64,000 nucleotides of DNA from positions 366,234 through 430,233 of the forward strand of contig NZ_AWTC01000001.1 of assembly GCF_000497245.1 (NCBI RefSeq). Direction: 5' to 3'. The notes under the pieces are model-generated. The model was given only the letters and a program-made list of their open reading frames with translations, ran no database searches and was not told where the DNA came from. The position numbers were made by a program, and so were the translations under genes. Shown one piece after another: positions 1 through 64,000 of the stretch. The number at the start of each line of letters is the position of its first letter. Positions within the stretch are counted from its first letter, which is position 1. Origin of the DNA: Sporolactobacillus laevolacticus DSM 442 (GTDB lineage Bacteria; Bacillota; Bacilli; Bacillales; Sporolactobacillaceae).

Positions 1-788
1 CGTGTGACAAAACATACACGATCTTCAAAAACACGATGTAGTGTCTTCATCATGCCGTGTTCCGGCCGATCTGTATAGATGATGACCTGTTTCGGTGCTA
101 GGGCGATTAAGGTCAAAACTATTGAAGGCTCGGCTTCAATGCCCCACTGCTTCAGAAGCGGATAAAAAGAGCGCACAGATTGAACATTGCGAATCAACCG
201 ATGATGGTCATCATAGAGCTTAAATGGATGTTCATCGTAGACTTCGATTTTTTCGCATAAAGGCTTGTAAGCACGAATAATACGTCTCAGCTTATCTATA
301 AACACCTGATACTCCTGCTCCAGCTTATACTCATCGATCGCAATCTCGACATACTGGCGCAGTGCTTCCTTATAGGCCGTCAGACGAAAACGGATAATGG
401 ACTGGAAAGTGAATGTGTTGTGTTCTTGCAATATGCTTTCCAATGATTCCATAATGGTTTCACGTCGGTCTTTAAGTGTCTCCATTTGCGGTAAATCATT
501 CTTTTCGCCTGCAAAAATAGCGGAAACAATATTTAAGATAGCAACTTGTTCTTCCGCTTCTGTAAAATAATAGTGTTTTTCAATAATATCCATAATCCAG
601 TCTTTTTCATGCTTCTCTATGATATAGCGGGTAATTAATTGAGCAAATTCTTTATAATCCGCCGCTTTCTCCGGAAAGACAGCAAGACGGCTGTTAATAA
701 GCAGCACACCGGTCACTTGCCTAAAGGAAGCGGGCAGTCTTCTATAGAAATCCGCCGCCTCCTGCTGGGTATCAAACACAATTTCCAA
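1..788 (-). CDS. ytxC: YtxC-like sporulation protein (3' end cut by window edge)
   Basis: An open frame runs from the left edge to about position 848 on the minus strand with no stop in the window, so the C-terminus is missing or nearly so. The translation is charged and mostly helical, with segments such as YYFTEAEEQVAILNIV and a C-terminal IALAPKQVIIYTDRPEH, which fit the YtxC family; the position directly downstream of dnaI matches the Bacillus order dnaB-dnaI-ytxC. The start is set at TTG 788 because GGGGAGG lies 8 nt upstream; an in-frame ATG at 848 has no good ribosome site. YtxC is a sporulation-associated protein of unknown biochemical role. It probably belongs to the dnaB-dnaI transcript. 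Confidence 0.75.
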   Translation of the reverse strand, partial: MEIVFDTQQEAADFYRRLPASFRQVTGVLLINSRLAVFPEKAADYKEFAQLITRYIIEKHEKDWIMDIIEKHYYFTEAEEQVAILNIVSAIFAGEKNDLPQMETLKDRRETIMESLESILQEHNTFTFQSIIRFRLTAYKEALRQYVEIAIDEYKLEQEYQVFIDKLRRIIRAYKPLCEKIEVYDEHPFKLYDDHHRLIRNVQSVRSFYPLLKQWGIEAEPSIVLTLIALAPKQVIIYTDRPEHGMMKTLHRVFEDRVCFVT

Positions 789-896
789 TGGTCCATCCTC
801 CCCGTCCCAACTTATATAAAAACTATATGGGGGGAAGTCCGCATTCATGCTTTACAGATTAAATTTTTTTATTGATCGCAATCGTTGCTCAGTTAC

Positions 897-1829
897 TTAC
901 CGGCGATTGGAACCTTCCATTTTGACCAGCGTTGTAAAATGCCGAATACGCTCCATTAACCGCTTCGCTTTGACATTCTCGATCCCACTCTTTTGCGAGT
1001 AAGAAAAGTGATCCTCGAGTTCTTCATAGTTAAAATTCGATGTGTAGAGTGTTGGCAAATGATCCATCATTCTGTACTGAAGAACGCTACCGAGTACTTC
1101 GTCACGCACCCACGGCGTGATCGTCTCCGCGCCAATATCATCTAGAATGAGAATTGGCGTTTTTTTCAGCACATCCAATTTGGTATCAACCGTGTTATCC
1201 TGTATCGCACCTTTTATTTCCCTGAAAAAATCTGGGACATAAACGATCAGCGATGCGATGTGCCTTCGTTCTGCCAAACGGTTCATGATTGCGCCCATTA
1301 GATAGGTTTTTCCGACCCCAAATTGGCCGCAAAGATAGAGCCCTTTTGCTTCCTCTGGATTTTCGAGATAAGTTTTCAAAAAGTCGCCTGCTGCTTTGAG
1401 GGCTTGTTGGCGTCCACCGTCTTCTTTATCAATAGATTCAAAGGTTGCTTGTAAAATATCTTTCGGCACGTAGTAACTGCGAATCAGTTCACTTTGCCGC
1501 TGTTTTAATTCACGCTCTTCAAGTAATGGACATGATGTAAATGTCAAAGAGGGGGTTCCTTTATCATTCACCAGTTTTGGTCTGTAGCCCTTCATCATAT
1601 TCGGGCACTTTTCAAGTCCTGGACAATGCGCACAATGTTTCTGTTCTTCCACAAATTGATAGAGTCGGGACAGGCTCCTGGACCAGGCAGCCGAATCAAT
1701 ATCAGGATGATGTTCAGCGAATTCTCGAATGGCCGGTTGATCTCCAAGCATGTTAGCAATACGCTGCCAATTTTCCTGTACATTTTTTCCACTGGTAATT
1801 CCCTTAAATAAAGATTGAATAGGTTCCAT
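897..1829 (-). CDS. dnaI: Primosomal protein DnaI, helicase loader
   Basis: AAA+ ATPase that loads the replicative helicase DnaC at oriC and at restarted forks, acting with DnaB and DnaD. Of 310 residues, the N-terminal part carries four cysteines (66, 69, 75, 100) that fit the zinc-binding helicase-contact domain of Bacillus DnaI. The C-terminal ATPase has Walker A GQFGVGKT near 168-175 and Walker B ILILDD near 226-231. The length is that of the family. It lies 24 bp downstream of dnaB and is followed by ytxC, the usual Bacillus operon. GGGGAGG lies upstream of the ATG. Confidence 0.96.
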   Translation of the reverse strand: MEPIQSLFKGITSGKNVQENWQRIANMLGDQPAIREFAEHHPDIDSAAWSRSLSRLYQFVEEQKHCAHCPGLEKCPNMMKGYRPKLVNDKGTPSLTFTSCPLLEERELKQRQSELIRSYYVPKDILQATFESIDKEDGGRQQALKAAGDFLKTYLENPEEAKGLYLCGQFGVGKTYLMGAIMNRLAERRHIASLIVYVPDFFREIKGAIQDNTVDTKLDVLKKTPILILDDIGAETITPWVRDEVLGSVLQYRMMDHLPTLYTSNFNYEELEDHFSYSQKSGIENVKAKRLMERIRHFTTLVKMEGSNRR

Positions 1830-1853
1830 TCATACTCCCCTCCCCCCATGTTT

Positions 1854-3230
1854 TTAGATGCTATTTAAATAGTCTTCAAGCCATTTCGCTCTCTGCTTAA
1901 CTTCATCATCGTTGCTGCTTGGCTGTTTTTCCTGCTGACTTTGATTCTTCATCCATTCAGGAACGACTTCATGATGCTCGTTTTGGCTTGTTTTTCGGTA
2001 CGGTCTCTTTGTCGATCTAGCTGACGAAGCTGGTTTCTGCTGTTCTCGCTTCCTCTGTTCCTCACGCGCGTAGGTCATGGCCTGGCGTACAGTACGAACA
2101 TTCGCCCTCGCCCACTGGGCAGCTACTTTCTCGACAAACGATTTATTTAAATTATGATCATTAACTTTAGAGATATAATCAATAAGCACATTGACCACGC
2201 CAGGATTCAGTTTCGTATCAAACATCAGGTTTTCGATCAAGCGCAGATCGGGCGCTGCGGGTTTACTGCCTCTTCCAAGAGCTTCAAGCAGCTGATAGGG
2301 AGAATTCCGTTCATACCACGCAATCAGCTGTTCTTCCTCATTCTGGGGCTCAATGTCTTTTATTTCCCGTTCCTCCTGCGGCTGCGTCCGCTCATACAAG
2401 GCAGGCATCTCATCAGGTCCATGCTCAAGAAGATAGAAATCGCGTACTTCTTTTCGAAGTTTTTCAATATCCACCGTCCCCGTGTGAAGTGCAGCCGCCT
2501 GCAGCGCCCGACTCATATCATAAGGATCCATTTGGTAGACAAACGCCAGCTTTTCTATAGACAATTTCACTTCGTCGGTCAGTGCGTCTTCAGATAAAAT
2601 TGCATCTGAGAGAAGCATATCCAATTTTTTAAAATCAAAGGCGTTGCTGAAGCTGATCTTTGGAGCTTCGGCACGCGCCTTCCATGAGCCGGGTGACTGC
2701 GCAGCTATAGTTTCATCAACAGATTCAGACGTCGATATTGACTCAAACACATCATCAAAGTGGGCAGATACATCTTCATAACTGTCGATTTGAACCGGCA
2801 CATCTGCAAATTGCAGACTGAGCTTCTTGTACTCTCTCGGACCAATCTGGCGATATAAAAACAGATTTAAAAATCCGTCTTTGAAAAAAAGATCCGGCGT
2901 CAGTGGCGGCTCCAGACGGTACAAGAATTGACCGGGACTCGCTGCTTTCTTTTTCAACGTTTGCAGCAGCCCTATCGCCTCTAATTTTTTTCTTGCTGAG
3001 AGTATACGGTCCAGAGATACATTCATCGTGCCCATAAGGTGATGATGTGTCAAAAATTCCTCCGAATCATCAATCTCCTGCCAAAGGGTAAAATACATGC
3101 TTGCCGCCTCAATACCAATTAGAGGCTGATACAGGCATGTAATCACTCTTTGATCAAAAGAATGGAGCTGTCCATCCGCTTGAACGCGATAATGATCACC
3201 GGGCAGCACTTCTTTCCATGACTGCAGCAT
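1854..3230 (-). CDS. dnaB: Replication initiation and membrane attachment protein DnaB
   Basis: Firmicute-specific primosome component (not the E. coli helicase DnaB) that works with DnaD and DnaI to load the helicase and links the origin to the membrane. The 458-residue protein has an N-terminal winged-helix-like half and, at about 295-395, the DnaB/DnaD C-terminal DNA-binding region (LIAWYERNSPYQLLEAL followed by NPGVVNVLIDYI). A basic, Gln/Ser-rich tail precedes a C-terminal WLEDYLNSI. GGAGG stands 7 nt before the ATG. It lies between nrdR and dnaI, as in B. subtilis. Confidence 0.95.
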   Translation of the reverse strand: MLQSWKEVLPGDHYRVQADGQLHSFDQRVITCLYQPLIGIEAASMYFTLWQEIDDSEEFLTHHHLMGTMNVSLDRILSARKKLEAIGLLQTLKKKAASPGQFLYRLEPPLTPDLFFKDGFLNLFLYRQIGPREYKKLSLQFADVPVQIDSYEDVSAHFDDVFESISTSESVDETIAAQSPGSWKARAEAPKISFSNAFDFKKLDMLLSDAILSEDALTDEVKLSIEKLAFVYQMDPYDMSRALQAAALHTGTVDIEKLRKEVRDFYLLEHGPDEMPALYERTQPQEEREIKDIEPQNEEEQLIAWYERNSPYQLLEALGRGSKPAAPDLRLIENLMFDTKLNPGVVNVLIDYISKVNDHNLNKSFVEKVAAQWARANVRTVRQAMTYAREEQRKREQQKPASSARSTKRPYRKTSQNEHHEVVPEWMKNQSQQEKQPSSNDDEVKQRAKWLEDYLNSI

Positions 3231-3299
3231 ATAATTCCTCCATTCTGCGTTCCGGCGCAGAATTCAGAGATCCGTATTCAACCGGCTTTCCTCAATCTG

Positions 3300-3779
3300 T
3301 CACTTTTTGCTGTTTTTTTCTTTTTCCAATTGATCTTTCAGTTCCTGAATTTTCTTGGCAAACACATTAATATCTGTGAATTGCCTATATACTGAGGCAA
3401 AACGAACATAAGCAACCTCGTCCACTTTTGCCAGTTCATTCATTACGAGTTCACCAATTTCATGGCTATTCACTTCTGAATTGCCTGCATCCCGAAGTGC
3501 TTTTTCCACATCATTGGCAAGTTGTTCAAGTCTTTCAAGCGGTACCGGACGTTTTTCACAGGCCTTAATTAGCCCGCGCAGCATTTTCTCATGGCTGAAA
3601 ACTTCACGGTTATCACCCTTCTTTACGACAACAAGCGGTGTTTCTTCAACTTTTTCAAATGTCGTAAACCGATGATGGCATAATTCGCATTCTCTTCGTC
3701 TGCGTATTGCCCGTCCATTGTCAACAGGACGAGAGTCAAGCACTTTCGTTCCCATTTGTTTACAGCTTGGACAGCGCAT
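3300..3779 (-). CDS. nrdR: Transcriptional repressor NrdR
   Basis: ATP/dATP-sensing repressor of ribonucleotide reductase genes. An N-terminal zinc ribbon (CPSC near 3-6, CELC near 31-34) is followed by an ATP-cone domain starting near [20 protein letters not shown]. The start MRCPSC is taken at ATG 3779, 6 nt after GAGGTG; the in-frame ATG at 3782 and GTG at 3788 are less likely. The 159-residue product matches the family size. It sits upstream of dnaB-dnaI, probably in the same transcript. No paired NrdR boxes or nrd genes were seen in the window. Confidence 0.95.
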
Positions 3780-3864
3780 CATTTTCACCTCATTCGCTGT
3801 TTTTCGATAAACTTATTGTATCCTACTGGACAGCGGATGAAAAGCCGCGCCAGAACATGTCGTT

Positions 3865-4467
3865 TTACGTCAAATCAAGCGCCCATTGCTGCAGGAGCGC
3901 ATTAAGTTGTGCTTCTGTATCCTCTATAGAGCCATTATTGTCTATGACTGCATCTGCCCGATTCACTTTTTCAGAAAGTGGCATTTGTGAGGCGATGCGC
4001 GCACGCGCCTGGTCAGCAGTCAGACTATTTCTTGCCATCAGTCGTTTCAGCTGATTGTCCTCCGTTACGGAAACCACAATTGTCTTGTCTGCCCAAGTAT
4101 CCAGTCCATTCTCGAAAAGCAGTGGAATGTCCAAAAAAACAACTCGGGCACCGCCTCTCTCCAGATGATCCAACGTTTCCAACATCTGCCGGCGAATGAG
4201 CGGGTGCAGCAGTGAATCCAGCAACGCACGCTTTTCGCTGTTTTGAAAAACGAGTGTGCCGAGCTTCCTGCGATCCAGTTCCCCAGTCGGGCGAATCATT
4301 TGATTGCCGAACTGCGCAGCAATTTGTTCCAATGCCGGTTCCCCCGGCTCGACGACTTGACGAGAAATCTCGTCAGCATCAATCACTGGATATCCGTGAT
4401 CTATTAGCCATTTGGACACGGTGCTTTTTCCGCTGGCAATACCACCGGTTAAGCCGATCTTCATCAT
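3865..4467 (-). CDS. coaE: Dephospho-CoA kinase
   Basis: Phosphorylates the 3'-OH of dephospho-CoA, the last step of coenzyme A synthesis, in the cytosol. The N-terminal P-loop GLTGGIASGKST and the DADEISRQVVEPGEPAL motif are present, and the 200-residue length agrees with the family (197 in B. subtilis). The start is taken at the ATG overlapping the mutM stop as ATGA, after AGAGGGA; a longer frame reaching 4500 would run 37 nt into mutM and lacks family similarity. The speD, gapB and ytc genes that lie near coaE in B. subtilis are absent here. Confidence 0.95.
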   Translation of the reverse strand: MMKIGLTGGIASGKSTVSKWLIDHGYPVIDADEISRQVVEPGEPALEQIAAQFGNQMIRPTGELDRRKLGTLVFQNSEKRALLDSLLHPLIRRQMLETLDHLERGGARVVFLDIPLLFENGLDTWADKTIVVSVTEDNQLKRLMARNSLTADQARARIASQMPLSEKVNRADAVIDNNGSIEDTEAQLNALLQQWALDLT

Positions 4468-5303
4468 TTGCCTGTCCCTCTCGGCTGGCAAAACGGACAA
4501 TAGTGCGTACCGCGTCCGGCAGCCCTTATTTTTTCAATTGGCGTTCCGCAATTCACACAAGGCTCGCCTTTTCGTCCGTACACGTCCAATTGTTGTTGAA
4601 AAAGTCCCATGTGGCCCTGGCTGTTGACGAACGTACGAATCGTGCTGCCGCCAAGTCTTACTGCCTCACCTAACGTCTCGACAATTGCAATCCTCAGTTT
4701 TTCCAGCTTCGCTTTAGTCAGATCACGCGCAGCGGTTAACGGATGAATACCTGCCTTGAACAGGCTCTCGTCAACATAAATATTTCCAAGTCCAACGATG
4801 ACCGTCTGATCAAGCAGTACTTGTTTAATCGACCGTTGAGTGCTATGGCATACGGTGGCAAGATATTCCGCCGTCAAACCGGAAGAGAGCGGTTCGGGAC
4901 CCAGCTTCGACAAAGGCGGTTGATCCCATTCCTCTCCCTTCTTAAAAAGATGCATCGTTCCGAATTTGCGGACATCGCGATAACGGAGCGCGGTCTCGTC
5001 CGTAAAATGAAAAATGACATGGGTATGCTTATCAATCGGCGTGCCCTCAGGGTCAACCCTATAGCGCCCTTCCATTCTTAAATGAGAGACAAGCACCAAC
5101 TCCTCAAAACAGAGCAGCAAAAATTTTCCTCGCCGCTTCACGCCTTGCAACGTCTCTCCGACGATCATCGATTTAAACAGATTAATATCTTCAGGACGAC
5201 GAATGATATTCGGCCAGCGTACTTCTACGCTCTTCACTGTTTTCCCAATGACGAGTTCGTTCAATGTACGTTTCACCGTTTCAACTTCCGGCAGTTCCGG
5301 CAA
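4464..5303 (-). CDS. mutM: Formamidopyrimidine-DNA glycosylase (Fpg/MutM)
   Basis: Removes 8-oxoguanine and formamidopyrimidines from DNA and nicks the abasic site. The mature N-terminus PELPEVETV gives the catalytic Pro2 and Glu3, and the C-terminal zinc finger is CVNC...CPFC (near 248-268). The 279-residue length is typical. The start codon is TTG at 5303 after a strong AAGGAGG, the correct start because Pro must be residue 2. It is translationally coupled to coaE (4-bp overlap) and follows polA, so repair and CoA genes form a polA-mutM-coaE run. Confidence 0.96.
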   Translation of the reverse strand: MPELPEVETVKRTLNELVIGKTVKSVEVRWPNIIRRPEDINLFKSMIVGETLQGVKRRGKFLLLCFEELVLVSHLRMEGRYRVDPEGTPIDKHTHVIFHFTDETALRYRDVRKFGTMHLFKKGEEWDQPPLSKLGPEPLSSGLTAEYLATVCHSTQRSIKQVLLDQTVIVGLGNIYVDESLFKAGIHPLTAARDLTKAKLEKLRIAIVETLGEAVRLGGSTIRTFVNSQGHMGLFQQQLDVYGRKGEPCVNCGTPIEKIRAAGRGTHYCPFCQPRGTGK

Positions 5304-5377
5304 GGTGTCTCCTCCTTATTTCTCTATGACGCGCATGAACTGATCCAGTCTCGGGCAGGTCCTCGCGTTCTCCTCTA

Positions 5378-8008
5378 TTATTTTGCATCATACCACGTTG
5401 GGCCGTAAGAGCATTCTACTTTCAACGGCACATTCAGCTTAATGGCATGTTCCATAACTTCAGGAACAATACGATTCATTTCTTCTAGTTCCCGTTCAGG
5501 GACCTCGAAGATCAATTCGTCGTGTACCTGAAGCAGCATTCGTGAAGTGAGCTTCTCCTCTTTAAGCCGCTGATCCATGATGATCATGGCCTGCTTGATG
5601 ACGTCTGCCGCACTCCCTTGAATTGGTGTATTCATCGCCGTCCGTTCAGCAAAGCTTCGGCTGTTGAAATTGCGGCTGTTAATGTCAGGCAAATAGCGGC
5701 GTCGATTCAAGAGTGTAGTTACATAGCCTTCGGTTCTTGCCTGGTTGACGATATCATCCATATAATGGCGTACGCCCGGATAGCTTTCCAGGTATTTTTC
5801 AATGAAATGTGCAGCATCTTTTCGTGTGATTCCCAGATTCTGAGAAAGACCATAGTCACTGATCCCATAAATGATGCCGAAGTTCACTGCCTTCGCGTGA
5901 CGCCGCATCAGTGAAGTCACTTCGTCTTTCTCCACACCGAATACGTCCATCGCGGTCTTTGTGTGGATGTCCATCCCGTCGTTAAACGCCCGTTTCAAAT
6001 TCTCATCATCAGCAATGTGCGCGAGTACGCGAAGCTCAATCTGAGAATAATCGGCCGAAAAAATCTGCCACCCTTCTTCTGAAGGGAGAAAGGCTTTGCG
6101 TATTTTTCGTCCTTCTTCGAGACGGATCGGTATGTTCTGCAGATTCGGATCGGTTGAACTGAGCCTTCCCGTTTGGGTAAGTGCTTGATTATAGCACGTG
6201 TGGACGCGTCCTGTTTCTGGGTGTATGACCTTGAGCAAGCCCTCTACGTATGTTGAGTTGAGTTTTCCCAGCTGGCGGAAATCAAGAATCTTGCTGATAA
6301 TTTCATGTCGTCCTCGCAGCTTTTCAAGTACATCGGCAGCCGTGGAATAGCCGGTCTTTGTTTTCTTCACCGGTGGCAGCTGCAGTTTCTCAAATAAAAT
6401 CTCACCCAGTTGCTTTGGTGAATTAATATTGAACGTGACACCGGCCATCGCATAAATTTCTTGTTCAATGACGTCGAGTGTACGGTTCAGTTCGGCACCC
6501 ATTGATTTTAAAGTTTCACTGCTTGCCTTAATACCTGTGTATTCCATTTTCGCCAATACACGAGCAAGTGGCATTTCAAGATCAAAGAGCAATTCTTTTT
6601 GCTTGTTGTTGATAAGTTCGTTAATGAGTTTAGGTTCCAGCTGCAGCAATGCGGCTGCTTTTCTGCCTAAATGCTGTGCTTGGCCCGCTCCTTCCGGTAT
6701 TTTCAATTTTGCACCTTTGCCATAAAAAGCGTCATCGGATTCAATATTGGAAATACCGCGTTTCGTAGCAAGCTGCGCGAGATCTTGTCCGGCTTCTGAA
6801 GTATCAATCAAATAGGTCGCAAGACGAGCGTCAAATGCTGTGCCCATAAGATTGATCCCTCGCCATTTCAAAGCCACTTCAGCCTGTTTGCTGTCCAGCA
6901 GCACTTTTTTCATCGTGCTGTCTTCCAGCCATTTTACAAAATAGTCATCCCTAAGCGCATGTTCCGTTTCAATAAAAAAGGTACCTGCGCTATTTGAAAC
7001 TGCAAAGCCATTTATTTTACCGTAATGATAGTTTTCATCCAGCATTTGAACAATTAACGCGCTTGGCGAAATGAGTTGATCGGGTGTAAATCGCGTTACC
7101 GTTTTCACTGAAATATCAACGGTTTCTGTTGAACGTTCACCTGTTTCAGATTCATTCAATTTATCAAGCAAGGACTGAAAGCCGAGTTCCTGGAACAGGT
7201 CCTTTAGGCGATCTGTAACCTTGTTTTTGAAGGCGCATGAATCCAAAGTCAGAGCAATCGGTGACTGCTTATCAATCGTTGCAATTTTTTTGCTCATCAA
7301 CGCCTGTTCTTTATTCGTTTCCAATTTTTCTTTTAATTTCTTGCCGGTTACTTCTTCAATATGCTCATAAACGCCTTCGATCGATTCAAATTGTTTCAGT
7401 AACTTGATCGCCGTCTTTTCTCCAACACCAGGGACGCCAGGAATATTATCAGAGGCGTCACCCATTAGCCCTTTTAGGTCAATGACACCATCAGGATTAA
7501 TCCCGTAACGTTCCTGAACCTTGTCCACATCGTAATCAACAGTATCGGTAATTCCCTTCCTGATCAGGGAAACGCGGACACCATCTTCAACAAGCTGAAG
7601 ATAGTCTTTATCCCCTGTCACGATGCGTACATCATAATCATTCTCATGGGCTTTCTTAGCGAGCGTGCCGACAATATCATCTGCTTCATAGTTATCCAGT
7701 TCATAACGTTGGATCCCCATTGCATCAAGCAACTCATGAACCAACGGAAATTGCTGTGAAAGTTCCGGCGGCGTTTTCTGGCGACCGCCCTTATACTCTT
7801 TATAAGTTTCATGGCGAAAAGTCGTTTTCCCAGCGTCAAATGCGACAAGAAGATGAGTAGGCTTCTCTTCCTCAATGACTTTCATTAGCATCATCGTAAA
7901 ACCATAGACTGCATTTGTATACATCCCCTGATTATTACTCAGTAATGGAAGGGCAAAAAAAGCACGATAAACGACATTGTTTCCATCAATCAAAACCAGT
8001 TTATTCAT
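5378..8008 (-). CDS. polA: DNA polymerase I
   Basis: Fills gaps and removes RNA primers during lagging-strand synthesis and excision repair. The N-terminal 5'-3' exonuclease begins MNKLVLIDGNN and has the LKGLMGDASDNIPGVPG helix-hairpin region. The middle domain lacks the Asp-X-Glu of an active 3'-5' exonuclease (ALIVQMLDENYHYG stands there), as expected for Bacillus PolA. The C-terminal polymerase has FSADYSQIELRVLAHI, RRHAKAVNFGIIYG and LLQVHDELIFEVP. The start is ATG 8008, 7 nt after AGGAGG; a frame extending to 8053 adds residues not found in the family. The product has 876 residues. Confidence 0.97.
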   Translation of the reverse strand: MNKLVLIDGNNVVYRAFFALPLLSNNQGMYTNAVYGFTMMLMKVIEEEKPTHLLVAFDAGKTTFRHETYKEYKGGRQKTPPELSQQFPLVHELLDAMGIQRYELDNYEADDIVGTLAKKAHENDYDVRIVTGDKDYLQLVEDGVRVSLIRKGITDTVDYDVDKVQERYGINPDGVIDLKGLMGDASDNIPGVPGVGEKTAIKLLKQFESIEGVYEHIEEVTGKKLKEKLETNKEQALMSKKIATIDKQSPIALTLDSCAFKNKVTDRLKDLFQELGFQSLLDKLNESETGERSTETVDISVKTVTRFTPDQLISPSALIVQMLDENYHYGKINGFAVSNSAGTFFIETEHALRDDYFVKWLEDSTMKKVLLDSKQAEVALKWRGINLMGTAFDARLATYLIDTSEAGQDLAQLATKRGISNIESDDAFYGKGAKLKIPEGAGQAQHLGRKAAALLQLEPKLINELINNKQKELLFDLEMPLARVLAKMEYTGIKASSETLKSMGAELNRTLDVIEQEIYAMAGVTFNINSPKQLGEILFEKLQLPPVKKTKTGYSTAADVLEKLRGRHEIISKILDFRQLGKLNSTYVEGLLKVIHPETGRVHTCYNQALTQTGRLSSTDPNLQNIPIRLEEGRKIRKAFLPSEEGWQIFSADYSQIELRVLAHIADDENLKRAFNDGMDIHTKTAMDVFGVEKDEVTSLMRRHAKAVNFGIIYGISDYGLSQNLGITRKDAAHFIEKYLESYPGVRHYMDDIVNQARTEGYVTTLLNRRRYLPDINSRNFNSRSFAERTAMNTPIQGSAADVIKQAMIIMDQRLKEEKLTSRMLLQVHDELIFEVPERELEEMNRIVPEVMEHAIKLNVPLKVECSYGPTWYDAK

Positions 8009-8025
8009 AACGTTCCTCCTGAAAG

Positions 8026-8075
8026 GCAAAAAAAACCTGTGCTGCTTATTCATATATTTTAAAGCAACACAGGTT
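8026..8075 (-). terminator. Rho-independent terminator of phoPR
   Basis: Minus-strand hairpin with arms 8062-8075 and 8034-8047 (14 bp, one G-U pair), followed by a run of eight T. It begins at the phoR stop codon and separates phoPR from polA. Confidence 0.85.
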
Positions 8076-9786
8076 ATTTATCCAATACTGGCTTTTTTTT
8101 AAAGGTAATGGTAAAGGTGGACCCCTTTCCCGGTTCACTTTTTACATGGATGTTTCCGCCATGGGCTTCCACGAGATGCTTGACAATGGCAAGGCCGAGG
8201 CCAGTGCCGCCGAAGTCACGGCTTCTCGCTTTATCAACACGATAGAAGCGTTCAAAGATTCTTGGGATTTGGTCCTTTTCGATGCCCATGCCGGTATCCG
8301 AAACAACCAGCTCCGCTTCTTGTTGGTTTTCCTGAATTGAGAGAGTCACGGTACCGTTTTCCGGTGTGTAGGCGATTGCGTTGGTGATCAGGTTAATCAT
8401 AATCTGCCGGATCCGGAAAGAGTCACCGGCAACTACCCCTTTATCGCCAGGTATCCTTACAAGTTTTATATTTTTGGCATCTGCTTTTTCTTTGAAAATG
8501 AGAAGCACATTGTCTAACAGGTCTCCAAGCGACACTTGTGCCCATTGAATAGCAAAATGCTCCCGTTCTATTTTTGACAACTCAAGCAAATCCATAATCA
8601 GGCTCTGCAATCGTTGCCCTTCATGCAGCATAATTTGCAGAAATTGTTTTTCGAGCTCTTTGTCTTCTCTGGCACCATCTAGCAAAGTTTCAGTAAAGCC
8701 GATTAGCGAAGTGACAGGAGTCTTCAATTCGTGTGATACATTAGCCACAAAATCTTTCCGCATGTTCTCCAATTTCTTAATCGCAGTGATGTCATGGAAA
8801 ACAACGACTATGCCTCTAACTTTTTTATGCTTGTTCAAAATTGGCGCACACGAGACATCGAAATGCTTTCGCTCGATATGAACCGTCAGCTGCATCTGCT
8901 TTACCAGTTTTTTCTTTGATTCAAAGGCTTTATCAATGATTTCACGGACTTCTTCGTAAGCAATCACTTGATGGTAATCTGCTAGCTCCCAATGCGCAGC
9001 ACGGGTTTTAAAATCTTCCTTGAACGTTTGGTTGACGTAGTTAATACGTCCACTCCCATCAATAAAGATTAATCCATTTCCTATATTTTCAATAAGTGTC
9101 GACATGCTGTCCTGTTGCCGTGCGTATGAACGGTTGATTTCATGGAGTGTATCAGATATCCGATTCATCGCTAAATTCAGTCTCATAACGCTTTCGCGTT
9201 TGACATGATCTGAAGCGATCATATTATATGAACCCTCAAGCAGATTTTCCGCCATCCTCGCAGCAAATCGAACCGGAATAGCATAGGAACGCACCAAGAA
9301 ATCCCTGTAAAAGAGCAGAGCTACCCCTGTTGCTATAAAAAAACAATAGATTAGTCCCAGTCCAACAATGACTGATCTTGGGCCCTTTATTTTCACATAA
9401 CCAACGGTCTGTTGATCTGATTTGAGTGGTTCTATGTACAGAAATGATCGATCTTCGGGACGATAACCCACAGTCTGGCGAAGCTCACTTTTTTCTTCTC
9501 CGGTTGAGGAATAGATCAATTGTCGATCATTGTTATAAATGGAAACCTGAATGCCTTCTCGTTTCGTAAAACGGGTAAGAGAAGCATCAAGACCGCCTAA
9601 TTGAAGCTCCCCATGTCGAACAGACAATGATTCTATCCAATTTTTTCTGGAAGTCATTGTTTGCTTGTCCTGATGTAGGAGGGCAGCTTGAATCACTTCG
9701 TTTGATACAAAAACCACGAAGAACAAGCTGGCGACAACAAATCCCCAGCGCATCCAGAATCTTTTGTCAAACCTTTGGTTCTTCAA
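8074..9786 (-). CDS. phoR: Phosphate sensor histidine kinase PhoR
   Basis: Membrane histidine kinase that phosphorylates PhoP when phosphate is scarce. Visible parts are TM1 near 13-33, an extracytoplasmic sensor to about 130, TM2 near 137-160, a HAMP-like linker, a PAS domain ([20 protein letters not shown]), the H-box [11 protein letters not shown], the N-box [14 protein letters not shown], and G-boxes [11 protein letters not shown] and [10 protein letters not shown]. The 570-residue length fits Bacillus PhoR. It overlaps phoP by 20 bp, so the pair is co-translated, and it ends at a strong terminator. The neighbouring pst operon supports the Pho assignment over other OmpR-partner kinases. 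Confidence 0.95.
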
Positions 9787-10462
9787 GTTTATAACCCAAC
9801 CCTCGTACGGTTTTAATATAGAGCGGCTTCCTTGTTACATCTTCGATTTTCTCACGAAGATGGCTGACATGAACATCAACAATACGTGTGTCGCCAGCAA
9901 AGTCATAGTTCCAGACAGCATTAAGAAGCTGTTCCCGTGTGAGCACTCTTCCCTTGTGCTGCATCATGTAAACAAGCAGCTCAAACTCTTTTGGCGTCAG
10001 AACCATTTCCTCGTCCTTAAAAATCGCCTCAAAATTGTTCGGGTAAACTTTCAAATCACCGATTTTCAGTACTTCGTTCTGTTCCTGCTTACCTAAATCC
10101 GTCCGTCTCAAGATTGCTTTAACACGCGCTACCACTTCGCGCGGGCTGAAGGGTTTCGTCATGTAATCGTCAGCACCGAGCTCAAGGCCCAGTATTTTAT
10201 CGAGTTCATCGTCCTTTGCCGTCAGCATTAATATTGGAACAAACCATTGTTCCTGACGAAGTTGCTTACACACATCCATCCCGTCCATTTCCGGAAGCAT
10301 CAGGTCAAGGACGATCAGGTCGGGACGCGCCTCTTTGGCAATTCGCAAAGCATCCGTCCCTTTTGTCGCAGTAATCACTTCATACCCGGCTTTTTTTAAA
10401 TTGAATGCAAGCAAGGTCACAATTGACGGCTCATCATCCACAACTAATATCTTTTTAGCCAA
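9767..10462 (-). CDS. phoP: Phosphate response regulator PhoP
   Basis: OmpR-type response regulator activated by PhoR; binds tandem TTNACA-like boxes at Pho-regulon promoters. The receiver domain starts AKKILVVDDEPSIV, with the phospho-acceptor Asp in LIVLDLMLPEMDG and a conserved Lys in DYMTKPFSPRE; the C-terminal winged helix contains LTPKEFELLVYM and HVSHLREKIE. TTG 10462 is chosen because AGAGGTG lies about 9 nt upstream and the protein then begins as other PhoP proteins do; in-frame GTG codons at 10471 and 10474 overlap the ribosome site. It has its own sigma-A-like promoter just upstream. Confidence 0.95.
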   Translation of the reverse strand: MAKKILVVDDEPSIVTLLAFNLKKAGYEVITATKGTDALRIAKEARPDLIVLDLMLPEMDGMDVCKQLRQEQWFVPILMLTAKDDELDKILGLELGADDYMTKPFSPREVVARVKAILRRTDLGKQEQNEVLKIGDLKVYPNNFEAIFKDEEMVLTPKEFELLVYMMQHKGRVLTREQLLNAVWNYDFAGDTRIVDVHVSHLREKIEDVTRKPLYIKTVRGLGYKLEEPKV

Positions 10463-10492
10463 AACACTCACCACCTCTTGCTTCTCTCTTTT

Positions 10493-10521
10493 ATACTATT
10501 AAGGATGTACTAAATTTTCAA
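10493..10521 (-). promoter_or_regulatory. Sigma-A-like promoter of phoP-phoR
   Basis: On the minus strand TTGAAA (10516-10521) and TAGTAT (10493-10498) are separated by 17 bp, about 30 bp before the phoP start. It would let phoPR be transcribed separately from pst. Confidence 0.7.
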
Positions 10522-10541
10522 GGAAAATAGTATAAGCGCAA

Positions 10542-10570
10542 CTAAGCCTCTGCTTTTGCCGAAGGCTTAG
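10542..10570. terminator. Hairpin between pstB and phoP, weak or partial terminator
   Basis: An 8-bp perfect stem (10542-10549 with 10563-10570) lies between the pstB stop and the phoP promoter. No good T-run follows on either strand, so it may only attenuate pst transcription or stabilise the pst mRNA 3' end. Confidence 0.4.
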
Positions 10571-10633
10571 CAATCGCAAGCTTTCTTTATCATAGCAATT
10601 TTGCGTTAAAGATTCAGCAATGAGTACCAATGA

Positions 10634-11446
10634 TTAGCCGAATCGGCCAGAAATATAATCCGATGTGCTCTTTTTCTCAGGATTTGTGAACAATGTTCTC
10701 GTTTTGCCGAATTCAATTAATTCACCCTGATAGAAGAAAGCTGTGTAATCGGCAATTCTTGCTGCCTGTTGCATGTTATGTGTGACGATGACAATCGTAT
10801 AGTCGTTTTTCAATTGAAGAAGTAATTCTTCAATTTTTGCACTAGATACTGGATCGAGCGCAGAAGTCGGTTCATCGAGCAGAATCACATCCGGTTTAAG
10901 TGCGAGTGCTCGCGCGATGCAAAGACGCTGCTGTTGTCCACCGGACAGACTCGTTGCCGAACGGTCCAGGCGATCTTTCACTTCATCCCAGAGCCCGACT
11001 TGCTGCAGACAATCTTCGGTCACTTCTTTCAGCGTCTTCTTATTACGCACACCGGCAAATCTCAATGGCAACTGGATGTTTTCACTGATTGATTTAGGAA
11101 AAGGGTTTGGCTGCTGAAAAACCATGCCGATTTCTTTGCGCAGCTGGACGACATCCACTTTAGGATTAAGGATATTGACATCTTTGTAGCTGATGGTTCC
11201 TTCACATCTCGCTGCAGGGATTAAATCATTCATTCGGTTAATTGTACGAATAAATGTTGATTTTCCGCATCCTGAAGGACCGATGAGCGCTGTAATCGAT
11301 TTTTCATGTATTGGAAGATTTACATGCTTTACCGCGTGATTATCACCGTAATAGATGTTGACATCTTCAGCGTTGATTTGAACCGGAAGATCTTTTGTCA
11401 CCGTATTATTTGAAAAAGAAACAATATTTTTCTCCATTTGTATCAT
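10634..11446 (-). CDS. pstB: Phosphate ABC transporter ATP-binding protein PstB
   Basis: ATPase of the high-affinity phosphate importer, on the cytoplasmic face of the PstC-PstA channel. Walker [10 protein letters not shown], signature [15 protein letters not shown] and Walker [13 protein letters not shown] are all intact. The 270 residues include a short N-terminal extension before the family start [15 protein letters not shown]. The ATG at 11446 follows AGGAGG at 7 nt and lies 17 bp after pstA. Only one pstB is present, whereas B. subtilis has two in tandem, and no phoU follows. Confidence 0.96.
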
Positions 11447-11462
11447 GATAACTCCTCCTATT

Positions 11463-12347
11463 TTATCTTCCCGAAAGTTTTTGATTAATCACTTTACCCA
11501 GTGCGCGAGCAAACAGGTTAAACAAGAGTACACAAATCACAAGCACTGCAGCCGAACCGTTCGCAATCGTCTGAACGTCAGGCATGATTCCTCCTGTATT
11601 GACAGCCCAAATATGAACCGAAAGCGTTTCGGCTGATCGGAACAGGTTGAGTGGCGAATTCGGAGCCGCAGGATTCCAATTGCCGAAATCAAGATCAGGC
11701 GTTGAAAGACCGGCAGTGAATAAAAGTGCTGCTGACTCACCAAACACACGGCCAGCGGATAAGATGATACCTGTCAGAATGCTTGGAAATGCCGCGGGAA
11801 GCAAAATAGTCTTAATGGTATGCCAATGCGTGAGACCCAGAGCCAGGCCGCCTTCTTTCTGGTGACGCGACAAGGAGTTGAACCCGTCTTCGGTAACGCG
11901 GACAATCACTGGCAAGTTGAAGACGGTCAGTGCAAGCGCACCGGAAAATACAGAAAATTTAAATCCAAAATAATTCACGAACACAAGCATACCAAACATG
12001 CCGACAACGATTGAAGGTAGTGAGGCCAAAACCTCAACGCATGTTCTGATAAAAGAAGTTAGCCTACCTGGTTTCGCGTATTCAGCTAGGTATATTCCTC
12101 CACTCACACCAATTGGCACCGTTAACAGCATTGTAATAATCAAAACATAAAAGGAGTTCCAAAGCTGATCTTTAATGCCTCCGCCTGCGAGAAAAGGACT
12201 TGATGAAGTCGTAAGAAAATGCCAAGAGATACTTGATACACCTTTTACAAGAATATAACCCAGCAATGTTGCCAGAATACCAGCCATGACCGCCGCACAC
12301 AGAATAATGAGGGATAACGCGATCCGATTTGTGACTTTGCTGTTCAT
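11463..12347 (-). CDS. pstA: Phosphate ABC transporter permease PstA
   Basis: One of two membrane permeases of the phosphate importer. Hydrophobic segments fit six transmembrane helices, and the cytoplasmic coupling region ([22 protein letters not shown]) has the EAA-loop pattern of ABC permeases. The ATG at 12347 overlaps the pstC stop (TGATG) with AGGAGG 8 nt upstream. The product has 294 residues. Confidence 0.95.
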
Positions 12348-13309
12348 CACGCATTCCTCCTTCTTGACAAGAACCGAATAATAACAATAAACACATAGGA
12401 GATCAACAACAAAATAAATCCGAGTGACCAGAGCGCATCATTCAAGATACTTCCGGTTGTAGTATGCCCCATGCTTAACGTAATAATGGTTGTTAATGTT
12501 GCAGATGGATCAAATATGGACTTAGGAAGAGTAACGACGTTCCCAATTACCATTTGAACAGCAAGCGCTTCGCCAAATGCGCGAGACATGCCGAGCACAA
12601 TCGCTGTTACAAGACTTGAGCCGGCTGCCGGAATGACCACTCGCCAGATCGTCTGCCATTTCGTTGCACCAATTGCATATGATGCTTGACGAAGTGAATC
12701 AGGTACCGCACGAATACTATCTGCCGCGATACTGGCTACTGTCGGGAGGATCATGATACCGACTACAATAGCGCCTGCTAATAGATTAAATCCGGATCCG
12801 CCAAAATGTACACGCATAAAAGGAACAATGAGCGATAAACCGATTAAGCCGTAAACAACTGAAGGAATGCCAACCAAAATTTCAATAATCGGCTGCATCA
12901 CTTTGGTTCCCCATTTTTTTGCAAGTTCTGCCATAAAAATTGCCGTTCCAATGGCTATTGGTGTTGCGATCAAGGCTGCCAGAAAAGTGACAGCCATGGA
13001 ACCAAAGATAAACGGAAATGCGCCAAATGAGGGGTTTTGTGCGCGATCCGGATACCATTGTGTTCCGGTTATAAATGTCCAAAAATTCAAGTGATCAACA
13101 ACAAACGAGCGCAGTCCTTGAATAGTTAAGAAGAGAGTGATTGCAGTCACAGCTACAATCATTAATATCGCACTGCTATAAATCAGGACTTTTCCCCTGC
13201 TCTCGCTTGTTCGATCCGTCAGTCGCCAAAACAGTCCTTTCTCATTAATGAGCTTCGACTTACTGGCTGTTGCCGTTGCCGGATCCATTGCCACTTTGCC
13301 GATTTTCAT
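12347..13309 (-). CDS. pstC: Phosphate ABC transporter permease PstC
   Basis: Partner permease of PstA. About six hydrophobic helices follow an N-terminal cytosolic stretch of about 45 residues, and the coupling motif is GATKWQTIWRVVIPAAGSSLVTA. The start is placed at ATG 13309, 5 nt after GAGGTG; a GTG two codons upstream would sit on the ribosome site. It is separated from pstS by about 130 bp containing a strong stem-loop, and overlaps pstA. Confidence 0.95.
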   Translation of the reverse strand: MKIGKVAMDPATATASKSKLINEKGLFWRLTDRTSESRGKVLIYSSAILMIVAVTAITLFLTIQGLRSFVVDHLNFWTFITGTQWYPDRAQNPSFGAFPFIFGSMAVTFLAALIATPIAIGTAIFMAELAKKWGTKVMQPIIEILVGIPSVVYGLIGLSLIVPFMRVHFGGSGFNLLAGAIVVGIMILPTVASIAADSIRAVPDSLRQASYAIGATKWQTIWRVVIPAAGSSLVTAIVLGMSRAFGEALAVQMVIGNVVTLPKSIFDPSATLTTIITLSMGHTTTGSILNDALWSLGFILLLISYVFIVIIRFLSRRRNA

Positions 13310-13355
13310 CCTCACACCTCATTTTTCAGTTATTCATAGACGCCCATATGACGAC

Positions 13356-13384
13356 AAGCGGGAGGTCAGAAACCATTCCCGCTT
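13356..13384 (-). promoter_or_regulatory. Stem-loop between pstS and pstC
   Basis: Perfect 8-bp stem (13356-13363 with 13377-13384), loop 13 nt, in the pstS-pstC gap and without a T-run. Such stems after the binding-protein gene of ABC operons often stabilise the upstream mRNA or reduce readthrough, giving more binding protein than permease; that role is inferred. Confidence 0.5.
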
Positions 13385-13440
13385 AAGCCGTCATCGGACT
13401 TCTTACTTTATTTAATTAATACCCGTTTTTTAAAGGGTAA

Positions 13441-14379
13441 TTATTTATCCGATTGTTTTCCAGTTGCATCGCGTTGAACTTTCATATCATTCACGGAGAG
13501 GTAACCTTGAGCTGGTACATCCTTCGTTTGTACTGCATCACTCATGATAAAGTCGAGGAATGCTTTAACCAGTTTCGAAGGTTCACCTTTCGTATACATG
13601 TGTTCATAAGCCCAAACTGGGAACTTACCAGAAGCTACGTTGTCATCGTTCGCTTCAACACCATCGATAGAAAGTTTTACAACTGATGAATCGTTTGCAG
13701 TGAAGTAAGAGAGTGCCATGTAGCCGATCGCTCCAGGCGTTTCAGAGATAATTTTCTTTACTGTGTTCGTTGAATCTTGGGTAATGCCTTCTGCCGGAGT
13801 CTTGTTATCAAGTGCGAACTGGTCGAATGTCGCACGAGTTCCGGATCCATCAGGACGGTTAACCAGGGTAATCTTCAGGTCTTTACCGCCAACTTCTTTC
13901 CAGTTTTTCACCTTACCGGTAAATACAGCTTGCAAATCTTTTTTCGACAGATTCTTCACGCCGGCTTTCGGGTTAACTGCTGCTGTCATACCAACAACTG
14001 CTACCTGATAATCTTTCAGCGCTTTTGCATCGATGTTTGATTTGCTTTCAGCGAAAACGTCCGACATACCGATATCAAAGTTACCAGCCTGTGCTTCGCT
14101 TAAACCGGTACCACTGCCTCCGCCCTGCACTTCAATCTGAACATTAGGATTTTTATCCATAAATTCTTTTGCTGCTTGAGCTGCCAATGGTTGTAATGCT
14201 GTCGAACCGCCGATTGTGATTTTTCCGGATAGTGCTTCAGTTGAAGAACTGGAATCCGATTTAGAAGAACTGCTGCTGTCTGATGAACCGCTCGAGCTCC
14301 CATTTCCACAAGCACTAAGTATGAGTGTTAATGAAAGAACAAGAGCAAGTCCAATGGCAAGCAAGTTTTTCTTTTTCAT
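13441..14379 (-). CDS. pstS: Phosphate-binding lipoprotein PstS
   Basis: Extracellular phosphate receptor of the Pst importer. It has a lipoprotein signal peptide with lipobox LSAC (Cys24), then a Ser-rich linker to about residue 50, then the periplasmic-binding fold. The phosphate-contact regions are GGSTALQPLA, GGGSGTGLSEAQAG and NRPDGSGTRATFDQF. The 312-residue length is typical. It is the first gene of pstSCAB, directly downstream of a Pho-box array. Confidence 0.96.
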   Translation of the reverse strand: MKKKNLLAIGLALVLSLTLILSACGNGSSSGSSDSSSSSKSDSSSSTEALSGKITIGGSTALQPLAAQAAKEFMDKNPNVQIEVQGGGSGTGLSEAQAGNFDIGMSDVFAESKSNIDAKALKDYQVAVVGMTAAVNPKAGVKNLSKKDLQAVFTGKVKNWKEVGGKDLKITLVNRPDGSGTRATFDQFALDNKTPAEGITQDSTNTVKKIISETPGAIGYMALSYFTANDSSVVKLSIDGVEANDDNVASGKFPVWAYEHMYTKGEPSKLVKAFLDFIMSDAVQTKDVPAQGYLSVNDMKVQRDATGKQSDK

Positions 14380-14426
14380 AAGAACATTTCCCCCTCAGAG
14401 TGTTGAGTCACCTTATTGCACTTCTT

Positions 14427-14480
14427 ATAATAAGGCTTGATTTTTAAACGCATATAAACGAATTGTAAAGGTTTTGTAAA
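14427..14480 (-). promoter_or_regulatory. PhoP-box array and promoter of the pst operon
   Basis: On the minus strand four hexamers TTTACA, TTTACA, TTTATA and TTAAAA lie at 14475-14480, 14464-14469, 14453-14458 and 14442-14447, each 11 bp apart. This is the known layout of Bacillus PhoP~P sites (TTNAYA-like, 5-bp spacers). A TATTAT -10 candidate lies at 14427-14432, about 48 bp before pstS. The last box occupies roughly the -35 position. Confidence 0.8.
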
Positions 14481-14570
14481 GGCGAAAATTGTCGTTCTTT
14501 AACCTTTATAAATAGGATTTGCTACAATCCATCCGATCATGCGTTTTTCAGCAAGCTTTTTACAAAGTAC

Positions 14571-14608
14571 AAAAAAGCGAGATTAGGCTCTTTACCCTCC
14601 TCGCTTTT
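14571..14608 (-). terminator. Second tandem terminator after icd
   Basis: Stem of 9 bp (14600-14608 with 14573-14581) followed on the minus strand by six T. It backs up the icd terminator and insulates pst from the upstream citZ/icd transcription. Confidence 0.65.
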
Positions 14609-14624
14609 CTGGTTTTCCATTCAT

Positions 14625-14658
14625 CAAAAAACAGGCTTCCTAGATTAGGACAGCCTGT
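14625..14658 (-). terminator. Rho-independent terminator of icd
   Basis: Hairpin with arms 14652-14658 and 14631-14637 plus an inner TCCTA/TAGGA stem, followed by six T on the minus strand, 45 bp after the icd stop. Confidence 0.8.
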
Positions 14659-14703
14659 ATGAGTTAATGCAGCAATGAACATGTGAACTTAGAAAAATTA
14701 AAC

Positions 14704-15972
14704 TTAGAGATTCTTAATCAAGGCATCGGCGAACTCTGAGCATTTCACTTCGGTCGCTCCTTCCATAAGTCTTGCAAAGTCATAAGTGACTACTTTACTG
14801 GAAATCGTTTTTTCAATCGCATTAATAATTAATTTCGCCGGTTCATACCACTTCAGATGTTCAAACATCAGTACCCCCGATAAAATGACAGAAGAAGGAT
14901 TCACCTTGTCTAACCCCGCATATTTAGGAGCAGTACCATGTGTTGCTTCAAAAAGGGCGATTCCAGTTTCATAATTGATGTTTGCACCTGGGGCAATGCC
15001 AATACCGCCAACCTGGGCAGCCAGTGCATCTGAGATATAGTCTCCATCAAGGTTCATCGTTGCAACGACATCGTATTCACTAGGACGCGTCAGAATCTGT
15101 TGCAGAAAATTATCCGCAATAGCATCTTTGATAAGAATTCGTCCTTCAGACAGCGCCTGACTTTGTGCCTTATTCGCTGCATCCTTACCTTGTTCAGCAG
15201 CGATTGCATCATACTGTTTCCAGGTAAACGTCTGTTCTGGAAATTCTCGTTCAGCTAGCGCGTAACCCCAGTTTTTAAATGCGCCTTCAGTGAATTTCAT
15301 TATATTGCCTTTATGAACGAGCGTGACACTCTTGCGACCTTCATTAATGGCATATTTTATCGCGGCACGCACTAGACGATCAGTTCCCTCTTTTGATATC
15401 GGTTTAATGCCGATACCGGATGTTTCAGGGAAACGGATCTTCTTAACCTTCATGTCATTCTGAAGAAAATTAATCACTTTTTGAGCTTCAAGTGTGCCGG
15501 ATTCAAATTCGATACCAGCATAGATATCTTCCGTGTTCTCTCTGAAGATCACCATATCTACCAATTCCGGATGTTTCACCGGGCTTGGAACACCTTCGAA
15601 GTATCGAACAGGGCGCAAGCACGTAAATAAATCGAGCTGCTGGCGTAACGCGACATTAAGAGAGCGAATACCGCCTCCTACAGGCGTTGTCAGAGGTCCT
15701 TTTATCGCAATCACATATTGATTAATGGCGTCAATCGTCTCCTGAGGAAGCCATTCTCCTGAAAGATCAAAGGCTTTTTGACCGGTCAATACTTCTTTCC
15801 AGACAATCTTTTTCTCGCCGTTATACGCTTTCTCCACGGCAGCGTTAAAAACACGTGAAGCCGCACGCCAAATATCCGGCCCTATTCCATCACCTTCAAT
15901 ATAAGGAATAATCGGATGGTTTGGTACGTTAAGAATGCCATTTTCTACAGTAATTTGTTCTCCTTGTGTCAC
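14704..15972 (-). CDS. icd: NADP-dependent isocitrate dehydrogenase
   Basis: Oxidatively decarboxylates isocitrate to 2-oxoglutarate with NADP, giving the glutamate precursor. The family start region [25 protein letters not shown], the substrate loop near [14 protein letters not shown] and the metal-binding [15 protein letters not shown] are present. GTG 15972 with GGAGG 8 nt upstream gives 422 residues, as in B. subtilis; a frame reaching 16149 adds unrelated residues. Unlike B. subtilis, 328 bp separate it from citZ, and no mdh follows. A GTGTGAA palindrome lies 110 bp upstream. Probable role: feeding glutamate synthesis, since no other TCA-cycle genes are visible here. Confidence 0.95.
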
Positions 15973-16081
15973 AACATGTACCTCCAGACCTTTAATAGTA
16001 TGGCCATGCAAAAACATTTGATCGTAATTAATCTCATCAAGGCTTTGTTCTTTGGCTTGTGATTTAGCAAACGTCAAATGC

Positions 16082-16099
16082 GTGTGAAATACTTCACAC
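16082..16099. promoter_or_regulatory. Rex-like palindrome upstream of icd
   Basis: Perfect inverted repeat GTGTGAAATACTTCACAC. Its core TGTGAA-N4-TTCACA is that of the NADH-responsive repressor Rex (consensus TTGTGAA-N4-TTCACAA), differing in the outermost base pair. It lies 110 bp before icd in the citZ-icd gap. The regulator assignment is inferred. Confidence 0.5.
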
Positions 16100-16209
16100 C
16101 ATAATTCAACAATTATCCAACCAGAACTGCTCAATGAATGAAAAAACAATCACAGAGTGATTAATATTGCTCATCTTTATTAACTATAGTATAACAGGTT
16201 TTCCATTGG

Positions 16210-16251
16210 TGCATTGCTGATCTGTGTGTATTGACACAGTTCCGTAATGCA
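16210..16251. other. Imperfect 42-nt dyad downstream of citZ
   Basis: Nested arms TGCATT/AATGCA (16210-16215, 16246-16251) and CTGTGT/ACACAG (16222-16227, 16234-16239) with equal 6-nt internal gaps. There is no T-run, so it is not a canonical terminator. The rest of the 15973-16300 gap holds the palindrome at 16082 and no gene. Confidence 0.4.
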
Positions 16252-16300
16252 TATATTTTGTATGTGCCGACAGGTTCGGTTAATTTCGAATTCATTAAAT

Positions 16301-17416
16301 TTACCGCTGTGCCATGGGTGTAACCCGTCGCAATCTTGGTCCGTTGTACTCTGCGCGAGGACGAATCAGCCGATTGTCGTTGTACTGTTCCAAAATATGT
16401 GCCGCCCATCCTGACGTTCTGCTGATTGCAAAGACCGGAGTGAACAAATCATGGTCAATCCCTAAAATATGATAAAGAGTCGCAGAATAAAAGTCCGTAT
16501 TCGGTAGCAGCCCTTTTTTCTCTTTCATAAGGATTTCAATTTTCAGCGACATATCATACAGCCGACTATCTCCACTCATCTCGCTGAGTGTTCTAGCCAT
16601 TGTCTTTAAAATTTTCGCACGCGGATCGCCATTTTTATATACGCGATGACCAAAGCCCATGATCTTCTTTTTATTTTCAAGAGCGTTCAAAATGTAATCA
16701 TCTACCCACTCAATCGATCCGATACGTTCAAGCATACGCATTACCTGCTCATTAGCACCACCATGAAGCGGACCTTTTAAAGCTCCGATCGCTGAAGTAA
16801 TGCCCGAGTACATATCTGAAAGTGTGGCAACACAAACTCGTGCTGTAAATGTAGATGCATTCAACTCATGATCAGCGTGAAGGACTAACGCTTTATCAAA
16901 CATCTGCGCTTCAACTTCTGATGGCACCCGATCTTTCAGCATATATAAAAAATTGGCTGCATAACTAAGCGATTTATTCGGCACTACAGGTTGCAAACCC
17001 TGTCTGATACGCGCAAATCCAGCCACAAGGGTAGCAATTTTTGCCTGCAGCTTGATCGCTTTTTCTTTATTTGACTGTTTATCCATCAACTCGGCATCGG
17101 GATCATATATACCCAGAGTCGAGATAGCGGTTCTGAGGACGGCCATTGGATGCACGGTTTCAAGCGGATAATTTTTCATAAACTCAAAAAGTTCATTTGG
17201 AACGCTTGCATTTTCAGCAAGTTCGGCTTTAAAAGCTTGAAGCTGGTCTGCTGTGGGAAGTTCACCATTCCACAACAAATAAATCGTTTCTTCAAATGTT
17301 GACTGTTCGGCTAAATCCTGAATGCTGTAACCACGGTAAGTCAGCACATCATCTTTGATTGAACTGATTGCTGAGGTTGTTGCAACAACGCCCTCTAAAC
17401 CTCTCGTCGTTGTCAA
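16301..17416 (-). CDS. citZ: Citrate synthase
   Basis: Condenses oxaloacetate and acetyl-CoA into citrate. The catalytic motifs include HADHELNASTFTAR, GALKGPLHGGANE and GFGHRVYKNGDPRAK, the last two holding the active-site His residues, and the aspartate lies in the C-terminal TDFYSATLYHILG region. The 371-residue length is that of CitZ. The start codon is TTG 17416, 6 nt after GGGAGGGG. A CcpA-like cre site lies 40-54 bp upstream, in line with catabolite repression of citZ in Bacillus. Confidence 0.95.
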   Translation of the reverse strand: MTTTRGLEGVVATTSAISSIKDDVLTYRGYSIQDLAEQSTFEETIYLLWNGELPTADQLQAFKAELAENASVPNELFEFMKNYPLETVHPMAVLRTAISTLGIYDPDAELMDKQSNKEKAIKLQAKIATLVAGFARIRQGLQPVVPNKSLSYAANFLYMLKDRVPSEVEAQMFDKALVLHADHELNASTFTARVCVATLSDMYSGITSAIGALKGPLHGGANEQVMRMLERIGSIEWVDDYILNALENKKKIMGFGHRVYKNGDPRAKILKTMARTLSEMSGDSRLYDMSLKIEILMKEKKGLLPNTDFYSATLYHILGIDHDLFTPVFAISRTSGWAAHILEQYNDNRLIRPRAEYNGPRLRRVTPMAQR

Positions 17417-17456
17417 ATTGATCCCCTCCCAGAAACACTTCCTGTTCCCTTAACAA

Positions 17457-17470
17457 TGTAAGCGTTTGAT
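17457..17470. promoter_or_regulatory. cre-like CcpA site upstream of citZ
   Basis: TGTAAGCGTTTGAT has a perfect left half-site of the cre consensus and 11 of 14 matches overall. It lies between citZ and the divergent ytvI, and CcpA is encoded at 53990-54988. Confidence 0.45.
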
Positions 17471-17536
17471 TTTAAATGTTCTTAGAAAAACAAACACAGT
17501 CTGTTCTTAGACAGGTCGAACGATCCAGCCTGCTTT

Positions 17537-17566
17537 TTGACACCTAATCTTAAATGCTTTTGATAA
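17537..17566 (+). promoter_or_regulatory. Candidate sigma-A promoter for ytvI
   Basis: TTGACA (17537-17542), 18-bp spacer, TGATAA (17561-17566), reading toward ytvI with a leader of about 130 nt. Confidence 0.4.
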
Positions 17567-17701
17567 ATCATTAATTTGATTATATCCGCTAGCGCCGACT
17601 TTGTGAATTATAACCCTTTTATTCATTGTTCAATCACTGTCTGTGAAAGCATAATTCCCCATTTGTCGCATATCCATAGACATAAGGTGGGAGATGAGGA
17701 C

Positions 17702-18841
17702 ATGAACGCTCAGGAATCACAGCCATTCATGACTGGCTTATTAATCATATTACGTGCCCTTGTTGTCTTGATCATCACAGGCTTGATTGTGTGCACCATT
17801 CTTCTTGCTGTTCGTTATGCATTGCCATTCCTCATTGCCTGCGCACTCGCTTTTTTTATTAATCCCATTGTTGCTTTCATCGAAAAAAAAATTGGGCTGC
17901 CCCGCGGAGCAGCCTCATTTGTTGTTTTATTTACTTTCTTTTCTTTGTCCATTGGAATTTTGCTGTTTGCTGCGATGGCCCTGATCAAAGGCGTCTCCTC
18001 GTTATCCCGTTCCGTTCCGGTTGAAATTCAAGTACTCATTGGGGATCTGCAAACTTTTTTCTTTTCACATCTTTTGCCTTCATGGGAACAGGCGATGCAC
18101 ATCTTTTCAGGACTTCCCAGTGGCCAGCAAAAGACGATTCAGCTAAATATAGAAAGCATGGCCGGAACACTTGTGGAGATGCTCAATGACCTGGCAAGCC
18201 AATTACTGACAAACCTTACACAATTTGTTACAACGATACCGAGCACAATGATCTCAGCCGTTTTCATTTTTCTAGCAGCTTTCTTTCTTTCGAAGGATTC
18301 TGAGCAAATTAAATACCGATTTTACTTATTCTCGACGCATTCATCCATTGGAAAACCCATTTATAGGGTATTATCTGAATTAAAAAAAACATGCATTGGT
18401 TTTGTACGAGCTCAATTTTTGCTTGTACTGATGACAATGGTACTCGTGTATATTGGTCTTGTCGTATTAAGAACTCCGCATCAATTGACCATTGCCTTAA
18501 TCACAGGACTTGTCGATCTTATCCCTTATTTAGGGACAGGCGCCATTTTTATCCCATGGATTCTTTATCAGTTTCTTATGCATCATTATTTTTTCACAAT
18601 TAGTCTGACAAGCCTTTATATCACCGCAATCATTCAGCGACAATTAATGGAACCGAAAATTTTATCCGCAAATATCGGTCTTGATCCATTAGCCTCACTC
18701 GTTGCGATCTATTTCGGTTTTCGTTGGCTCGGACTTGTCGGACTTGTTGTCGGCCCATTACTACTCGTCGTGGTTAAGACACTGTATCATTCCGGAACCT
18801 GGCAGGAGATATGGCATTATATTCTCGGAAAGAAGGTATAG
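17702..18841 (+). CDS. ytvI: YtvI-like AI-2E family membrane protein
   Basis: Polytopic membrane protein of the AI-2E/PerM transporter family. About seven or eight hydrophobic helices are visible, and the conserved C-terminal part reads GLVDLIPYLGTGAIFIPWILYQF and ANIGLDPLASLVAIYFGFRWLGLVGLVVGPLL. In Bacillus this neighbourhood encodes YtvI, annotated as a sporulation integral membrane protein of unknown substrate. The start is ATG 17702 after GGGAG; a frame extending to 17576 adds a non-conserved segment. It is the first plus-strand gene and converges on the fxsA-like gene. Confidence 0.85.
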   Translation: MNAQESQPFMTGLLIILRALVVLIITGLIVCTILLAVRYALPFLIACALAFFINPIVAFIEKKIGLPRGAASFVVLFTFFSLSIGILLFAAMALIKGVSSLSRSVPVEIQVLIGDLQTFFFSHLLPSWEQAMHIFSGLPSGQQKTIQLNIESMAGTLVEMLNDLASQLLTNLTQFVTTIPSTMISAVFIFLAAFFLSKDSEQIKYRFYLFSTHSSIGKPIYRVLSELKKTCIGFVRAQFLLVLMTMVLVYIGLVVLRTPHQLTIALITGLVDLIPYLGTGAIFIPWILYQFLMHHYFFTISLTSLYITAIIQRQLMEPKILSANIGLDPLASLVAIYFGFRWLGLVGLVVGPLLLVVVKTLYHSGTWQEIWHYILGKKV

Positions 18842-18856
18842 TGCCGCTTATTTGGT

Positions 18857-19252
18857 TTATCTGAATGAACGAAAAACAAAGCCGCCTCTGTCAAACTGTT
18901 TACGAATCCACTTTCTTACACGTAGAACGATAGCCATCCTCACCGCAGGAATCAAAAGCAGAATACCTGCACAATCGCTTAATAGTCCAGGAACACAGAG
19001 CAGGAAACCGCCAAGAAGCAGACACGCCCCATCCAACAATGGTTCGCCTGGTATCCGCCTTAGGCTCAGATCCTCGCTAATTTTCTGCACGATTGTAAAG
19101 CCCTGCCGCTTGACCGTCCAGAGTCCGATAACAATGGACAGCAGCAAAATCAGGATAAGATTGAGCCATCCAATCAGCTGGCCGACAAAAATCAAGACAC
19201 AGACCTCGGCAAGCATACAAAGAAGAAGTACAAGAAAAAATTTTTTCAGCAC
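18857..19252 (-). CDS. FxsA family membrane protein
   Basis: Small membrane protein of 131 residues with hydrophobic segments near 3-20, 24-43 and 72-100, a motif pattern (QLIGWLNLILILLLSIVIG, PGLLSDCAGILLLIPAVR) typical of FxsA, and a basic tail. E. coli FxsA sequesters the phage T7 exclusion protein; the native role is unknown. It corresponds to B. subtilis ytwI by position next to ytvI and citZ. The start is GTG 19252 after AAGGAGG. Confidence 0.85.
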   Translation of the reverse strand: MLKKFFLVLLLCMLAEVCVLIFVGQLIGWLNLILILLLSIVIGLWTVKRQGFTIVQKISEDLSLRRIPGEPLLDGACLLLGGFLLCVPGLLSDCAGILLLIPAVRMAIVLRVRKWIRKQFDRGGFVFRSFR

Positions 19253-19274
19253 GAAGCAACTCCTCCTTCAGAAA

Positions 19275-19697
19275 TCAAGCCAATCCGGCAGCTTTGGTAA
19301 TGATCGCATGCAATTCAGGTTTCTTTCTCCTAATTGATACCGGACGAAGGGATAAATCCGTCAAGCAATGCGAACTTGTCCCATCAACAAGCAGCTTTCG
19401 ATCCGCTTCTCTAAAAATTTTATAGTTAAAGCTCATCTTTATACTGTCATAAGCTGCTAATGTTGTTTCAACAAGGACTGTATCATCATATAGAGCCGGC
19501 GAATGATAGTGTACTTCGATGCCAAGAACAGGCATCATGACTCCCTCTTCCTCAATCGCTCTATAGGAAAGACCACATTGCCGAATCCAGTCTGTCCGCG
19601 CAATTTCAAACCAATTCACATATTGACTATGGTGCACAATCCCCATTTTATCCGTTTCATTATACCGAACGACAATTTTCGTCGTAGCTACATTCAT
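19275..19697 (-). CDS. Acyl-CoA thioesterase, 4HBT (YbgC-like) hotdog fold
   Basis: Predicted to hydrolyse acyl-CoA thioesters in the cytosol. The 140 residues show the YbgC/4-hydroxybenzoyl-CoA thioesterase pattern: RYNETDKMGIVHHSQYVNWFEIARTDW, with the catalytic Asp in ETDKMG, followed by VHYHSPALYDDTVLVET. The ATG at 19697 has GGAG 9 nt upstream. It is 22 bp before the fxsA-like gene and likely co-transcribed. The physiological substrate is not deducible. Two palindromes lie upstream (19770-19789, 19814-19834). Confidence 0.88.
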   Translation of the reverse strand: MNVATTKIVVRYNETDKMGIVHHSQYVNWFEIARTDWIRQCGLSYRAIEEEGVMMPVLGIEVHYHSPALYDDTVLVETTLAAYDSIKMSFNYKIFREADRKLLVDGTSSHCLTDLSLRPVSIRRKKPELHAIITKAAGLA

Positions 19698-19769
19698 CGT
19701 TAATCACTCCAGAATTTCAAGTTTGGCAAAATTAATAGATGGTGTTGAACAACCAAATTTTGAATTGAC

Positions 19770-19789
19770 GTGTGAAACATGATTCACAC
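19770..19789. promoter_or_regulatory. GTGTGAA palindrome with 6-nt spacer before the thioesterase
   Basis: Perfect inverted repeat GTGTGAAACATGATTCACAC, 73 bp upstream of the thioesterase ATG. Its half-sites are identical to those of the palindrome upstream of icd, but the spacer is 6 rather than 4 nt. Confidence 0.45.
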
Positions 19790-19813
19790 ACCCTTGACCG
19801 CGATCGACGCTCC

Positions 19814-19834
19814 CAAAATAACAATGTTATTTTG
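19814..19834. repeat. Perfect 9-bp inverted repeat downstream of pyk
   Basis: CAAAATAAC and GTTATTTTG flank a 3-nt loop. It lies between the pyk terminator and the thioesterase. It could be an operator or a secondary terminator element; no T-run supports the latter. Confidence 0.4.
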
Positions 19835-19840
19835 CGAAGC

Positions 19841-19882
19841 CTAAAAGATAAGAGAAGGCGCAGGTACGCGCCTTCTCTTATC
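19841..19882 (-). terminator. Strong terminator of the pfkA-pyk operon
   Basis: Perfect 15-bp stem (19868-19882 with 19847-19861), 6-nt loop, followed by TTTTAGG on the minus strand, about 75 bp after the pyk stop. Confidence 0.85.
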
Positions 19883-19955
19883 ATAAACGAAGAAACTGAA
19901 GAATAAAAATAAAGTGTTTCGATTTCGGGAAAACCCAAAATCCACCTAAAGCTCA

Positions 19956-21398
19956 TTACGCTTGTGTCAGTTCTTCACCAACAACATGCACTCTCATAAG
20001 GTTTGTTTTGCCTGATGCTGCTACAGGAAGTCCGGCAGTGATCACAACAAGATCTCCGTCTTTTACAAGTTCAGTTTTCTTGCCACTATCTACTGCGATT
20101 TCGAACATTTCGTCAGTTGTCGTAGCTGATTCGCTCAGAACCGGAGTTACGCCCCAAGCAAGTGTCAGTTTTTGCGCAACACGTTTTGAATTCGTAACCG
20201 CAATGATTGGCGCTTTTGGACGGTAGTGAGAAACGACGCTTGCCGTATAGCCACTGACCGTTGAAGAAATAATAGCGCCAACGTTGAGATTAAGCGCTGT
20301 GTGAGCAACAGCTTCACCGATTGCAGCTGTTACAGTTGGTTCACTTGAATCGCTCAATTTCTTCAGAATCGACTTGTAATCCAAAGCTGATTCAGCTTTA
20401 ACTGCAATGTTTTTCATTGTCGTAACGGCTTCAACCGGCCATTTACCGGAAGCAGATTCACCAGAAAGCATTGTTGCATCGGTACCGTCAAAAATTGCGT
20501 TTGCAACGTCGCTTGCTTCGGCGCGAGTACAACGAGGGTTGCGGATCATTGAGTCAAGCATCTGAGTTGCGGTAATAACTGTCTTACCTGCCTTATTACA
20601 CATCTTGATCAATCGTTTCTGAACAAGCGGTACATCTTCTGCTGGAATTTCGACACCAAGGTCACCACGGGCAATCATAAGGCCATCGGAAACTTCGAGG
20701 ATTTCTTCGATGTTGTCAACAGCTTCTTGGCTTTCAATTTTAGGGAAGATATGAACATCTTCTGCACCGTGTTCTTTGCAAAGATTGCGAATGTCAATAA
20801 CATCTGATGCGTGACGAACGAAAGATGCTGCGATAAAATCGATGCCTTCGCCAATACCGAAAACAATATCGTTTGCATCTTTTTCAGTCATACCAGGAAG
20901 ATTGATGCTGACATTAGGTACGATAATACCTTTTTTGCTTTTCAGAACGCCTGTGTTCAAAATCTTATTGTGGATGAGTCCAGCTGCTTTGTCGATACCG
21001 GTAACTTCGAGTTCAACGAGGCCGTCATCGATCAGAATTTTTGAGCCAACATTTACATCATCGATCAGTTCAGCATAAGTAATTGAGAATTTGTCAGCTG
21101 TTCCCGCAACTTCTGTTGTAGAGATATCAACCGATTTGCCTTCTTCCAGCAAAACTTCTGGAGTTGCCATATCATGAGTACGAATTTCCGGACCCTTTGT
21201 ATCCAGCAAAATACCGATTGTTTTGCCAGTAATCTTCATTGCTTCACGAAGGTTAAGTACTTTTTGATGATGTTCTTCATGATCACCATGTGAGAAGTTG
21301 AAACGTGCAACATTCATTCCTGCGTTGATCATTTTAACAAGCGTATCAACTTGATCACTTGCAGGTCCCAGTGTACAAACAATCTTTGTCTTTTTCAT
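19956..21398 (-). CDS. pyk: Pyruvate kinase (short form)
   Basis: Converts PEP and ADP to pyruvate and ATP, the last glycolytic step. [13 protein letters not shown] opens the TIM barrel, [13 protein letters not shown] and [12 protein letters not shown] are signature regions, and the conserved [10 protein letters not shown] is present. The product has 480 residues and ends right after the allosteric C domain ([12 protein letters not shown]); B. subtilis and Geobacillus enzymes carry about 100 further residues (a PEP-utilizer-like extension) absent here. GGAGG lies 11 nt before the ATG. It follows pfkA by 22 bp. Confidence 0.96.
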
Positions 21399-21420
21399 TT
21401 AAGTAATTCCCTCCAGCATT

Positions 21421-22398
<978 letters not shown>

Positions 22399-22409
22399 TT
22401 AGTGTCCCT

Positions 22410-22439
22410 ACTTTAGAGGAAGTTCGAAAAGTTTGGCAA
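22410..22439 (-). promoter_or_regulatory. Candidate sigma-A promoter of pfkA-pyk
   Basis: Minus-strand TTGCCA (22434-22439), 18-bp spacer, TAAAGT (22410-22415), 30 bp before the pfkA ATG. One arm of the 22422-22460 dyad lies inside the spacer. Confidence 0.5.
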
Positions 22440-22460
22440 TTTTTGTCTTCTTTTTCGAAC
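22422..22460. repeat. Dyad GTTCGAAAA/TTTTCGAAC, possible fragment of a dispersed repeat
   Basis: Perfect 9-bp arms at 22422-22430 and 22452-22460. The right edge TTTCGAACAG-A-CTCT resembles the ends of the repeats at 36.6 kb and 62.06 kb. It surrounds the pfkA promoter candidate, so it could equally be an operator. Confidence 0.4.
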
Positions 22461-22468
22461 AGACTCTC

Positions 22469-23476
22469 TCATTGCCTATCTGATGAATAAGAAAATATTG
22501 AATGATTGGTTAGATTCTCTTGGACTGTGTCATAATTGCCGATCGCGCGATACTTTGCTAATCGCTGTTCACGAACTTGGTCAGCGCTTAACTGGCTTAA
22601 TTCCGTCAGTGATTCAATGAGTGCATGATCAATGAGGTCTGCCTGCTTTTTCGGATCATGATGAGCACCGCCCAAAACCTCCGGAATCAGTTTATCAATA
22701 ATGCCAAGTTTTTTCAAATCGGATCCTGTAATTTTCATCGTTTTTGCTGCTTCTTCCGCCTTACCGGCGTCTTTCCATAGCAATGCGGCCGCTCCTTCAG
22801 GAGAAATGACCGAGTACCATGAGTTTTCCAGCATGAGAATTTGATTGCCAACGCCGATCGCTAATGCGCCGCCGCTCGCGCCTTCCCCAATGACAACACA
22901 GATAACCGGGACGGACAACCATGACATTTCATAAAGATTTCTGGCGATTGCTTCACTTTGGCCGCGTTCCTCTGCCGCCTTTCCTGGAAAAGCACCCTTA
23001 GTATCAATGAAAGTTATGATCGGACGATGAAACTTGTCCGCTTGCTTCATAAGACGCAATGCTTTTCGGTATCCCTCAGGGTGAGGACTGCCGAAATTTC
23101 TCTTAATGTTCTCTTTCGTGTCACGTCCGCGCTGTTCACCAATTACAGTTACCGGATGGCCGTGAAATTTCGCGATACCGCCGACGATCGCCGGATCATC
23201 TCCGTAAAGACGATCACCATGGCACTCCACAAAATCTGTGAAAAGCAGTGGAATATAGTCGAGGGTTGTCGGTCTGTTCAACTTTCTTGCGACCCGCACG
23301 CGTTCCCAAGGAGTCATGCTTCCGTATGTTTCTTTTTCAAGAGCGGCCAGCCGTTCCTGAAGGCTGTTCAATTCATCGGAAAGATCGATACCTTTCTCAT
23401 CCATGAACTGTTTCAATTCTGAAATTTTACCTTTAAGCTCCAAAATCGGCTTTTCAAAATCTAGTTCTGGTCCCAT
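22469..23476 (-). CDS. accA: Acetyl-CoA carboxylase carboxyltransferase subunit alpha
   Basis: With AccD forms the carboxyltransferase that makes malonyl-CoA for fatty acid synthesis. Crotonase-fold motifs include [44 protein letters not shown] and [12 protein letters not shown]. The 335 residues fit, with a slightly longer tail than the 325 of B. subtilis. GGAGGTG precedes the ATG at 23476, which overlaps the end of accD by 16 bp, so the two subunits are translationally coupled. Confidence 0.96.
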
Positions 23477-24330
23477 CCTGCGGCACCTCCTTCAGCGTGG
23501 ATCGACAATACCCGCCCTAACACAGTCCTCAATTCGGACCTTGAAACGACTTGATCGAGCTGACCATGATTCAGCAAAAATTCAGCGGTCTGAAAATCTT
23601 CCGGCAATTCTTCACCGATGGTTTGCTCAATAATCCGACGTCCGGCAAATCCAATCAGAGCGCCCGGCTCAGCAAAATTGTAATCGCCAAGAGAAGCAAA
23701 GCTTGCCGAAACCCCACCCGTTGTCGGGTGGGTCATGATCGAAATATAAAGACCGCCATTTTCACTGAACTCTTTCAAAGCGGCACTTGTCTTCGCCATT
23801 TGCATCAGGCTGAGCACACCTTCCTGCATACGTGCGCCGCCGGATGCAGAGAAAATAAGAACAGGAATGCCGTTTTTGTTCGCATATTCAATCATGCGGG
23901 TGATTTTTTCACCGACGACGGATCCCATGCTGCCCATACGGAATCCTTTGTCCATAATGGCAACGGCGCAATCAAATCCTTCGATCAGACCTTTTCCTGT
24001 CCAGACCGCTTCGTTCAAATTCGTTTTCTTTCGATCCGACTCCAGCTTGTTCATATAATTTGGGAACTGAAGCGGATTTAGCGAAACCATGTCCTTGTCA
24101 AATTCAACGTATGAACCTTGGTCGAAAAGCATTTCTGCTCGATCACGGGCTCCTATTGGATAATGATACCCGCATGACTGGCAGACAAACAAATTCTTTT
24201 TCAACTCTTTGACATACATGATCTTTTTACACTTCGGACACTTTCGGACAATGCCTTCAGGAACATCTTGTCTTGCTTTTGCGGATGGGACTGTTGCATA
24301 CTTTTTTTTCTTAGTAAAAAAGTCCTTCAT
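23461..24330 (-). CDS. accD: Acetyl-CoA carboxylase carboxyltransferase subunit beta
   Basis: Beta half of the carboxyltransferase. The N-terminal C4 zinc ribbon (CPKCKKIMY...CQSCGYHYP, near 31-54) and the crotonase core ([49 protein letters not shown]) are present. The start is ATG 24330 ([10 protein letters not shown]), 10 nt after GAGGGTG; an in-frame GTG at 24342 overlaps that site. The product has 289 residues. It is first in accD-accA, followed by pfkA-pyk. Confidence 0.96.
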
Positions 24331-24687
24331 CAAGTATATCACCCTCTTACTTTGTCAAAGCCTGAAATTTAACCTATCTAACAACATGTCACTATTTCTT
24401 CACTTATATTTCATGGAATCGTCGATTGTTAAGTCCATATGATCGAATAAATCAATGAGATAAATGCTTTTCAGTAATAAGTAACGATAAAATGAATGGT
24501 CAACAACATGTCTGTAAGTCGGCTTTGTTGGCTAGTGTGGCTTCCGCAAAAATCCCAAACCACATTATTATATCAAAGGTTCCGTAAAAACATAAGGCAC
24601 ATAAGTCAAATCCGGAAGTCTTGCGGGACAGCTTCAATTTAACTGCCTGATTTCCTATGTCTGCATATGCGGATCCTTCAATCGCTA
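24331..24687 (-). promoter_or_regulatory. accD upstream region; no gene seen
   Basis: The gap of 357 bp holds no convincing frame. A weak sigma-A candidate on the minus strand is TTAACA (24427-24432), 18-bp spacer, TATAAG (24403-24408), about 70 bp before accD. No dnaE terminator and no FapR-type palindrome were recognised. The malic enzyme gene found here in B. subtilis (ytsJ) is absent. Confidence 0.35.
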
Positions 24688-27600
24688 TTATACAAAAAGC
24701 CCACTGTACTTGATCATAACATTTTTCTCTCCAAGAAGTCTCCTGATTCCTTCGATGAATGTTTTATTCAAATTCACCGCATATTTTGGCGCCAAAGCTA
24801 TGGTTTTGTTGTTCGATTCATAGTACAGCACTACTCGATGCTCGCCAGGATCTTTCTCAATTGACGACTTCACCTGTTCTAGCAATTGAGAATGATAATG
24901 TGCCTGATCGATTTTCAAAAAAAGAACTGCACGTCGGTCGGACAGGTAGTCTGTCAATTTCGTTGCCCGAAGAATGGTGAGTTGTGGCACACCGCCTTCC
25001 TTTCCTTCAGAACGTTTTGCCTGAAGGACAACGAGTTGCCCATCATGAATAATCTCCTGAATCTTTTCAAATTGGGCCGGAAAGCACACGGCATCGATCA
25101 TTCCTGTTTCATCACCCGCTGAAAAGAAAGCCATAAGCTGTCCAGACTTTGTTTTGATCCTTTTCAGATGCTCTACCATGGCCGTTAGCGTGACCGTTTC
25201 TCCTTCTGAGTATTTTTCTGTCTCGCCAACCGTCAGAACAGAGTCCGGCAACCGGTTTCTATACTCACTCAGAGGATGGGCAGATAAATAGAAACCCAAA
25301 GCCTCACGCTCATAGTGCAGTTTTTCATCGGAACTAAGAGGCGGCACGTCCGTATAATCGGTTTCTTCATTCTCAGGAATAAGAAATGAGGTTTGACCGC
25401 CGTTCATTTTCTGTTCTTCTTCCCCTGCACCTAAAGCTCTGTCCAGTGTTGCCAGTAAAATTGCGCGATCTATGCCAAACGAATCAAAAGCGCCTGCAAA
25501 AACCATTGATTCTATGGCCTTCCGATTTACCTTTCTGGCCGACACCCTGCGGCAAAAATCATAAAGACTCTTAAAAGGTCCATTTTTTTTTCGTTCTCGC
25601 ACCAAATCATCGGCAGCCCCGTTGCCTACATTTTTAATACCTGAGAGCCCAAAGCGTATCGCGGCTCCTGACGGTTCAAAACCCGTCATGCTTTCATTCA
25701 CCGAAGGGGGCAAAAGCTGAATTCCTCGACTTTTCATCTCATGAAGTGTCGCTTCAATCTTATCCGAATTTCCAATGATTCCGGAAAGATGAGCAGCCAT
25801 GAATGCCTCGGGAAAGTGTGTCTTTAAATAAGCAAGACGATACGTAATAAAACTATAAGCGACTGCATGTGAACGGTTGAATCCATAGTTGGCGAACCGC
25901 ACAATTAAATCAAAAATCCTAACTGCTGTTTCCTGTGGATAATGATTCTGAGCGCATCCTGCAATAAACGTTTTTTTCTGGTCTTCAAGCAATTCACGTT
26001 TTTTCTTTGAAACTGCGCGGCGCAAAATATCTGCCTGCCCAAGCGAATAGCCAGCCATTTGGACAGCTATTTGCATGATCTGTTCCTGATAGACAAGCAC
26101 GCCATAAGTTTGTTTGAGGATTGGTTCCAGATCAGGATGAGAGTAGACGATTTTTTCCTCCCCGTGCTTTCTGCGCACATAATGATCGATAAATTGAACA
26201 GGCCCCGGGCGGTACAGTGCAATGACGGCAACAATGTCCTCAAACTCTGTGGGCTTTAGTTTACGAAGCACTTGTCGCATACCATCCGACTCAAGCTGAA
26301 AAATACCCATTGTATCTCCGCTGCTTAATAATTTAAAAGTTTCAGGATCATCAAGAGGAATCGTTTCTGTAGACAATTCGTCATTATTAACCAATGACGT
26401 CCTTTGAATCACATCTCTCATGAATGTCAGATTACGCAAACCGAGAAAATCAATTTTCAATAAACCAAGCGATTCTAAAATCGTCATTGGATACTGGGTA
26501 AGCGGAATGCCGTCATGCCCTTTCTGCACCGGTACAGACTCAGTCAGCGGCTGGTCACTTAAAATAACACCTGCAGCGTGTATTGAGGAATGCCTAGGTA
26601 AGCCCTCAATCTGACGAGCAAGCGAAAATAAATCTGCCGCATCTTCAGACGAGTCTACCAGATCGCGCAATTTTGCCGACCCCTGATAAGCCTTCTCCAA
26701 GGTCATCTTGGGTGCCCCGGGGATCAGTCTTGCTATTCGGTCAGCAAGGCGGGGATCCCTGGCCAGCACGCGTCCGACATCACGTATCGCCGCCTTTGCC
26801 GCCAACGTGCCAAATGTAATAATTTGTGCCACATGTGCACGTCCATATTTTTTAAAAGCATAATCAATCATTTTATCCCGATCAACATCTGGAAAATCCA
26901 AATCAATATCCGGCATAGTTACCCGTTCTGGATTAAGAAATCGTTCAAAAAGCAGATTGTACTTTATCGGGTCAACCTCAGTGATCTTCAATGCGTAAGC
27001 AACAAGCGAGCCGGCAGCGGATCCTCGCCCAGGTCCAGGCATAAATCCTGATTCTCTTGCGTGATCTACAAGATCAGCAACAATCAAGAAATAATCATTG
27101 AAGCCCATTTTATTGATAACGGTCAGTTCATGATTCAGGCGATCTCGAATTTGATCGGTAATCACTGAATATCTGACTGATAGTCCCTGGACACAGGCGT
27201 CTCTGAGCAACTGTTCGGCAGTTCTTTCGTCAGGAAGTGGAAATGCGGGAAATCTTACTCTGTTAAATGAGAAAGTGACCTGACAAGCTGCAGCAATCCT
27301 CTGGGTCAGTTCTAATGTTTCCGGAAGGTCGGAAAATTTGTTTGCCATTTCCTGCGTTGTCTTGAATTCCATATCCGGATTCTCATGCTTCTGATCGGCT
27401 AATTTCATACCGTCACGAATACTTTTCAAGCAGGCATGTGCCTTAGCTTCCCCTTTATTGAGATAATGGATGCTGCTGGAAGCCACAATCGGTATGGACA
27501 GTCGGCTGCTCAGTCCACGTATTCGTTTCTCAATAGTTTGTTCGCCGACTTTGCCATGCCGCTGAAGCTCTAGGAAAAAGCGATTGCTGAAAACTGCCTG

Positions 27601-28080
27601 AAGGCGGGCAGCCAATTGCTCGGCCTGCTGATCTTTTCCCAATGCAAGCAGCCGGTCGATCGGACCATCTGGCCCGCCGGACAACGCGATTACCCCTAAC
27701 GCATAATTCTCGAGTTGAGAGAGGGGGACACGACCACTTTCCGACATTTGTACAATGGATGATAGTTTCACGAGATGCTTATAGCCTAAATTATTTTGTG
27801 CCAGCAAGGTGAGAATCGTACCCTCGGATTGCATATTCGTTCTCAAAGCTGACCCGTCCTTTAATTCGTCATCTACAGACAGCTCCATTCCGATAACCGG
27901 ATGAATTCCTTCTCGCTTACAGGCGTTGTAAAACGGAATTACACCATACATCACATCTCGATCTGTTAAAGCGAGTGCTTTTTGACCAGCACTTTTTGCC
28001 AGATTAACTAAATCGTCGATCCGGCAGGTACTGTCCAATAAACTATATTCACTATGCACATGGAGATGGACAAATGGCAT
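24688..28080 (-). CDS. dnaE: DNA polymerase III alpha subunit DnaE
   Basis: Error-prone lagging-strand replicase that extends RNA primers before handing over to PolC. The N-terminal PHP domain opens with HLHVHSEYSLLDS; the catalytic palm carries PGRGSAAGSL and the Asp triad in PDIDLDFPDVDRD; fingers, a helix-hairpin-helix (FGLSGIKNVGNGAADDLV) and an OB fold (VTLTAMVEHLKRIKTKSGQLMAF) follow. The 1130 residues are typical of DnaE1-type and too short for PolC. AAAGGGG precedes the ATG. nrnA lies 30 bp upstream. Confidence 0.96.
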   Translation of the reverse strand: MPFVHLHVHSEYSLLDSTCRIDDLVNLAKSAGQKALALTDRDVMYGVIPFYNACKREGIHPVIGMELSVDDELKDGSALRTNMQSEGTILTLLAQNNLGYKHLVKLSSIVQMSESGRVPLSQLENYALGVIALSGGPDGPIDRLLALGKDQQAEQLAARLQAVFSNRFFLELQRHGKVGEQTIEKRIRGLSSRLSIPIVASSSIHYLNKGEAKAHACLKSIRDGMKLADQKHENPDMEFKTTQEMANKFSDLPETLELTQRIAAACQVTFSFNRVRFPAFPLPDERTAEQLLRDACVQGLSVRYSVITDQIRDRLNHELTVINKMGFNDYFLIVADLVDHARESGFMPGPGRGSAAGSLVAYALKITEVDPIKYNLLFERFLNPERVTMPDIDLDFPDVDRDKMIDYAFKKYGRAHVAQIITFGTLAAKAAIRDVGRVLARDPRLADRIARLIPGAPKMTLEKAYQGSAKLRDLVDSSEDAADLFSLARQIEGLPRHSSIHAAGVILSDQPLTESVPVQKGHDGIPLTQYPMTILESLGLLKIDFLGLRNLTFMRDVIQRTSLVNNDELSTETIPLDDPETFKLLSSGDTMGIFQLESDGMRQVLRKLKPTEFEDIVAVIALYRPGPVQFIDHYVRRKHGEEKIVYSHPDLEPILKQTYGVLVYQEQIMQIAVQMAGYSLGQADILRRAVSKKKRELLEDQKKTFIAGCAQNHYPQETAVRIFDLIVRFANYGFNRSHAVAYSFITYRLAYLKTHFPEAFMAAHLSGIIGNSDKIEATLHEMKSRGIQLLPPSVNESMTGFEPSGAAIRFGLSGIKNVGNGAADDLVRERKKNGPFKSLYDFCRRVSARKVNRKAIESMVFAGAFDSFGIDRAILLATLDRALGAGEEEQKMNGGQTSFLIPENEETDYTDVPPLSSDEKLHYEREALGFYLSAHPLSEYRNRLPDSVLTVGETEKYSEGETVTLTAMVEHLKRIKTKSGQLMAFFSAGDETGMIDAVCFPAQFEKIQEIIHDGQLVVLQAKRSEGKEGGVPQLTILRATKLTDYLSDRRAVLFLKIDQAHYHSQLLEQVKSSIEKDPGEHRVVLYYESNNKTIALAPKYAVNLNKTFIEGIRRLLGEKNVMIKYSGLFV

Positions 28081-28110
28081 ACTTCTGGTCCCCTTTCACA
28101 AATACTTCAC

Positions 28111-29040
28111 TCACTGTTTACAAAGTTCACGCAAATCTGCGATCAGGCGATCCGCCTCTTCCCAGCTTCCTACCGTAGCTCCAGAGGCTAACGGATGGCC
28201 GCCACCATGATACACAGCAGCTAATTCATTGATCGCCGGTCCTTTTGAACGAAGTCTGGCACGAATGACTGTACCCTCTTCTGAAAACAAAACCCATGCT
28301 TTGAGATGCTCGACATTTGCAAAACAATTCACGAGCGCGGACGCATCGGATGTGTTCAACTTATATGAACGAATGATCTCTTCAGAAAGTTTCATATAAC
28401 CGACGCCCTCTTCGGTCAGTGTGAAATGCTCAAGCACATAACCATTTAAGCGAGCCTGATTCAAACTGCGTTTATAAAGCTGGTCAAAAAAGGATTGACG
28501 GTCAAAAGGCTGTCTGATAAGTGCCGCTGCTGCAAGGAATGTATCTGAGGTCACATTGCTGAATTGGAATCTGCCAGTGTCACCGACAATACCGGCGAAC
28601 AGCAGACGTGCGGCTTCCTGTGATAGAGTCAGTTCAGGATGACTTTGATAAATCGAGGCAATCATTTCACTCGTCGAGCTGGACTGTGTATTTACCCATT
28701 GTGGATCACCATAAGAATCAACCAGTGGATGATGATCGATTTTAATCATGCGTGCACCGCTTGCAAATCGATCATCGGAGACCCGCTCCCGATTTGCCGT
28801 ATCGCAAACAATCACAAGCGCATCTTTGTATAAGTCATCTTCGATTTGATCCATGGGTATGAGAAACCTTAAGGAATCCGACTCTTCTCCAACGATGTAC
28901 ACTTTTTTCCCAGGAAAATTATCACGAATAAGATAAGCGAGCCCCCCCTGGGATCCGATCGCGTCCGGATCTGGACGGACATGCCTGTGAATGATAATGG
29001 TATCGTATTGCTGTATTAAATCCAATAGTTGATTGATCAA
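28111..29040 (-). CDS. nrnA: Bifunctional nanoRNase / pAp phosphatase NrnA
   Basis: DHH-family enzyme that degrades 2-5 nt RNA and dephosphorylates 3'-phosphoadenosine 5'-phosphate. The DHH motifs are visible: RHVRPDPDAIGSQ, VCDTANRERVSD and KIDHHPLVDSYG; the C-terminal DHHA1 region ends with NELAAVYHGGGHPLASGATV. The 309 residues match the family (313 in B. subtilis). The start is TTG 29040, 7 nt after GAGGAGG. It lies between ytoI and dnaE as in Bacillus, without ytrI or ytpI. Confidence 0.94.
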   Translation of the reverse strand: MINQLLDLIQQYDTIIIHRHVRPDPDAIGSQGGLAYLIRDNFPGKKVYIVGEESDSLRFLIPMDQIEDDLYKDALVIVCDTANRERVSDDRFASGARMIKIDHHPLVDSYGDPQWVNTQSSSTSEMIASIYQSHPELTLSQEAARLLFAGIVGDTGRFQFSNVTSDTFLAAAALIRQPFDRQSFFDQLYKRSLNQARLNGYVLEHFTLTEEGVGYMKLSEEIIRSYKLNTSDASALVNCFANVEHLKAWVLFSEEGTVIRARLRSKGPAINELAAVYHGGGHPLASGATVGSWEEADRLIADLRELCKQ

Positions 29041-29106
29041 TGAAGAGCCTCCTCAAAAAGTCGTCAGCGTCAAACAATGTTTTACCATGACGGATTGCTT
29101 TAGATT

Positions 29107-30420
29107 TTAATAGCGATCAATGAACTGAGCGTTTAATAGCGCTTTTCCGCAAAGTTGGCCATCTACAAAAAGCTCGATATCCATTTTCCCGTTTCGTCTC
29201 GTCATTTCCAATATCTTTGGCTGCACAGTAACAGTTTGTTCAAGTTGAACCGGTTTAAAAAAATAAAAAGAAAGATTATCAACGACCAAGTCGCCTCGCC
29301 GCAAGTGATTTAAAACACGTCTGCATACAGTTGTAATCATTGACGTCATGACACCATGAGATACAGAGCCAAGGTAATCACTCATTTGCGGTGTGACACT
29401 GAATCGGAAAACATAATGATTATCTTCCGAATAATCTTTAAGTTGTGACGAAACAATGTCCTCAATGGTTTCGCCCATCTGAGGCTGCTGTTGAATCATC
29501 TGGAGCGCCTTTAGTACATCTCGGCGCGTAATCATGCCAAGTAAATGGTGCTTCTCATCAACAACCGGCAATCCTTCAATGCCTTCCCAAATCATTCGAT
29601 GAGCCGCTGATGCTACAGATGTCGTCGGACTGACGACCATCGGCCGCGAAGTCATAACCTCCTCGATCGTCTGTGCCTTCTGCTCTTTCATAATGTCCTT
29701 CATCGCCACGATACCAACAACTTTCATTTGTTGATCAACCACCGGAAAACGGCTGTGCGCTGTTTGCCGATTCAGCTCATACCAGCGTTTTGGAGAGTCA
29801 TAGTTGAATACAAACTGTGTTTCAGAGAATGGGATCAGAATATCAGAGACATGAACAATTTCTTTTTTGATCAGCTGATCATAGATTGCGCGATTGATCT
29901 TAGCTGCTACGGTAAAAGTGTCATAAGTAGTTGAAATGACCGGCAATTGTGTCTGATCCGCAAGCCGTTTCACCCGCTCGCTCGTATTGAATCCGCCGGT
30001 GATCAGAACAGCCGACCCTTCTCTAAGTGCGTATTCGTGAACGGATTCACGATTACCGACAATCATTAGATCATTAGCACCGATATACCTTTTCATGGCA
30101 TCCATTTCCATCGCACCGATAACAAAATGATTCAGGAGTCGTGAAAGTCCGGCTTTGCCTCCAAGGACTTGTCCGTCCACAATGTTCACAACAGTTTCGA
30201 ATGTCAGCTTTTCGATACTTTCCTGATTTTTCTGTTCGATTCGGATTGTCCCTACACGTTCAACAGTACTCACCAGTCCTTGGATTTCGGCATCTTTAAT
30301 CGCACGGTATGCCGTCCCTTCGCTCACTTGAAGTACTTTAGCGGTCTGACGAACCGATATCTTGCTGCCAATCTCAAGATCAGCGATGTAATTTAAAATT
30401 TGATCATGCTTTGTTTCCAT
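29107..30420 (-). CDS. ytoI: YtoI-like CBS-domain protein with HTH and hotdog domains
   Basis: A 437-residue predicted regulator. The N-terminal winged helix is near 1-60 (SVRQTAKVLQVSEGTAYRAIKDAE), then comes a DRTGG-like domain (about 75-185), two CBS modules (about 195-310; VDQQMKVVGIVAMKDIM and VDEKHHLLGMITRRDVL), and a C-terminal thioesterase-like hotdog (about 330-437). This order matches B. subtilis YtoI, whose ligand and function are unknown. CBS pairs usually bind adenosine nucleotides. It is upstream of nrnA. Confidence 0.88.
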   Translation of the reverse strand: METKHDQILNYIADLEIGSKISVRQTAKVLQVSEGTAYRAIKDAEIQGLVSTVERVGTIRIEQKNQESIEKLTFETVVNIVDGQVLGGKAGLSRLLNHFVIGAMEMDAMKRYIGANDLMIVGNRESVHEYALREGSAVLITGGFNTSERVKRLADQTQLPVISTTYDTFTVAAKINRAIYDQLIKKEIVHVSDILIPFSETQFVFNYDSPKRWYELNRQTAHSRFPVVDQQMKVVGIVAMKDIMKEQKAQTIEEVMTSRPMVVSPTTSVASAAHRMIWEGIEGLPVVDEKHHLLGMITRRDVLKALQMIQQQPQMGETIEDIVSSQLKDYSEDNHYVFRFSVTPQMSDYLGSVSHGVMTSMITTVCRRVLNHLRRGDLVVDNLSFYFFKPVQLEQTVTVQPKILEMTRRNGKMDIELFVDGQLCGKALLNAQFIDRY

Positions 30421-30441
30421 CTCAATCGCTCCAAACAGCCT

Positions 30442-31125
30442 TTATAGGTCTATTGATTGACCAGGTGACAAGACAAGTCCATGTCCATTTAGCTGGTCCA
30501 CGAATTTGCTAGGGTCCTGTTTGATCACCGGGAAGGTATTGTAGTGAATCGGAACAACGGTCTTAGCCTTGATCCATTTTGCCGCAAGCAATGCATCTTC
30601 CGGACCCATTGTAAAATTGTCGCCAATTGGCAAAAATGCCAGATCAATCGTGTTTTGATCTCCAATCAGCTGCATGTCTGAAAAAAGTGCCGTGTCCCCC
30701 GCATGATAGATCGTCTTTCCTTCGATATAGAGCAAAAGGCCGGCGGGCATTCCAGTATAGGTAATTTCATGGCGTGCCGAATCCGAAATGCTCGATCCGT
30801 GAAAGGCTTGCGTCAATTTCACTTTTCCAAAATGGAACTGATAGGCGCCGCCAATCGACATGCCATGTGTCTTTAATCCTTTCCATCCAAAATAAGTGGC
30901 GAGCTCTGCCACAGCGACAACCAAAGATCCGTCGCGTTCAGCGATCGGCAGCGTGTCTTCAATATGATCGCCATGCCCATGCGTCAGAAGAATCGCGTCA
31001 ATTTTAGGCAAGTCTTTAATCGATACGGTAACCTGATGATTTCCACTAATAAAAGGATCAATCAAAAGATTTCCCTTCGCGGTTTGAATCAGTACGGTTG
31101 AATGTCCGATATACGTAATATGCAT
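30442..31125 (-). CDS. ytkL: Metal-dependent hydrolase, UPF0173 (YtkL-like)
   Basis: Metallo-beta-lactamase-fold hydrolase of unknown substrate. Of 227 residues, the metal ligands are in [11 protein letters not shown] (HxHxDH), with further His/Asp in [12 protein letters not shown] and [24 protein letters not shown] is the family start. It begins 22 bp upstream of ytoI and is probably co-transcribed with it, and it is divergent from pepQ. Confidence 0.88.
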
Positions 31126-31408
31126 GTTCTCTTATGCTCCTTATTATAGAATGTTTGTTCGCGTTTTTACAACAATTGAATAATACACAATTCTTTTTAA
31201 TATGCCTAAAATCAGCCCACCATGGCTAAACCAATAAGTTATGATTTATTATACACTACGGTTAGCCCATTTCGCATGAAACTGAAAGTATCAAGCTAAG
31301 AGAAAACATCTTACCCTGAAAATTCATTAAAATCCTTTGTAATCAACCCCTTCTTATCCAGATTGTGATACATTAGAAGTATTATGAATCATACTGGAGT
31401 GACCCTAA

Positions 31409-32506
31409 TTGTCAGAGAAAATGAAGCAAATTGAAGAATGGTTGAGAGAACAAGAAGGGCGGTTCGCGTACATCGCTGATCCGACGAATGTTTTCTATCT
31501 CACTCATTTTAGATGTGATCCGCATGAACGCTTTCTCGGATTATTTCTTTTTCCTGAGGATGAACCATTTCTAATCTGTCCTGAACTCGAAGCTGGACAG
31601 GCGCGAGCGTCCGAATTTGGCCATGAAGTGCTTGGCTATCGTGACGACCAGGACCCTTGGGATTTCGTCAAAAAAGCAATAGAAGCACGCAAAGCTGATT
31701 TCAATAAAGTTTTTATTGAACCGAGTACGCTTCCCTATAACAAGGCACTAGCACTTAAGCGCATCGATGAGCGAATTGATTTTCAAACCATTGAAAATTA
31801 CCTTGCGGCGATGCGAAACGTCAAAGATGCTGCTGAACTTGCGGCGATGAAAAAAGCGGGAGAAATTGCCGACTACGCAGTCAAGCTGGGTATTGAAGCT
31901 ATCAAAAAAGGCAGAACCGAAACAGCCATCATTGCGGAGATCGAACATGAGCTTGCAAAGCAAGGCTATTCACAAATGGCGTTTGACACGATGGTTCTTG
32001 CAGGAGAAAACACAGCGAAACCGCATGGCTATCCAGGAAACAGGCAAATCCGCGAAGGCGATTTTGTGCTTTTTGATCTTGGGGTCGTTATTGACGGCTA
32101 TTGCTCAGATATCACCCGGACGGTTTGCTTCAAACACGCGTCAGATGAGCAGTTTAAAATATACGAAACAACATTGCAGGCGAATTTAGCCGCGATTCAG
32201 GCGGTAAGAGAAGGCTTAAGAATCGGCGACCTTGATGGTGTGGCAAGAGATGTAATCACCAAAGCTGGCTACGGCGAATATTTTACCCATCGGCTTGGAC
32301 ACGGTCTCGGACTTGGCGAACATGAGCAGCCTTCAATGAGCGCGGACAATGACCAGCTACTCAAACCCGGTATGGTATTCACGGTTGAACCTGGCATCTA
32401 TGTTCCAGAGGTTGGCGGCGTTCGAATTGAGGATGACATTTACTTAAGTGATAACGGACCAATCTCGCTTACTCATTATCCAAAAGAACTGCAAATCATC
32501 GATTAA
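31409..32506 (+). CDS. M24 Xaa-Pro peptidase family protein
   Basis: Predicted aminopeptidase P / prolidase removing residues N-terminal to proline. The N-terminal creatinase domain is near 1-130. The C-terminal pita-bread fold has the metal ligands Asp (LFDLGVVIDGYCSDITRT), His (HRLGHGLGLGEHE), Glu (VEPGIYVPEVGG) and Glu (GVRIEDDIYL). The 365 residues fit YqhT/PepQ-like enzymes. The start is TTG 31409, 9 nt after GGAG. It is a single-gene transcript ending at the terminator at 32519. Confidence 0.9.
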   Translation: MSEKMKQIEEWLREQEGRFAYIADPTNVFYLTHFRCDPHERFLGLFLFPEDEPFLICPELEAGQARASEFGHEVLGYRDDQDPWDFVKKAIEARKADFNKVFIEPSTLPYNKALALKRIDERIDFQTIENYLAAMRNVKDAAELAAMKKAGEIADYAVKLGIEAIKKGRTETAIIAEIEHELAKQGYSQMAFDTMVLAGENTAKPHGYPGNRQIREGDFVLFDLGVVIDGYCSDITRTVCFKHASDEQFKIYETTLQANLAAIQAVREGLRIGDLDGVARDVITKAGYGEYFTHRLGHGLGLGEHEQPSMSADNDQLLKPGMVFTVEPGIYVPEVGGVRIEDDIYLSDNGPISLTHYPKELQIID

Positions 32507-32518
32507 TTCATTACTAAT

Positions 32519-32556
32519 AAAAAGAGCGTTCTCCTTTGCGAGAAACGCTCTTTTTT
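32519..32556. terminator. Bidirectional terminator between pepQ-like gene and ackA
   Basis: Hairpin with AAGAGCGTT-CTC pairing to GAG-A-AACGCTCTT and T-runs on both sides. It lies just after the plus-strand peptidase and about 180 bp beyond the ackA stop, so it can serve both converging genes. Nothing else was seen in 32557-32737. Confidence 0.8.
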
Positions 32557-32737
32557 GCACATAAAAGTAAAAGATGAATTTAGCTATGTTAAAACACTCA
32601 GTTGATTTCGGAATCAAAGATAGTGGTTGATGTAAGAAATTCATGTCAACATTGTCTTTTAACACAGCCAAATTGTTAAGGATGTTGATGTACTTAGCAA
32701 TGAAACCAACAAAACTCATATTTGTTAGTAACGCATA

Positions 32738-33979
32738 TCAATCGTTCGAAGCACGAGCATTCACGTCTGCTTCATCTAAAAGCACGTGATGTCTTCTCGA
32801 TAAGCGTACTGTATCTCTTGCAATCATCACTTCTTCGTTCGTTGGAATAACGAGCACCTTAATGGGGGAGTTTGGCCTACTAAGATATACTTCTTTCCCA
32901 TTAATCTTATTCTGTTCTGAATCCCAGTCGATGCCCATGAATTGCAGTCCTTTTAATACACGAGCGCGCACCATCGAACTATGTTCGCCGATACCCGCAG
33001 TAAAAATAATGGCATCCACACCCGACATTTTTGCAGCATAGGAACCTATATATTTTTGAATGCGCTCAACAAATACTTCAATCGCCAGCTTCGCACGTTT
33101 ATTTCCTCTTCTGGCTTCCTTCTCGATGTCTCTCAAGTCGCTTGAGAATCCGGATAAACCAAGCAACCCGCTTTTCTTATTGAGCACGTTGATAACTTCC
33201 GTTGCGTTCATCCCGGTCTTATCCATGATATAAGGAATGAGTGCCGGATCAATGTCTCCTGAACGGGTACCCATTGTCAGTCCGGCAAGAGGTGTAAAAC
33301 CCATCGAGGTGTCTACCGATTTTCCGCCTTGTACAGCAGTGATACTAGCACCATTGCCAAGATGGCATGAAATCAGGCGTAATTGTTCAATCGGGCGTCC
33401 AAGCAATTCAGCCGCACGGAATGCGACATATTTATGACTCGTCCCATGAAAACCATACTTTCGAATCCCGAATTTCCTGTAATAATCATAGGGCAGGCTA
33501 TAGAGGTAAGACTCGTTTCCCATACTTTGATGAAAAGCCGTATCGAAAACAACAACTTCCGGAACGTTCGGCAGCACTTCCCGAAATGCCCGAATGCCAA
33601 CCAAGTTCGCCGGGTTGTGTAATGGAGCGAGATCAGATAAGTCCTCAATTTTTTTGATGACATCATCGGTCACTAACGCGGAATCAGCAAATGTTTCTCC
33701 ACCATGGACAACACGATGGCCGATGCCTTCGATTTCCTTTAGAGAACGAACAATTTTAAGTTCCGTAAGTTTGTCAAGCAGGATACGTACAGCTACTTCA
33801 TGATCTGAAATTGAGGAAACTTCCTGTTGTTTTTCACCATTAACACTTATCGTAAAAATTGAATCCGACAGACCAATCCGTTCAACCGAACCTTTAGTAA
33901 CCAAATGCTCGGCAGGCATATCAAGAAGCTGAAACTTCAGCGATGAGCTGCCGGCGTTGATCGCGAGAATTAAAGCCAT
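32738..33979 (-). CDS. ackA: Acetate kinase
   Basis: Interconverts acetyl phosphate plus ADP with acetate plus ATP, the energy-yielding step of overflow metabolism. Family motifs are [51 protein letters not shown] and FTAGIGEHS. The 413 residues include a C-terminal tail of about 20 ([17 protein letters not shown]) that is a little longer than usual. It follows ytxK by about 22 bp, as in B. subtilis. Confidence 0.96.
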
Positions 33980-34001
33980 TGTCGATCACCCTCTCGTCTT
34001 C

Positions 34002-34976
34002 TTAAACCGAACGGTGCAAAAACCAATGATCTAGCTGCTGCATGAACTTGCGCATCTTCACTTCATTAGAGAAGTCAGGCATTTCCGCGAGAAGCGCCTG
34101 TTTGGCAAGCGTCGAAGTTCCGGACTTCTTCTGCATCAATAAGATGCTTTTCGCCTGATCCGCCTTTTTAAAAAGTGATGCGGGGAGCTGGATCAACGCG
34201 AGAATGGTGGCATTTTTTTGAACAAAATCATGAAAAACATGCCCCTGATCATCTGAAAACAGATGGTTAGGAACCAGTGAAAGCAAATATCCCCCGGTTT
34301 TCAGTTTGCGCAATCCTTGCTCAACAAATAAAAAATGTGTCAACGGACTTTTAGTGACGTCCTTAAGTACATAAGTGCTTGCCGAATCCTGATCAGGATA
34401 TAGGCCGACAGGAATGTCACAGACGACAAAATCAACAGGCTCTGTCAGTATTGGTTTCAACCCATCTTGATGAAATAATTGAATATCCTTTTGCTGCAAA
34501 TTGGCGTTTGCTGCTGCCAGCCTAATCAGGAGCGGATCCGCGTCTATCCCGAATGCAAGAATATCATCGGTTTCTGCCTGATTCATGATTCCGGTCAGCA
34601 GATTGCCCATGCCAACCGCTGGATCAAGAACGGAAAAAGACTGTTTTCCCGCAAGCATTGCCACCATGTGTCCCATCAGAAGTACCAACGTGTCCGGCGT
34701 CAGTTCATGATTTGGCTGTGGGGATGCTTTCATCCCTTTCAAGGCTGCGAGTTGCAGCGCACGCCTTACATCTTCAGCCGTCATCCTTTGACTATAAAAA
34801 CGGTCAAAAAGCGGTTTTAGTTTATCTTTCAATGCTTCTTCTTGAACCCCGTCTTGAACCAATCCTTCTGCTGCAATACATAATGCGGTCAGATAGTCTG
34901 TCTCATTTTGTTTTTTTGTGAAAAGAGCGGATTGATCAATAATTGAAAAGAGTTCACTGACTATTGTTGTCTGCAA
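34002..34976 (-). CDS. ytxK: YtxK-like class I SAM-dependent methyltransferase
   Basis: Predicted N6-adenine-type DNA methylase fold, common upstream of ackA in Firmicutes and of unknown target. The SAM-binding motif SVLDPAVGMGNLLTG and the catalytic-type VCDIPVGLYP (in the place of NPPF/Y) are visible, with a further motif YLLSLVPNHLF. The degenerate catalytic motif leaves its activity doubtful. TTG 34976 after GGGG fits best; another TTG at 34991 lacks a ribosome site. The product is about 324 residues, co-transcribed with ackA. Confidence 0.85.
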   Translation of the reverse strand: MQTTIVSELFSIIDQSALFTKKQNETDYLTALCIAAEGLVQDGVQEEALKDKLKPLFDRFYSQRMTAEDVRRALQLAALKGMKASPQPNHELTPDTLVLLMGHMVAMLAGKQSFSVLDPAVGMGNLLTGIMNQAETDDILAFGIDADPLLIRLAAANANLQQKDIQLFHQDGLKPILTEPVDFVVCDIPVGLYPDQDSASTYVLKDVTKSPLTHFLFVEQGLRKLKTGGYLLSLVPNHLFSDDQGHVFHDFVQKNATILALIQLPASLFKKADQAKSILLMQKKSGTSTLAKQALLAEMPDFSNEVKMRKFMQQLDHWFLHRSV

Positions 34977-35038
34977 ATCGATTTCCCCCAAGCTTATGAA
35001 GCGCTTACATTGTATATTATACAGCTAAGCTGAAAAGA

Positions 35039-35200
35039 TTACCTGCTTACTAGAAATGAGCGTACACTCATGGAAGCATCCATTGTGTGAATATGAGAGC
35101 TATGTATAGATGTCAGATACAGAATATCCAACTTTTTTAAAGCAGATACCTGAACACGATAAGGTTGTCTTATTTTTTGTTGTTCTCCATTGACTTTCAT
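35039..35200 (-). CDS. Possible small ORF (53 aa) upstream of ytxK
   Basis: A frame of 53 codons starts at ATG 35200, 12 nt after AAGGAG, and is preceded by a good promoter candidate. The product begins MKVNGEQQKIRQPYRVQV, is moderately basic, has no membrane segment and resembles nothing I recognise. It may be a real small protein, a leader of ytxK-ackA, or chance. Confidence 0.3.
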   Translation of the reverse strand: MKVNGEQQKIRQPYRVQVSALKKLDILYLTSIHSSHIHTMDASMSVRSFLVSR

Positions 35201-35223
35201 GCTTCCCACTCACTCCTTACATC

Positions 35224-35252
35224 ACTATAGCTTAATTTACCAAGCAGAGCAA
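35224..35252 (-). promoter_or_regulatory. Candidate sigma-A promoter of ytxK-ackA (and small ORF)
   Basis: Minus-strand TTGCTC (35247-35252), 17-bp spacer, TATAGT (35224-35229). The remaining gap 35253-35413 shows no gene or clear signal. Confidence 0.5.
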
Positions 35253-35410
35253 TTGTCACACAAAAGCGATAAATTACATGAAAAGCCCTATAGTGTTATA
35301 CGTAAAAATCTGTGATTCGTTTCATTTCTTATGATAAATAAACGAATAAACCTTCCGTTTCTATTATAGATTAATGAATGGCTGTGGTCGCATAGTGATG
35401 AATTTAGGCA

Positions 35411-35448
35411 TAAAAAAAATCGGAATGAACGCTCCATTCCGATTTTTT
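35411..35448. terminator. Terminator after ytfJ
   Basis: Perfect 14-bp stem (35414-35427 with 35435-35448) with A/T tracts on both ends, beginning at the ytfJ stop on the minus strand. Confidence 0.88.
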
Positions 35449-35449
35449 A

Positions 35450-35914
35450 TTAAAACTCTTCTTCCTGCCATTCACCGCGCCGTTTTTTTCTTTTTTGAGA
35501 ACTGCCGGATCCACCGCTTTTTTCAAGAACATCTTTTATTTTTTCAATGGTTTGCGGTGCCAGATCAATCAACCGCTCATAGAGATGTGTATTGTTGTCC
35601 AGATGAATGGTTTTAACTCCTTCATGCCCGATAATTAAGAATGCGATTGGTGTGATGGAAACACCGCCGCCGGTTCCGCCGCCAAATGGCAGATACGCTT
35701 CCGTGTCTTCACTTTGCTCTTCATCAGGATTTTCATTCTTCGTATTAAATTCACTTCCGCCGGCAACAAAACCAAAACCCACTTTGGACAGCGTAATGAT
35801 TGTATGCCCGTCTTCTGTTTCAATCGGATCTCCAACAATCGTGCCCACATCCACCATGGATTGCAAGCTCTCCAGCGCTGTTTTCATCAAGCCTTGTATT
35901 GGATGATCTGCCAT
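35450..35914 (-). CDS. ytfJ: GerW family sporulation protein YtfJ
   Basis: The 154-residue protein has the GerW/YtfJ core: HPIQGLMKTALESLQSMVDVGTIVGDPI, FGFVAGGSEF, then a Gly-rich FGGGTGGGVSITPIAFLI. In B. subtilis YtfJ (GerW) is made in the forespore and is needed for germination with alanine-type germinants. The basic C-terminus (SQKRKKRRGEW) is notable. It follows ytfI by 4 bp, forming a sporulation operon closed by a strong terminator. Confidence 0.93.
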   Translation of the reverse strand: MADHPIQGLMKTALESLQSMVDVGTIVGDPIETEDGHTIITLSKVGFGFVAGGSEFNTKNENPDEEQSEDTEAYLPFGGGTGGGVSITPIAFLIIGHEGVKTIHLDNNTHLYERLIDLAPQTIEKIKDVLEKSGGSGSSQKRKKRRGEWQEEEF

Positions 35915-35918
35915 AGGC

Positions 35919-36509
35919 TTACCCTTCTTTCCATTGGCCTCTGATTTTCTTGATCATAGCTATAGCGTCTCCGATTCTGATATGAAACATGCATGACAAA
36001 TTTGAGCTCAAGCACTTTCTCTGAAAGAAGGGCACTACATTGATTCTTGGTTTGTCATCACAAAAAGGTCCGATCCATGGCATGACCGATGCTTTCACGG
36101 ACCAAAGGACCCCGCAAAGAATTGCGGTTTCCGAGGCATCACCCGTACCACAGGTGGTAATCCAAGCTAAGTCGCTGATCCTGACATGATCGGACACATG
36201 CAATGAACGCAGCAGTGTGATTGCTTTTCTTGATTGATCAGACCAGTTGTCTGTAGTGGATCGCATATCCCGTTCTTCCCTCATGTCATCCTTCGTCGCT
36301 GATGGTTCTTTTCTTTTATTTAATTGCTCTGGTTCGGATTGATAAGCCCACACTTTTTTGTTCCACAAATATACTGTCACGTGAATTTCTAAATGCCGTG
36401 CGCTAATCAGGCACTTTATACGCAACGTCAACGTGCTTCTCAGGATTAAATAAATTAAAAAGACGATAAATAGTAAAATGAATCCCGACAAGATGATGAA
36501 CAGGAGCAC
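35919..36509 (-). CDS. ytfI: DUF2953 family protein YtfI
   Basis: A membrane-anchored protein of about 196 residues. The N-terminal hydrophobic helix (LLFIILSGFILLFIVFLIYLIL) is followed by a soluble part with a DUF2953-like region near DHVRISDLAWITTCGTGDASETAILCGVLWSV. The start is placed at GTG 36509 because AAAGGAG lies exactly 8 nt upstream; a frame starting at TTG 36530 would include that ribosome site. Its pairing with ytfJ suggests a sporulation role, unproven. Confidence 0.85.
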   Translation of the reverse strand: MLLFIILSGFILLFIVFLIYLILRSTLTLRIKCLISARHLEIHVTVYLWNKKVWAYQSEPEQLNKRKEPSATKDDMREERDMRSTTDNWSDQSRKAITLLRSLHVSDHVRISDLAWITTCGTGDASETAILCGVLWSVKASVMPWIGPFCDDKPRINVVPFFQRKCLSSNLSCMFHIRIGDAIAMIKKIRGQWKEG

Positions 36510-36544
36510 GGCCAATTCTCCTTTAACCAAAATTTACTCTATTT

Positions 36545-36640
36545 AGAATCTGTACGAAAAGGAGGACAAAGGATAGGAAAGATCTTTTCTCTGTTAGCAG
36601 AAGATCGTCTTAAGTTTTTTAGGGCTTTTCGAACACACTT
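36545..36640. repeat. Dispersed repeat copy A with imperfect terminal inverted repeats
   Basis: Left end AGAATCTGTACGAAAAG (36545-36561) and right CTTTTCGAAC (36625-36634) are imperfect inverted repeats. The interior (AAAGATC at 36578-36584, TTAGCAGAAGATC near 36594-36606, CTTAA, TTTTCGAACA) matches the block at 62004-62064. Non-coding, between hisI and ytfI. Confidence 0.55.
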
Positions 36641-36672
36641 TTTTAGTATCAGGTAAATTCGCCCATATAATG

Positions 36673-36703
36673 CAAAAAACCCGAGAGGATAAATCCTCTC
36701 GGG
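36673..36703 (-). terminator. Terminator of the his operon
   Basis: Perfect 11-bp stem CCCGAGAGGAT/ATCCTCTCGGG with a 2-nt loop, followed by six T on the minus strand, 15 bp after hisI. Confidence 0.92.
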
Positions 36704-36717
36704 TAAGAATGTTACGT

Positions 36718-37389
36718 TTATTCAACATCCTTTGCTTTTTCGCGTTGGAATTCACTCTTGTCACGGTGTCTTTTCTCAAGCACCTTGAGCACTCGGTCAA
36801 ATCCAACGTTTTGTTCACGCAGCATCACAAGCGTGTGATAGATTACATCTGAGACTTCCCATTCCAGCTCAGCAACCGAATGATTTTTGGCTGCAATAAT
36901 AACTTCTGAAGTTTCCTCGCCAATTTTCTTCAAAATTTTGTCTAAGCCTTCATTAAACAAATATGTGGTATATGTGTCTTCCGGACGTTCTGCTTCACGT
37001 TTTGCGATAACATGCTCAAGTTCTGCCAGAATGCCATAACGGTCATTTCCTGCCGCCGCTGCCTCCTGCTTATCACTTTTTTCCGGAACGAAGCAGCTGT
37101 ATTTGCCCGTGTGGCAAGCAGGTCCGGCAGGATCCACTTTGACTAAAAGTGTATCTGAATCACAGTCAATCGCCCAATCCACAATCGTTTGTGTATTGCC
37201 GGAAGTTGCGCCTTTATGCCACAATTCCTGCCGTGAACGACTGAAGAACCACGTCTCACCTGTCTCCAGTGATTTTTCAATTGATTCTTTATTCATATAC
37301 GCCATCATCAAAATTTCCTTGCTTTGGGCGTCTTGAACGATTGCAGGTATTAAACCTTTTTCATCAAATTTTAACGATTCCAAATTCAT
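36718..37389 (-). CDS. hisI: Bifunctional phosphoribosyl-AMP cyclohydrolase / phosphoribosyl-ATP pyrophosphatase
   Basis: Catalyses steps 2 and 3 of histidine synthesis. The N-terminal HisI domain (1-115) has metal sites in [15 protein letters not shown] and CHTGKYSCF; the C-terminal HisE helical domain (about 125-210) has the Glu/Asp-rich [14 protein letters not shown] and [14 protein letters not shown]. At 223 residues it is the usual HisIE fusion. It is the last gene of the operon, overlapping hisF by 4 bp. Confidence 0.96.
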
Positions 37390-38144
37390 CGTATTGCCAC
37401 TCCTTTTTGTTTTAAAAACGATTTAACATTTGCGACTGATGTCTCTTTATAGTGGAAAATTGAGGCAGCAAGTGCAGCATCCGCTTTACCCATTTGAAAT
37501 GCGTCTAAGAAATCCGATGCCTTGCCGGCGCCACCAGAAGCGATGACCGGTACATCAACGGCTTCACTAATTTTCTGCGTCAAATTCAATTCGAATCCGC
37601 TTTTCTCTCCATCTTGATCCATACTCGTAAGCAGAATTTCACCGGCGCCAAGTGCAACAGCTCTTTTTGCCCATTCGATGGCATCCCAAGAGGTTGCCCT
37701 TTGTCCGCCATGTGTATAAACCTGATATGTACCTGTCTCGGGATTCCATTTGGCATCAATCGCACACACGATACACTGGCATCCAAAAAAATCCGCTCCG
37801 GCTGTGATCAGATCTGGGTTAGCTATTGCGGAACTATTCAATGATATTTTATCTGCGCCTGCGCGTAGCAAGGTTTTTATATTATCAAGAGATTGAATAC
37901 CGCCGCCGACAGTAAATGGAATATTCAGCTTGGCTGCCACTTCTCTGACAACCTCAACCATCGTGTTTCGGCCTTCGCTAGAAGCTGAAATATCAAGAAA
38001 AACGAGTTCATCTGCACCCTCGCTATTATAATACATCGCGAGCTCGACCGGGTCACCAGCATCGCGCAGCTGTACAAATTGCTTTCCCTTAACTACGCGC
38101 CCTTCTTTAACATCAAGGCATGGAATAATACGTTTTGCTAGCAT
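37386..38144 (-). CDS. hisF: Imidazole glycerol phosphate synthase subunit HisF
   Basis: Cyclase subunit using ammonia from HisH to make imidazole glycerol phosphate and AICAR. The beta/alpha barrel shows the catalytic Asp residues in [13 protein letters not shown] and [15 protein letters not shown] and the phosphate loops [11 protein letters not shown] and [13 protein letters not shown]. The product has 252 residues. It overlaps hisA by 1 bp. Confidence 0.97.
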
Positions 38145-38866
38145 TAGTTTTTCACCGCCTTCATGACATCGCCAAGTGAAATTTGCTTGGTATAAAGTGC
38201 TTTGCCGATAATTGCGCCGCTGACACGCTTGTTATTCACTAGCTTCTGCACTTCATCAAATGTTGTGACACCGCCGGATACGACAACGGGCTTACCGATT
38301 TCATCTGCCAGCTGTTCTGCTCCAGATACATTCGCTCCTTTTAGCGCGCCGTCTCTGGAAATATCCGTATAGATGAAATGTTCGGCACCCTCGATAATCA
38401 GTTGTTTCGCGAGTTCCGCTGCGCTCATATCCGAAACTTCAAGCCAGCCCCGAACAGCGACCTTTCCGTCCTTCACATCAAGTCCGATCGCGATTGAATC
38501 GGGATAACGTTGGAGCGCAAGTCGGCAGAATTCCGGATCGCTGATTGCAGAGCTGCCCAGGATGACCCGCTTGATTCCTTGATTGAGGTAACTTTCGACA
38601 ATTTCAATTGTACGGATGCCTCCGCCGACTTCAATATTGATCGGAACCTCCGCCGCTATTCTGGCAATCAGTTCCTGATTTACAGGATGACCCGCCTTCG
38701 CACCATCAAGATCCACAACATGAATCCACTCAGCGCCTTGTTCATAGAAGGAGCGGGCAATGTCAACAGGAGCATCGCCATAAACCGTCGATTGATCATA
38801 ATCACCTTGAAAAAGACGAACGCACTTGCCGTCAATTAAATCAATTGCCGGATAAACTGTGAACAT
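38144..38866 (-). CDS. hisA: Phosphoribosylformimino-AICAR ribotide isomerase HisA
   Basis: Barrel isomerase for step 4 of the pathway. [18 protein letters not shown] carries the catalytic Asp, [15 protein letters not shown] the second, and [15 protein letters not shown] the phosphate loop. The product has 240 residues and abuts hisH (1-bp overlap). Confidence 0.97.
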
Positions 38867-39537
38867 CAGCTCCCCACCTTCCCGCTTTGCTGATTTTGGA
38901 TCAATAAATCACTATTTTGCTTTACAAGTTGCAAATAGTTTTTTAACAGCGCTTCGCCAAATAAACCGCTCTTCTCTGGGTGAAACTGAGCACCGAAGAC
39001 ATTTTGTTTTCCAACGACAGCAGGCACTTGTCCATAGTAATCTGCTGCCGCAATCAATGTTGCCGGCTCTTCGAGATCCGCATAGTAGGAATGCACAAAG
39101 TAAGCAAAGCCAGGTTCCAGTCCCTTCAATAATGGGGATTCGGGTGTGATAAATTCTAATGTATTCCATCCCATATGCGGCACTTTATAACGAGCACCAT
39201 CATCAGAAATACCCGAAAAGCGAATAACGCGTCCCGGAATTAAGCCTAATCCTTTAGTCAGACTGCCTTCCTCGCTCTCATCAAACAGCAATTGCATGCC
39301 GAGGCAAATACCGAGCAGAGGCTTTGTTTCCGCAAATTTTCTGAGAAATTCGTTCAAATGCTTTTCATTCAATAAACCCATCGCATCCTTGAACGCTCCC
39401 ACTCCTGGAAGAATTAATCCGTCCGCTTTTTCAAGCACACTTGGCTCATCACTAATGAAGTATGGTTGCTCAAGTCTTTTCAACGCTTGGCTCAAGCTGT
39501 ACAGGTTGCCCATGCCATAATCTACAATTCCGATCAT
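38866..39537 (-). CDS. hisH: Imidazole glycerol phosphate synthase glutaminase subunit HisH
   Basis: Class I glutamine amidotransferase feeding ammonia to HisF. Triad: nucleophile Cys in LGICLGMQLLF, His and Glu in GAQFHPEKSG. The start MIGIVDYGMGNL is typical. The 223 residues include a Gln/Ser-rich C-terminal tail longer than usual. Confidence 0.96.
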   Translation of the reverse strand: MIGIVDYGMGNLYSLSQALKRLEQPYFISDEPSVLEKADGLILPGVGAFKDAMGLLNEKHLNEFLRKFAETKPLLGICLGMQLLFDESEEGSLTKGLGLIPGRVIRFSGISDDGARYKVPHMGWNTLEFITPESPLLKGLEPGFAYFVHSYYADLEEPATLIAAADYYGQVPAVVGKQNVFGAQFHPEKSGLFGEALLKNYLQLVKQNSDLLIQNQQSGKVGS

Positions 39538-40127
39538 CCCAGTATTCCTTTCGTCGACAGAACCCCTTGAATTCTTGGATTTTCAACAGTCGCCGCGTCA
39601 AGGGCGCGTCCGAGCGCTTTAAATACCGACTCAATCATATGATGAGTATTTTCTCCGTAACGGACATTGACGTGAAGATTCATCTGCGCCTCAATTGACA
39701 ATTTATCTAGAAATTCTTTAACCAGCTCTGTATCGAAAGTTCCTACTTTTTGAGAAGGAAACTGACCATGAAAAACAAAGTAAGGCCGTCCGCTTAAGTC
39801 AATGGCAACATCAGAAAGAGCTTCGTCCATTGGTACAACAGCATATCCATAGCGATTAATCCCTTTTTTATCGCCAATTGCTTGTCGGATCACTTTGCCC
39901 AGGCAAATGGCGATATCTTCTGTTGTGTGGTGATCATCCACGTCCGTATCTCCATGCGCTTCTACATCAAGATTGAAAAGGCCGTGCTTTGTAAAAAGAG
40001 TCAGCATGTGAGTCAGAAACGGTACACCCGTCTCAAGATGTGATTCTCCATCGCCATCGATCGTAAATTTAAGTTTGATTTGAGTTTCAAAAGTATCGCG
40101 TTCCACATAGCCGGTTCGTTTATCCAT
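39534..40127 (-). CDS. hisB: Imidazoleglycerol-phosphate dehydratase HisB
   Basis: Manganese-dependent dehydration to imidazole acetol phosphate. The duplicated metal-binding His clusters DVDDHHTTEDIAICLG and RYGENTHHMIESVFKALG are present. It is a 197-residue monofunctional form without the E. coli phosphatase domain; no histidinol-phosphatase gene was seen in the operon, so that step must be encoded elsewhere. Confidence 0.97.
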   Translation of the reverse strand: MDKRTGYVERDTFETQIKLKFTIDGDGESHLETGVPFLTHMLTLFTKHGLFNLDVEAHGDTDVDDHHTTEDIAICLGKVIRQAIGDKKGINRYGYAVVPMDEALSDVAIDLSGRPYFVFHGQFPSQKVGTFDTELVKEFLDKLSIEAQMNLHVNVRYGENTHHMIESVFKALGRALDAATVENPRIQGVLSTKGILG

Positions 40128-41403
40128 GAATCACCGCACCTTTCATACGTTTTTCAACAGCACGGGCGTGGCCTTCAAGCCCTTCGAATCGTGCAAATGC
40201 GGCGATTGCCTGTCCATTAGCCTGCAGCGCTGCATCACTGTATTCGATAATGCTGGAGCGTTTAACAAAGCTTTCTACGCCAAGCGGGCTTGCATAACGC
40301 GCTGATCCGTTTGTCGGGATGATGTGGTTAGGTCCGGCAAAATAATCGCCTACCGGTTCCGAACTGTATTTTCCAAGGAAGATAGCGCCTGCGTGTCTGA
40401 TTAGAGGAAGAAGCGCATAAGGATCTTTTGTTGCAAGTTCGAGATGTTCAGGAGCTATTTGATTGATTGCCTCCGCAGCCTCATTACTATTAGCCGCAAG
40501 AACAATTTTTCCCGCACTCTGCACTGAAGCAGATGCAATATCGGCACGCGGCAAATCCGCTAATTGTTTTTCAATTTCTTGTTCTACCTGCTCACCAAAA
40601 GTTTGCGAAGTCGTGACAAGTACCGGCATAGAGAGCCGATCATGTTCCGCCTGTGACAGCAAATCGGCTGCAATCCAAGCGGCATTTGCCGTTTCATCAG
40701 CAACAACAGCGATTTCGCTTGGTCCAGCAAGGCTGTCAATAGCGACGTCTCCGAAGACATGCTTTTTCGCAAGCATGACATAGAGATTTCCAGGCCCTGC
40801 AATTTTATCAACCGGTAAGATTGTTTCTGTTCCATAGGCTAATGCAGCAATTGCCTGAGCACCGCCTACCTGGTAAATTTCTCTTATGCCAATTTCACGT
40901 GCTGCAGCAAGCACGCCATCCGCGATCAAGCCGTTTTTTTGTGGAGGAGATACGAGCACGACCCGGTTCACTCCAGCCACTAACGCCGGGATGGCTCCCA
41001 TCAGCACAGATGACGGGTAGCAAGCCGTACCGCCCGGAACATAGACACCAACCGAATCAAGTGGAGTCACTTTCTGTCCAAGAACAACACCATGTTCAAC
41101 CGTTTCCGTCCATGATTGTGGTATTTGTTTTTCATGAAAAGCGCGGATATTCTGCGCTGATTGCTTGATCGCCGCTAAGACCGGTTCCGGAACTCGAGCA
41201 GCCGCCTCGCTCATGTCCGCTTCAGTCACACGAATTGATTCAAGATCAATGCGGTCAAATTGTTTCGTGTACGCCTTGAGTGCTTTGTCACCGTTTGCTT
41301 TCACCGTTTCAATAATCGCTGCGACCGATTTTTGGGCCTCTTCTTTGGCTTCAACTTTTCTTTTCTTTAGAAAATCAAAATTGCCATCTTTAATCCATTC
41401 CAA
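40120..41403 (-). CDS. hisD: Histidinol dehydrogenase
   Basis: Zinc enzyme oxidising L-histidinol to L-histidine in two NAD steps. Signature regions are [42 protein letters not shown] and [10 protein letters not shown], the last with the catalytic Glu-His. The product has 427 residues. Overlaps with hisG (14 bp) and hisB (8 bp) indicate tight coupling. Confidence 0.97.
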
Positions 41404-42040
41404 CCTTTGTCCCCTCCGTCGCCTTGATCATTTTTTCTACAATCTGATCAATCAATGTTTTTTTCAGCCGATAACTAACCGGGTTCACAATCAGCCTTGA
41501 GCTGATATCAAGCAGTCTGTCAAATTCAACAAGCCCGTTTTCTTTAAGAGTCTGACCTGTTGAAACAATATCAACAATTGCATCGGCAAGGCCGACAATC
41601 GGTGCGAGTTCGATTGATCCGTTCAAAGCGATCAGATCAACCTGTTCACCGCGGCGTCGATAAAAATCAGAAGCAATGTTCGGATATTTTGTAGCGATTT
41701 TAAGAAAAGGATTGCGGCTCTGGTGCTGAGGCAATCCGGCAACCGCCATATGGCATTTGCTAATCCCGAGATCAACCATTTCGTAAACATCTCTTCCGCT
41801 TTCCAAAAGTACATCCTTGCCGGCAATACCCAGATCTGCCGCTCCATACTCTACATAAGTTGGCACGTCAACCGGTTTAGCCAGGATAAAGCGGAACGGT
41901 TCGGAATCCAAGTCGAGAATTAATTTTCGTGTCGTCTCAAAGGTCTCAGGTAGCTGAAAACCCGCATTTCTTAAAAGCCTGCAGGCGTCACCGAAAATAC
42001 GTCCTTTAGGCATGGCTATTGTTATAACCGATTTATTCAT
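41390..42040 (-). CDS. hisG: ATP phosphoribosyltransferase catalytic subunit HisG (short form)
   Basis: Commits PRPP and ATP to histidine synthesis. The 216 residues represent the short form lacking the C-terminal regulatory domain, which requires HisZ as partner; hisZ lies directly upstream with a 4-bp overlap. Motifs include [26 protein letters not shown] and the PRPP-binding [18 protein letters not shown]. Confidence 0.97.
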
Positions 42041-43233
42041 TCTGATGTCTCCGTTCTCTCCAAGAAATAATTGACCGCTTCGAATTGCTGCTCAAACGTT
42101 TCAGGATTATCGATTCCGTCTGCGTGTTGAAGCACAACCGCGTGGCCTTTCTCTCTTTCAGATGCGGCAAATCGCATCGCTTTTCCCGCATTCTCACGAT
42201 TATAAATTACAGCTCTTTTGTGTTGCGCGTTTCGATCGATCGGTGTTTTTATCGCACTCATCAAACGATCAAGACGAATACCGAATCCAGTCGCCGGACA
42301 TGGCCGATTGAACTTGGCAAGCAAGTCATCATAACGTCCACCGCTCGCAACTGGAAAACCGAGATTGCCTCCAAATCCTTGGAAAACGAATCCGGTGTAG
42401 TAGCTAAGATGAGGGACAAGCGTGATATCTAAGTCAATCTGTCCTTCAAGATGATCCATTTTCAGTAAATGAACCAGCTCTATAATATTTCGATAATACG
42501 AGTGAACCGGTGTCGCCGAACCTGACACTACGGTTTTCAAGAATTCCAGCGTTTCATCATTGTTCATTCTTCGCGAATCGACAAAGGTATTTAATTGTCT
42601 TGCCACATCTGAAGGCAAGCCAAGAGTGGCGACATATTCATGGAAGCCAACATCATTTTTATTATAGAGAAGGTTGCGAAGCCTTTCGACAACGTTTTTA
42701 TCCTTAACAATATCATAAAAAAAGGCATTCACGAACCCGACATGACCAACTGCAAGCCTTACCGATTCTAATCCACTTTTCTCTAGTAGGCTCATCATCA
42801 GCGAAATCACTTCAACATCCGCATACGGCGTTGCATCACCGATTAATTCAGCACCAGTTTGTTCAAATTCGCTTGGATGTCCGCCCTCCTTACGCTGGCT
42901 CCGATATAGATCAGCGGTATAGGCAAGTCTCAGGGGCAGCGGTGCTTGCCTCAAACTTGAAGCTGCAATCCGTGCAATCGGTGTCGTCATATCGGGACGC
43001 AGAACAACAGGGTGTCCTTCAGCATCCAAAAATTTAAACAAACGATGATCGGCGATCGCTGAAGCGCGACCGATTGTCTCTGCATATTCCAAAGCCGGTG
43101 TTTTGATAAAATCATAACCCCAGCGTTGTAATTCGCGTTGAAAAATCATCTCTAATCGGGAAATTTCCTGTTGAGCTTGGGGCAAGGTGTCCCTCAACCC
43201 AAGAGGCTTTTCAAACATATATGGCTGTGACAT
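42037..43233 (-). CDS. hisZ: ATP phosphoribosyltransferase regulatory subunit HisZ
   Basis: Paralog of histidyl-tRNA synthetase core lacking aminoacylation, needed for HisG activity and histidine feedback. Class II motifs remain recognisable ([47 protein letters not shown]). It has 398 residues, with no anticodon-binding domain. AAGGAG lies 7 nt before the ATG. It is first in the his operon. Confidence 0.95.
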
Positions 43234-43399
43234 AACTGGTCTCCTTCTCGCAGTTTCTCTCTTTCAGAGCGTTCAACAAGGGCACCTAAAACGGTCCTTC
43301 TTTATGAACTGACTCTTTAATTTATTATTTATGAAGATCATTGAAAAAGAAATCTCCAAACCGCTTTATCTCGTTAGCATAGTAAAGTATGTAATGTGT

Positions 43400-43428
43400 A
43401 TTTTAGTGGAAAAGTCCTGATAAGTCAA
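43400..43428 (-). promoter_or_regulatory. Sigma-A promoter of the his operon
   Basis: Minus-strand TTGACT (43423-43428), exactly 17 bp, TAAAAT (43400-43405). The leader to hisZ is about 160 nt. It holds no T-box antiterminator sequence and no run of His codons, so control by attenuation is not apparent. Confidence 0.75.
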
Positions 43429-43453
43429 TAGGTTCTTGTTTCATTTCATACAA

Positions 43454-43481
43454 GTAAAAAGGACGGCCGCAGCCGTCCTTT
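43454..43481 (-). terminator. Terminator of the SASP gene
   Basis: Perfect 10-bp stem AAAGGACGGC/GCCGTCCTTT (43458-43467, 43472-43481) with a 4-nt loop and following T-run on the minus strand. Confidence 0.9.
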
Positions 43482-43498
43482 AAACGATCGTTTTTAGA

Positions 43499-43699
43499 TT
43501 AGAATTTCCCACCAAGTTGCTGCTGTGCAGTCGCAACGAGACGCTTCGTAATTTCACCACCAACAGAACCGTTGGCGCGCGAAGTCGTATCAGGACCAAG
43601 CTGTACACCGAATTCGGAAGCAATTTCCGTCTTCATCTGTTCAAGTGCTTTTTCAGCACCAGGAACGAGAATCTGATTTGAACTATTATTATCAGCCAT
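43499..43699 (-). CDS. Alpha/beta-type small acid-soluble spore protein
   Basis: Coats forespore DNA, forcing an A-like form that resists UV and heat. The 66 residues contain both family signatures: [33 protein letters not shown], including the GPR protease region with Glu-Phe/Ile-Ala (EIASEFG). The start is ATG 43699, 8 nt after AAGGAGGTG. It matches the sspA position next to thiI in B. subtilis. A sigma-G-like promoter precedes it and a strong terminator follows. Confidence 0.95.
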
Positions 43700-43721
43700 G
43701 TTTCTCACCTCCTTGTGCCAT

Positions 43722-43752
43722 TATGATGTGCAGTGTCTATTTTCTGCATGCA
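43722..43752 (-). promoter_or_regulatory. Sigma-G-like promoter of the SASP gene
   Basis: Minus-strand TGCATG (43747-43752), 18-bp spacer, CATCATA (43722-43728), agreeing with the forespore sigma-G pattern (GNATR, 17-18 bp, CATNNTA). Confidence 0.6.
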
Positions 43753-43800
43753 CAAGGAGTTATGGTAATTATTTCAATTACTCTTCATCTTTCGAGAACA

Positions 43801-45000
43801 TTATAATAGGCTGCTAAATGCATCTTCATTCGTATCGGCATCGATAACCATTGTTTCAATGCCTTGAACAGCTTCATCAACCAATTCATTAATAGCCAGC
43901 TTACGTTCGAAGCGTTCGGCATGTAGCCGATCCGGACGTGTTCTCGGCGCTTTCGGCAGAAAAATCGTACAACAGTCTTCATAAGGGCGAATTGAGATAT
44001 CATAAGTGTCAATTTGTTTCGCAATCTGTGCGATATCAATCTTGTCCATCGTAATCAACGGACGAAGCACCGGCAGATTCGTCACCGAATTGATGGTATT
44101 CATGCTCTCGAGAGTCTGGCTTGCAACCTGACCTAAGCTTTCGCCGGTTGCAAGCGCTAATGCGCCGCGCTGAAGTGCAGCCTTCTCAGCAATTCGGAAC
44201 ATTAGTCGTCTCATAATCGTAATCCGATAATCCTCAGGTACCGCATCACGGATTGCAACCTGAGCATTTGTAAAAGGCACAAGATGAAGGACAAACTTGC
44301 CGCCAAAGCCCCTTAATTTCTTCGACAAATCAATGACTTTCTGCTTCGCGCGATCACTTGTGTACGGAGGACTCTGAAAATGGATAGCTTCGATCAGCGC
44401 GCCACGCCTGGCAACCAGATAAGCAGCGACTGGACTGTCAATTCCTCCTGACAGTAAAAGCATGACTTTGCCGCTTGTGCCGACCGGCAATCCGCCGGCC
44501 CCCTTGACTTCTCGTCCATAGATGCGTGCTTCATGATACCCGACTTCTACACGAATCAGCAAATCAGGGTGATGCACATCAACTTTGAGCCAATCACATT
44601 GATTCAGTACAGCGCCGCCAAGTTCCTGATTCAATTCATTTCCATGAATCGGGTAACGCTTATCTTTGCGCCTTGCCGCAATTTTAAAAGTCTTGGCTCC
44701 GTTTTCCTGATTTGCAACACGCAAAACGCCTTCGCGAATTTGTTCAAGATCCGTGCCAACCTTAATTGCCGGTGAGATGTTCTGTATACCAAACACGCGT
44801 TGCATAACCGCAAGGACATCCGCAGAATCCTCACCATTCAATTTTATTTCCAAATCGTCAAAATGACGTTTGATTTCCAATTGAGGAAATCCGCGAAGTT
44901 TCTCGCGGACATCATCTTCGAGTTTAACGACAAATTGTTTCTTATTTTTTCCCTTCAGGGTGATTTCCCCGAAACGTACCACTAAATAGTCATAGATCAC
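43801..45000 (-). CDS. thiI: tRNA 4-thiouridine synthase ThiI
   Basis: Adenylates and thiolates U8 of tRNA and, in some organisms, supplies sulfur for thiamin. An N-terminal ferredoxin-like and THUMP region (about 1-165) is followed by the PP-loop SGGIDSPVAAYL (about 184-195). It has 399 residues with no C-terminal rhodanese domain, as in B. subtilis. The start is GTG 45000 after GAGGTG. The desulfurase gene lies 5 bp upstream, the usual nifZ-thiI pair. Confidence 0.96.
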   Translation of the reverse strand: MIYDYLVVRFGEITLKGKNKKQFVVKLEDDVREKLRGFPQLEIKRHFDDLEIKLNGEDSADVLAVMQRVFGIQNISPAIKVGTDLEQIREGVLRVANQENGAKTFKIAARRKDKRYPIHGNELNQELGGAVLNQCDWLKVDVHHPDLLIRVEVGYHEARIYGREVKGAGGLPVGTSGKVMLLLSGGIDSPVAAYLVARRGALIEAIHFQSPPYTSDRAKQKVIDLSKKLRGFGGKFVLHLVPFTNAQVAIRDAVPEDYRITIMRRLMFRIAEKAALQRGALALATGESLGQVASQTLESMNTINSVTNLPVLRPLITMDKIDIAQIAKQIDTYDISIRPYEDCCTIFLPKAPRTRPDRLHAERFERKLAINELVDEAVQGIETMVIDADTNEDAFSSLL

Positions 45001-45005
45001 TCATT

Positions 45006-46148
45006 TCACCTCATTACAATCTTTAACTGGCCAACTTTGTCGGCAAGTGTCGCAAGAAAAATATCAATATCTTCTTCTGTTGTTTCGTAAGCCATGCTGA
45101 TGCGTATTGCCTGTTCGGCCTCTTCCGGTGAGATGCCCATAGCGGTCAGTATGCCGCTTGCACCATTTTCCTTTGATGAACATGCTGATTTTGTGGAGAC
45201 GTAGATCTCATCTTTTTCTAGAGCATGAACAAGTACTTCTGATTTAATACCGCGAAGCGAAACGTTAACAATATGTGGTGCCGAAAGCTGTTCAGGTGTA
45301 TGGACAGAAGCACCATTAATTTGTTTCAGCCCCTCAAACAGTTTGCTCTGAAGGGCCGCCAAATGACGGATTCCCTCTTTTTCATGTTCGAGTGTCAGGC
45401 GCAGTGCTTTGACCATGCCACATATTCCCGGTAAGTTTTCAGTACCTGAGCGCAGCTGATGTTCCTGACCGCCCCCTGCAAATAACGGCGACAGCAATGT
45501 ACCTTTGCGAACATATAATAAGCCTGTCCCCTTCGGTCCATGAAACTTGTGTCCGGAAATCGTGCACAAATCGATCCCGCTTGTTTTAAGCTCAAGTGGA
45601 ACCTTAGCCATGCCCTGAACATGATCGACATGAAAAATGGTTTTTGGTTTTTGACTGAGAAACGCGCCAATTTCCGCAATCGGCTGGATTGTTCCTACTT
45701 CATTATTCACATGCATGACAGAAACGAGAATCGTGTCATCCCTGTAGGCCTTTTTAAATTGATCAAAGGAGATCCGACCCTCGCTGTCAACCGGAAGATA
45801 GGTCACTTCAAATCCCAGTTCTTCCAACTGTTCAAATGCATGCCCGGCGGAAGCATGTTCAATAGAAGTCGTGATCAAATGCTTCCCCCGGTTTTTATAG
45901 GCGAACACCGCGCCTTTTACTGCCAGATTATTGCCTTCCGTTCCACCCGAAGTAAACACGATCTCACTTGGATCGACATGAAGCAGTGAAGCAGCCTGGT
46001 CACGCGAACGGGCCAGAAGCGCTTCACTTTTTCCGCCAAGGCTGTGCAGGGATGATGGATTGGCAAAATATTGTTCAGAAACTGTACGGTATGTGTCCAT
46101 TACCTCTGCGTACGGTTTTGTTGTCGCACTGTTATCCAAATAAATCAT
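45006..46148 (-). CDS. nifZ: Cysteine desulfurase (NifS/NifZ-like), partner of ThiI
   Basis: PLP enzyme that passes persulfide sulfur from cysteine to ThiI. The PLP lysine lies in TISGHKFHGPKGTG, the cofactor region in FTSGGTEGNNLAVKG, and the catalytic Cys in VSTKSACSSKENGASG. Start MIYLDNSATT at ATG 46148 gives 380 residues, the family size; a frame reaching 46193 adds unrelated residues. AAAGGAG is 13 nt before the ATG, a wide spacing with a T-run between. Confidence 0.93.
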   Translation of the reverse strand: MIYLDNSATTKPYAEVMDTYRTVSEQYFANPSSLHSLGGKSEALLARSRDQAASLLHVDPSEIVFTSGGTEGNNLAVKGAVFAYKNRGKHLITTSIEHASAGHAFEQLEELGFEVTYLPVDSEGRISFDQFKKAYRDDTILVSVMHVNNEVGTIQPIAEIGAFLSQKPKTIFHVDHVQGMAKVPLELKTSGIDLCTISGHKFHGPKGTGLLYVRKGTLLSPLFAGGGQEHQLRSGTENLPGICGMVKALRLTLEHEKEGIRHLAALQSKLFEGLKQINGASVHTPEQLSAPHIVNVSLRGIKSEVLVHALEKDEIYVSTKSACSSKENGASGILTAMGISPEEAEQAIRISMAYETTEEDIDIFLATLADKVGQLKIVMR

Positions 46149-46262
46149 AAAAAAAATAAATCTCCTTTCTGAAATTCTAGAACAAATCAGCAAACAACCT
46201 TTTTATTTCATTAGTGCCCACCTTGGATGAATCTTAACACGAGTACATGACGATGTCACCGC

Positions 46263-47951
46263 TCAAGCTTCTCGCCCTTGATATAATTCCTCACGTTTTA
46301 AAATCTTCGGCTCTTTTTTTTCAATGGCAAGCACAGCTGTCTCGACCGCGGCCTGATAATCGTAATTTCTAAAGTATTGCTCAGCTTTTTTTAACGCCTG
46401 ATCAATATCCTGATAGTCTGTCCGATAGCGATTTCCATATTGAATCATTTCTTCAGCAAAACTTGCGGTTTCAACAAGCTTTTCCGCTTGATGGTAAACA
46501 TTGTTGATATCATCAGCCGCTTGTGCCAGCAACATTTGAACATTTGACATATTCAATGGCTTTTCATCAAGCTTTTGATACACGGATTTAAGCTGCTCTC
46601 CAGCCTGCTGCAGCGCTCCGGTAAATGAACCAGGTACACCCGGTAAATTGCTTTTCTGAATCGTTCGTTTGGTTTCAAAAAGCTGCCGCTTTAATTTCTG
46701 AATCTGGTCACGCGCATCCATTTCATCCTTACGGAGTGTCTTTATTTTTTCGCTGAACTCATCAGCAAGGGTCTCCATATCCTGCAACTCCGATTGCAGG
46801 GCTTCTAGTTTTTCATAAATGGAACTAAATGGTTCTTGATGATCATCAACCTGGGTTTCAGTAAAAGCTTTTTCCAACCTTTGAAAAGTTTTTCCTAAAT
46901 CATGCTGCATTTTCAGATCTTCCGAGCTTATATGATAGCTGTCACGGATGGTTGCCGTTTCACTATCCAGTTCATCTATTTTTCCGCTGACACGCTCAAG
47001 CTTCTCTTCAAATTTTGGTGTCATATCCTGAAACTGCTTGCGGCTGGCTACTTCTTTTTCCAATTGCGCATACAGCCAATCAAGTTGATCGTGGACACCT
47101 TTAAGACCGTCTCTCGCTTCGTCCAGTTCCAAACTGCTTACAGCGGTTTCCATCAACTGACAATGTTTCTCCATCTCTTCAAGCTGAGACTTAAGTTGTA
47201 GGTGCTCAAGCTGATAGCCCTGTTCTGTCATTTCTTGTTCACCCTGAAGGAGCTCTTTAAACTGATCAGGAATAGTCTTATGCAGGTCCTTATACAGTTC
47301 AGGTACTGCCTTAATCTGATCCTGGAGCTGATCCGCGGATTGCTTCACACCCAGAAGTATTTGACGGGCGTCTAAGTAGTTGCCGCTCTCCGTTTCTGTT
47401 CCATAATTCTTTAATTGATCCTCTATTTTTTGCACTGATTGTTCAAGTGAGGGAAGTGTCTGATGGAATTGGCTTCTTTTCGTGATGATATCTTTCTTAA
47501 TTTGATGAAAGACTTCTTTTATCGCTGTCACATCTTCACGGTTTTTCGTTTCGCTCTCCACGACTGTGTTCAGTTCACTCAAGATTTCCTCAATGCGCAT
47601 TTCAATAGTAGCCATTTTTTTATTGGCTTCTTTGATCAGAAGATCAGCCTTATGGAAACGATACTTTTCCGTGAATTCTTCTGCTTTGAACAGAGATTCC
47701 TCAATTTGCGGTAAAGACTGGGTCACAATCGTGTCCCAATCCTTATGCCATTTATCAAATTTTGTTTCTGTATCTCCCGCCATATTCAATTTTTTTACTT
47801 TTGACAGTTCCTTAGCTACCGGACGATTGATCAGATCCACTCTCCGTGCTTCTGAACGATCAATTTCAGCGAATGTTCTTTTTCGCATCCAGGTGCCATA
47901 GGCAACAATAAGAATAATAAGCAAAATCAGACCAACCAACACATAGAGCAT
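46263..47951 (-). CDS. ezrA: Septation ring formation regulator EzrA
   Basis: Membrane protein restricting FtsZ ring assembly and linking division with PBP1. A single N-terminal transmembrane helix (LYVLVGLILLIILIVAYGTW, residues 2-21) is followed by about 540 residues of spectrin-like coiled coil rich in Glu, Lys, Gln and Leu. The 562 residues match EzrA of B. subtilis. It is upstream of nifZ-thiI as in Bacillus. Confidence 0.95.
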   Translation of the reverse strand: MLYVLVGLILLIILIVAYGTWMRKRTFAEIDRSEARRVDLINRPVAKELSKVKKLNMAGDTETKFDKWHKDWDTIVTQSLPQIEESLFKAEEFTEKYRFHKADLLIKEANKKMATIEMRIEEILSELNTVVESETKNREDVTAIKEVFHQIKKDIITKRSQFHQTLPSLEQSVQKIEDQLKNYGTETESGNYLDARQILLGVKQSADQLQDQIKAVPELYKDLHKTIPDQFKELLQGEQEMTEQGYQLEHLQLKSQLEEMEKHCQLMETAVSSLELDEARDGLKGVHDQLDWLYAQLEKEVASRKQFQDMTPKFEEKLERVSGKIDELDSETATIRDSYHISSEDLKMQHDLGKTFQRLEKAFTETQVDDHQEPFSSIYEKLEALQSELQDMETLADEFSEKIKTLRKDEMDARDQIQKLKRQLFETKRTIQKSNLPGVPGSFTGALQQAGEQLKSVYQKLDEKPLNMSNVQMLLAQAADDINNVYHQAEKLVETASFAEEMIQYGNRYRTDYQDIDQALKKAEQYFRNYDYQAAVETAVLAIEKKEPKILKREELYQGREA

Positions 47952-48107
47952 ACAGAATTTCCCCCATTCTCACATGGAACGCACTCATACTTGTATTGTC
48001 TATATTGTATCAAAATAAAGTGATTTGAGGTCAATAAAAAACAGAATCTGTCGATTTTTATATGATATAATCAGTACATCTTTTTTAATTGGTTGGGTGG
48101 CTGTGAC

Positions 48108-48869
48108 ATGCATACAATTCTTACCGATTTTTTTCTAATGGCTGCTGGCTTCTGCTCCGGTTTTATTGACGCAGTTGTCGGAGGAGGAGGACTAATCTCC
48201 ACACCCGCTCTGCTCTCGATCGGTCTTCCCCCTCAGATTGCTTTAGGCACAAATAAACTCGCCAGCTCTACGGGATCGCTGACGAGCACACTTACTTTTA
48301 TACAATCTGGAAAAATCAATCTCCGGTTGACGACAAAGTTGTTTCCCCTTTCATTCATTGGATCGGCATGCGGTGTCCTGCTTGTCCATTTTCTGTCTCC
48401 TGAGGTATTGCGTCCACTGATCCTGTTTCTTCTGATTGCCGTCACGATCTACACCATAGCAAAAAAAGATTGGGGCTCTACTTCGCTCTATTCTAATTTG
48501 AACATGAAAACAATTCTCTGGTTTTTCCCACTTATTTTTATTATCGGTTTCTATGACGGATTTCTTGGACCAGGAACCGGATCCTTTCTGATTTTCTCAT
48601 TCCTGACGATTGGCTTTGATTTTGTTCGTGCAGCAGGAAATGCTAAGCTCCTCAATTTTGGAAGTAACATCGCAGGCTTGCTTACTTTCGCCGCGCTCGG
48701 TTATGTTAACTATGGACTAGGATTAATTATGGCTGTCGCGCTCATCGTCGGTTCATGGTGCGGCGCAAAATTCGCGATTAAGCATGGTTCTTCCTATGTA
48801 AAAGTATTTTTTGTCGTGATCACCGTTTTATTAATTGGAAAAAATGTGTACAGCTACTTCTTCCGATAA
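48108..48869 (+). CDS. TSUP (TauE/SafE) family permease
   Basis: Predicted sulfite/sulfonate or other organic anion exporter with about eight membrane helices. The duplicated family motif is seen as GFIDAVVGGGGLISTPALLSIGLPP near the N-terminus and GFYDGFLGPGTGSFLIF in the second half. The start is ATG 48108 after GGTGG; TTG 48093 is possible. It converges on refZ with only 2 bp between stops. The substrate cannot be deduced, though nearby sulfur-handling genes are suggestive. Confidence 0.88.
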   Translation: MHTILTDFFLMAAGFCSGFIDAVVGGGGLISTPALLSIGLPPQIALGTNKLASSTGSLTSTLTFIQSGKINLRLTTKLFPLSFIGSACGVLLVHFLSPEVLRPLILFLLIAVTIYTIAKKDWGSTSLYSNLNMKTILWFFPLIFIIGFYDGFLGPGTGSFLIFSFLTIGFDFVRAAGNAKLLNFGSNIAGLLTFAALGYVNYGLGLIMAVALIVGSWCGAKFAIKHGSSYVKVFFVVITVLLIGKNVYSYFFR

Positions 48870-48871
48870 TC

Positions 48872-49519
48872 TTATTTTTGGTTCTGACATCCTTTGGTTA
48901 CCTGATCAGCCCAATCACGAATATAGCGCACGTATTGCGTGCAAAAAGACGGCTCGCTCGGTTGCATGAAAAATACTTTTCTTAAATATTGCGGCTGGAG
49001 AAACGGCATAATGACCATATCACGATATTGAATGATGGCAAATTCGATCTGCACCGGATTTAAATTTCTGCCGTCAAATACCTTTTTAAATACACGTTCC
49101 AGTAAAAACTTTTCTTTCATCAAATAACTGGACATTAATTCTCGTACGAGCTGATTGTCTAAGGTCATTTCCCGATGGACAAAGCGTGAAAGGTAAAAGT
49201 AGCGTTGCTGGTAACGGATAAGTTGTTCGGCAATCACAGCCAATTGATCTGCAGCGGAAGCCTGCCTGGCTGTCTCATGCTGCGCGTCTTCCAAGGTTGC
49301 TAGATAGCCTTCGAAAAAGCTCGCCATTAAGTATTCCAGCAAGCCTTGCTTCCCACCGAAATAGTAAGAAACAAGCGCGATGTTAACCCCTGCATCTGAA
49401 GCTATGGCACGGACAGAGGTTCCGTCATAGCCGCCCATATTAAACAACTTTAACGCGGAGTGAACAACTGCATCTTTTGATCTTTTTCCACTTGCCGGAT
49501 TCGCAACTTTGGTCGGCAT
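48872..49519 (-). CDS. refZ: TetR-family regulator RefZ (YttP)
   Basis: In B. subtilis RefZ binds sites around oriC and corrects FtsZ positioning when the chromosome is captured at sporulation. The N-terminal helix-turn-helix (GTSVRAIASDAGVNIALVSYYFGGKQGLLEYLM) is typical of TetR. The C-terminal FLQPQYLRKVFFMQPSEPS region and the location between ezrA and ytsP/rpsD fit RefZ. The start is ATG 49519, 9 nt after AGGGG; an upstream ATG abuts that site. Confidence 0.87.
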   Translation of the reverse strand: MPTKVANPASGKRSKDAVVHSALKLFNMGGYDGTSVRAIASDAGVNIALVSYYFGGKQGLLEYLMASFFEGYLATLEDAQHETARQASAADQLAVIAEQLIRYQQRYFYLSRFVHREMTLDNQLVRELMSSYLMKEKFLLERVFKKVFDGRNLNPVQIEFAIIQYRDMVIMPFLQPQYLRKVFFMQPSEPSFCTQYVRYIRDWADQVTKGCQNQK

Positions 49520-49695
49520 CTCGTACATCCCCTTTCATCGCTAGCCATAACTAGATTTAATTGTTGATTCTCTTACTATAAACGTTCTGCTTAAATGACG
49601 TCTACCCTCTAAAAACCTTTCGACATACTTGCTGAAAAATCCGATGCATTCTGCTAAAATTAGAGTACATTCATTAATAATCGGGGTGGAAACAA

Positions 49696-50145
49696 ATGAA
49701 TTCTGTCAATAAAACACGAATTCAAGTGCTTGAATCATTAATAAAAGATGAATCAAACCGTATTGCAAATCTTGCCAACGCTTCTGCGTGGCTAAATGAA
49801 TGCCTCGATACAATAAATTGGGTCGGCTTTTATTTGCTTGAAGATAACGAACTCGTTCTCGGTCCATTCCAGGGAAAGACGGCTTGTGTACGGATTGCAA
49901 TGGGAAAAGGGGTCTGTGGAACAGCGGCCCAAGAAAAAGAGATTCTCCGTGTTCCGGATGTACATGAATTTCCTGGGCATATTGCCTGCGATGCCGCATC
50001 ACGCTCGGAAATTGTCGTCCCACTCATTAAAGAAGGTGCGTTGATCGGTGTTTTGGATATTGACAGCCCGGTTTGCGATCGCTTCTCGGAAGATGATCAG
50101 CAGTTTTTGGAGGCTTTCGCTGAAACCCTTGTCACTTATTTATAA
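49696..50145 (+). CDS. ytsP: GAF-domain free methionine-(R)-sulfoxide reductase (YtsP-like)
   Basis: Single GAF domain of 149 residues. Cys64, Cys74 and Cys98 (GKTACVRI, KGVCGTA, HIACD) have the 10- and 24-residue spacing of the catalytic cysteines of E. coli fRMsr (84, 94, 118), so free Met-R-sulfoxide reduction using thioredoxin is likely. The start is ATG 49696 after GGGGTGG. It lies directly upstream of the rpsD promoter, as B. subtilis ytsP does. Confidence 0.9.
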   Translation: MNSVNKTRIQVLESLIKDESNRIANLANASAWLNECLDTINWVGFYLLEDNELVLGPFQGKTACVRIAMGKGVCGTAAQEKEILRVPDVHEFPGHIACDAASRSEIVVPLIKEGALIGVLDIDSPVCDRFSEDDQQFLEAFAETLVTYL

Positions 50146-50147
50146 GC

Positions 50148-50177
50148 TTGACAATGCGCCTGTGGTAAGGGTATAAT
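50148..50177 (+). promoter_or_regulatory. Sigma-A promoter of rpsD
   Basis: Consensus TTGACA (50148-50153), 18-bp spacer, consensus TATAAT (50172-50177), 2 bp after the ytsP stop. Confidence 0.85.
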
Positions 50178-50183
50178 TGCCTT

Positions 50184-50412
50184 CGTGTAAAATGAGGCAG
50201 CGCTGGAAGAGTCCAAAGCCTTTCTATTTTGTTCCTCTTCATTGCAAGAGGTGTACTGCGTAACCTAGACTGCCTGGGCGAAGGTGCAAGATAGCAAAAT
50301 AACTTTGGGAAAGCTTGCAGAGGTGTCATTTTATACCACGCAGAGTTTGTTCCATAGAAAGCTCGCTCTCTATGGACACTCTCGAATAAAATGACGAAGG
50401 AGGAGTCATTAT
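50184..50412 (+). ncRNA. Structured rpsD leader (putative S4 autoregulatory RNA)
   Basis: The 5' leader of about 230 nt holds a local hairpin TCCATAGA/TCTATGGA (near 50351-50376) enclosed by a perfect 10-bp stem GTCATTTTAT/ATAAAATGAC (50325-50334 with 50386-50395) that ends right before the ribosome site GAAGGAGGAG. In B. subtilis S4 represses its own gene through such a leader; here the function is inferred from position and fold. Confidence 0.6.
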
Positions 50413-51015
50413 ATGGCTCGCTATACTGGTCCGGTTTGGAAGAAATCACGCCGTCTGGGCATTTCACTCAGCGGTACAGGAAAAGAACTTGAGAGGCGTC
50501 CGTACGTTCCCGGCCAACATGGTCCGACGCAACGTATTAAGTTATCCGAATACGGCCGTCAACAACAGGAAAAACAGAAGCTGCGTTTTATGTATGGTCT
50601 GAATGAACGCCAATTCCGCCGCACATTTGATGATGCTGCGAAAATGAAGGGCGTTCACGGTGAAAACTTCATGGTTCTGCTTGAATCCCGTCTCGATAAC
50701 CTTGTTTATCGCCTGGGTCTCGCAAGAACACGCAGACAATCACGTCAGCTTGTCAATCATGGACATATTACCGTTAACGGCAAACGCGTGGATATCCCTT
50801 CTTACCGCGTAAAACCAGGTGAAACGATCGGTGTCCGTGAAAAGTCACGCAATCTCGTGATTATCAAGGACGCTCTTGAAACGAATACATTCGTTCCAGA
50901 ATACTTGACTTTTGACGAAAAAACTCTGGATGGCACATTTAACAGACTTCCAGAACGCTCTGAACTCCCTGCGGAGATTACGGAAGCAATGATCGTCGAA
51001 TTCTATTCAAAATAA
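50413..51015 (+). CDS. rpsD: 30S ribosomal protein S4
   Basis: Primary 16S rRNA-binding protein that nucleates 30S assembly. [23 protein letters not shown] is the Gram-positive start, and the S4 RNA-binding domain is [44 protein letters not shown]. The 200 residues match the family. There are no zinc cysteines at the N-terminus. It is monocistronic between its promoter and a strong terminator. Confidence 0.98.
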
Positions 51016-51031
51016 TAGAAATTGTTGTAAG

Positions 51032-51068
51032 GAACCTTGCGGACTTAGTCGGCAAGGTTCTTTTTTAA
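51032..51068 (+). terminator. Terminator of rpsD
   Basis: Perfect 9-bp stem GAACCTTGC/GCAAGGTTC (51032-51040, 51052-51060) followed by a run of T. Confidence 0.9.
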
Positions 51069-51240
51069 ATTTTTTTTCAATACTGTCGCACATAATGTCC
51101 ATACGTTCGTTTTTTCTTTTCAACCTCTGTGATTTACGCTAATATAATAAGAAGCTTTAATTAAATTTTTCTGACTGTTACATGCTATAAAGGTCTTTTC
51201 AATAAGAGACAGATGACAAACTTTAAGAGGAGATTTGCGA

Positions 51241-53883
51241 ATGCATGCCCCATTAAAAAGCTTTTCCGATTTTTTCGACCGGTTGGCGGAAAAATGGGCT
51301 TCAAGCTCAGTAATTCGAACAATCCATTCGATAACAGGAGTAATTTGGAATTCTTTATTACTTACCTTAGCAATCTTAGTTATCGGATTATTCTTTGCAG
51401 CCGGTACGGTTTCCGGTTATTTCGCGGCACTCGTCCGCGACCAACCTGTACTTAGTTATAAAACGCTGAATCATGACATCAACAATTACTCCGAAAGCAG
51501 TGTCAGCTACTTTGCCGGCAAGATCCCCATCGGCAATATGAACAGCGATCTCGTCCGGACAAAGACAAAATTGAAAGACATGTCTCCATATTTGATTCAT
51601 GCAGTTGTAGCTACGGAAGACGAACTGTTCTATCAACATCATGGTGTAGTGCCTAAGGCAGTCATACGTGCGAGTATGGAAGAGCTGCTGAATAAACCGC
51701 AGGTTACAGGCGGCAGTTCCATCACCCAGCAACTCGTAAAAAACCAAATACTGACCAATGAAGTCTCTCTCGAACGAAAATTTAAAGAGATTCTTCTTGC
51801 TCTTCGCCTCGAACGCTTCTTTACGAAGGATCAGATTCTCGAATCCTACCTGAATATGGCTTCATTTGGTCGAGATGCATCTGGTAAAAATGTGGCAGGA
51901 GCGTCAACAGCTGCTGAAGGCATTTTCGGTGTCAAAGCGGATAAGCTCTCGCTTGCTCAAGCTGCATTCATCGCCGGACTCCCGAAAAATCCATTTACGT
52001 ATTCTCCATTCCAAAATCATGGCGGTCTGAAAAAAGACCTGTCCGCCGGTATCAATCGTGCACACACCGTGCTGAAACGCATGTATGCTGTCGGATATAT
52101 TAATAAAACTCAACTGGACTCCGCGATGAAGTACGATTATAAAAAGCACTTTGCAAAACCGGAGAAATCAATAAACAGCGATTATCCTTATCTAATGAAA
52201 GAAGTGCAGAATCGTTCAACAGTCATCCTCGCCAAGCAGATGGCTCAGAAACAAGGGTACAGCAGTGACAAACTGTATACGGATTATTTAAATTACAAGA
52301 AGATGGTGTACGAACACAATAATAATATTTATAGAGAAAAATCCCTGCAAGAAATCGCAAAAATACATAAATATGATTTCTCTGCGGTACAGAAGCATTA
52401 TTCTCTTTTTAATGAGTTTATGAAGAATGCGGCAATAGATCTTGAAAATGGAGGTTATAGGATCTATACCACCATCAATAAACCAATCTATGATGATATG
52501 ACATCGTTCGCTCAAAATTATTCAGGTTATAGCCCGGATCAATATGCACGTAATAAAGATGGGCAAATCCTGGAAGTGAAAAACAGCAAGACCGGAAAAA
52601 TGGAAAAGGTGAAAGATCCGATGCAGGTTGGATCAATATTAATCGAAAATAAAACCGGACGTATCATCAGTTTTGTCGGAGGCCGCGGTTTCGGTACCTC
52701 TGAATTGAATTATGCGACTGAGGTAACGCGGCAAAATGGATCAACAATGAAACCACTGCTCGTCTATGCTCCTGCGATGGAACTCGACTTAATTCAACCC
52801 GGATCAATTTTACCCGATCTCCCTTATAAACGGATTGTCAATGGCCAAGTCTATGAACCGACAGACTACGGATCAACGTCAAGCAGCAAACTCTTCCATG
52901 GGTTCGAAACCGCTCGTGCCGCTCTTGCAGCTTCTCACAATGTCCCGGCGGTCAGCGTCTTCACACGACTTAATAATACGACAAATAGCGCCCCGGATTA
53001 TTTAAGGAAGATGGGCATCACTTCTCTCGTCGGATCCGATGGATATAATGTTTCAGCTGCGCTTGGCGGTATAACACGCGGAATCACCATTGAGGAAAAT
53101 ACCAATGCGTACACAACTTTTGCCAACAACGGATCCTTTGTCGATGCTTACATGATTGATAAAATCACTGATAGTACGGGTAAATTGATTTATCAGCATA
53201 AAGTACAACCAGTTCGCGTTTTCTCGGAACAAACCAACTATCTGATGCTCGACATGATGCGCGATGTGTTTAAATACGGCACAGGAGCTGCTCTGCCAGG
53301 GATGCTTCATTTTTCAGCAGACTGGGCGGGAAAAACCGGAACCTCGCAAGATTGGCGTGATTCATGGCTTGTCGCATCCAATCCAAACATCACCATGGGC
53401 GTCTGGAATGGATACGCACATAATCAGCGACTGAATCAGCATACTTATTCTACTCAAACCAAACAGTTATGGGCAGGGTTTGCGAATAGCGCCTATGATG
53501 TGGATCCTGACCTGATGGCACCAAAAGAACATTTCTCACAACCGCAGGGTATTGAAAAAACAACATACTGCGGCTTAACGGACGGGAAGCCGACAGCATA
53601 TTGCAAGGCTGCAGGTTTTGAAGAAACCGACTTAATGAATGTGAAATACCTTCCTAAAGAAGCTCAAGAAGTGCTTGAACCCTTAAATGGGCAGCCGCAA
53701 TCGGATCAATCGGTCGCTCAGCAAGGGCAACCAGACCAGAATAATCAAAATCAACAGCCCAATGAACAGCAGCCTGCGGATAACAGTCTCTTCAGAATCA
53801 ACCCTGATTTTATGAAATCCCATTTTCCTTTTACCGATTTAAATGCAGCCAACCCAGATTTACTTGGCAAGATCCGTCCTTAA
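51241..53883 (+). CDS. Class A penicillin-binding protein (glycosyltransferase + transpeptidase)
   Basis: Bifunctional peptidoglycan synthase. An N-terminal anchor helix (near 36-62) is followed by the GT51 domain with the catalytic Glu in ATEDELFYQHHG, then GGSSITQQLVKN and RKFKEILLALRLE. The transpeptidase has SxxK (GSTMK), SxN (SHN) and KTGTS. A Gln/Asn/Pro-rich tail lies near 815-850. The start is ATG 51241, 8 nt after AGAGGAG. It has 880 residues; among B. subtilis PBPs I cannot assign a specific orthologue with confidence. No PBP gene occurs at this position in B. subtilis. Confidence 0.92.
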   Translation: MHAPLKSFSDFFDRLAEKWASSSVIRTIHSITGVIWNSLLLTLAILVIGLFFAAGTVSGYFAALVRDQPVLSYKTLNHDINNYSESSVSYFAGKIPIGNMNSDLVRTKTKLKDMSPYLIHAVVATEDELFYQHHGVVPKAVIRASMEELLNKPQVTGGSSITQQLVKNQILTNEVSLERKFKEILLALRLERFFTKDQILESYLNMASFGRDASGKNVAGASTAAEGIFGVKADKLSLAQAAFIAGLPKNPFTYSPFQNHGGLKKDLSAGINRAHTVLKRMYAVGYINKTQLDSAMKYDYKKHFAKPEKSINSDYPYLMKEVQNRSTVILAKQMAQKQGYSSDKLYTDYLNYKKMVYEHNNNIYREKSLQEIAKIHKYDFSAVQKHYSLFNEFMKNAAIDLENGGYRIYTTINKPIYDDMTSFAQNYSGYSPDQYARNKDGQILEVKNSKTGKMEKVKDPMQVGSILIENKTGRIISFVGGRGFGTSELNYATEVTRQNGSTMKPLLVYAPAMELDLIQPGSILPDLPYKRIVNGQVYEPTDYGSTSSSKLFHGFETARAALAASHNVPAVSVFTRLNNTTNSAPDYLRKMGITSLVGSDGYNVSAALGGITRGITIEENTNAYTTFANNGSFVDAYMIDKITDSTGKLIYQHKVQPVRVFSEQTNYLMLDMMRDVFKYGTGAALPGMLHFSADWAGKTGTSQDWRDSWLVASNPNITMGVWNGYAHNQRLNQHTYSTQTKQLWAGFANSAYDVDPDLMAPKEHFSQPQGIEKTTYCGLTDGKPTAYCKAAGFEETDLMNVKYLPKEAQEVLEPLNGQPQSDQSVAQQGQPDQNNQNQQPNEQQPADNSLFRINPDFMKSHFPFTDLNAANPDLLGKIRP

Positions 53884-53915
53884 ATCAACAAGACCATTAT
53901 TGACTATAGCAAAAA

Positions 53916-53960
53916 AAATCCCCCATTTGAGATTAAGATAAATTCTCGAATGGGGGATTT
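53916..53960. terminator. Bidirectional terminator between the PBP gene and ccpA
   Basis: Long stem AAATCCCCCATTTGAGA pairing with TCTCGAATGGGGGATTT (one mismatch or wobble), with an A-run before and a T-rich tail after. It serves the converging PBP and ccpA genes. Confidence 0.88.
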
Positions 53961-53989
53961 CTTTATTCAATCTATAATAATTTCAATAA

Positions 53990-54988
53990 TTATTTTGTCG
54001 ACTTTCTGTCATCAATACGGTGAGGCAGAACGACCGTAATGCTTTCCACTTTCTCATTATTCATCAGTTTCGTGAGGAGGCGCATCGCTACTGCACCAAT
54101 ATCATAGGTCGGTTCTGCAATACTTGTGAGTGTTGGGCGGACCATTTGCACAAGGCGTGTATTTTCGCTGCTGACGACTTCAATATCATCTGGTACGCTT
54201 AATCCTTCATCCTGTATTTCATGGATGGTTCCAATTGCCATTTCATCAGAATCGACAAAAATAGCCGTTGGCTTTATTTCTTGGCTCAGGAATTGAGCAG
54301 CGGCTTCCTTACCGGATTCATAAGTATAGTCTCCTTCAGTTACCAGAGACTCTTCAAACGGCAATTGATGGGCTTCAAGTGCCTTCTTATAGCCATTCAG
54401 TTTATATTTTCCATTAATTGGCACATCAACTGGGCCGTTAATAAAGCCAATGCGACGGTTGCCTGATTCAATCAATTTTGAGATCACTTCAAAAACTGCT
54501 TGTTCATAATCAATATTTACCGAAGGAATTTCATGCTGCTCATCAACTGTCGAGGCCAAAACAACCGGTACTGAGGATTGTTTAAATTCCTCAATATGCT
54601 CCTGATCGATTTTACCGCCCATGAATACGATGCCATCAACTTGTTTTCCAAGGAGTGTCTGAATTAACCGGATCTCCTTGTCCTTATTTTGATCAGAGTT
54701 GCACAAAATGATGTTGTACTTGTACATCGTTGCAATGTCTTCAATGCCGCGCGCTAATTCTGAAAAATAGACACTTGAAATATCCGGAATAATAACTCCG
54801 ACTGTCGTTGTTTTTTTGCTTGCCAAACCGCGTGCGACAGCATTTGGACGATAACCAAGCCGTTTTATTGCTTCAGATACCTTTTTCCGTGTTGTCGGTT
54901 TTACATTTGGATTGCCATTAACTACCCGAGAAACGGTAGCCATTGAAACACCAGCTTCTCTGGCTACGTCGTATATCGTTGCGCTCAA
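53990..54988 (-). CDS. ccpA: Catabolite control protein A
   Basis: LacI-family master regulator of carbon catabolite control, binding cre sites with HPr-Ser46-P. The N-terminal HTH is [22 protein letters not shown]; the hinge [36 protein letters not shown] is characteristic. The 332 residues fit. The start is TTG 54988, 8 nt after GAGGAGG; no better in-frame ATG exists. It lies between ytxGH and the PBP gene. Confidence 0.96.
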
Positions 54989-55161
54989 TGCTCATACCTC
55001 CTCATAAATCCACCAAGTTTTCTATAGTCAGCCTGAACCCCAGTTCACGCTCTATAACGTTTTCATTTTATTGTAACTCAAATATGCATCAAACGCCTTG
55101 ATGCCTACTCTAAATACTAACAAATTCTGACTGGATTCGCTATGTTTTTTTATTCAGGCTG

Positions 55162-55247
55162 AAAAAAACAAGGATTACTGAGAGCGCATGCCGAAACATA
55201 TTCGGAATGGGCAGAGCACAGAGGCAGCCATGCAATCAGTAATCCTT
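55162..55247 (-). terminator. Large multi-stem terminator overlapping the end of ytxH
   Basis: Arms TCAGTAATCCTT and AAGGATTACTGA (55236-55247, 55170-55181) form a perfect 12-bp stem whose 5' arm is the last four codons of ytxH. The 54-nt interior can form further stems (CCGAA/TTCGG, GCATG/CATGC). A T7 run follows on the minus strand. Confidence 0.7.
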
Positions 55248-55523
55248 TGGGATCGGGATCATTTGTTCCTTGTCATCTAGAGTCTCTTTCTTGGCAGAAG
55301 AGATTCTCTGAGTCAAATCAATCGACTTTTGCTTTGCCGTTTGAATAAAATCAGACCCTTTTCCTTTTAGTGAAATGCTTTCCTGCTGCAGATTCTTCAG
55401 AACCTTTTTTCCGGTCGGAGCCGCAAGCAGATAAATCGTTAGCGCACCAAGTGCGCCGCCGATCATAAGACCTGATAAGAAAGCCATTCCTTTGCCAACG
55501 GAATAATCCTCGTTCTGTCCCAT
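55236..55523 (-). CDS. ytxH: YtxH domain protein
   Basis: Small protein of 95 residues. An N-terminal hydrophobic Gly-rich helix (GMAFLSGLMIGGALGALTIYLLAAP) is followed by KKVLKNLQQES and an amphipathic coiled region. Homologues belong to the sigma-B general stress operon ytxGHJ of B. subtilis; function unknown. It follows ytxG by 15 bp; ytxJ (bacilliredoxin-like) is absent. The last codons form part of the terminator. Confidence 0.88.
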   Translation of the reverse strand: MGQNEDYSVGKGMAFLSGLMIGGALGALTIYLLAAPTGKKVLKNLQQESISLKGKGSDFIQTAKQKSIDLTQRISSAKKETLDDKEQMIPIPKDY

Positions 55524-55538
55524 GAAAAAGCCCCCCTC

Positions 55539-55967
55539 TTATTTCTCTTGATTAGACTGACGGGTGCTTTGCCACCGGTGCATGAGGTCGATTGCTGCCT
55601 TACCCCATTGGAGCGTCTGGGCAATCTTGCCGGAATGCTCGATACCTTTATTCTCAATACTCGAAGTTACTCTTTTGAAAGAATCATTAACCGAGCCAAG
55701 TGATTGGCCAAATCCTTCAATTGCATCAAAAATACTGTTCAGGCTTTTTGATTTTCTTTGAATATCGACAGCCAGCAAATTCGTCCGATGCAGAAGCTCA
55801 GTTGTTTCTTCATTCAACCCTTTCATCTGTTCCTGAACGTTTTCAAGTGTCGAAGCCACGTCATCCATAGTCTTTTGCGCGGAACGCAAGGTTTGTGACA
55901 AAAAATAAACAAGTACGGCAAAGGCAATAGCAATGATTGCAACTGCCAAATAAAGGATAATGATCAC
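55539..55967 (-). CDS. ytxG: DUF948 protein YtxG
   Basis: A 142-residue protein with one N-terminal transmembrane helix (IILYLAVAIIAIAFAVLVYFL) and a heptad-rich segment with laser-like spacing of hydrophobics (residues 24-100) typical of DUF948. Pairs with ytxH as in the general stress operon of Bacillus. Function unknown. The 5' region contains the hairpin repeat at 56131-56250; a promoter was not clearly seen. Confidence 0.87.
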   Translation of the reverse strand: MIIILYLAVAIIAIAFAVLVYFLSQTLRSAQKTMDDVASTLENVQEQMKGLNEETTELLHRTNLLAVDIQRKSKSLNSIFDAIEGFGQSLGSVNDSFKRVTSSIENKGIEHSGKIAQTLQWGKAAIDLMHRWQSTRQSNQEK

Positions 55968-56130
55968 CGTAAATCCTCCCTTTCAATCGATTCTGTATTA
56001 GTTTGATGAATCTTCGCATTTCTATACCTATTGTGTGATCGAAATCTTAAATCCCTTGTCCACTTCTTATCTTAACATTTAAAAATGTTAAAGAAAAACT
56101 TGGCGAAGCAAATCCTTTGGATGCCGGTTG

Positions 56131-56250
56131 AACTTCCACAGGATGTGGTGACTTCGTTGTTGTTTCAAGGACGTACTTCCACATAACGTGGTGGCTTCAC
56201 CATTGCTCACAGGATGTGAGCGTATTTTGTTGAAGTGCTTAGTCGAAGTT
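56131..56250. repeat. Two-unit hairpin repeat, locus 1
   Basis: Two units starting with CTTCC at 56133 and 56176 (period 43). Unit stems are CCACA/TGTGG (56136-56148) and CCAC/GTGG (56079+100, i.e. 56179-56191); a second-half stem GCTCACA/TGTGAGC lies at 56205-56221, enclosed by GCTTCA/TGAAGT (56194-56199, 56231-56236). A second copy with the same period lies at 61903-62007. This is the main content of the 366-bp gap 55968-56333. Confidence 0.75.
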
Positions 56251-56314
56251 CCTTATTCGTTTTTCTTATACTAAACACCGCTGATCTTTTCTCTTTGATA
56301 CATTCTTATTTGTA

Positions 56315-56352
56315 TAAAAAAAGGCGAAAGGAATCACATTGTAGATGATTCC
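56315..56352 (-). terminator. Probable terminator of murC
   Basis: Stem TGATTCC/GGAATCA (56346-56352, 56330-56336), including the murC stop region, followed on the minus strand by TTTCGCC and seven T. Confidence 0.5.
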
Positions 56353-57656
56353 AATGCCTGTTTATATGCATTCTGATACTTTTGAATATCTCCGGCACCC
56401 ATGAAAAGCAAGACGCTATGTTTATACTGCTTCAAGTCTTCGATATTAGTGTTGTGCAAAATCTTGGAAGCGTTGATTCGATCCTGAAGATCATGGATCG
56501 AAAGTTTTCCGCTTTTCTCACGTGCAGACCCAAAGATATCGCATAGGTATACCTCATCGGCCGTATCAAGTGCTTCGGCAAACTCATCCATAAACGTCAT
56601 CGTTCTGGAATACGTATGCGGTTGGAAGATGGCAATGATTTTGCGATCCGGATATTTTTCGCGGGCAGCCTGAATGGTCACCCGAATTTCAGTCGGATGA
56701 TGGGCGTAGTCGTCAATCATTACTTGATCCCTAAGTTCAAGCTTTGTTTCGGAGAAGCGGCGTTTCACACCATGAAACTGCATCAATCGCTCTTTCACCA
56801 GTTCGATCGGCACATTCATATAGTTGCAGAAAGAGATCACGCCAAGCGCGTTCAGTACATTATGATTGCCATAACCGGTAATTTTGAAGTGTCCGTAAAA
56901 ATCGTTTCGTAAATATACATCAAATTCAGTTCCTGAATCGTCCGACAAAAATGTCACATTTCTTGCCTGAAAATCATTTTCTTCGTTAAATCCATAATAA
57001 ATAATCGGTACATTTGATTTGATCATCTGCAGCTGCTCATTATCGCCGCAAGCAAAAACCGCTTTTTTTACTTTGAGCGCCAGTTCTTGAAAAGCGCTGA
57101 AGACATCCTCGAGATCTTTGTAATAATCCGAATGGTCAAATTCGATATTTGTAATAAGGCAATAATCCGGGTCCGAATGCAGAAAATGCCGTTTGTATTC
57201 GCAAGATTCCCAAATAAAGTACTTACCTTTATCGTTACCGGAACCCGTTCCGTCTCCGATTAAATACGAAGTAGGAGCGAATGCTTCAAATACAAAAGAA
57301 AGGAGTCCGGTTGTCGACGTTTTACCATGTGTCCCTGTGACGGCAACGCTTGTATAGTTCATCGCCAAATCACCAAGGAAATCATAATACCGGTAAACAG
57401 GAACGCCGATTTCTTTCGCCTTGACAATCTCTTCATGTTCATCCGGAAATGCATTTCCGGCAATCACAATTTCTTCTGATGTAATGTTATCTTTAGTAAA
57501 AGGCAATATTGTAATATTCTTGTCTTCCAATGCTTGCTGAGTAAAAAAACGTTTGTCATAATCAGAGCCCTGCACGTCATGATGCAGATCTTGAAGAATT
57601 TGAGCCAATGCGCTCATTCCTGTACCTTTTATGCCAACAAAATGGTATTTCACCAT
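56334..57656 (-). CDS. murC: UDP-N-acetylmuramate--L-alanine ligase
   Basis: Adds the first amino acid of the peptidoglycan stem peptide. [20 protein letters not shown] is the Rossmann start, the ATP loop is [14 protein letters not shown], and conserved central (EFDHSDYY) and C-terminal ([23 protein letters not shown]) motifs are present. Start ATG 57656, 7 nt after GGAGG, gives 440 residues; a frame reaching 57692 is not conserved. It lies between sftA and ytxG, as in Bacillus. Confidence 0.97.
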
Positions 57657-57890
57657 ACAATGACCTCCATATAATGCTTCGTGCATGACCAAATCGTTGC
57701 AATATGAATAGTATACTCAATAAACACCTATTCTGTGTACAACGGATCTGTTCAACGCCATTAACGTTACTCATTAATACGCTCACAGCGGAAAGATCTC
57801 CTCAAGGAAATAAGGCCGCGAAAATGTGAACAGACTTGCTTTATGAACTTAGGGGTGTATACCATCCCAATCATGCCCGAGACTTATTTT

Positions 57891-57909
57891 AACCTTAATT
57901 ATCAAGGTT
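57891..57909 (-). terminator. Weak hairpin downstream of sftA
   Basis: 6-bp stem AACCTT/AAGGTT, 7-nt loop, followed by AAAATAAG on the minus strand. It may mark the sftA transcript end, but the tail is A-rich rather than T-rich. Confidence 0.25.
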
Positions 57910-57948
57910 GTAAAAGCATATTTATTAGCATTTCTTTTCTTATCGGAA

Positions 57949-60267
57949 TCAGAATTCTCCGCTTTCTTTTTGAACTGTCAAACTTTCCAGCTTGTCCTTA
58001 GAAAGCAATACTTGACGAGGCTTACTGCCATTATTGGCGGAAATCACATTGCGAAGTTCCAGTTCATCGACAAGACGCGCCGCCCGATTATAGCCCACTC
58101 GGAAATGCCTTTGGATACTTGATACTGATGCCTGACCTTGGTCAACAACGAAAGCCGTAACTTCATCAAGTAATTCGTCCTCCTGATCTGAACGCTCATA
58201 ATCCGTGCGAACAATATCAGGAGAAAAAAGATAATCCAGTTTCGGCCAATTATGAAATGCTTGGGTTACACGATTAATTTCTTCATCGGACACATAACAA
58301 GCCTGCAAACGGCGAAGACTGCGTGAGCCATTCTCAGCAAAAAGCAAATCACCTCGCCCAAGCAGTCTTTCCGCGCCTCCACAATCAAGAATAGTTCTTG
58401 AATCGGTTTGGGAGGACACGCTGAAGGCGATTCGAGTCGGAATATTTGATTTAATCAACCCGGTTATGACGTCTACCGATGGACGTTGTGTAGCAACGAG
58501 CAAGTGAATACCTGCCGCCCGCGCTTTTTGCGCTATTCTGCACACAGACTCCTCCACATCCTGCGGAGAAACCATCATGAGATCAGCCAATTCATCAATG
58601 ATGATGACTATGTATGGAATCTTCTCGCCTTGTGCCGTGCCGTCGTGTACTTTTCTATTATAGCCCTTCATGTCTCTGACCGCGTTTTGTGCGAAAATCC
58701 GATATCTCCGTTCCATCTCGTCAACTGCCCACTTAAGTGCTGCCGCTGCTTCTTTTGGCTCCGTAATTACTGGAGCTGCCAAGTGTGGAATCTCCTGATA
58801 AGGTGCCAGCTCGACAACCTTTGGATCAATCAATAGAAAACGAAGATCCTCAGGGGAAGTTCGGTAAATCAGGCTTAGAATGAGCGAATGGATGCATACA
58901 CTTTTTCCGGATCCGGTTGCTCCTGCAATGAGTCCGTGCGGCATTTTCGTCAGATCCGTCACCACTTGATTACCTGAGACATCCTGACCAAGCGCCGCTG
59001 TCAGCGGAGCAGTACTGTTTTTGTAGGTATCGGATGTCAGTAATTGTTTCAGCAGGACCGGTCGACGCACATTATTCGGTATTTCAATCCCGACAGCACT
59101 AGTCCCGGGAACAGGAGCGATACGAATCTGCTTTGCAGCGAGGCTCAATTTTATATCCTCATTCAAGCTCAGCACTTTATTTATTTTCACTCCGGGATGG
59201 AGATGGAGATCAAATCGTGTGACACTCGGTCCCTGCACAAAACCGATCACATCAGCATCGACATGGAAATTTTCAAGTGTTTCAATCAAGGTTGCTTTTT
59301 TCTCTTCAATCCATGAATCACTATCTTTTTCCGATTGCGGTGAATCCTCAAGAAAATCTAAAGACAACTGTAATCCTGGAGCCTGTTGCTGTTCAGTTGC
59401 TGGCTGAGCAGAAGAGGGACGTGTTGGCACACGATCCGATTTAAACATCAGAACATTGAAGGGAACCCTTGACTGAGTGTCGTGGCGATGCGGCGACCGT
59501 GGAAGACGACTGCTTACCTTCATCATTTCATGCTGTTCACGGACAGGTTCATTATGAGGCGTTTCCCTAATGCCGGTCGTTGATGAAGAATGACTGCTTG
59601 TCACATCGCTGTTGTAAAAAGTTGTTTTCTTCTCCAATAACGATTCTTGTGTTGCCGAATCACTCGTTTCCTGTACCTGCTCACGCGTTTGCTGCTGTTC
59701 AGCAGGAGTTGCATCATATTCCTGACTTTTACTCTTGTATTCATCTTGAAAAGCGTCAGACTTTCTGCTGATTGAAGGTTGATCTGTGATCTTTCGATCA
59801 ATCAGCGGATGCTCAGCATTCTGCGGAAGTTTAACGGATTTATGTAGCTGTTCCTCTTTTTTTCGTTCTAAAATCTGCTGCTTTTCACGTTCTTCTTTTT
59901 GCGCGTCCAGATAGAAGGACTCCTCCTGTTGCCCATGATAAAAGCTTTCAGGCGGCTGACGATAGCCAAAAACAGGAGATGGAACTTTAGTCAGACGAAA
60001 CGGCGCTTTTTTCTTGTGATGATCTACCGTCTTCTTCTGGGGAACGCCGCTAGTCTCACTTTGTCTCTGTCTTGATGCAGGAGGTTTCCTTGTTTCATTT
60101 GAGGTGCCTTCCGGATACTGAGTGAGCATTTTCACTTCAACATTCCGGTGTGTATCTTTAAAACGCCCCACATGAGATGAGGGCTGCTCAAACACATGGT
60201 TTGTTTCGCTCTCGTAATTATCATCATCATCCAAGCTGAAAAAACGACGCCACCATCTGTCGGCCAT
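57949..60267 (-). CDS. sftA: FtsK/SpoIIIE-type DNA translocase SftA
   Basis: Soluble septum-associated translocase that clears chromosome DNA from the closing septum. Residues 1-290 are polar and low-complexity with no membrane helices, distinguishing SftA from SpoIIIE. The motor has Walker A IAGATGSGKSVCIHSL and Walker B IVIIIDELADLMMV, plus ATQRPSVDVITGLIKSNIPTRIAF. A winged-helix gamma domain lies near 695-760. The 772 residues are shorter than the 952 of B. subtilis, the difference being in the linker. GAGGTG precedes the ATG. Confidence 0.93.
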   Translation of the reverse strand: MADRWWRRFFSLDDDDNYESETNHVFEQPSSHVGRFKDTHRNVEVKMLTQYPEGTSNETRKPPASRQRQSETSGVPQKKTVDHHKKKAPFRLTKVPSPVFGYRQPPESFYHGQQEESFYLDAQKEEREKQQILERKKEEQLHKSVKLPQNAEHPLIDRKITDQPSISRKSDAFQDEYKSKSQEYDATPAEQQQTREQVQETSDSATQESLLEKKTTFYNSDVTSSHSSSTTGIRETPHNEPVREQHEMMKVSSRLPRSPHRHDTQSRVPFNVLMFKSDRVPTRPSSAQPATEQQQAPGLQLSLDFLEDSPQSEKDSDSWIEEKKATLIETLENFHVDADVIGFVQGPSVTRFDLHLHPGVKINKVLSLNEDIKLSLAAKQIRIAPVPGTSAVGIEIPNNVRRPVLLKQLLTSDTYKNSTAPLTAALGQDVSGNQVVTDLTKMPHGLIAGATGSGKSVCIHSLILSLIYRTSPEDLRFLLIDPKVVELAPYQEIPHLAAPVITEPKEAAAALKWAVDEMERRYRIFAQNAVRDMKGYNRKVHDGTAQGEKIPYIVIIIDELADLMMVSPQDVEESVCRIAQKARAAGIHLLVATQRPSVDVITGLIKSNIPTRIAFSVSSQTDSRTILDCGGAERLLGRGDLLFAENGSRSLRRLQACYVSDEEINRVTQAFHNWPKLDYLFSPDIVRTDYERSDQEDELLDEVTAFVVDQGQASVSSIQRHFRVGYNRAARLVDELELRNVISANNGSKPRQVLLSKDKLESLTVQKESGEF

Positions 60268-60296
60268 TGCTATTCACCTCACCTTCACATGACCTC

Positions 60297-60926
60297 TTAG
60301 TGTGAAGCATGCATTTTCTGTACCACTAATGTATAAAAATTCTGACCCGTCTCTGTTCCGGGATCAAGAACGAGAATTCCTCTCTTTTGCGGAGCATTAG
60401 GAAGATCGAGTTCACGTGCAGAACAGATCATCCCATCTGACGATACGCCTCTGAGCACTGTAGGACGAATAATTGTGCCATTGGGCATCAAAGCGCCCAG
60501 TTTTGCAACAACCACTTTCTGGTCTTTATCAATATTTGGAGCGCCGCAGACGATCTGCAGAATCTCATTGCCACAGTCCACTCGGCAAACATGCATGTGA
60601 TCCGAATCAGGATGCTCTTCAAGATCAAGCACATGGCCAGAGACGATTAAAGGTTGTAAATCATGAGGCAGCTCCGGATCCAAACCACAATCAACCAGTT
60701 TTTTATTCAGAGCATCGATGAGCTGCTCGTCAGGTTTCACCTGGCCGGCAGTATGGACATCAAGAAATTGCGAGGCATTGGAAAAATTAAAGCCAAGCGT
60801 TTCATCTGTCCCGATGTCGTAGATTCTTGTTACTTCACCTTTACTCTGAAATGTTTGCTTTCCGCCCTCCTTTAAATAAAGAATCAGCGTATCACCAATA
60901 CCCTCACGATTATAATAAAGAATCAT
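60297..60926 (-). CDS. ytpR: YtpR family tRNA-binding protein
   Basis: A 209-residue protein with an N-terminal DUF4479 domain (1-85) and a C-terminal OB-fold tRNA-binding domain (about 95-200) like that of PheT: VSGHVLDLEEHPDSDHMHVCRVDCG, QIVCGAPNIDKDQKVVVAKLGALM and GVSSDGMICSARELDL. It lacks synthetase modules, so it is a stand-alone tRNA binder of unknown role. It is 29 bp before sftA. Confidence 0.92.
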   Translation of the reverse strand: MILYYNREGIGDTLILYLKEGGKQTFQSKGEVTRIYDIGTDETLGFNFSNASQFLDVHTAGQVKPDEQLIDALNKKLVDCGLDPELPHDLQPLIVSGHVLDLEEHPDSDHMHVCRVDCGNEILQIVCGAPNIDKDQKVVVAKLGALMPNGTIIRPTVLRGVSSDGMICSARELDLPNAPQKRGILVLDPGTETGQNFYTLVVQKMHASH

Positions 60927-61017
60927 TCGTTAAACTCCTTCCGATTACATAGGTTCCGTTGTTTCCCCGTAAAAAACCATGTAGCATGCTTTCTCATGTT
61001 TACTCTGTTAACACAGA

Positions 61018-61830
61018 TTAATCTTTTGATTTTCCAATGATTGGCCGCTTATTGGCCATAATAAAGATCGGTTCAAGGCTTTCTTTTTCAAAAACGAAAG
61101 GAAGCATGGTAATTCTTATAGTTCCTAATGTGTAAAACTTCATCGTCATTTGAGCCAGAATATCATAGCCTTCTGCATTAACAATATCGCCAAAGATCAG
61201 CACATCTTGATGCGGAATGGCAACGGTTAGGTCTCCAACTGCTTTAGCGCGCATGTCAGCAACAAGTTTTCGGTTCAATACTCTGCTGGCATCAAAGCCG
61301 TCATTTGTGTGAATAAAATAAAAAGCGTTATTTTTGACCACGTCTTTTTTGATTTTAATTGGCAGCTCGCTAAGGTTAAAAGAAGCCAATTCGATTAACG
61401 CCTGCTCATCCAGCCCTTCACGAACCAGAAACTGGTCATCAATCAACCTGCACGCATTCCCAAGATCAAGGGCATAGAAAATTTTTGTTTCAGCCGTATG
61501 GTCTCTCGTAACTAATTTGCGTCCGTCAGATGTATGGTCGGGAAATGACGCAGAACGGATCACTGGAAAAATGCGGTTTTCTTTTCCCTTTAAATGTAGA
61601 GAACTTGCCATCGCGCGTAATCCGCGATCAATAGCGAGAATGGTTTGATCCAGTGACTCAGGTCCTTCTTCATGAAAACGGCGCAAAAGCTCAGAAAGAG
61701 AGATTGTCACGCCTTGTCCACTATGTTCCTGTTCAATCCGCATGCTCTCTTTTTTCATGTCAAAACGAACAGTTCGTCCCTCAGCATTCAGTCGGCTATT
61801 AAGGATATTTATCATTTCGGCAAGATCCAT
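61018..61830 (-). CDS. ytpQ: DUF1444 protein YtpQ
   Basis: Cytosolic protein of 270 residues; the DUF1444 pattern is seen in VTISLSELLRRF, GRKLVTRDHTAETKIFYALDL, NNAFYFIHTNDGFDASRVLN and IPHQDVLIFGDI. Function unknown. Its position next to ytpR matches B. subtilis. The start is ATG 61830 after AAAAGGGG; TTG 61836 is possible. The hairpin repeat copy 2 lies just upstream. Confidence 0.87.
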   Translation of the reverse strand: MDLAEMINILNSRLNAEGRTVRFDMKKESMRIEQEHSGQGVTISLSELLRRFHEEGPESLDQTILAIDRGLRAMASSLHLKGKENRIFPVIRSASFPDHTSDGRKLVTRDHTAETKIFYALDLGNACRLIDDQFLVREGLDEQALIELASFNLSELPIKIKKDVVKNNAFYFIHTNDGFDASRVLNRKLVADMRAKAVGDLTVAIPHQDVLIFGDIVNAEGYDILAQMTMKFYTLGTIRITMLPFVFEKESLEPIFIMANKRPIIGKSKD

Positions 61831-61902
61831 AAGCAATCAGCCCCTTTTCTTTCCATCCACACCATCACACCGCCTCCTGAACCACGAGAACGCGGTTCAG
61901 CC

Positions 61903-62007
61903 AACTTCCACAGGATGTGGTGACTTCTGCGTTGTGCATAGGACGTACTTCCGCAGGATGCGGTGGCTTTCGCGTTGTACACAGGACGCGTACGCATTTA
62001 GCGAAAG
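61903..62007. repeat. Two-unit hairpin repeat, locus 2
   Basis: Units start with CTTCC at 61905 and 61948 (period 43, as at locus 1). Stems are CCACA/TGTGG (61908-61920) and CCGCA/TGCGG (61951-61963), the latter changed on both arms relative to the former. An outer stem CTTTCGC/GCGAAAG (61967-61973, 62001-62007) encloses the last hairpin. Confidence 0.75.
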
Positions 62008-62070
62008 ATCCTCTTCTTATTAGCAGAAGATCCTTCTTAACCTTTTCCCGGACTTTCGAACAGTCTCTAT
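62004..62070. repeat. Dispersed repeat copy B
   Basis: AAAGATC (62004-62010), TTAGCAGAAGATC (62020-62032), CTTAA and TTTCGAACAG (62054-62063) match copy A at 36578-36640 in order and spacing. It directly abuts the hairpin repeat. Confidence 0.55.
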
Positions 62071-62106
62071 TAGTTTAGCATAGGCATGCTCCTATTTAAC
62101 AGCACC

Positions 62107-62646
62107 TTAACCTTCCCCATGCTGAACGTTTTTTTGGTGCGCATACATGCCCTCAATTAATTTAAGAATGTGAAGAAACATCTCCGTACGTGTAATTCTT
62201 CCCTCTGTCAAAACACCGATGGTTCCACCATGTGTATGGACATTTTTCTGATGTGCATAGGCATCAGCGATATCCCCGAGCTCGTTTCCGGCTCGGACAC
62301 CTTCAGCAAGCACTTCAGGAAGGAGAATTCTGGCGCCTCCCGCACTGATCACATGACCGAAGCGGTCAGCAGCCGCTGCCCAGTTACATAAATACATGTC
62401 ACCTTCGATATCGGACACACCACCCTCCATACCAATGCCAAACGACACAGCTTCATCCTGATCCAGCACGGCTTTTGCACGATTAATTGCGCCTTGCCGA
62501 GTCTCAATGTCGGACATAGGCATTGCAGACACACCTGAAGGTACATTATAGCTTCGAATTATTGCATCTATATCACCGCTACGTATTAATTGTTTTACAG
62601 CATCTATTTTCGCCGGATTTTTCGTTCCCACTCCAATGATGGTCAT
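62107..62646 (-). CDS. DUF84 family inosine/xanthosine triphosphatase-like protein
   Basis: Predicted non-canonical purine NTP phosphatase (YjjX type) that cleans ITP/XTP. The start IIGVGTKNPAKIDAVKQLI and the core VSFGIGMEGGVSD, GGTIGVLTEGRITRTEMFLHIL fit the DUF84 family. The 179 residues are normal. Oddity: YAHQKNV occurs twice, near 128-134 and again at the C-terminus 167-173, encoded with different codons. It is the last clear minus-strand gene before ytzB. Confidence 0.85.
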   Translation of the reverse strand: MTIIGVGTKNPAKIDAVKQLIRSGDIDAIIRSYNVPSGVSAMPMSDIETRQGAINRAKAVLDQDEAVSFGIGMEGGVSDIEGDMYLCNWAAAADRFGHVISAGGARILLPEVLAEGVRAGNELGDIADAYAHQKNVHTHGGTIGVLTEGRITRTEMFLHILKLIEGMYAHQKNVQHGEG

Positions 62647-62910
62647 TCAATTGCCTTCTTTCCTCAACTTCTTTATAAAAAACTGTCTGCAGATCATATA
62701 AAAATGAATTAATGGCTATAGACTTAATCGTTCAAACATCAGTTGGCTATATTTTACTTGGTAAAACGAACAGCTAACATTATACTTTTAAATAGGCATT
62801 TAAAAATCCAGTAACATGGCAGGATCTTTATCTAAGAGCAAAGGGTTTCGGCTCAGGTTTGCCAAAACTGCTAAGTCCTGTCCTGCGGAATCAGGAACGG
62901 AGGAGTTAAG

Positions 62911-63234
62911 ATGAGCAAACACTTTGGAACAGCCATTGTTGTGGGGGCAATTGCAGGATACCTTGCCGGAATCGCCACATGCCGATTAATGGCTGAGAAA
63001 AAGACCTTAAGTTCAGAACATGTATTAGATCGCGTAAAAAAAGCGGTTAGCGAGCAATTGCCAATAAACGGTGCCTGGATTTATCTTACCCCCCACAAAT
63101 GGTCAAAAGACAGTTTTACCCATTTTGTGTATAAAGGGGGTCTGACCTCGAGCGAAAACGGGATCAGCCGTCACTTTGACTTTATAGCAGATGCGCACAG
63201 CGGGACACTCTTGGAATTAAAAGCACAAAAATAG
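62911..63234 (+). CDS. ytzB: YtzB-like small exported PepSY-type protein
   Basis: The 107 residues start with a hydrophobic Gly/Ala-rich segment (TAIVVGAIAGYLAGIATCRLM) that may act as anchor or signal, followed by a PepSY-like domain ending FDFIADAHSGTLLELKAQ. GGAGGAG precedes the ATG. YtzB neighbours trmB in Bacillus. Function unknown, possibly protease inhibition or cell-surface interaction as proposed for PepSY domains. The gap 62647-62910 shows no gene. Confidence 0.82.
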   Translation: MSKHFGTAIVVGAIAGYLAGIATCRLMAEKKTLSSEHVLDRVKKAVSEQLPINGAWIYLTPHKWSKDSFTHFVYKGGLTSSENGISRHFDFIADAHSGTLLELKAQK

Positions 63235-63240
63235 AAGTAG

Positions 63241-63265
63241 GGCCCCATGCTCGGAGCGTGGGGCC
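63241..63265. terminator. GC-rich hairpin between ytzB and trmB
   Basis: GGCCCCA/TGGGGCC with inner GCTC/GAGC. Lies between the converging ytzB and trmB; no T-run on either side, so termination strength is uncertain. Confidence 0.55.
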
Positions 63266-63268
63266 GCT

Positions 63269-63910
63269 TCATTCACTGGAAATTGCTTCGCAGCGATAAA
63301 TACGCTGACCTTTTTCAGAAAACTTTTCTTCGTACTCTGTAACGACATTATCCTTTACCCGTGCATGATGAAGGTCGAGACTAATGTTTTGCAGTGTAAA
63401 GCCGTACTTGGAAAAACTTTCAAGTGAGTATTCAAATAAGGCTTGATTATCCGTTTTAAAATGCAGGATACCACCTTTTTTCAATACATATTCATACTGG
63501 GCGAGAAATGTAGAGTAGGTGAGCCTGCGTTTCTCATGGCGATTTTTCGGCCACGGATCACAAAAATTGAGATAAAGAGCGTCTACCTCATCTTCGGCAA
63601 AGAACTCAGTGAGTCCCCTGGCATCCTCATTAATCAGCCTCACATTTTCAATCTCTTCATCCAAGCATCTATCAAGTGCTGTGACAATGATGCTTTCATG
63701 CAGTTCGATCCCCACGAAATTATTATTCGGATATTTTTTTGCCATACCCGTGATAAAACGTCCTTTTCCCGAACCAATTTCTACATGAAGCGGCGCCTCT
63801 CTATGAAACTCGTCATGCCACTCGCCGTTACAATCTCTAGGCGACTGAACAACAATATCCGAATGACGGTCAAGTTTTCCCTTAGCCCAGGGTTTATGGC
63901 GTACTCTCAT
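63269..63910 (-). CDS. trmB: tRNA (guanosine(46)-N7)-methyltransferase TrmB
   Basis: Methylates G46 of tRNA using SAM. The SAM-binding GSGKGRFITGMAKKYPNNNFVGIELHE and the catalytic FCDPWPKNRHEKRRLTYSTFLAQY are present. The 213 residues and MRVRHKPWA start are typical. Upstream of 63910 to the window edge no further gene was seen. Confidence 0.96.
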   Translation of the reverse strand: MRVRHKPWAKGKLDRHSDIVVQSPRDCNGEWHDEFHREAPLHVEIGSGKGRFITGMAKKYPNNNFVGIELHESIIVTALDRCLDEEIENVRLINEDARGLTEFFAEDEVDALYLNFCDPWPKNRHEKRRLTYSTFLAQYEYVLKKGGILHFKTDNQALFEYSLESFSKYGFTLQNISLDLHHARVKDNVVTEYEEKFSEKGQRIYRCEAISSE

Positions 63911-64000
63911 GTATAACGCTCCTTTACACTCAACTAATTTATCAACATCCAGAACAGTCTGCGCATAACTCTACAAACTGTCTGATTTTTACCCACAGCT

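What the first reader, a model, noticed from the sequence alone, without database searches (positions are those of the whole stretch)
56131..56250. Dispersed two-unit hairpin repeat with compensatory change (locus 1)
Seen directly: two units 43 bp apart, each opening with CTTCC, then a small hairpin and a second hairpin. The same arrangement, also with a 43-bp offset, occurs at 61905/61948. The first stem is CCACA/TGTGG in three-quarters of cases but CCGCA/TGCGG in one unit, so both arms changed together. Outer stems also differ on both arms (GCTTCA/TGAAGT here, CTTTCGC/GCGAAAG at locus 2). This argues for selection on a folded structure, as RNA or DNA. I do not recognise it as a known element.
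Basis: partly seen in the sequence, partly recalled or inferred. Interest (0 to 1): 0.7.

Follow-up and report, generated by a model that had tools for sequence, protein, structure and literature searches.

The report
Mobile nested hairpin repeats, Bacillaceae-1 type
The two hairpin repeats are worn, nested copies of a known but unexplained "RNA" family (Bacillaceae-1) that behaves here like a small jumping DNA repeat, while in other Bacilli the same module sits in sense orientation, often right in front of ribosomal and transfer RNAs.

Summary
The observation largely holds: four hairpin units lie in two pairs with a 43-bp offset, with none in shuffles; one first stem is not as stated. On the minus strand both loci match Rfam RF01690, Bacillaceae-1 RNA, function unknown: 59.3 bits at locus 2; 31.9 at locus 1, below the cut-off of 35. 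At locus 2 one whole unit sits inside another's third hairpin, which explains the 43-bp offset. The host is a Sporolactobacillus with 74 matches, 69 over the cut-off. Many copies ride in a 153-416 bp MITE with inverted ends; 15 of 42 have exact 5-bp target duplications. Both loci are missing in the four sister species aligned. In other Bacilli sampled, 75 of 139 copies lie within 300 nt of a stable RNA gene: 74 sense, 1 antisense; 37 of 67 end within 3 nt of the next RNA's 5' end. Dispersed copies show no overall strand preference. Stem changes are nearly all Watson-Crick, with few G-U pairs. I read it as a mobile palindromic DNA module whose sense copies are tolerated or used as stable-RNA leaders. 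Function is unproven.

The parts
56133..56252 (-). Locus 1: two nested Bacillaceae-1 units, decayed; outer unit 56133-56174 plus closing arm 56240-56252, inner unit 56176-56245 (model match 56178-56245)
   Evidence: RF01690 minus, 31.9 bits, below cut-off 35; own model R1, 52.4 bits; this sequence was in its seed
56136..56148 (.). locus 1 outer first hairpin CCACA-GGA-TGTGG
   Evidence: sequence
56205..56221 (.). locus 1 inner third hairpin GCTCAC AGGAT GTGAGC
   Evidence: sequence; folds
61905..62039 (-). Locus 2: two nested Bacillaceae-1 units; outer unit 61905-61946 plus closing arm 62020-62039, inner unit 61948-62019
   Evidence: RF01690 61950-62017 minus, 59.3 bits; 70.0 bits; in the seed of R1
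61924..61930 (.). outer stem of locus 2, one arm (CTTCTGC); partner GCAGAAG at 62023-62029, enclosing the inner unit
   Evidence: sequence; opener/closer order, (L317: 2 of 2)
61951..61963 (.). locus 2 inner first hairpin CCGCA-GGA-TGCGG (the changed stem)
   Evidence: sequence
61967..62007 (.). locus 2 inner stem CTTTCGC/GCGAAAG with third hairpin 61977-61993 inside
   Evidence: sequence; alignment
62040..62067 (-). one end (terminal inverted repeat) of the Sporolactobacillus MITE, next to locus 2; the other half of the MITE is missing
   Evidence: sequence, compared by eye with the ends

Best explanation
The two loci are decayed, nested copies of the Bacillaceae-1 (RF01690) palindromic module, a non-autonomous mobile DNA repeat. 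Shown: in this genus the module is multi-copy, much of it carried inside a MITE with inverted ends and 5-bp target duplications; at locus 2 one module sits inside another's third hairpin; both loci are missing at the matching place in four sister species. Inferred: the module spreads as a hairpin-forming DNA segment, partly hitch-hiking on the MITE (moved by an unidentified transposase) and partly by inserting or template-switching into its own hairpins and other spacers; its arms stay complementary because the palindrome is kept or re-made at DNA level. Also inferred: where it lands in rRNA and tRNA operons only the sense orientation survives, often just before the mature 5' end, where the folded leader is cut away with the precursor and may help maturation.
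For: RF01690 match and copy number. 42 end-to-end MITEs with 15 exact 5-bp duplications, against a mean of 1.5 and a maximum of 6 in 500 re-pairings; 18 of the 42 are 153-155 bp, the length of the form without modules, and longer ones carry modules at recurrent sites. Both loci absent in L034, L035, L036 and L045. Nested junction in exact 43-bp steps, up to six in a row in G129. Matching order of nested stems, 4 of 5 in L305 and 2 of 2 at locus 2. Presence/absence among rRNA operons of one genome, 2 of 6 in G140. No overall strand preference of dispersed copies against genes (19:17; own 10:18) or replication (40:45). Few G-U pairs. Sense next to stable RNAs in 74 of 75, and 37 of 67 within 3 nt of a mature 5' end.
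Against: No transposase is tied to it: the one intact Y1 transposase gene of the genome lies in what looks like an IS200 with unrelated hairpins, the MITE hit nothing in 72,556 plasmid records, and other transposases of the genome were not searched. Locus 1 has no MITE end, locus 2 only one. Most nested arrays tested match only at the innermost stem or cannot tell. A pure DNA parasite does not by itself explain 74:1 orientation or the 5'-end position. Conserved loops (RUCCU) imply that something reads them. Some tandem copies in the assembly lie at N joins and may be artefacts. The RNA folds of the window loci are barely to moderately more stable than shuffles (z -0.1 to -2.7).
Confidence: 0.5

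Rival explanations
1. Bacillaceae-1 is primarily a functional RNA leader of stable RNAs: its hairpins, transcribed from the Rfam strand, promote or protect 5' maturation of 16S, 5S and tRNAs. The dispersed and MITE-borne copies, including the window's, are escaped or captured copies.
For: Sense orientation in 74 of 75 copies near stable RNAs, 29 of 30 family-by-RNA contexts; 37 of 67 within 3 nt of the downstream 5' end, in 15 of 24 family-by-RNA contexts; directly before 16S in five operons of G327 and one of G014.
Against: Operons and genomes lack it: 4 of 6 operons of G140 and the one assembled 16S leader of the host (L168). 16S, 5S and tRNA 5' ends are made by different enzymes in Bacillus (recalled). 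G-U pairs are no commoner than A-C even in stable-RNA copies (8 against 17 of 983 cells). 30 of 67 are not at the 5' end, and of 50 copies with a sense RNA on both sides 21 are nearer the upstream one.
Confidence: 0.27
2. It is a CsrA-binding (sponge) RNA made from the strand opposite to Rfam's, as PMC4333381 proposed; the CAGGA(U/C)G loops would titrate CsrA.
For: Window + strand loops include CAGGATG and CAGGACG. PMC4333381 (passages seen) reports the CsrA motif on the reverse complement. 79 of 82 genomes with RF01690 have CsrA, against 154 of 316 without it; the host has one CsrA match.
Against: Stable-RNA copies are transcribed from the other strand, 74 of 75. UCG loops, which destroy GGA on the reverse strand, make up 14 of 72 third-hairpin and 9 of 72 first-hairpin loops there. 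G082, G197 and G268 carry the module and gave no CsrA match. The association follows phylogeny and was not corrected for it. Dispersed copies have no strand bias.
Confidence: 0.08
3. REP-type repeat moved by a RAYT/Y1 (HUH) transposase that acts on single-stranded hairpins.
For: Small palindromes, multi-copy, intergenic; the genome has Y1_Tnp genes.
Against: The intact Y1 gene lies in what looks like an IS200 whose hairpins are unrelated; I saw no module in its 3.4-kb locus (read by eye). B. subtilis has the module but is not among the control genomes with Y1_Tnp. The carrier has inverted ends with a 5-bp duplication, which single-strand transposons do not make (recalled). No overall replication-strand bias.
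Confidence: 0.05

Closest known systems
Rfam RF01690, Bacillaceae-1 RNA (Weinberg et al. 2010, PMC2864571; passages seen, the one holding the name was not shown)
   Same: Sequence and structure of both loci; conserved loops and unpaired bases
   Different: Typed in Rfam as an sRNA gene; here a nested, MITE-borne dispersed repeat. I found no report of nesting, MITEs or the 5'-end position in the listings and passages seen (paper searches); supplements could not be read
Bacterial MITEs (e.g. MITEAba12, PMC6382973, search listing only)
   Same: Inverted ends, short target duplication, many copies
   Different: Carries folded modules at recurrent sites; partner transposase not found
Pneumococcal BOX elements (PMC3049150, passages seen)
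   Same: Composite repeat with a variable number of short tandem modules and an extensive predicted fold
   Different: Here modules can be nested with matching arms, and the module also occurs in rRNA/tRNA operons; sequence kinship not tested
Stem-loop families Bhal-1 (74 bp, 36 copies, B. halodurans) and rRNA-precursor clusters of B. subtilis and B. halodurans (PMC2267715, passages seen)
   Same: Size, dispersal, and rRNA-precursor clusters that those authors set aside
   Different: Whether Bhal-1 or those clusters are RF01690 was not tested; no sequence was at hand

Membership tests
Rfam RF01690 Bacillaceae-1 | covariance-model score at or above 35 bits, locus 2 | tested here: met
   59.3 bits
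Rfam RF01690 Bacillaceae-1 | same, for locus 1 alone | tested here: not met
   31.9 bits, E 0.0059; 52.4 bits with model R1, whose seed included this sequence
MITE (family in this genome) | terminal inverted repeats and direct target duplication | tested here: met
   42 elements with both ends, 15 exact 5-bp duplications against 1.5 expected
MITE (the two window loci) | both ends present | tested here: not met
   locus 2 has one end, locus 1 none seen; neither is among the 42
MITE | partner transposase with the same ends | tested here: inconclusive
   in 28 of 30 fetched end loci a second end followed within about 370 bases, none in L080 and L087; no plasmid match; transposases not searched one by one
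REP/RAYT repeat | flanking RAYT gene (and GTAG or CGTC tag) | tested here: not met
   no module seen beside the intact Y1 gene of this genome; tag definition from PMC3733652 passages, tags not tested
CsrB/Rsm-type sponge | transcribed strand presents several GGA loops | tested here: not met
   near stable RNAs the transcribed strand carries mostly UCC/UCG loops; transcription at the window loci not testable
BOX element | boxA-boxB-boxC sequence similarity | not tested
   only architecture compared

The most novel reading that the evidence does not exclude
Bacillaceae-1 is a portable stable-RNA leader: a mobile, self-nesting hairpin cassette that inserts, or is kept, in sense orientation at the 5' ends of mature 16S, 5S and tRNA sequences across Bacilli, where it works as a common maturation or insulation module, and that in Sporolactobacillus has been captured by a MITE and multiplied genome-wide.
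Probability: 0.3. Interest if true: 0.8.

Novelty: new variant of a known kind. Interest (0 to 1): 0.55.

Why it matters
An Rfam "sRNA" family of unknown role and unsure strand gets a strand (sense in rRNA/tRNA operons), a location tendency (often directly before a mature 5' end), and a mobile, nested form. If right, Bacillaceae-1 calls should not be read as sRNA genes by default. The case also shows that compensatory change in a repeat can occur without the wobble signature seen in tRNAs. Copies directly before 16S make the function testable in a laboratory Bacillus.

Tried and rejected
Rejected or weakened. RAYT/Y1 origin: the intact Y1 gene is in what looks like an IS200 with other hairpins. 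Replication-strand insertion bias as the cause of the sense orientation: 40 leading and 45 lagging over 7 genomes; G051 (7:0) and G052 (17:5) were left out as rRNA-type and two rrn copies of G140 set aside; single genomes vary (G407 9:2, G255 0:5); the terminus was assumed opposite dnaA, and three genome lengths were rounded. CsrA sponge: see rivals. Strand from G-U pairs: expected to favour the Rfam strand, but A-C was at least as common (27:57; about 26:40 when I dropped one more outer pair by hand from the tables, p 0.11). Match of the MITE's variable loop to its target duplication: none seen by eye. MITE in plasmids: no match.

Led nowhere: the repeat finder on the two short regions gave nothing; no held paper names both Sporolactobacillus and miniature inverted-repeat; the broad search listed mostly papers on mites, the animals.

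Limits. One search scored only about 12 candidates per genome, so copy counts there are lower bounds. The stable-RNA statistics rest on top-scoring hits of the Rfam model, which may have been trained on such copies; operons of one genome repeat (30 family-by-RNA contexts). In one search, 20 of the 81 'dispersed' loci (L225-L244) had not been scanned for stable RNAs, genes were ORFs of 90 aa or more, and 21 of 81 were edge cases. The tRNA control took the best of three end offsets and needed 5 Watson-Crick pairs of 7, which trims mismatches. The opener/closer parsing is crude and failed on locus 1 and L139. The regex for site 2 stopped inside filled modules, so its occupancy table should not be used for site 2. 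Some of the 74 copies sit at N joins and may be assembly duplicates.

Full report
WHAT IS THERE. The window lies in a Sporolactobacillus genome: the best named MurC relatives are 91% identical, in Sporolactobacillus sp. STSJ-5 and S. nakayamae. Locus 1 lies between a 142-aa ORF with no NCBIfam match and murC; locus 2 between an ORF matching PRK13668 and an ORF whose best match, DUF84, is just under its cut-off. The four units are real, in two pairs 43 bp apart, with no hit in 100 shuffles.

KNOWN FAMILY. On the minus strand Rfam finds Bacillaceae-1 RNA (RF01690): 61950-62017 at 59.3 bits, and 56178-56245 at 31.9 bits, just below the cut-off. PMC2864571, the discovery paper, holds the name once, in a passage I was not shown. 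PMC4333381 (passages) says that the discoverers were not confident of the strand and that the reverse complement matches a CsrA-binding motif. PMC8208703 (passage) counts 8 copies in B. subtilis; PMC5764928 (passage) counts 10 in a Brevibacillus; PMC9029176 (passages) lists the family among abundant sRNAs with a dash for function.

NESTING. Read on the Rfam strand a unit is AAGGA - arm - CTAA - third hairpin - closing arm - first hairpin - AAGT. At locus 2 a complete unit stands in place of the 5' arm of the outer unit's third hairpin, between CTAA and ACGTCC; locus 1 has the same junctions but is decayed. This gives the 43-bp offset. A 16-base pattern for the junction (one mismatch allowed) hits 10 of 15 Sporolactobacillus genomes: 7 times in this one (locus 1 not among them) and 40 times in G129, against 0 and 1 for the reversed control; in some genomes hits do not exceed the control. 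It repeats in exact 43-bp steps, six in a row in G129. Where stems differ between levels, the order can be tested: 4 of 5 levels match in L305 and 2 of 2 at locus 2 (L317). L130 matches at the innermost level and, by eye, again after one skipped closer. Of the other 14 arrays parsed, seven match at the innermost level only (L306-L311, L316), L312-L314 match at two or three levels but with near-identical stems, L315 and L155 had one level to test, and L139 and locus 1 were not parsed properly. So nesting is shown for some arrays; in others the right half has also multiplied by itself.

MOBILE CARRIER. The genome has 74 RF01690 matches, 69 over the cut-off, with 150 of 449 candidates scored. A 20-base terminal pattern has 65 hits with at most one mismatch and 0 in the reversed control. 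In the fetched loci 42 elements have both ends, 153 to 416 bp long. Exact 5-bp duplications flank 15 of 42, against a mean of 1.5 and a maximum of 6 in 500 re-pairings. Eighteen of the 42 are 153-155 bp, the form without a module; longer ones carry modules after GGGAAAAA, in the loop after CACGTATT, and (inverted) after CCTTGATCTTC. Locus 2 keeps one such end (62040-62067). In the 16 related loci compared, no alignment covers either locus at its own place; in L034, L035, L036 and L045 the flanks meet or are 23-92 bp apart where the window has about 200-270 bp. In the genus 14 of 15 genomes have matches, 1 to 91 each. Dispersed copies ignore gene direction: among 81 non-own copies 19 tandem sense, 17 tandem antisense, 24 between convergent or divergent genes and 21 at edges; among 42 own copies 10 sense, 18 antisense and 14 others. 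Over seven genomes they also ignore replication direction: 40 leading and 45 lagging, with single genomes uneven.

STABLE-RNA COPIES. In other Bacilli the module sits in rRNA and tRNA operons. Over 139 copies in 110 non-own loci (rRNA from Rfam, tRNA from ARAGORN), 75 lie within 300 nt of a stable RNA: 74 sense, 1 antisense (L293). L210, 421 nt from a divergent 16S, is also antisense but outside the cut. Of 67 with a sense stable RNA downstream within 300 nt, 37 end between -3 and +3 nt of its 5' end: 16 before 5S, 7 before 16S and 14 before tRNAs. This occurs in 15 of 24 family-by-RNA contexts. Among 50 copies with sense RNAs on both sides, 29 are nearer the downstream and 21 nearer the upstream one, so the 5'-end position is common, not universal. 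The module is present in two of six 16S leaders of G140 and absent in four; the one assembled 16S leader of the host lacks it.

RNA OR DNA. The stems covary strongly. Inner stem cells hold 27 G-U and 57 A-C of 2964; acceptor stems of 132 tRNAs from the same loci hold 42 G-U and 6 A-C of 924 (Fisher p about 3.5e-11 for the G-U share; cells are not independent). Covariance models normally penalise A-C more than G-U, so the lack of G-U should not come from how hits were chosen (inference). I read this as palindromes kept or rebuilt at DNA level, for example by template switching; that mechanism is inference. Single-strand folds of the window loci are modest: RNA z -0.1 to -2.7, DNA z -1.6 to -3.9.

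MECHANISM. Best reading: a mobile palindromic DNA module, multiplied here with a MITE and by self-nesting; in stable-RNA operons almost only sense copies persist. Two causes for the latter are open: the folded sense leader aids 5' maturation, or antisense copies, which would expose AGGA loops in very abundant RNA, are harmful. The data do not decide between them.

CsrA. 79 of 82 genomes with the module have CsrA, against 154 of 316 without; this follows phylogeny and was not corrected. The strand in stable-RNA operons and the UCG loops argue against a general sponge role.

VERDICT. The nested, MITE-borne form, the sense placement beside stable RNAs and the lack of wobble pairs are what is new here, as far as the searches named under Closest known systems show.

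Noticed in passing
L202 1569-1685, L213 1570-1686, L262 1077-1193; also L206, L264, L278, L280, L281, L296, L304 (genomes G192, G205, G321): A 5S rRNA match lies in the 16S-23S spacer, with a Bacillaceae-1 module directly before it: an unusual operon order, perhaps a copied module-plus-5S cassette.
   Followed up: partly
MITE copies, loop after CACGTATT (e.g. L075, L079, L103): Otherwise similar 154-bp MITE copies differ at a roughly 5-base loop, which holds three of the most variable columns (entropy up to 1.69 against a mean of 0.25 over 14 copies); the same loop is one of the module sites.
   Followed up: partly
L031 and L032 (own genome, contig C4): An intact IS200-like Y1 transposase gene, and a second copy broken in frame near a contig end.
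   Followed up: no
L125, L126, L146, L148, L168: Single N bases, in several cases with duplicated flanks, inside MITEs and the 16S leader look like scaffold joins; some tandem module copies in this assembly may be artefacts.
   Followed up: no
L111-L114 (G140), L115-L124: In other genera dispersed modules sit in different, clade-specific larger repeats, so capture by composite repeats may have happened more than once.
   Followed up: no
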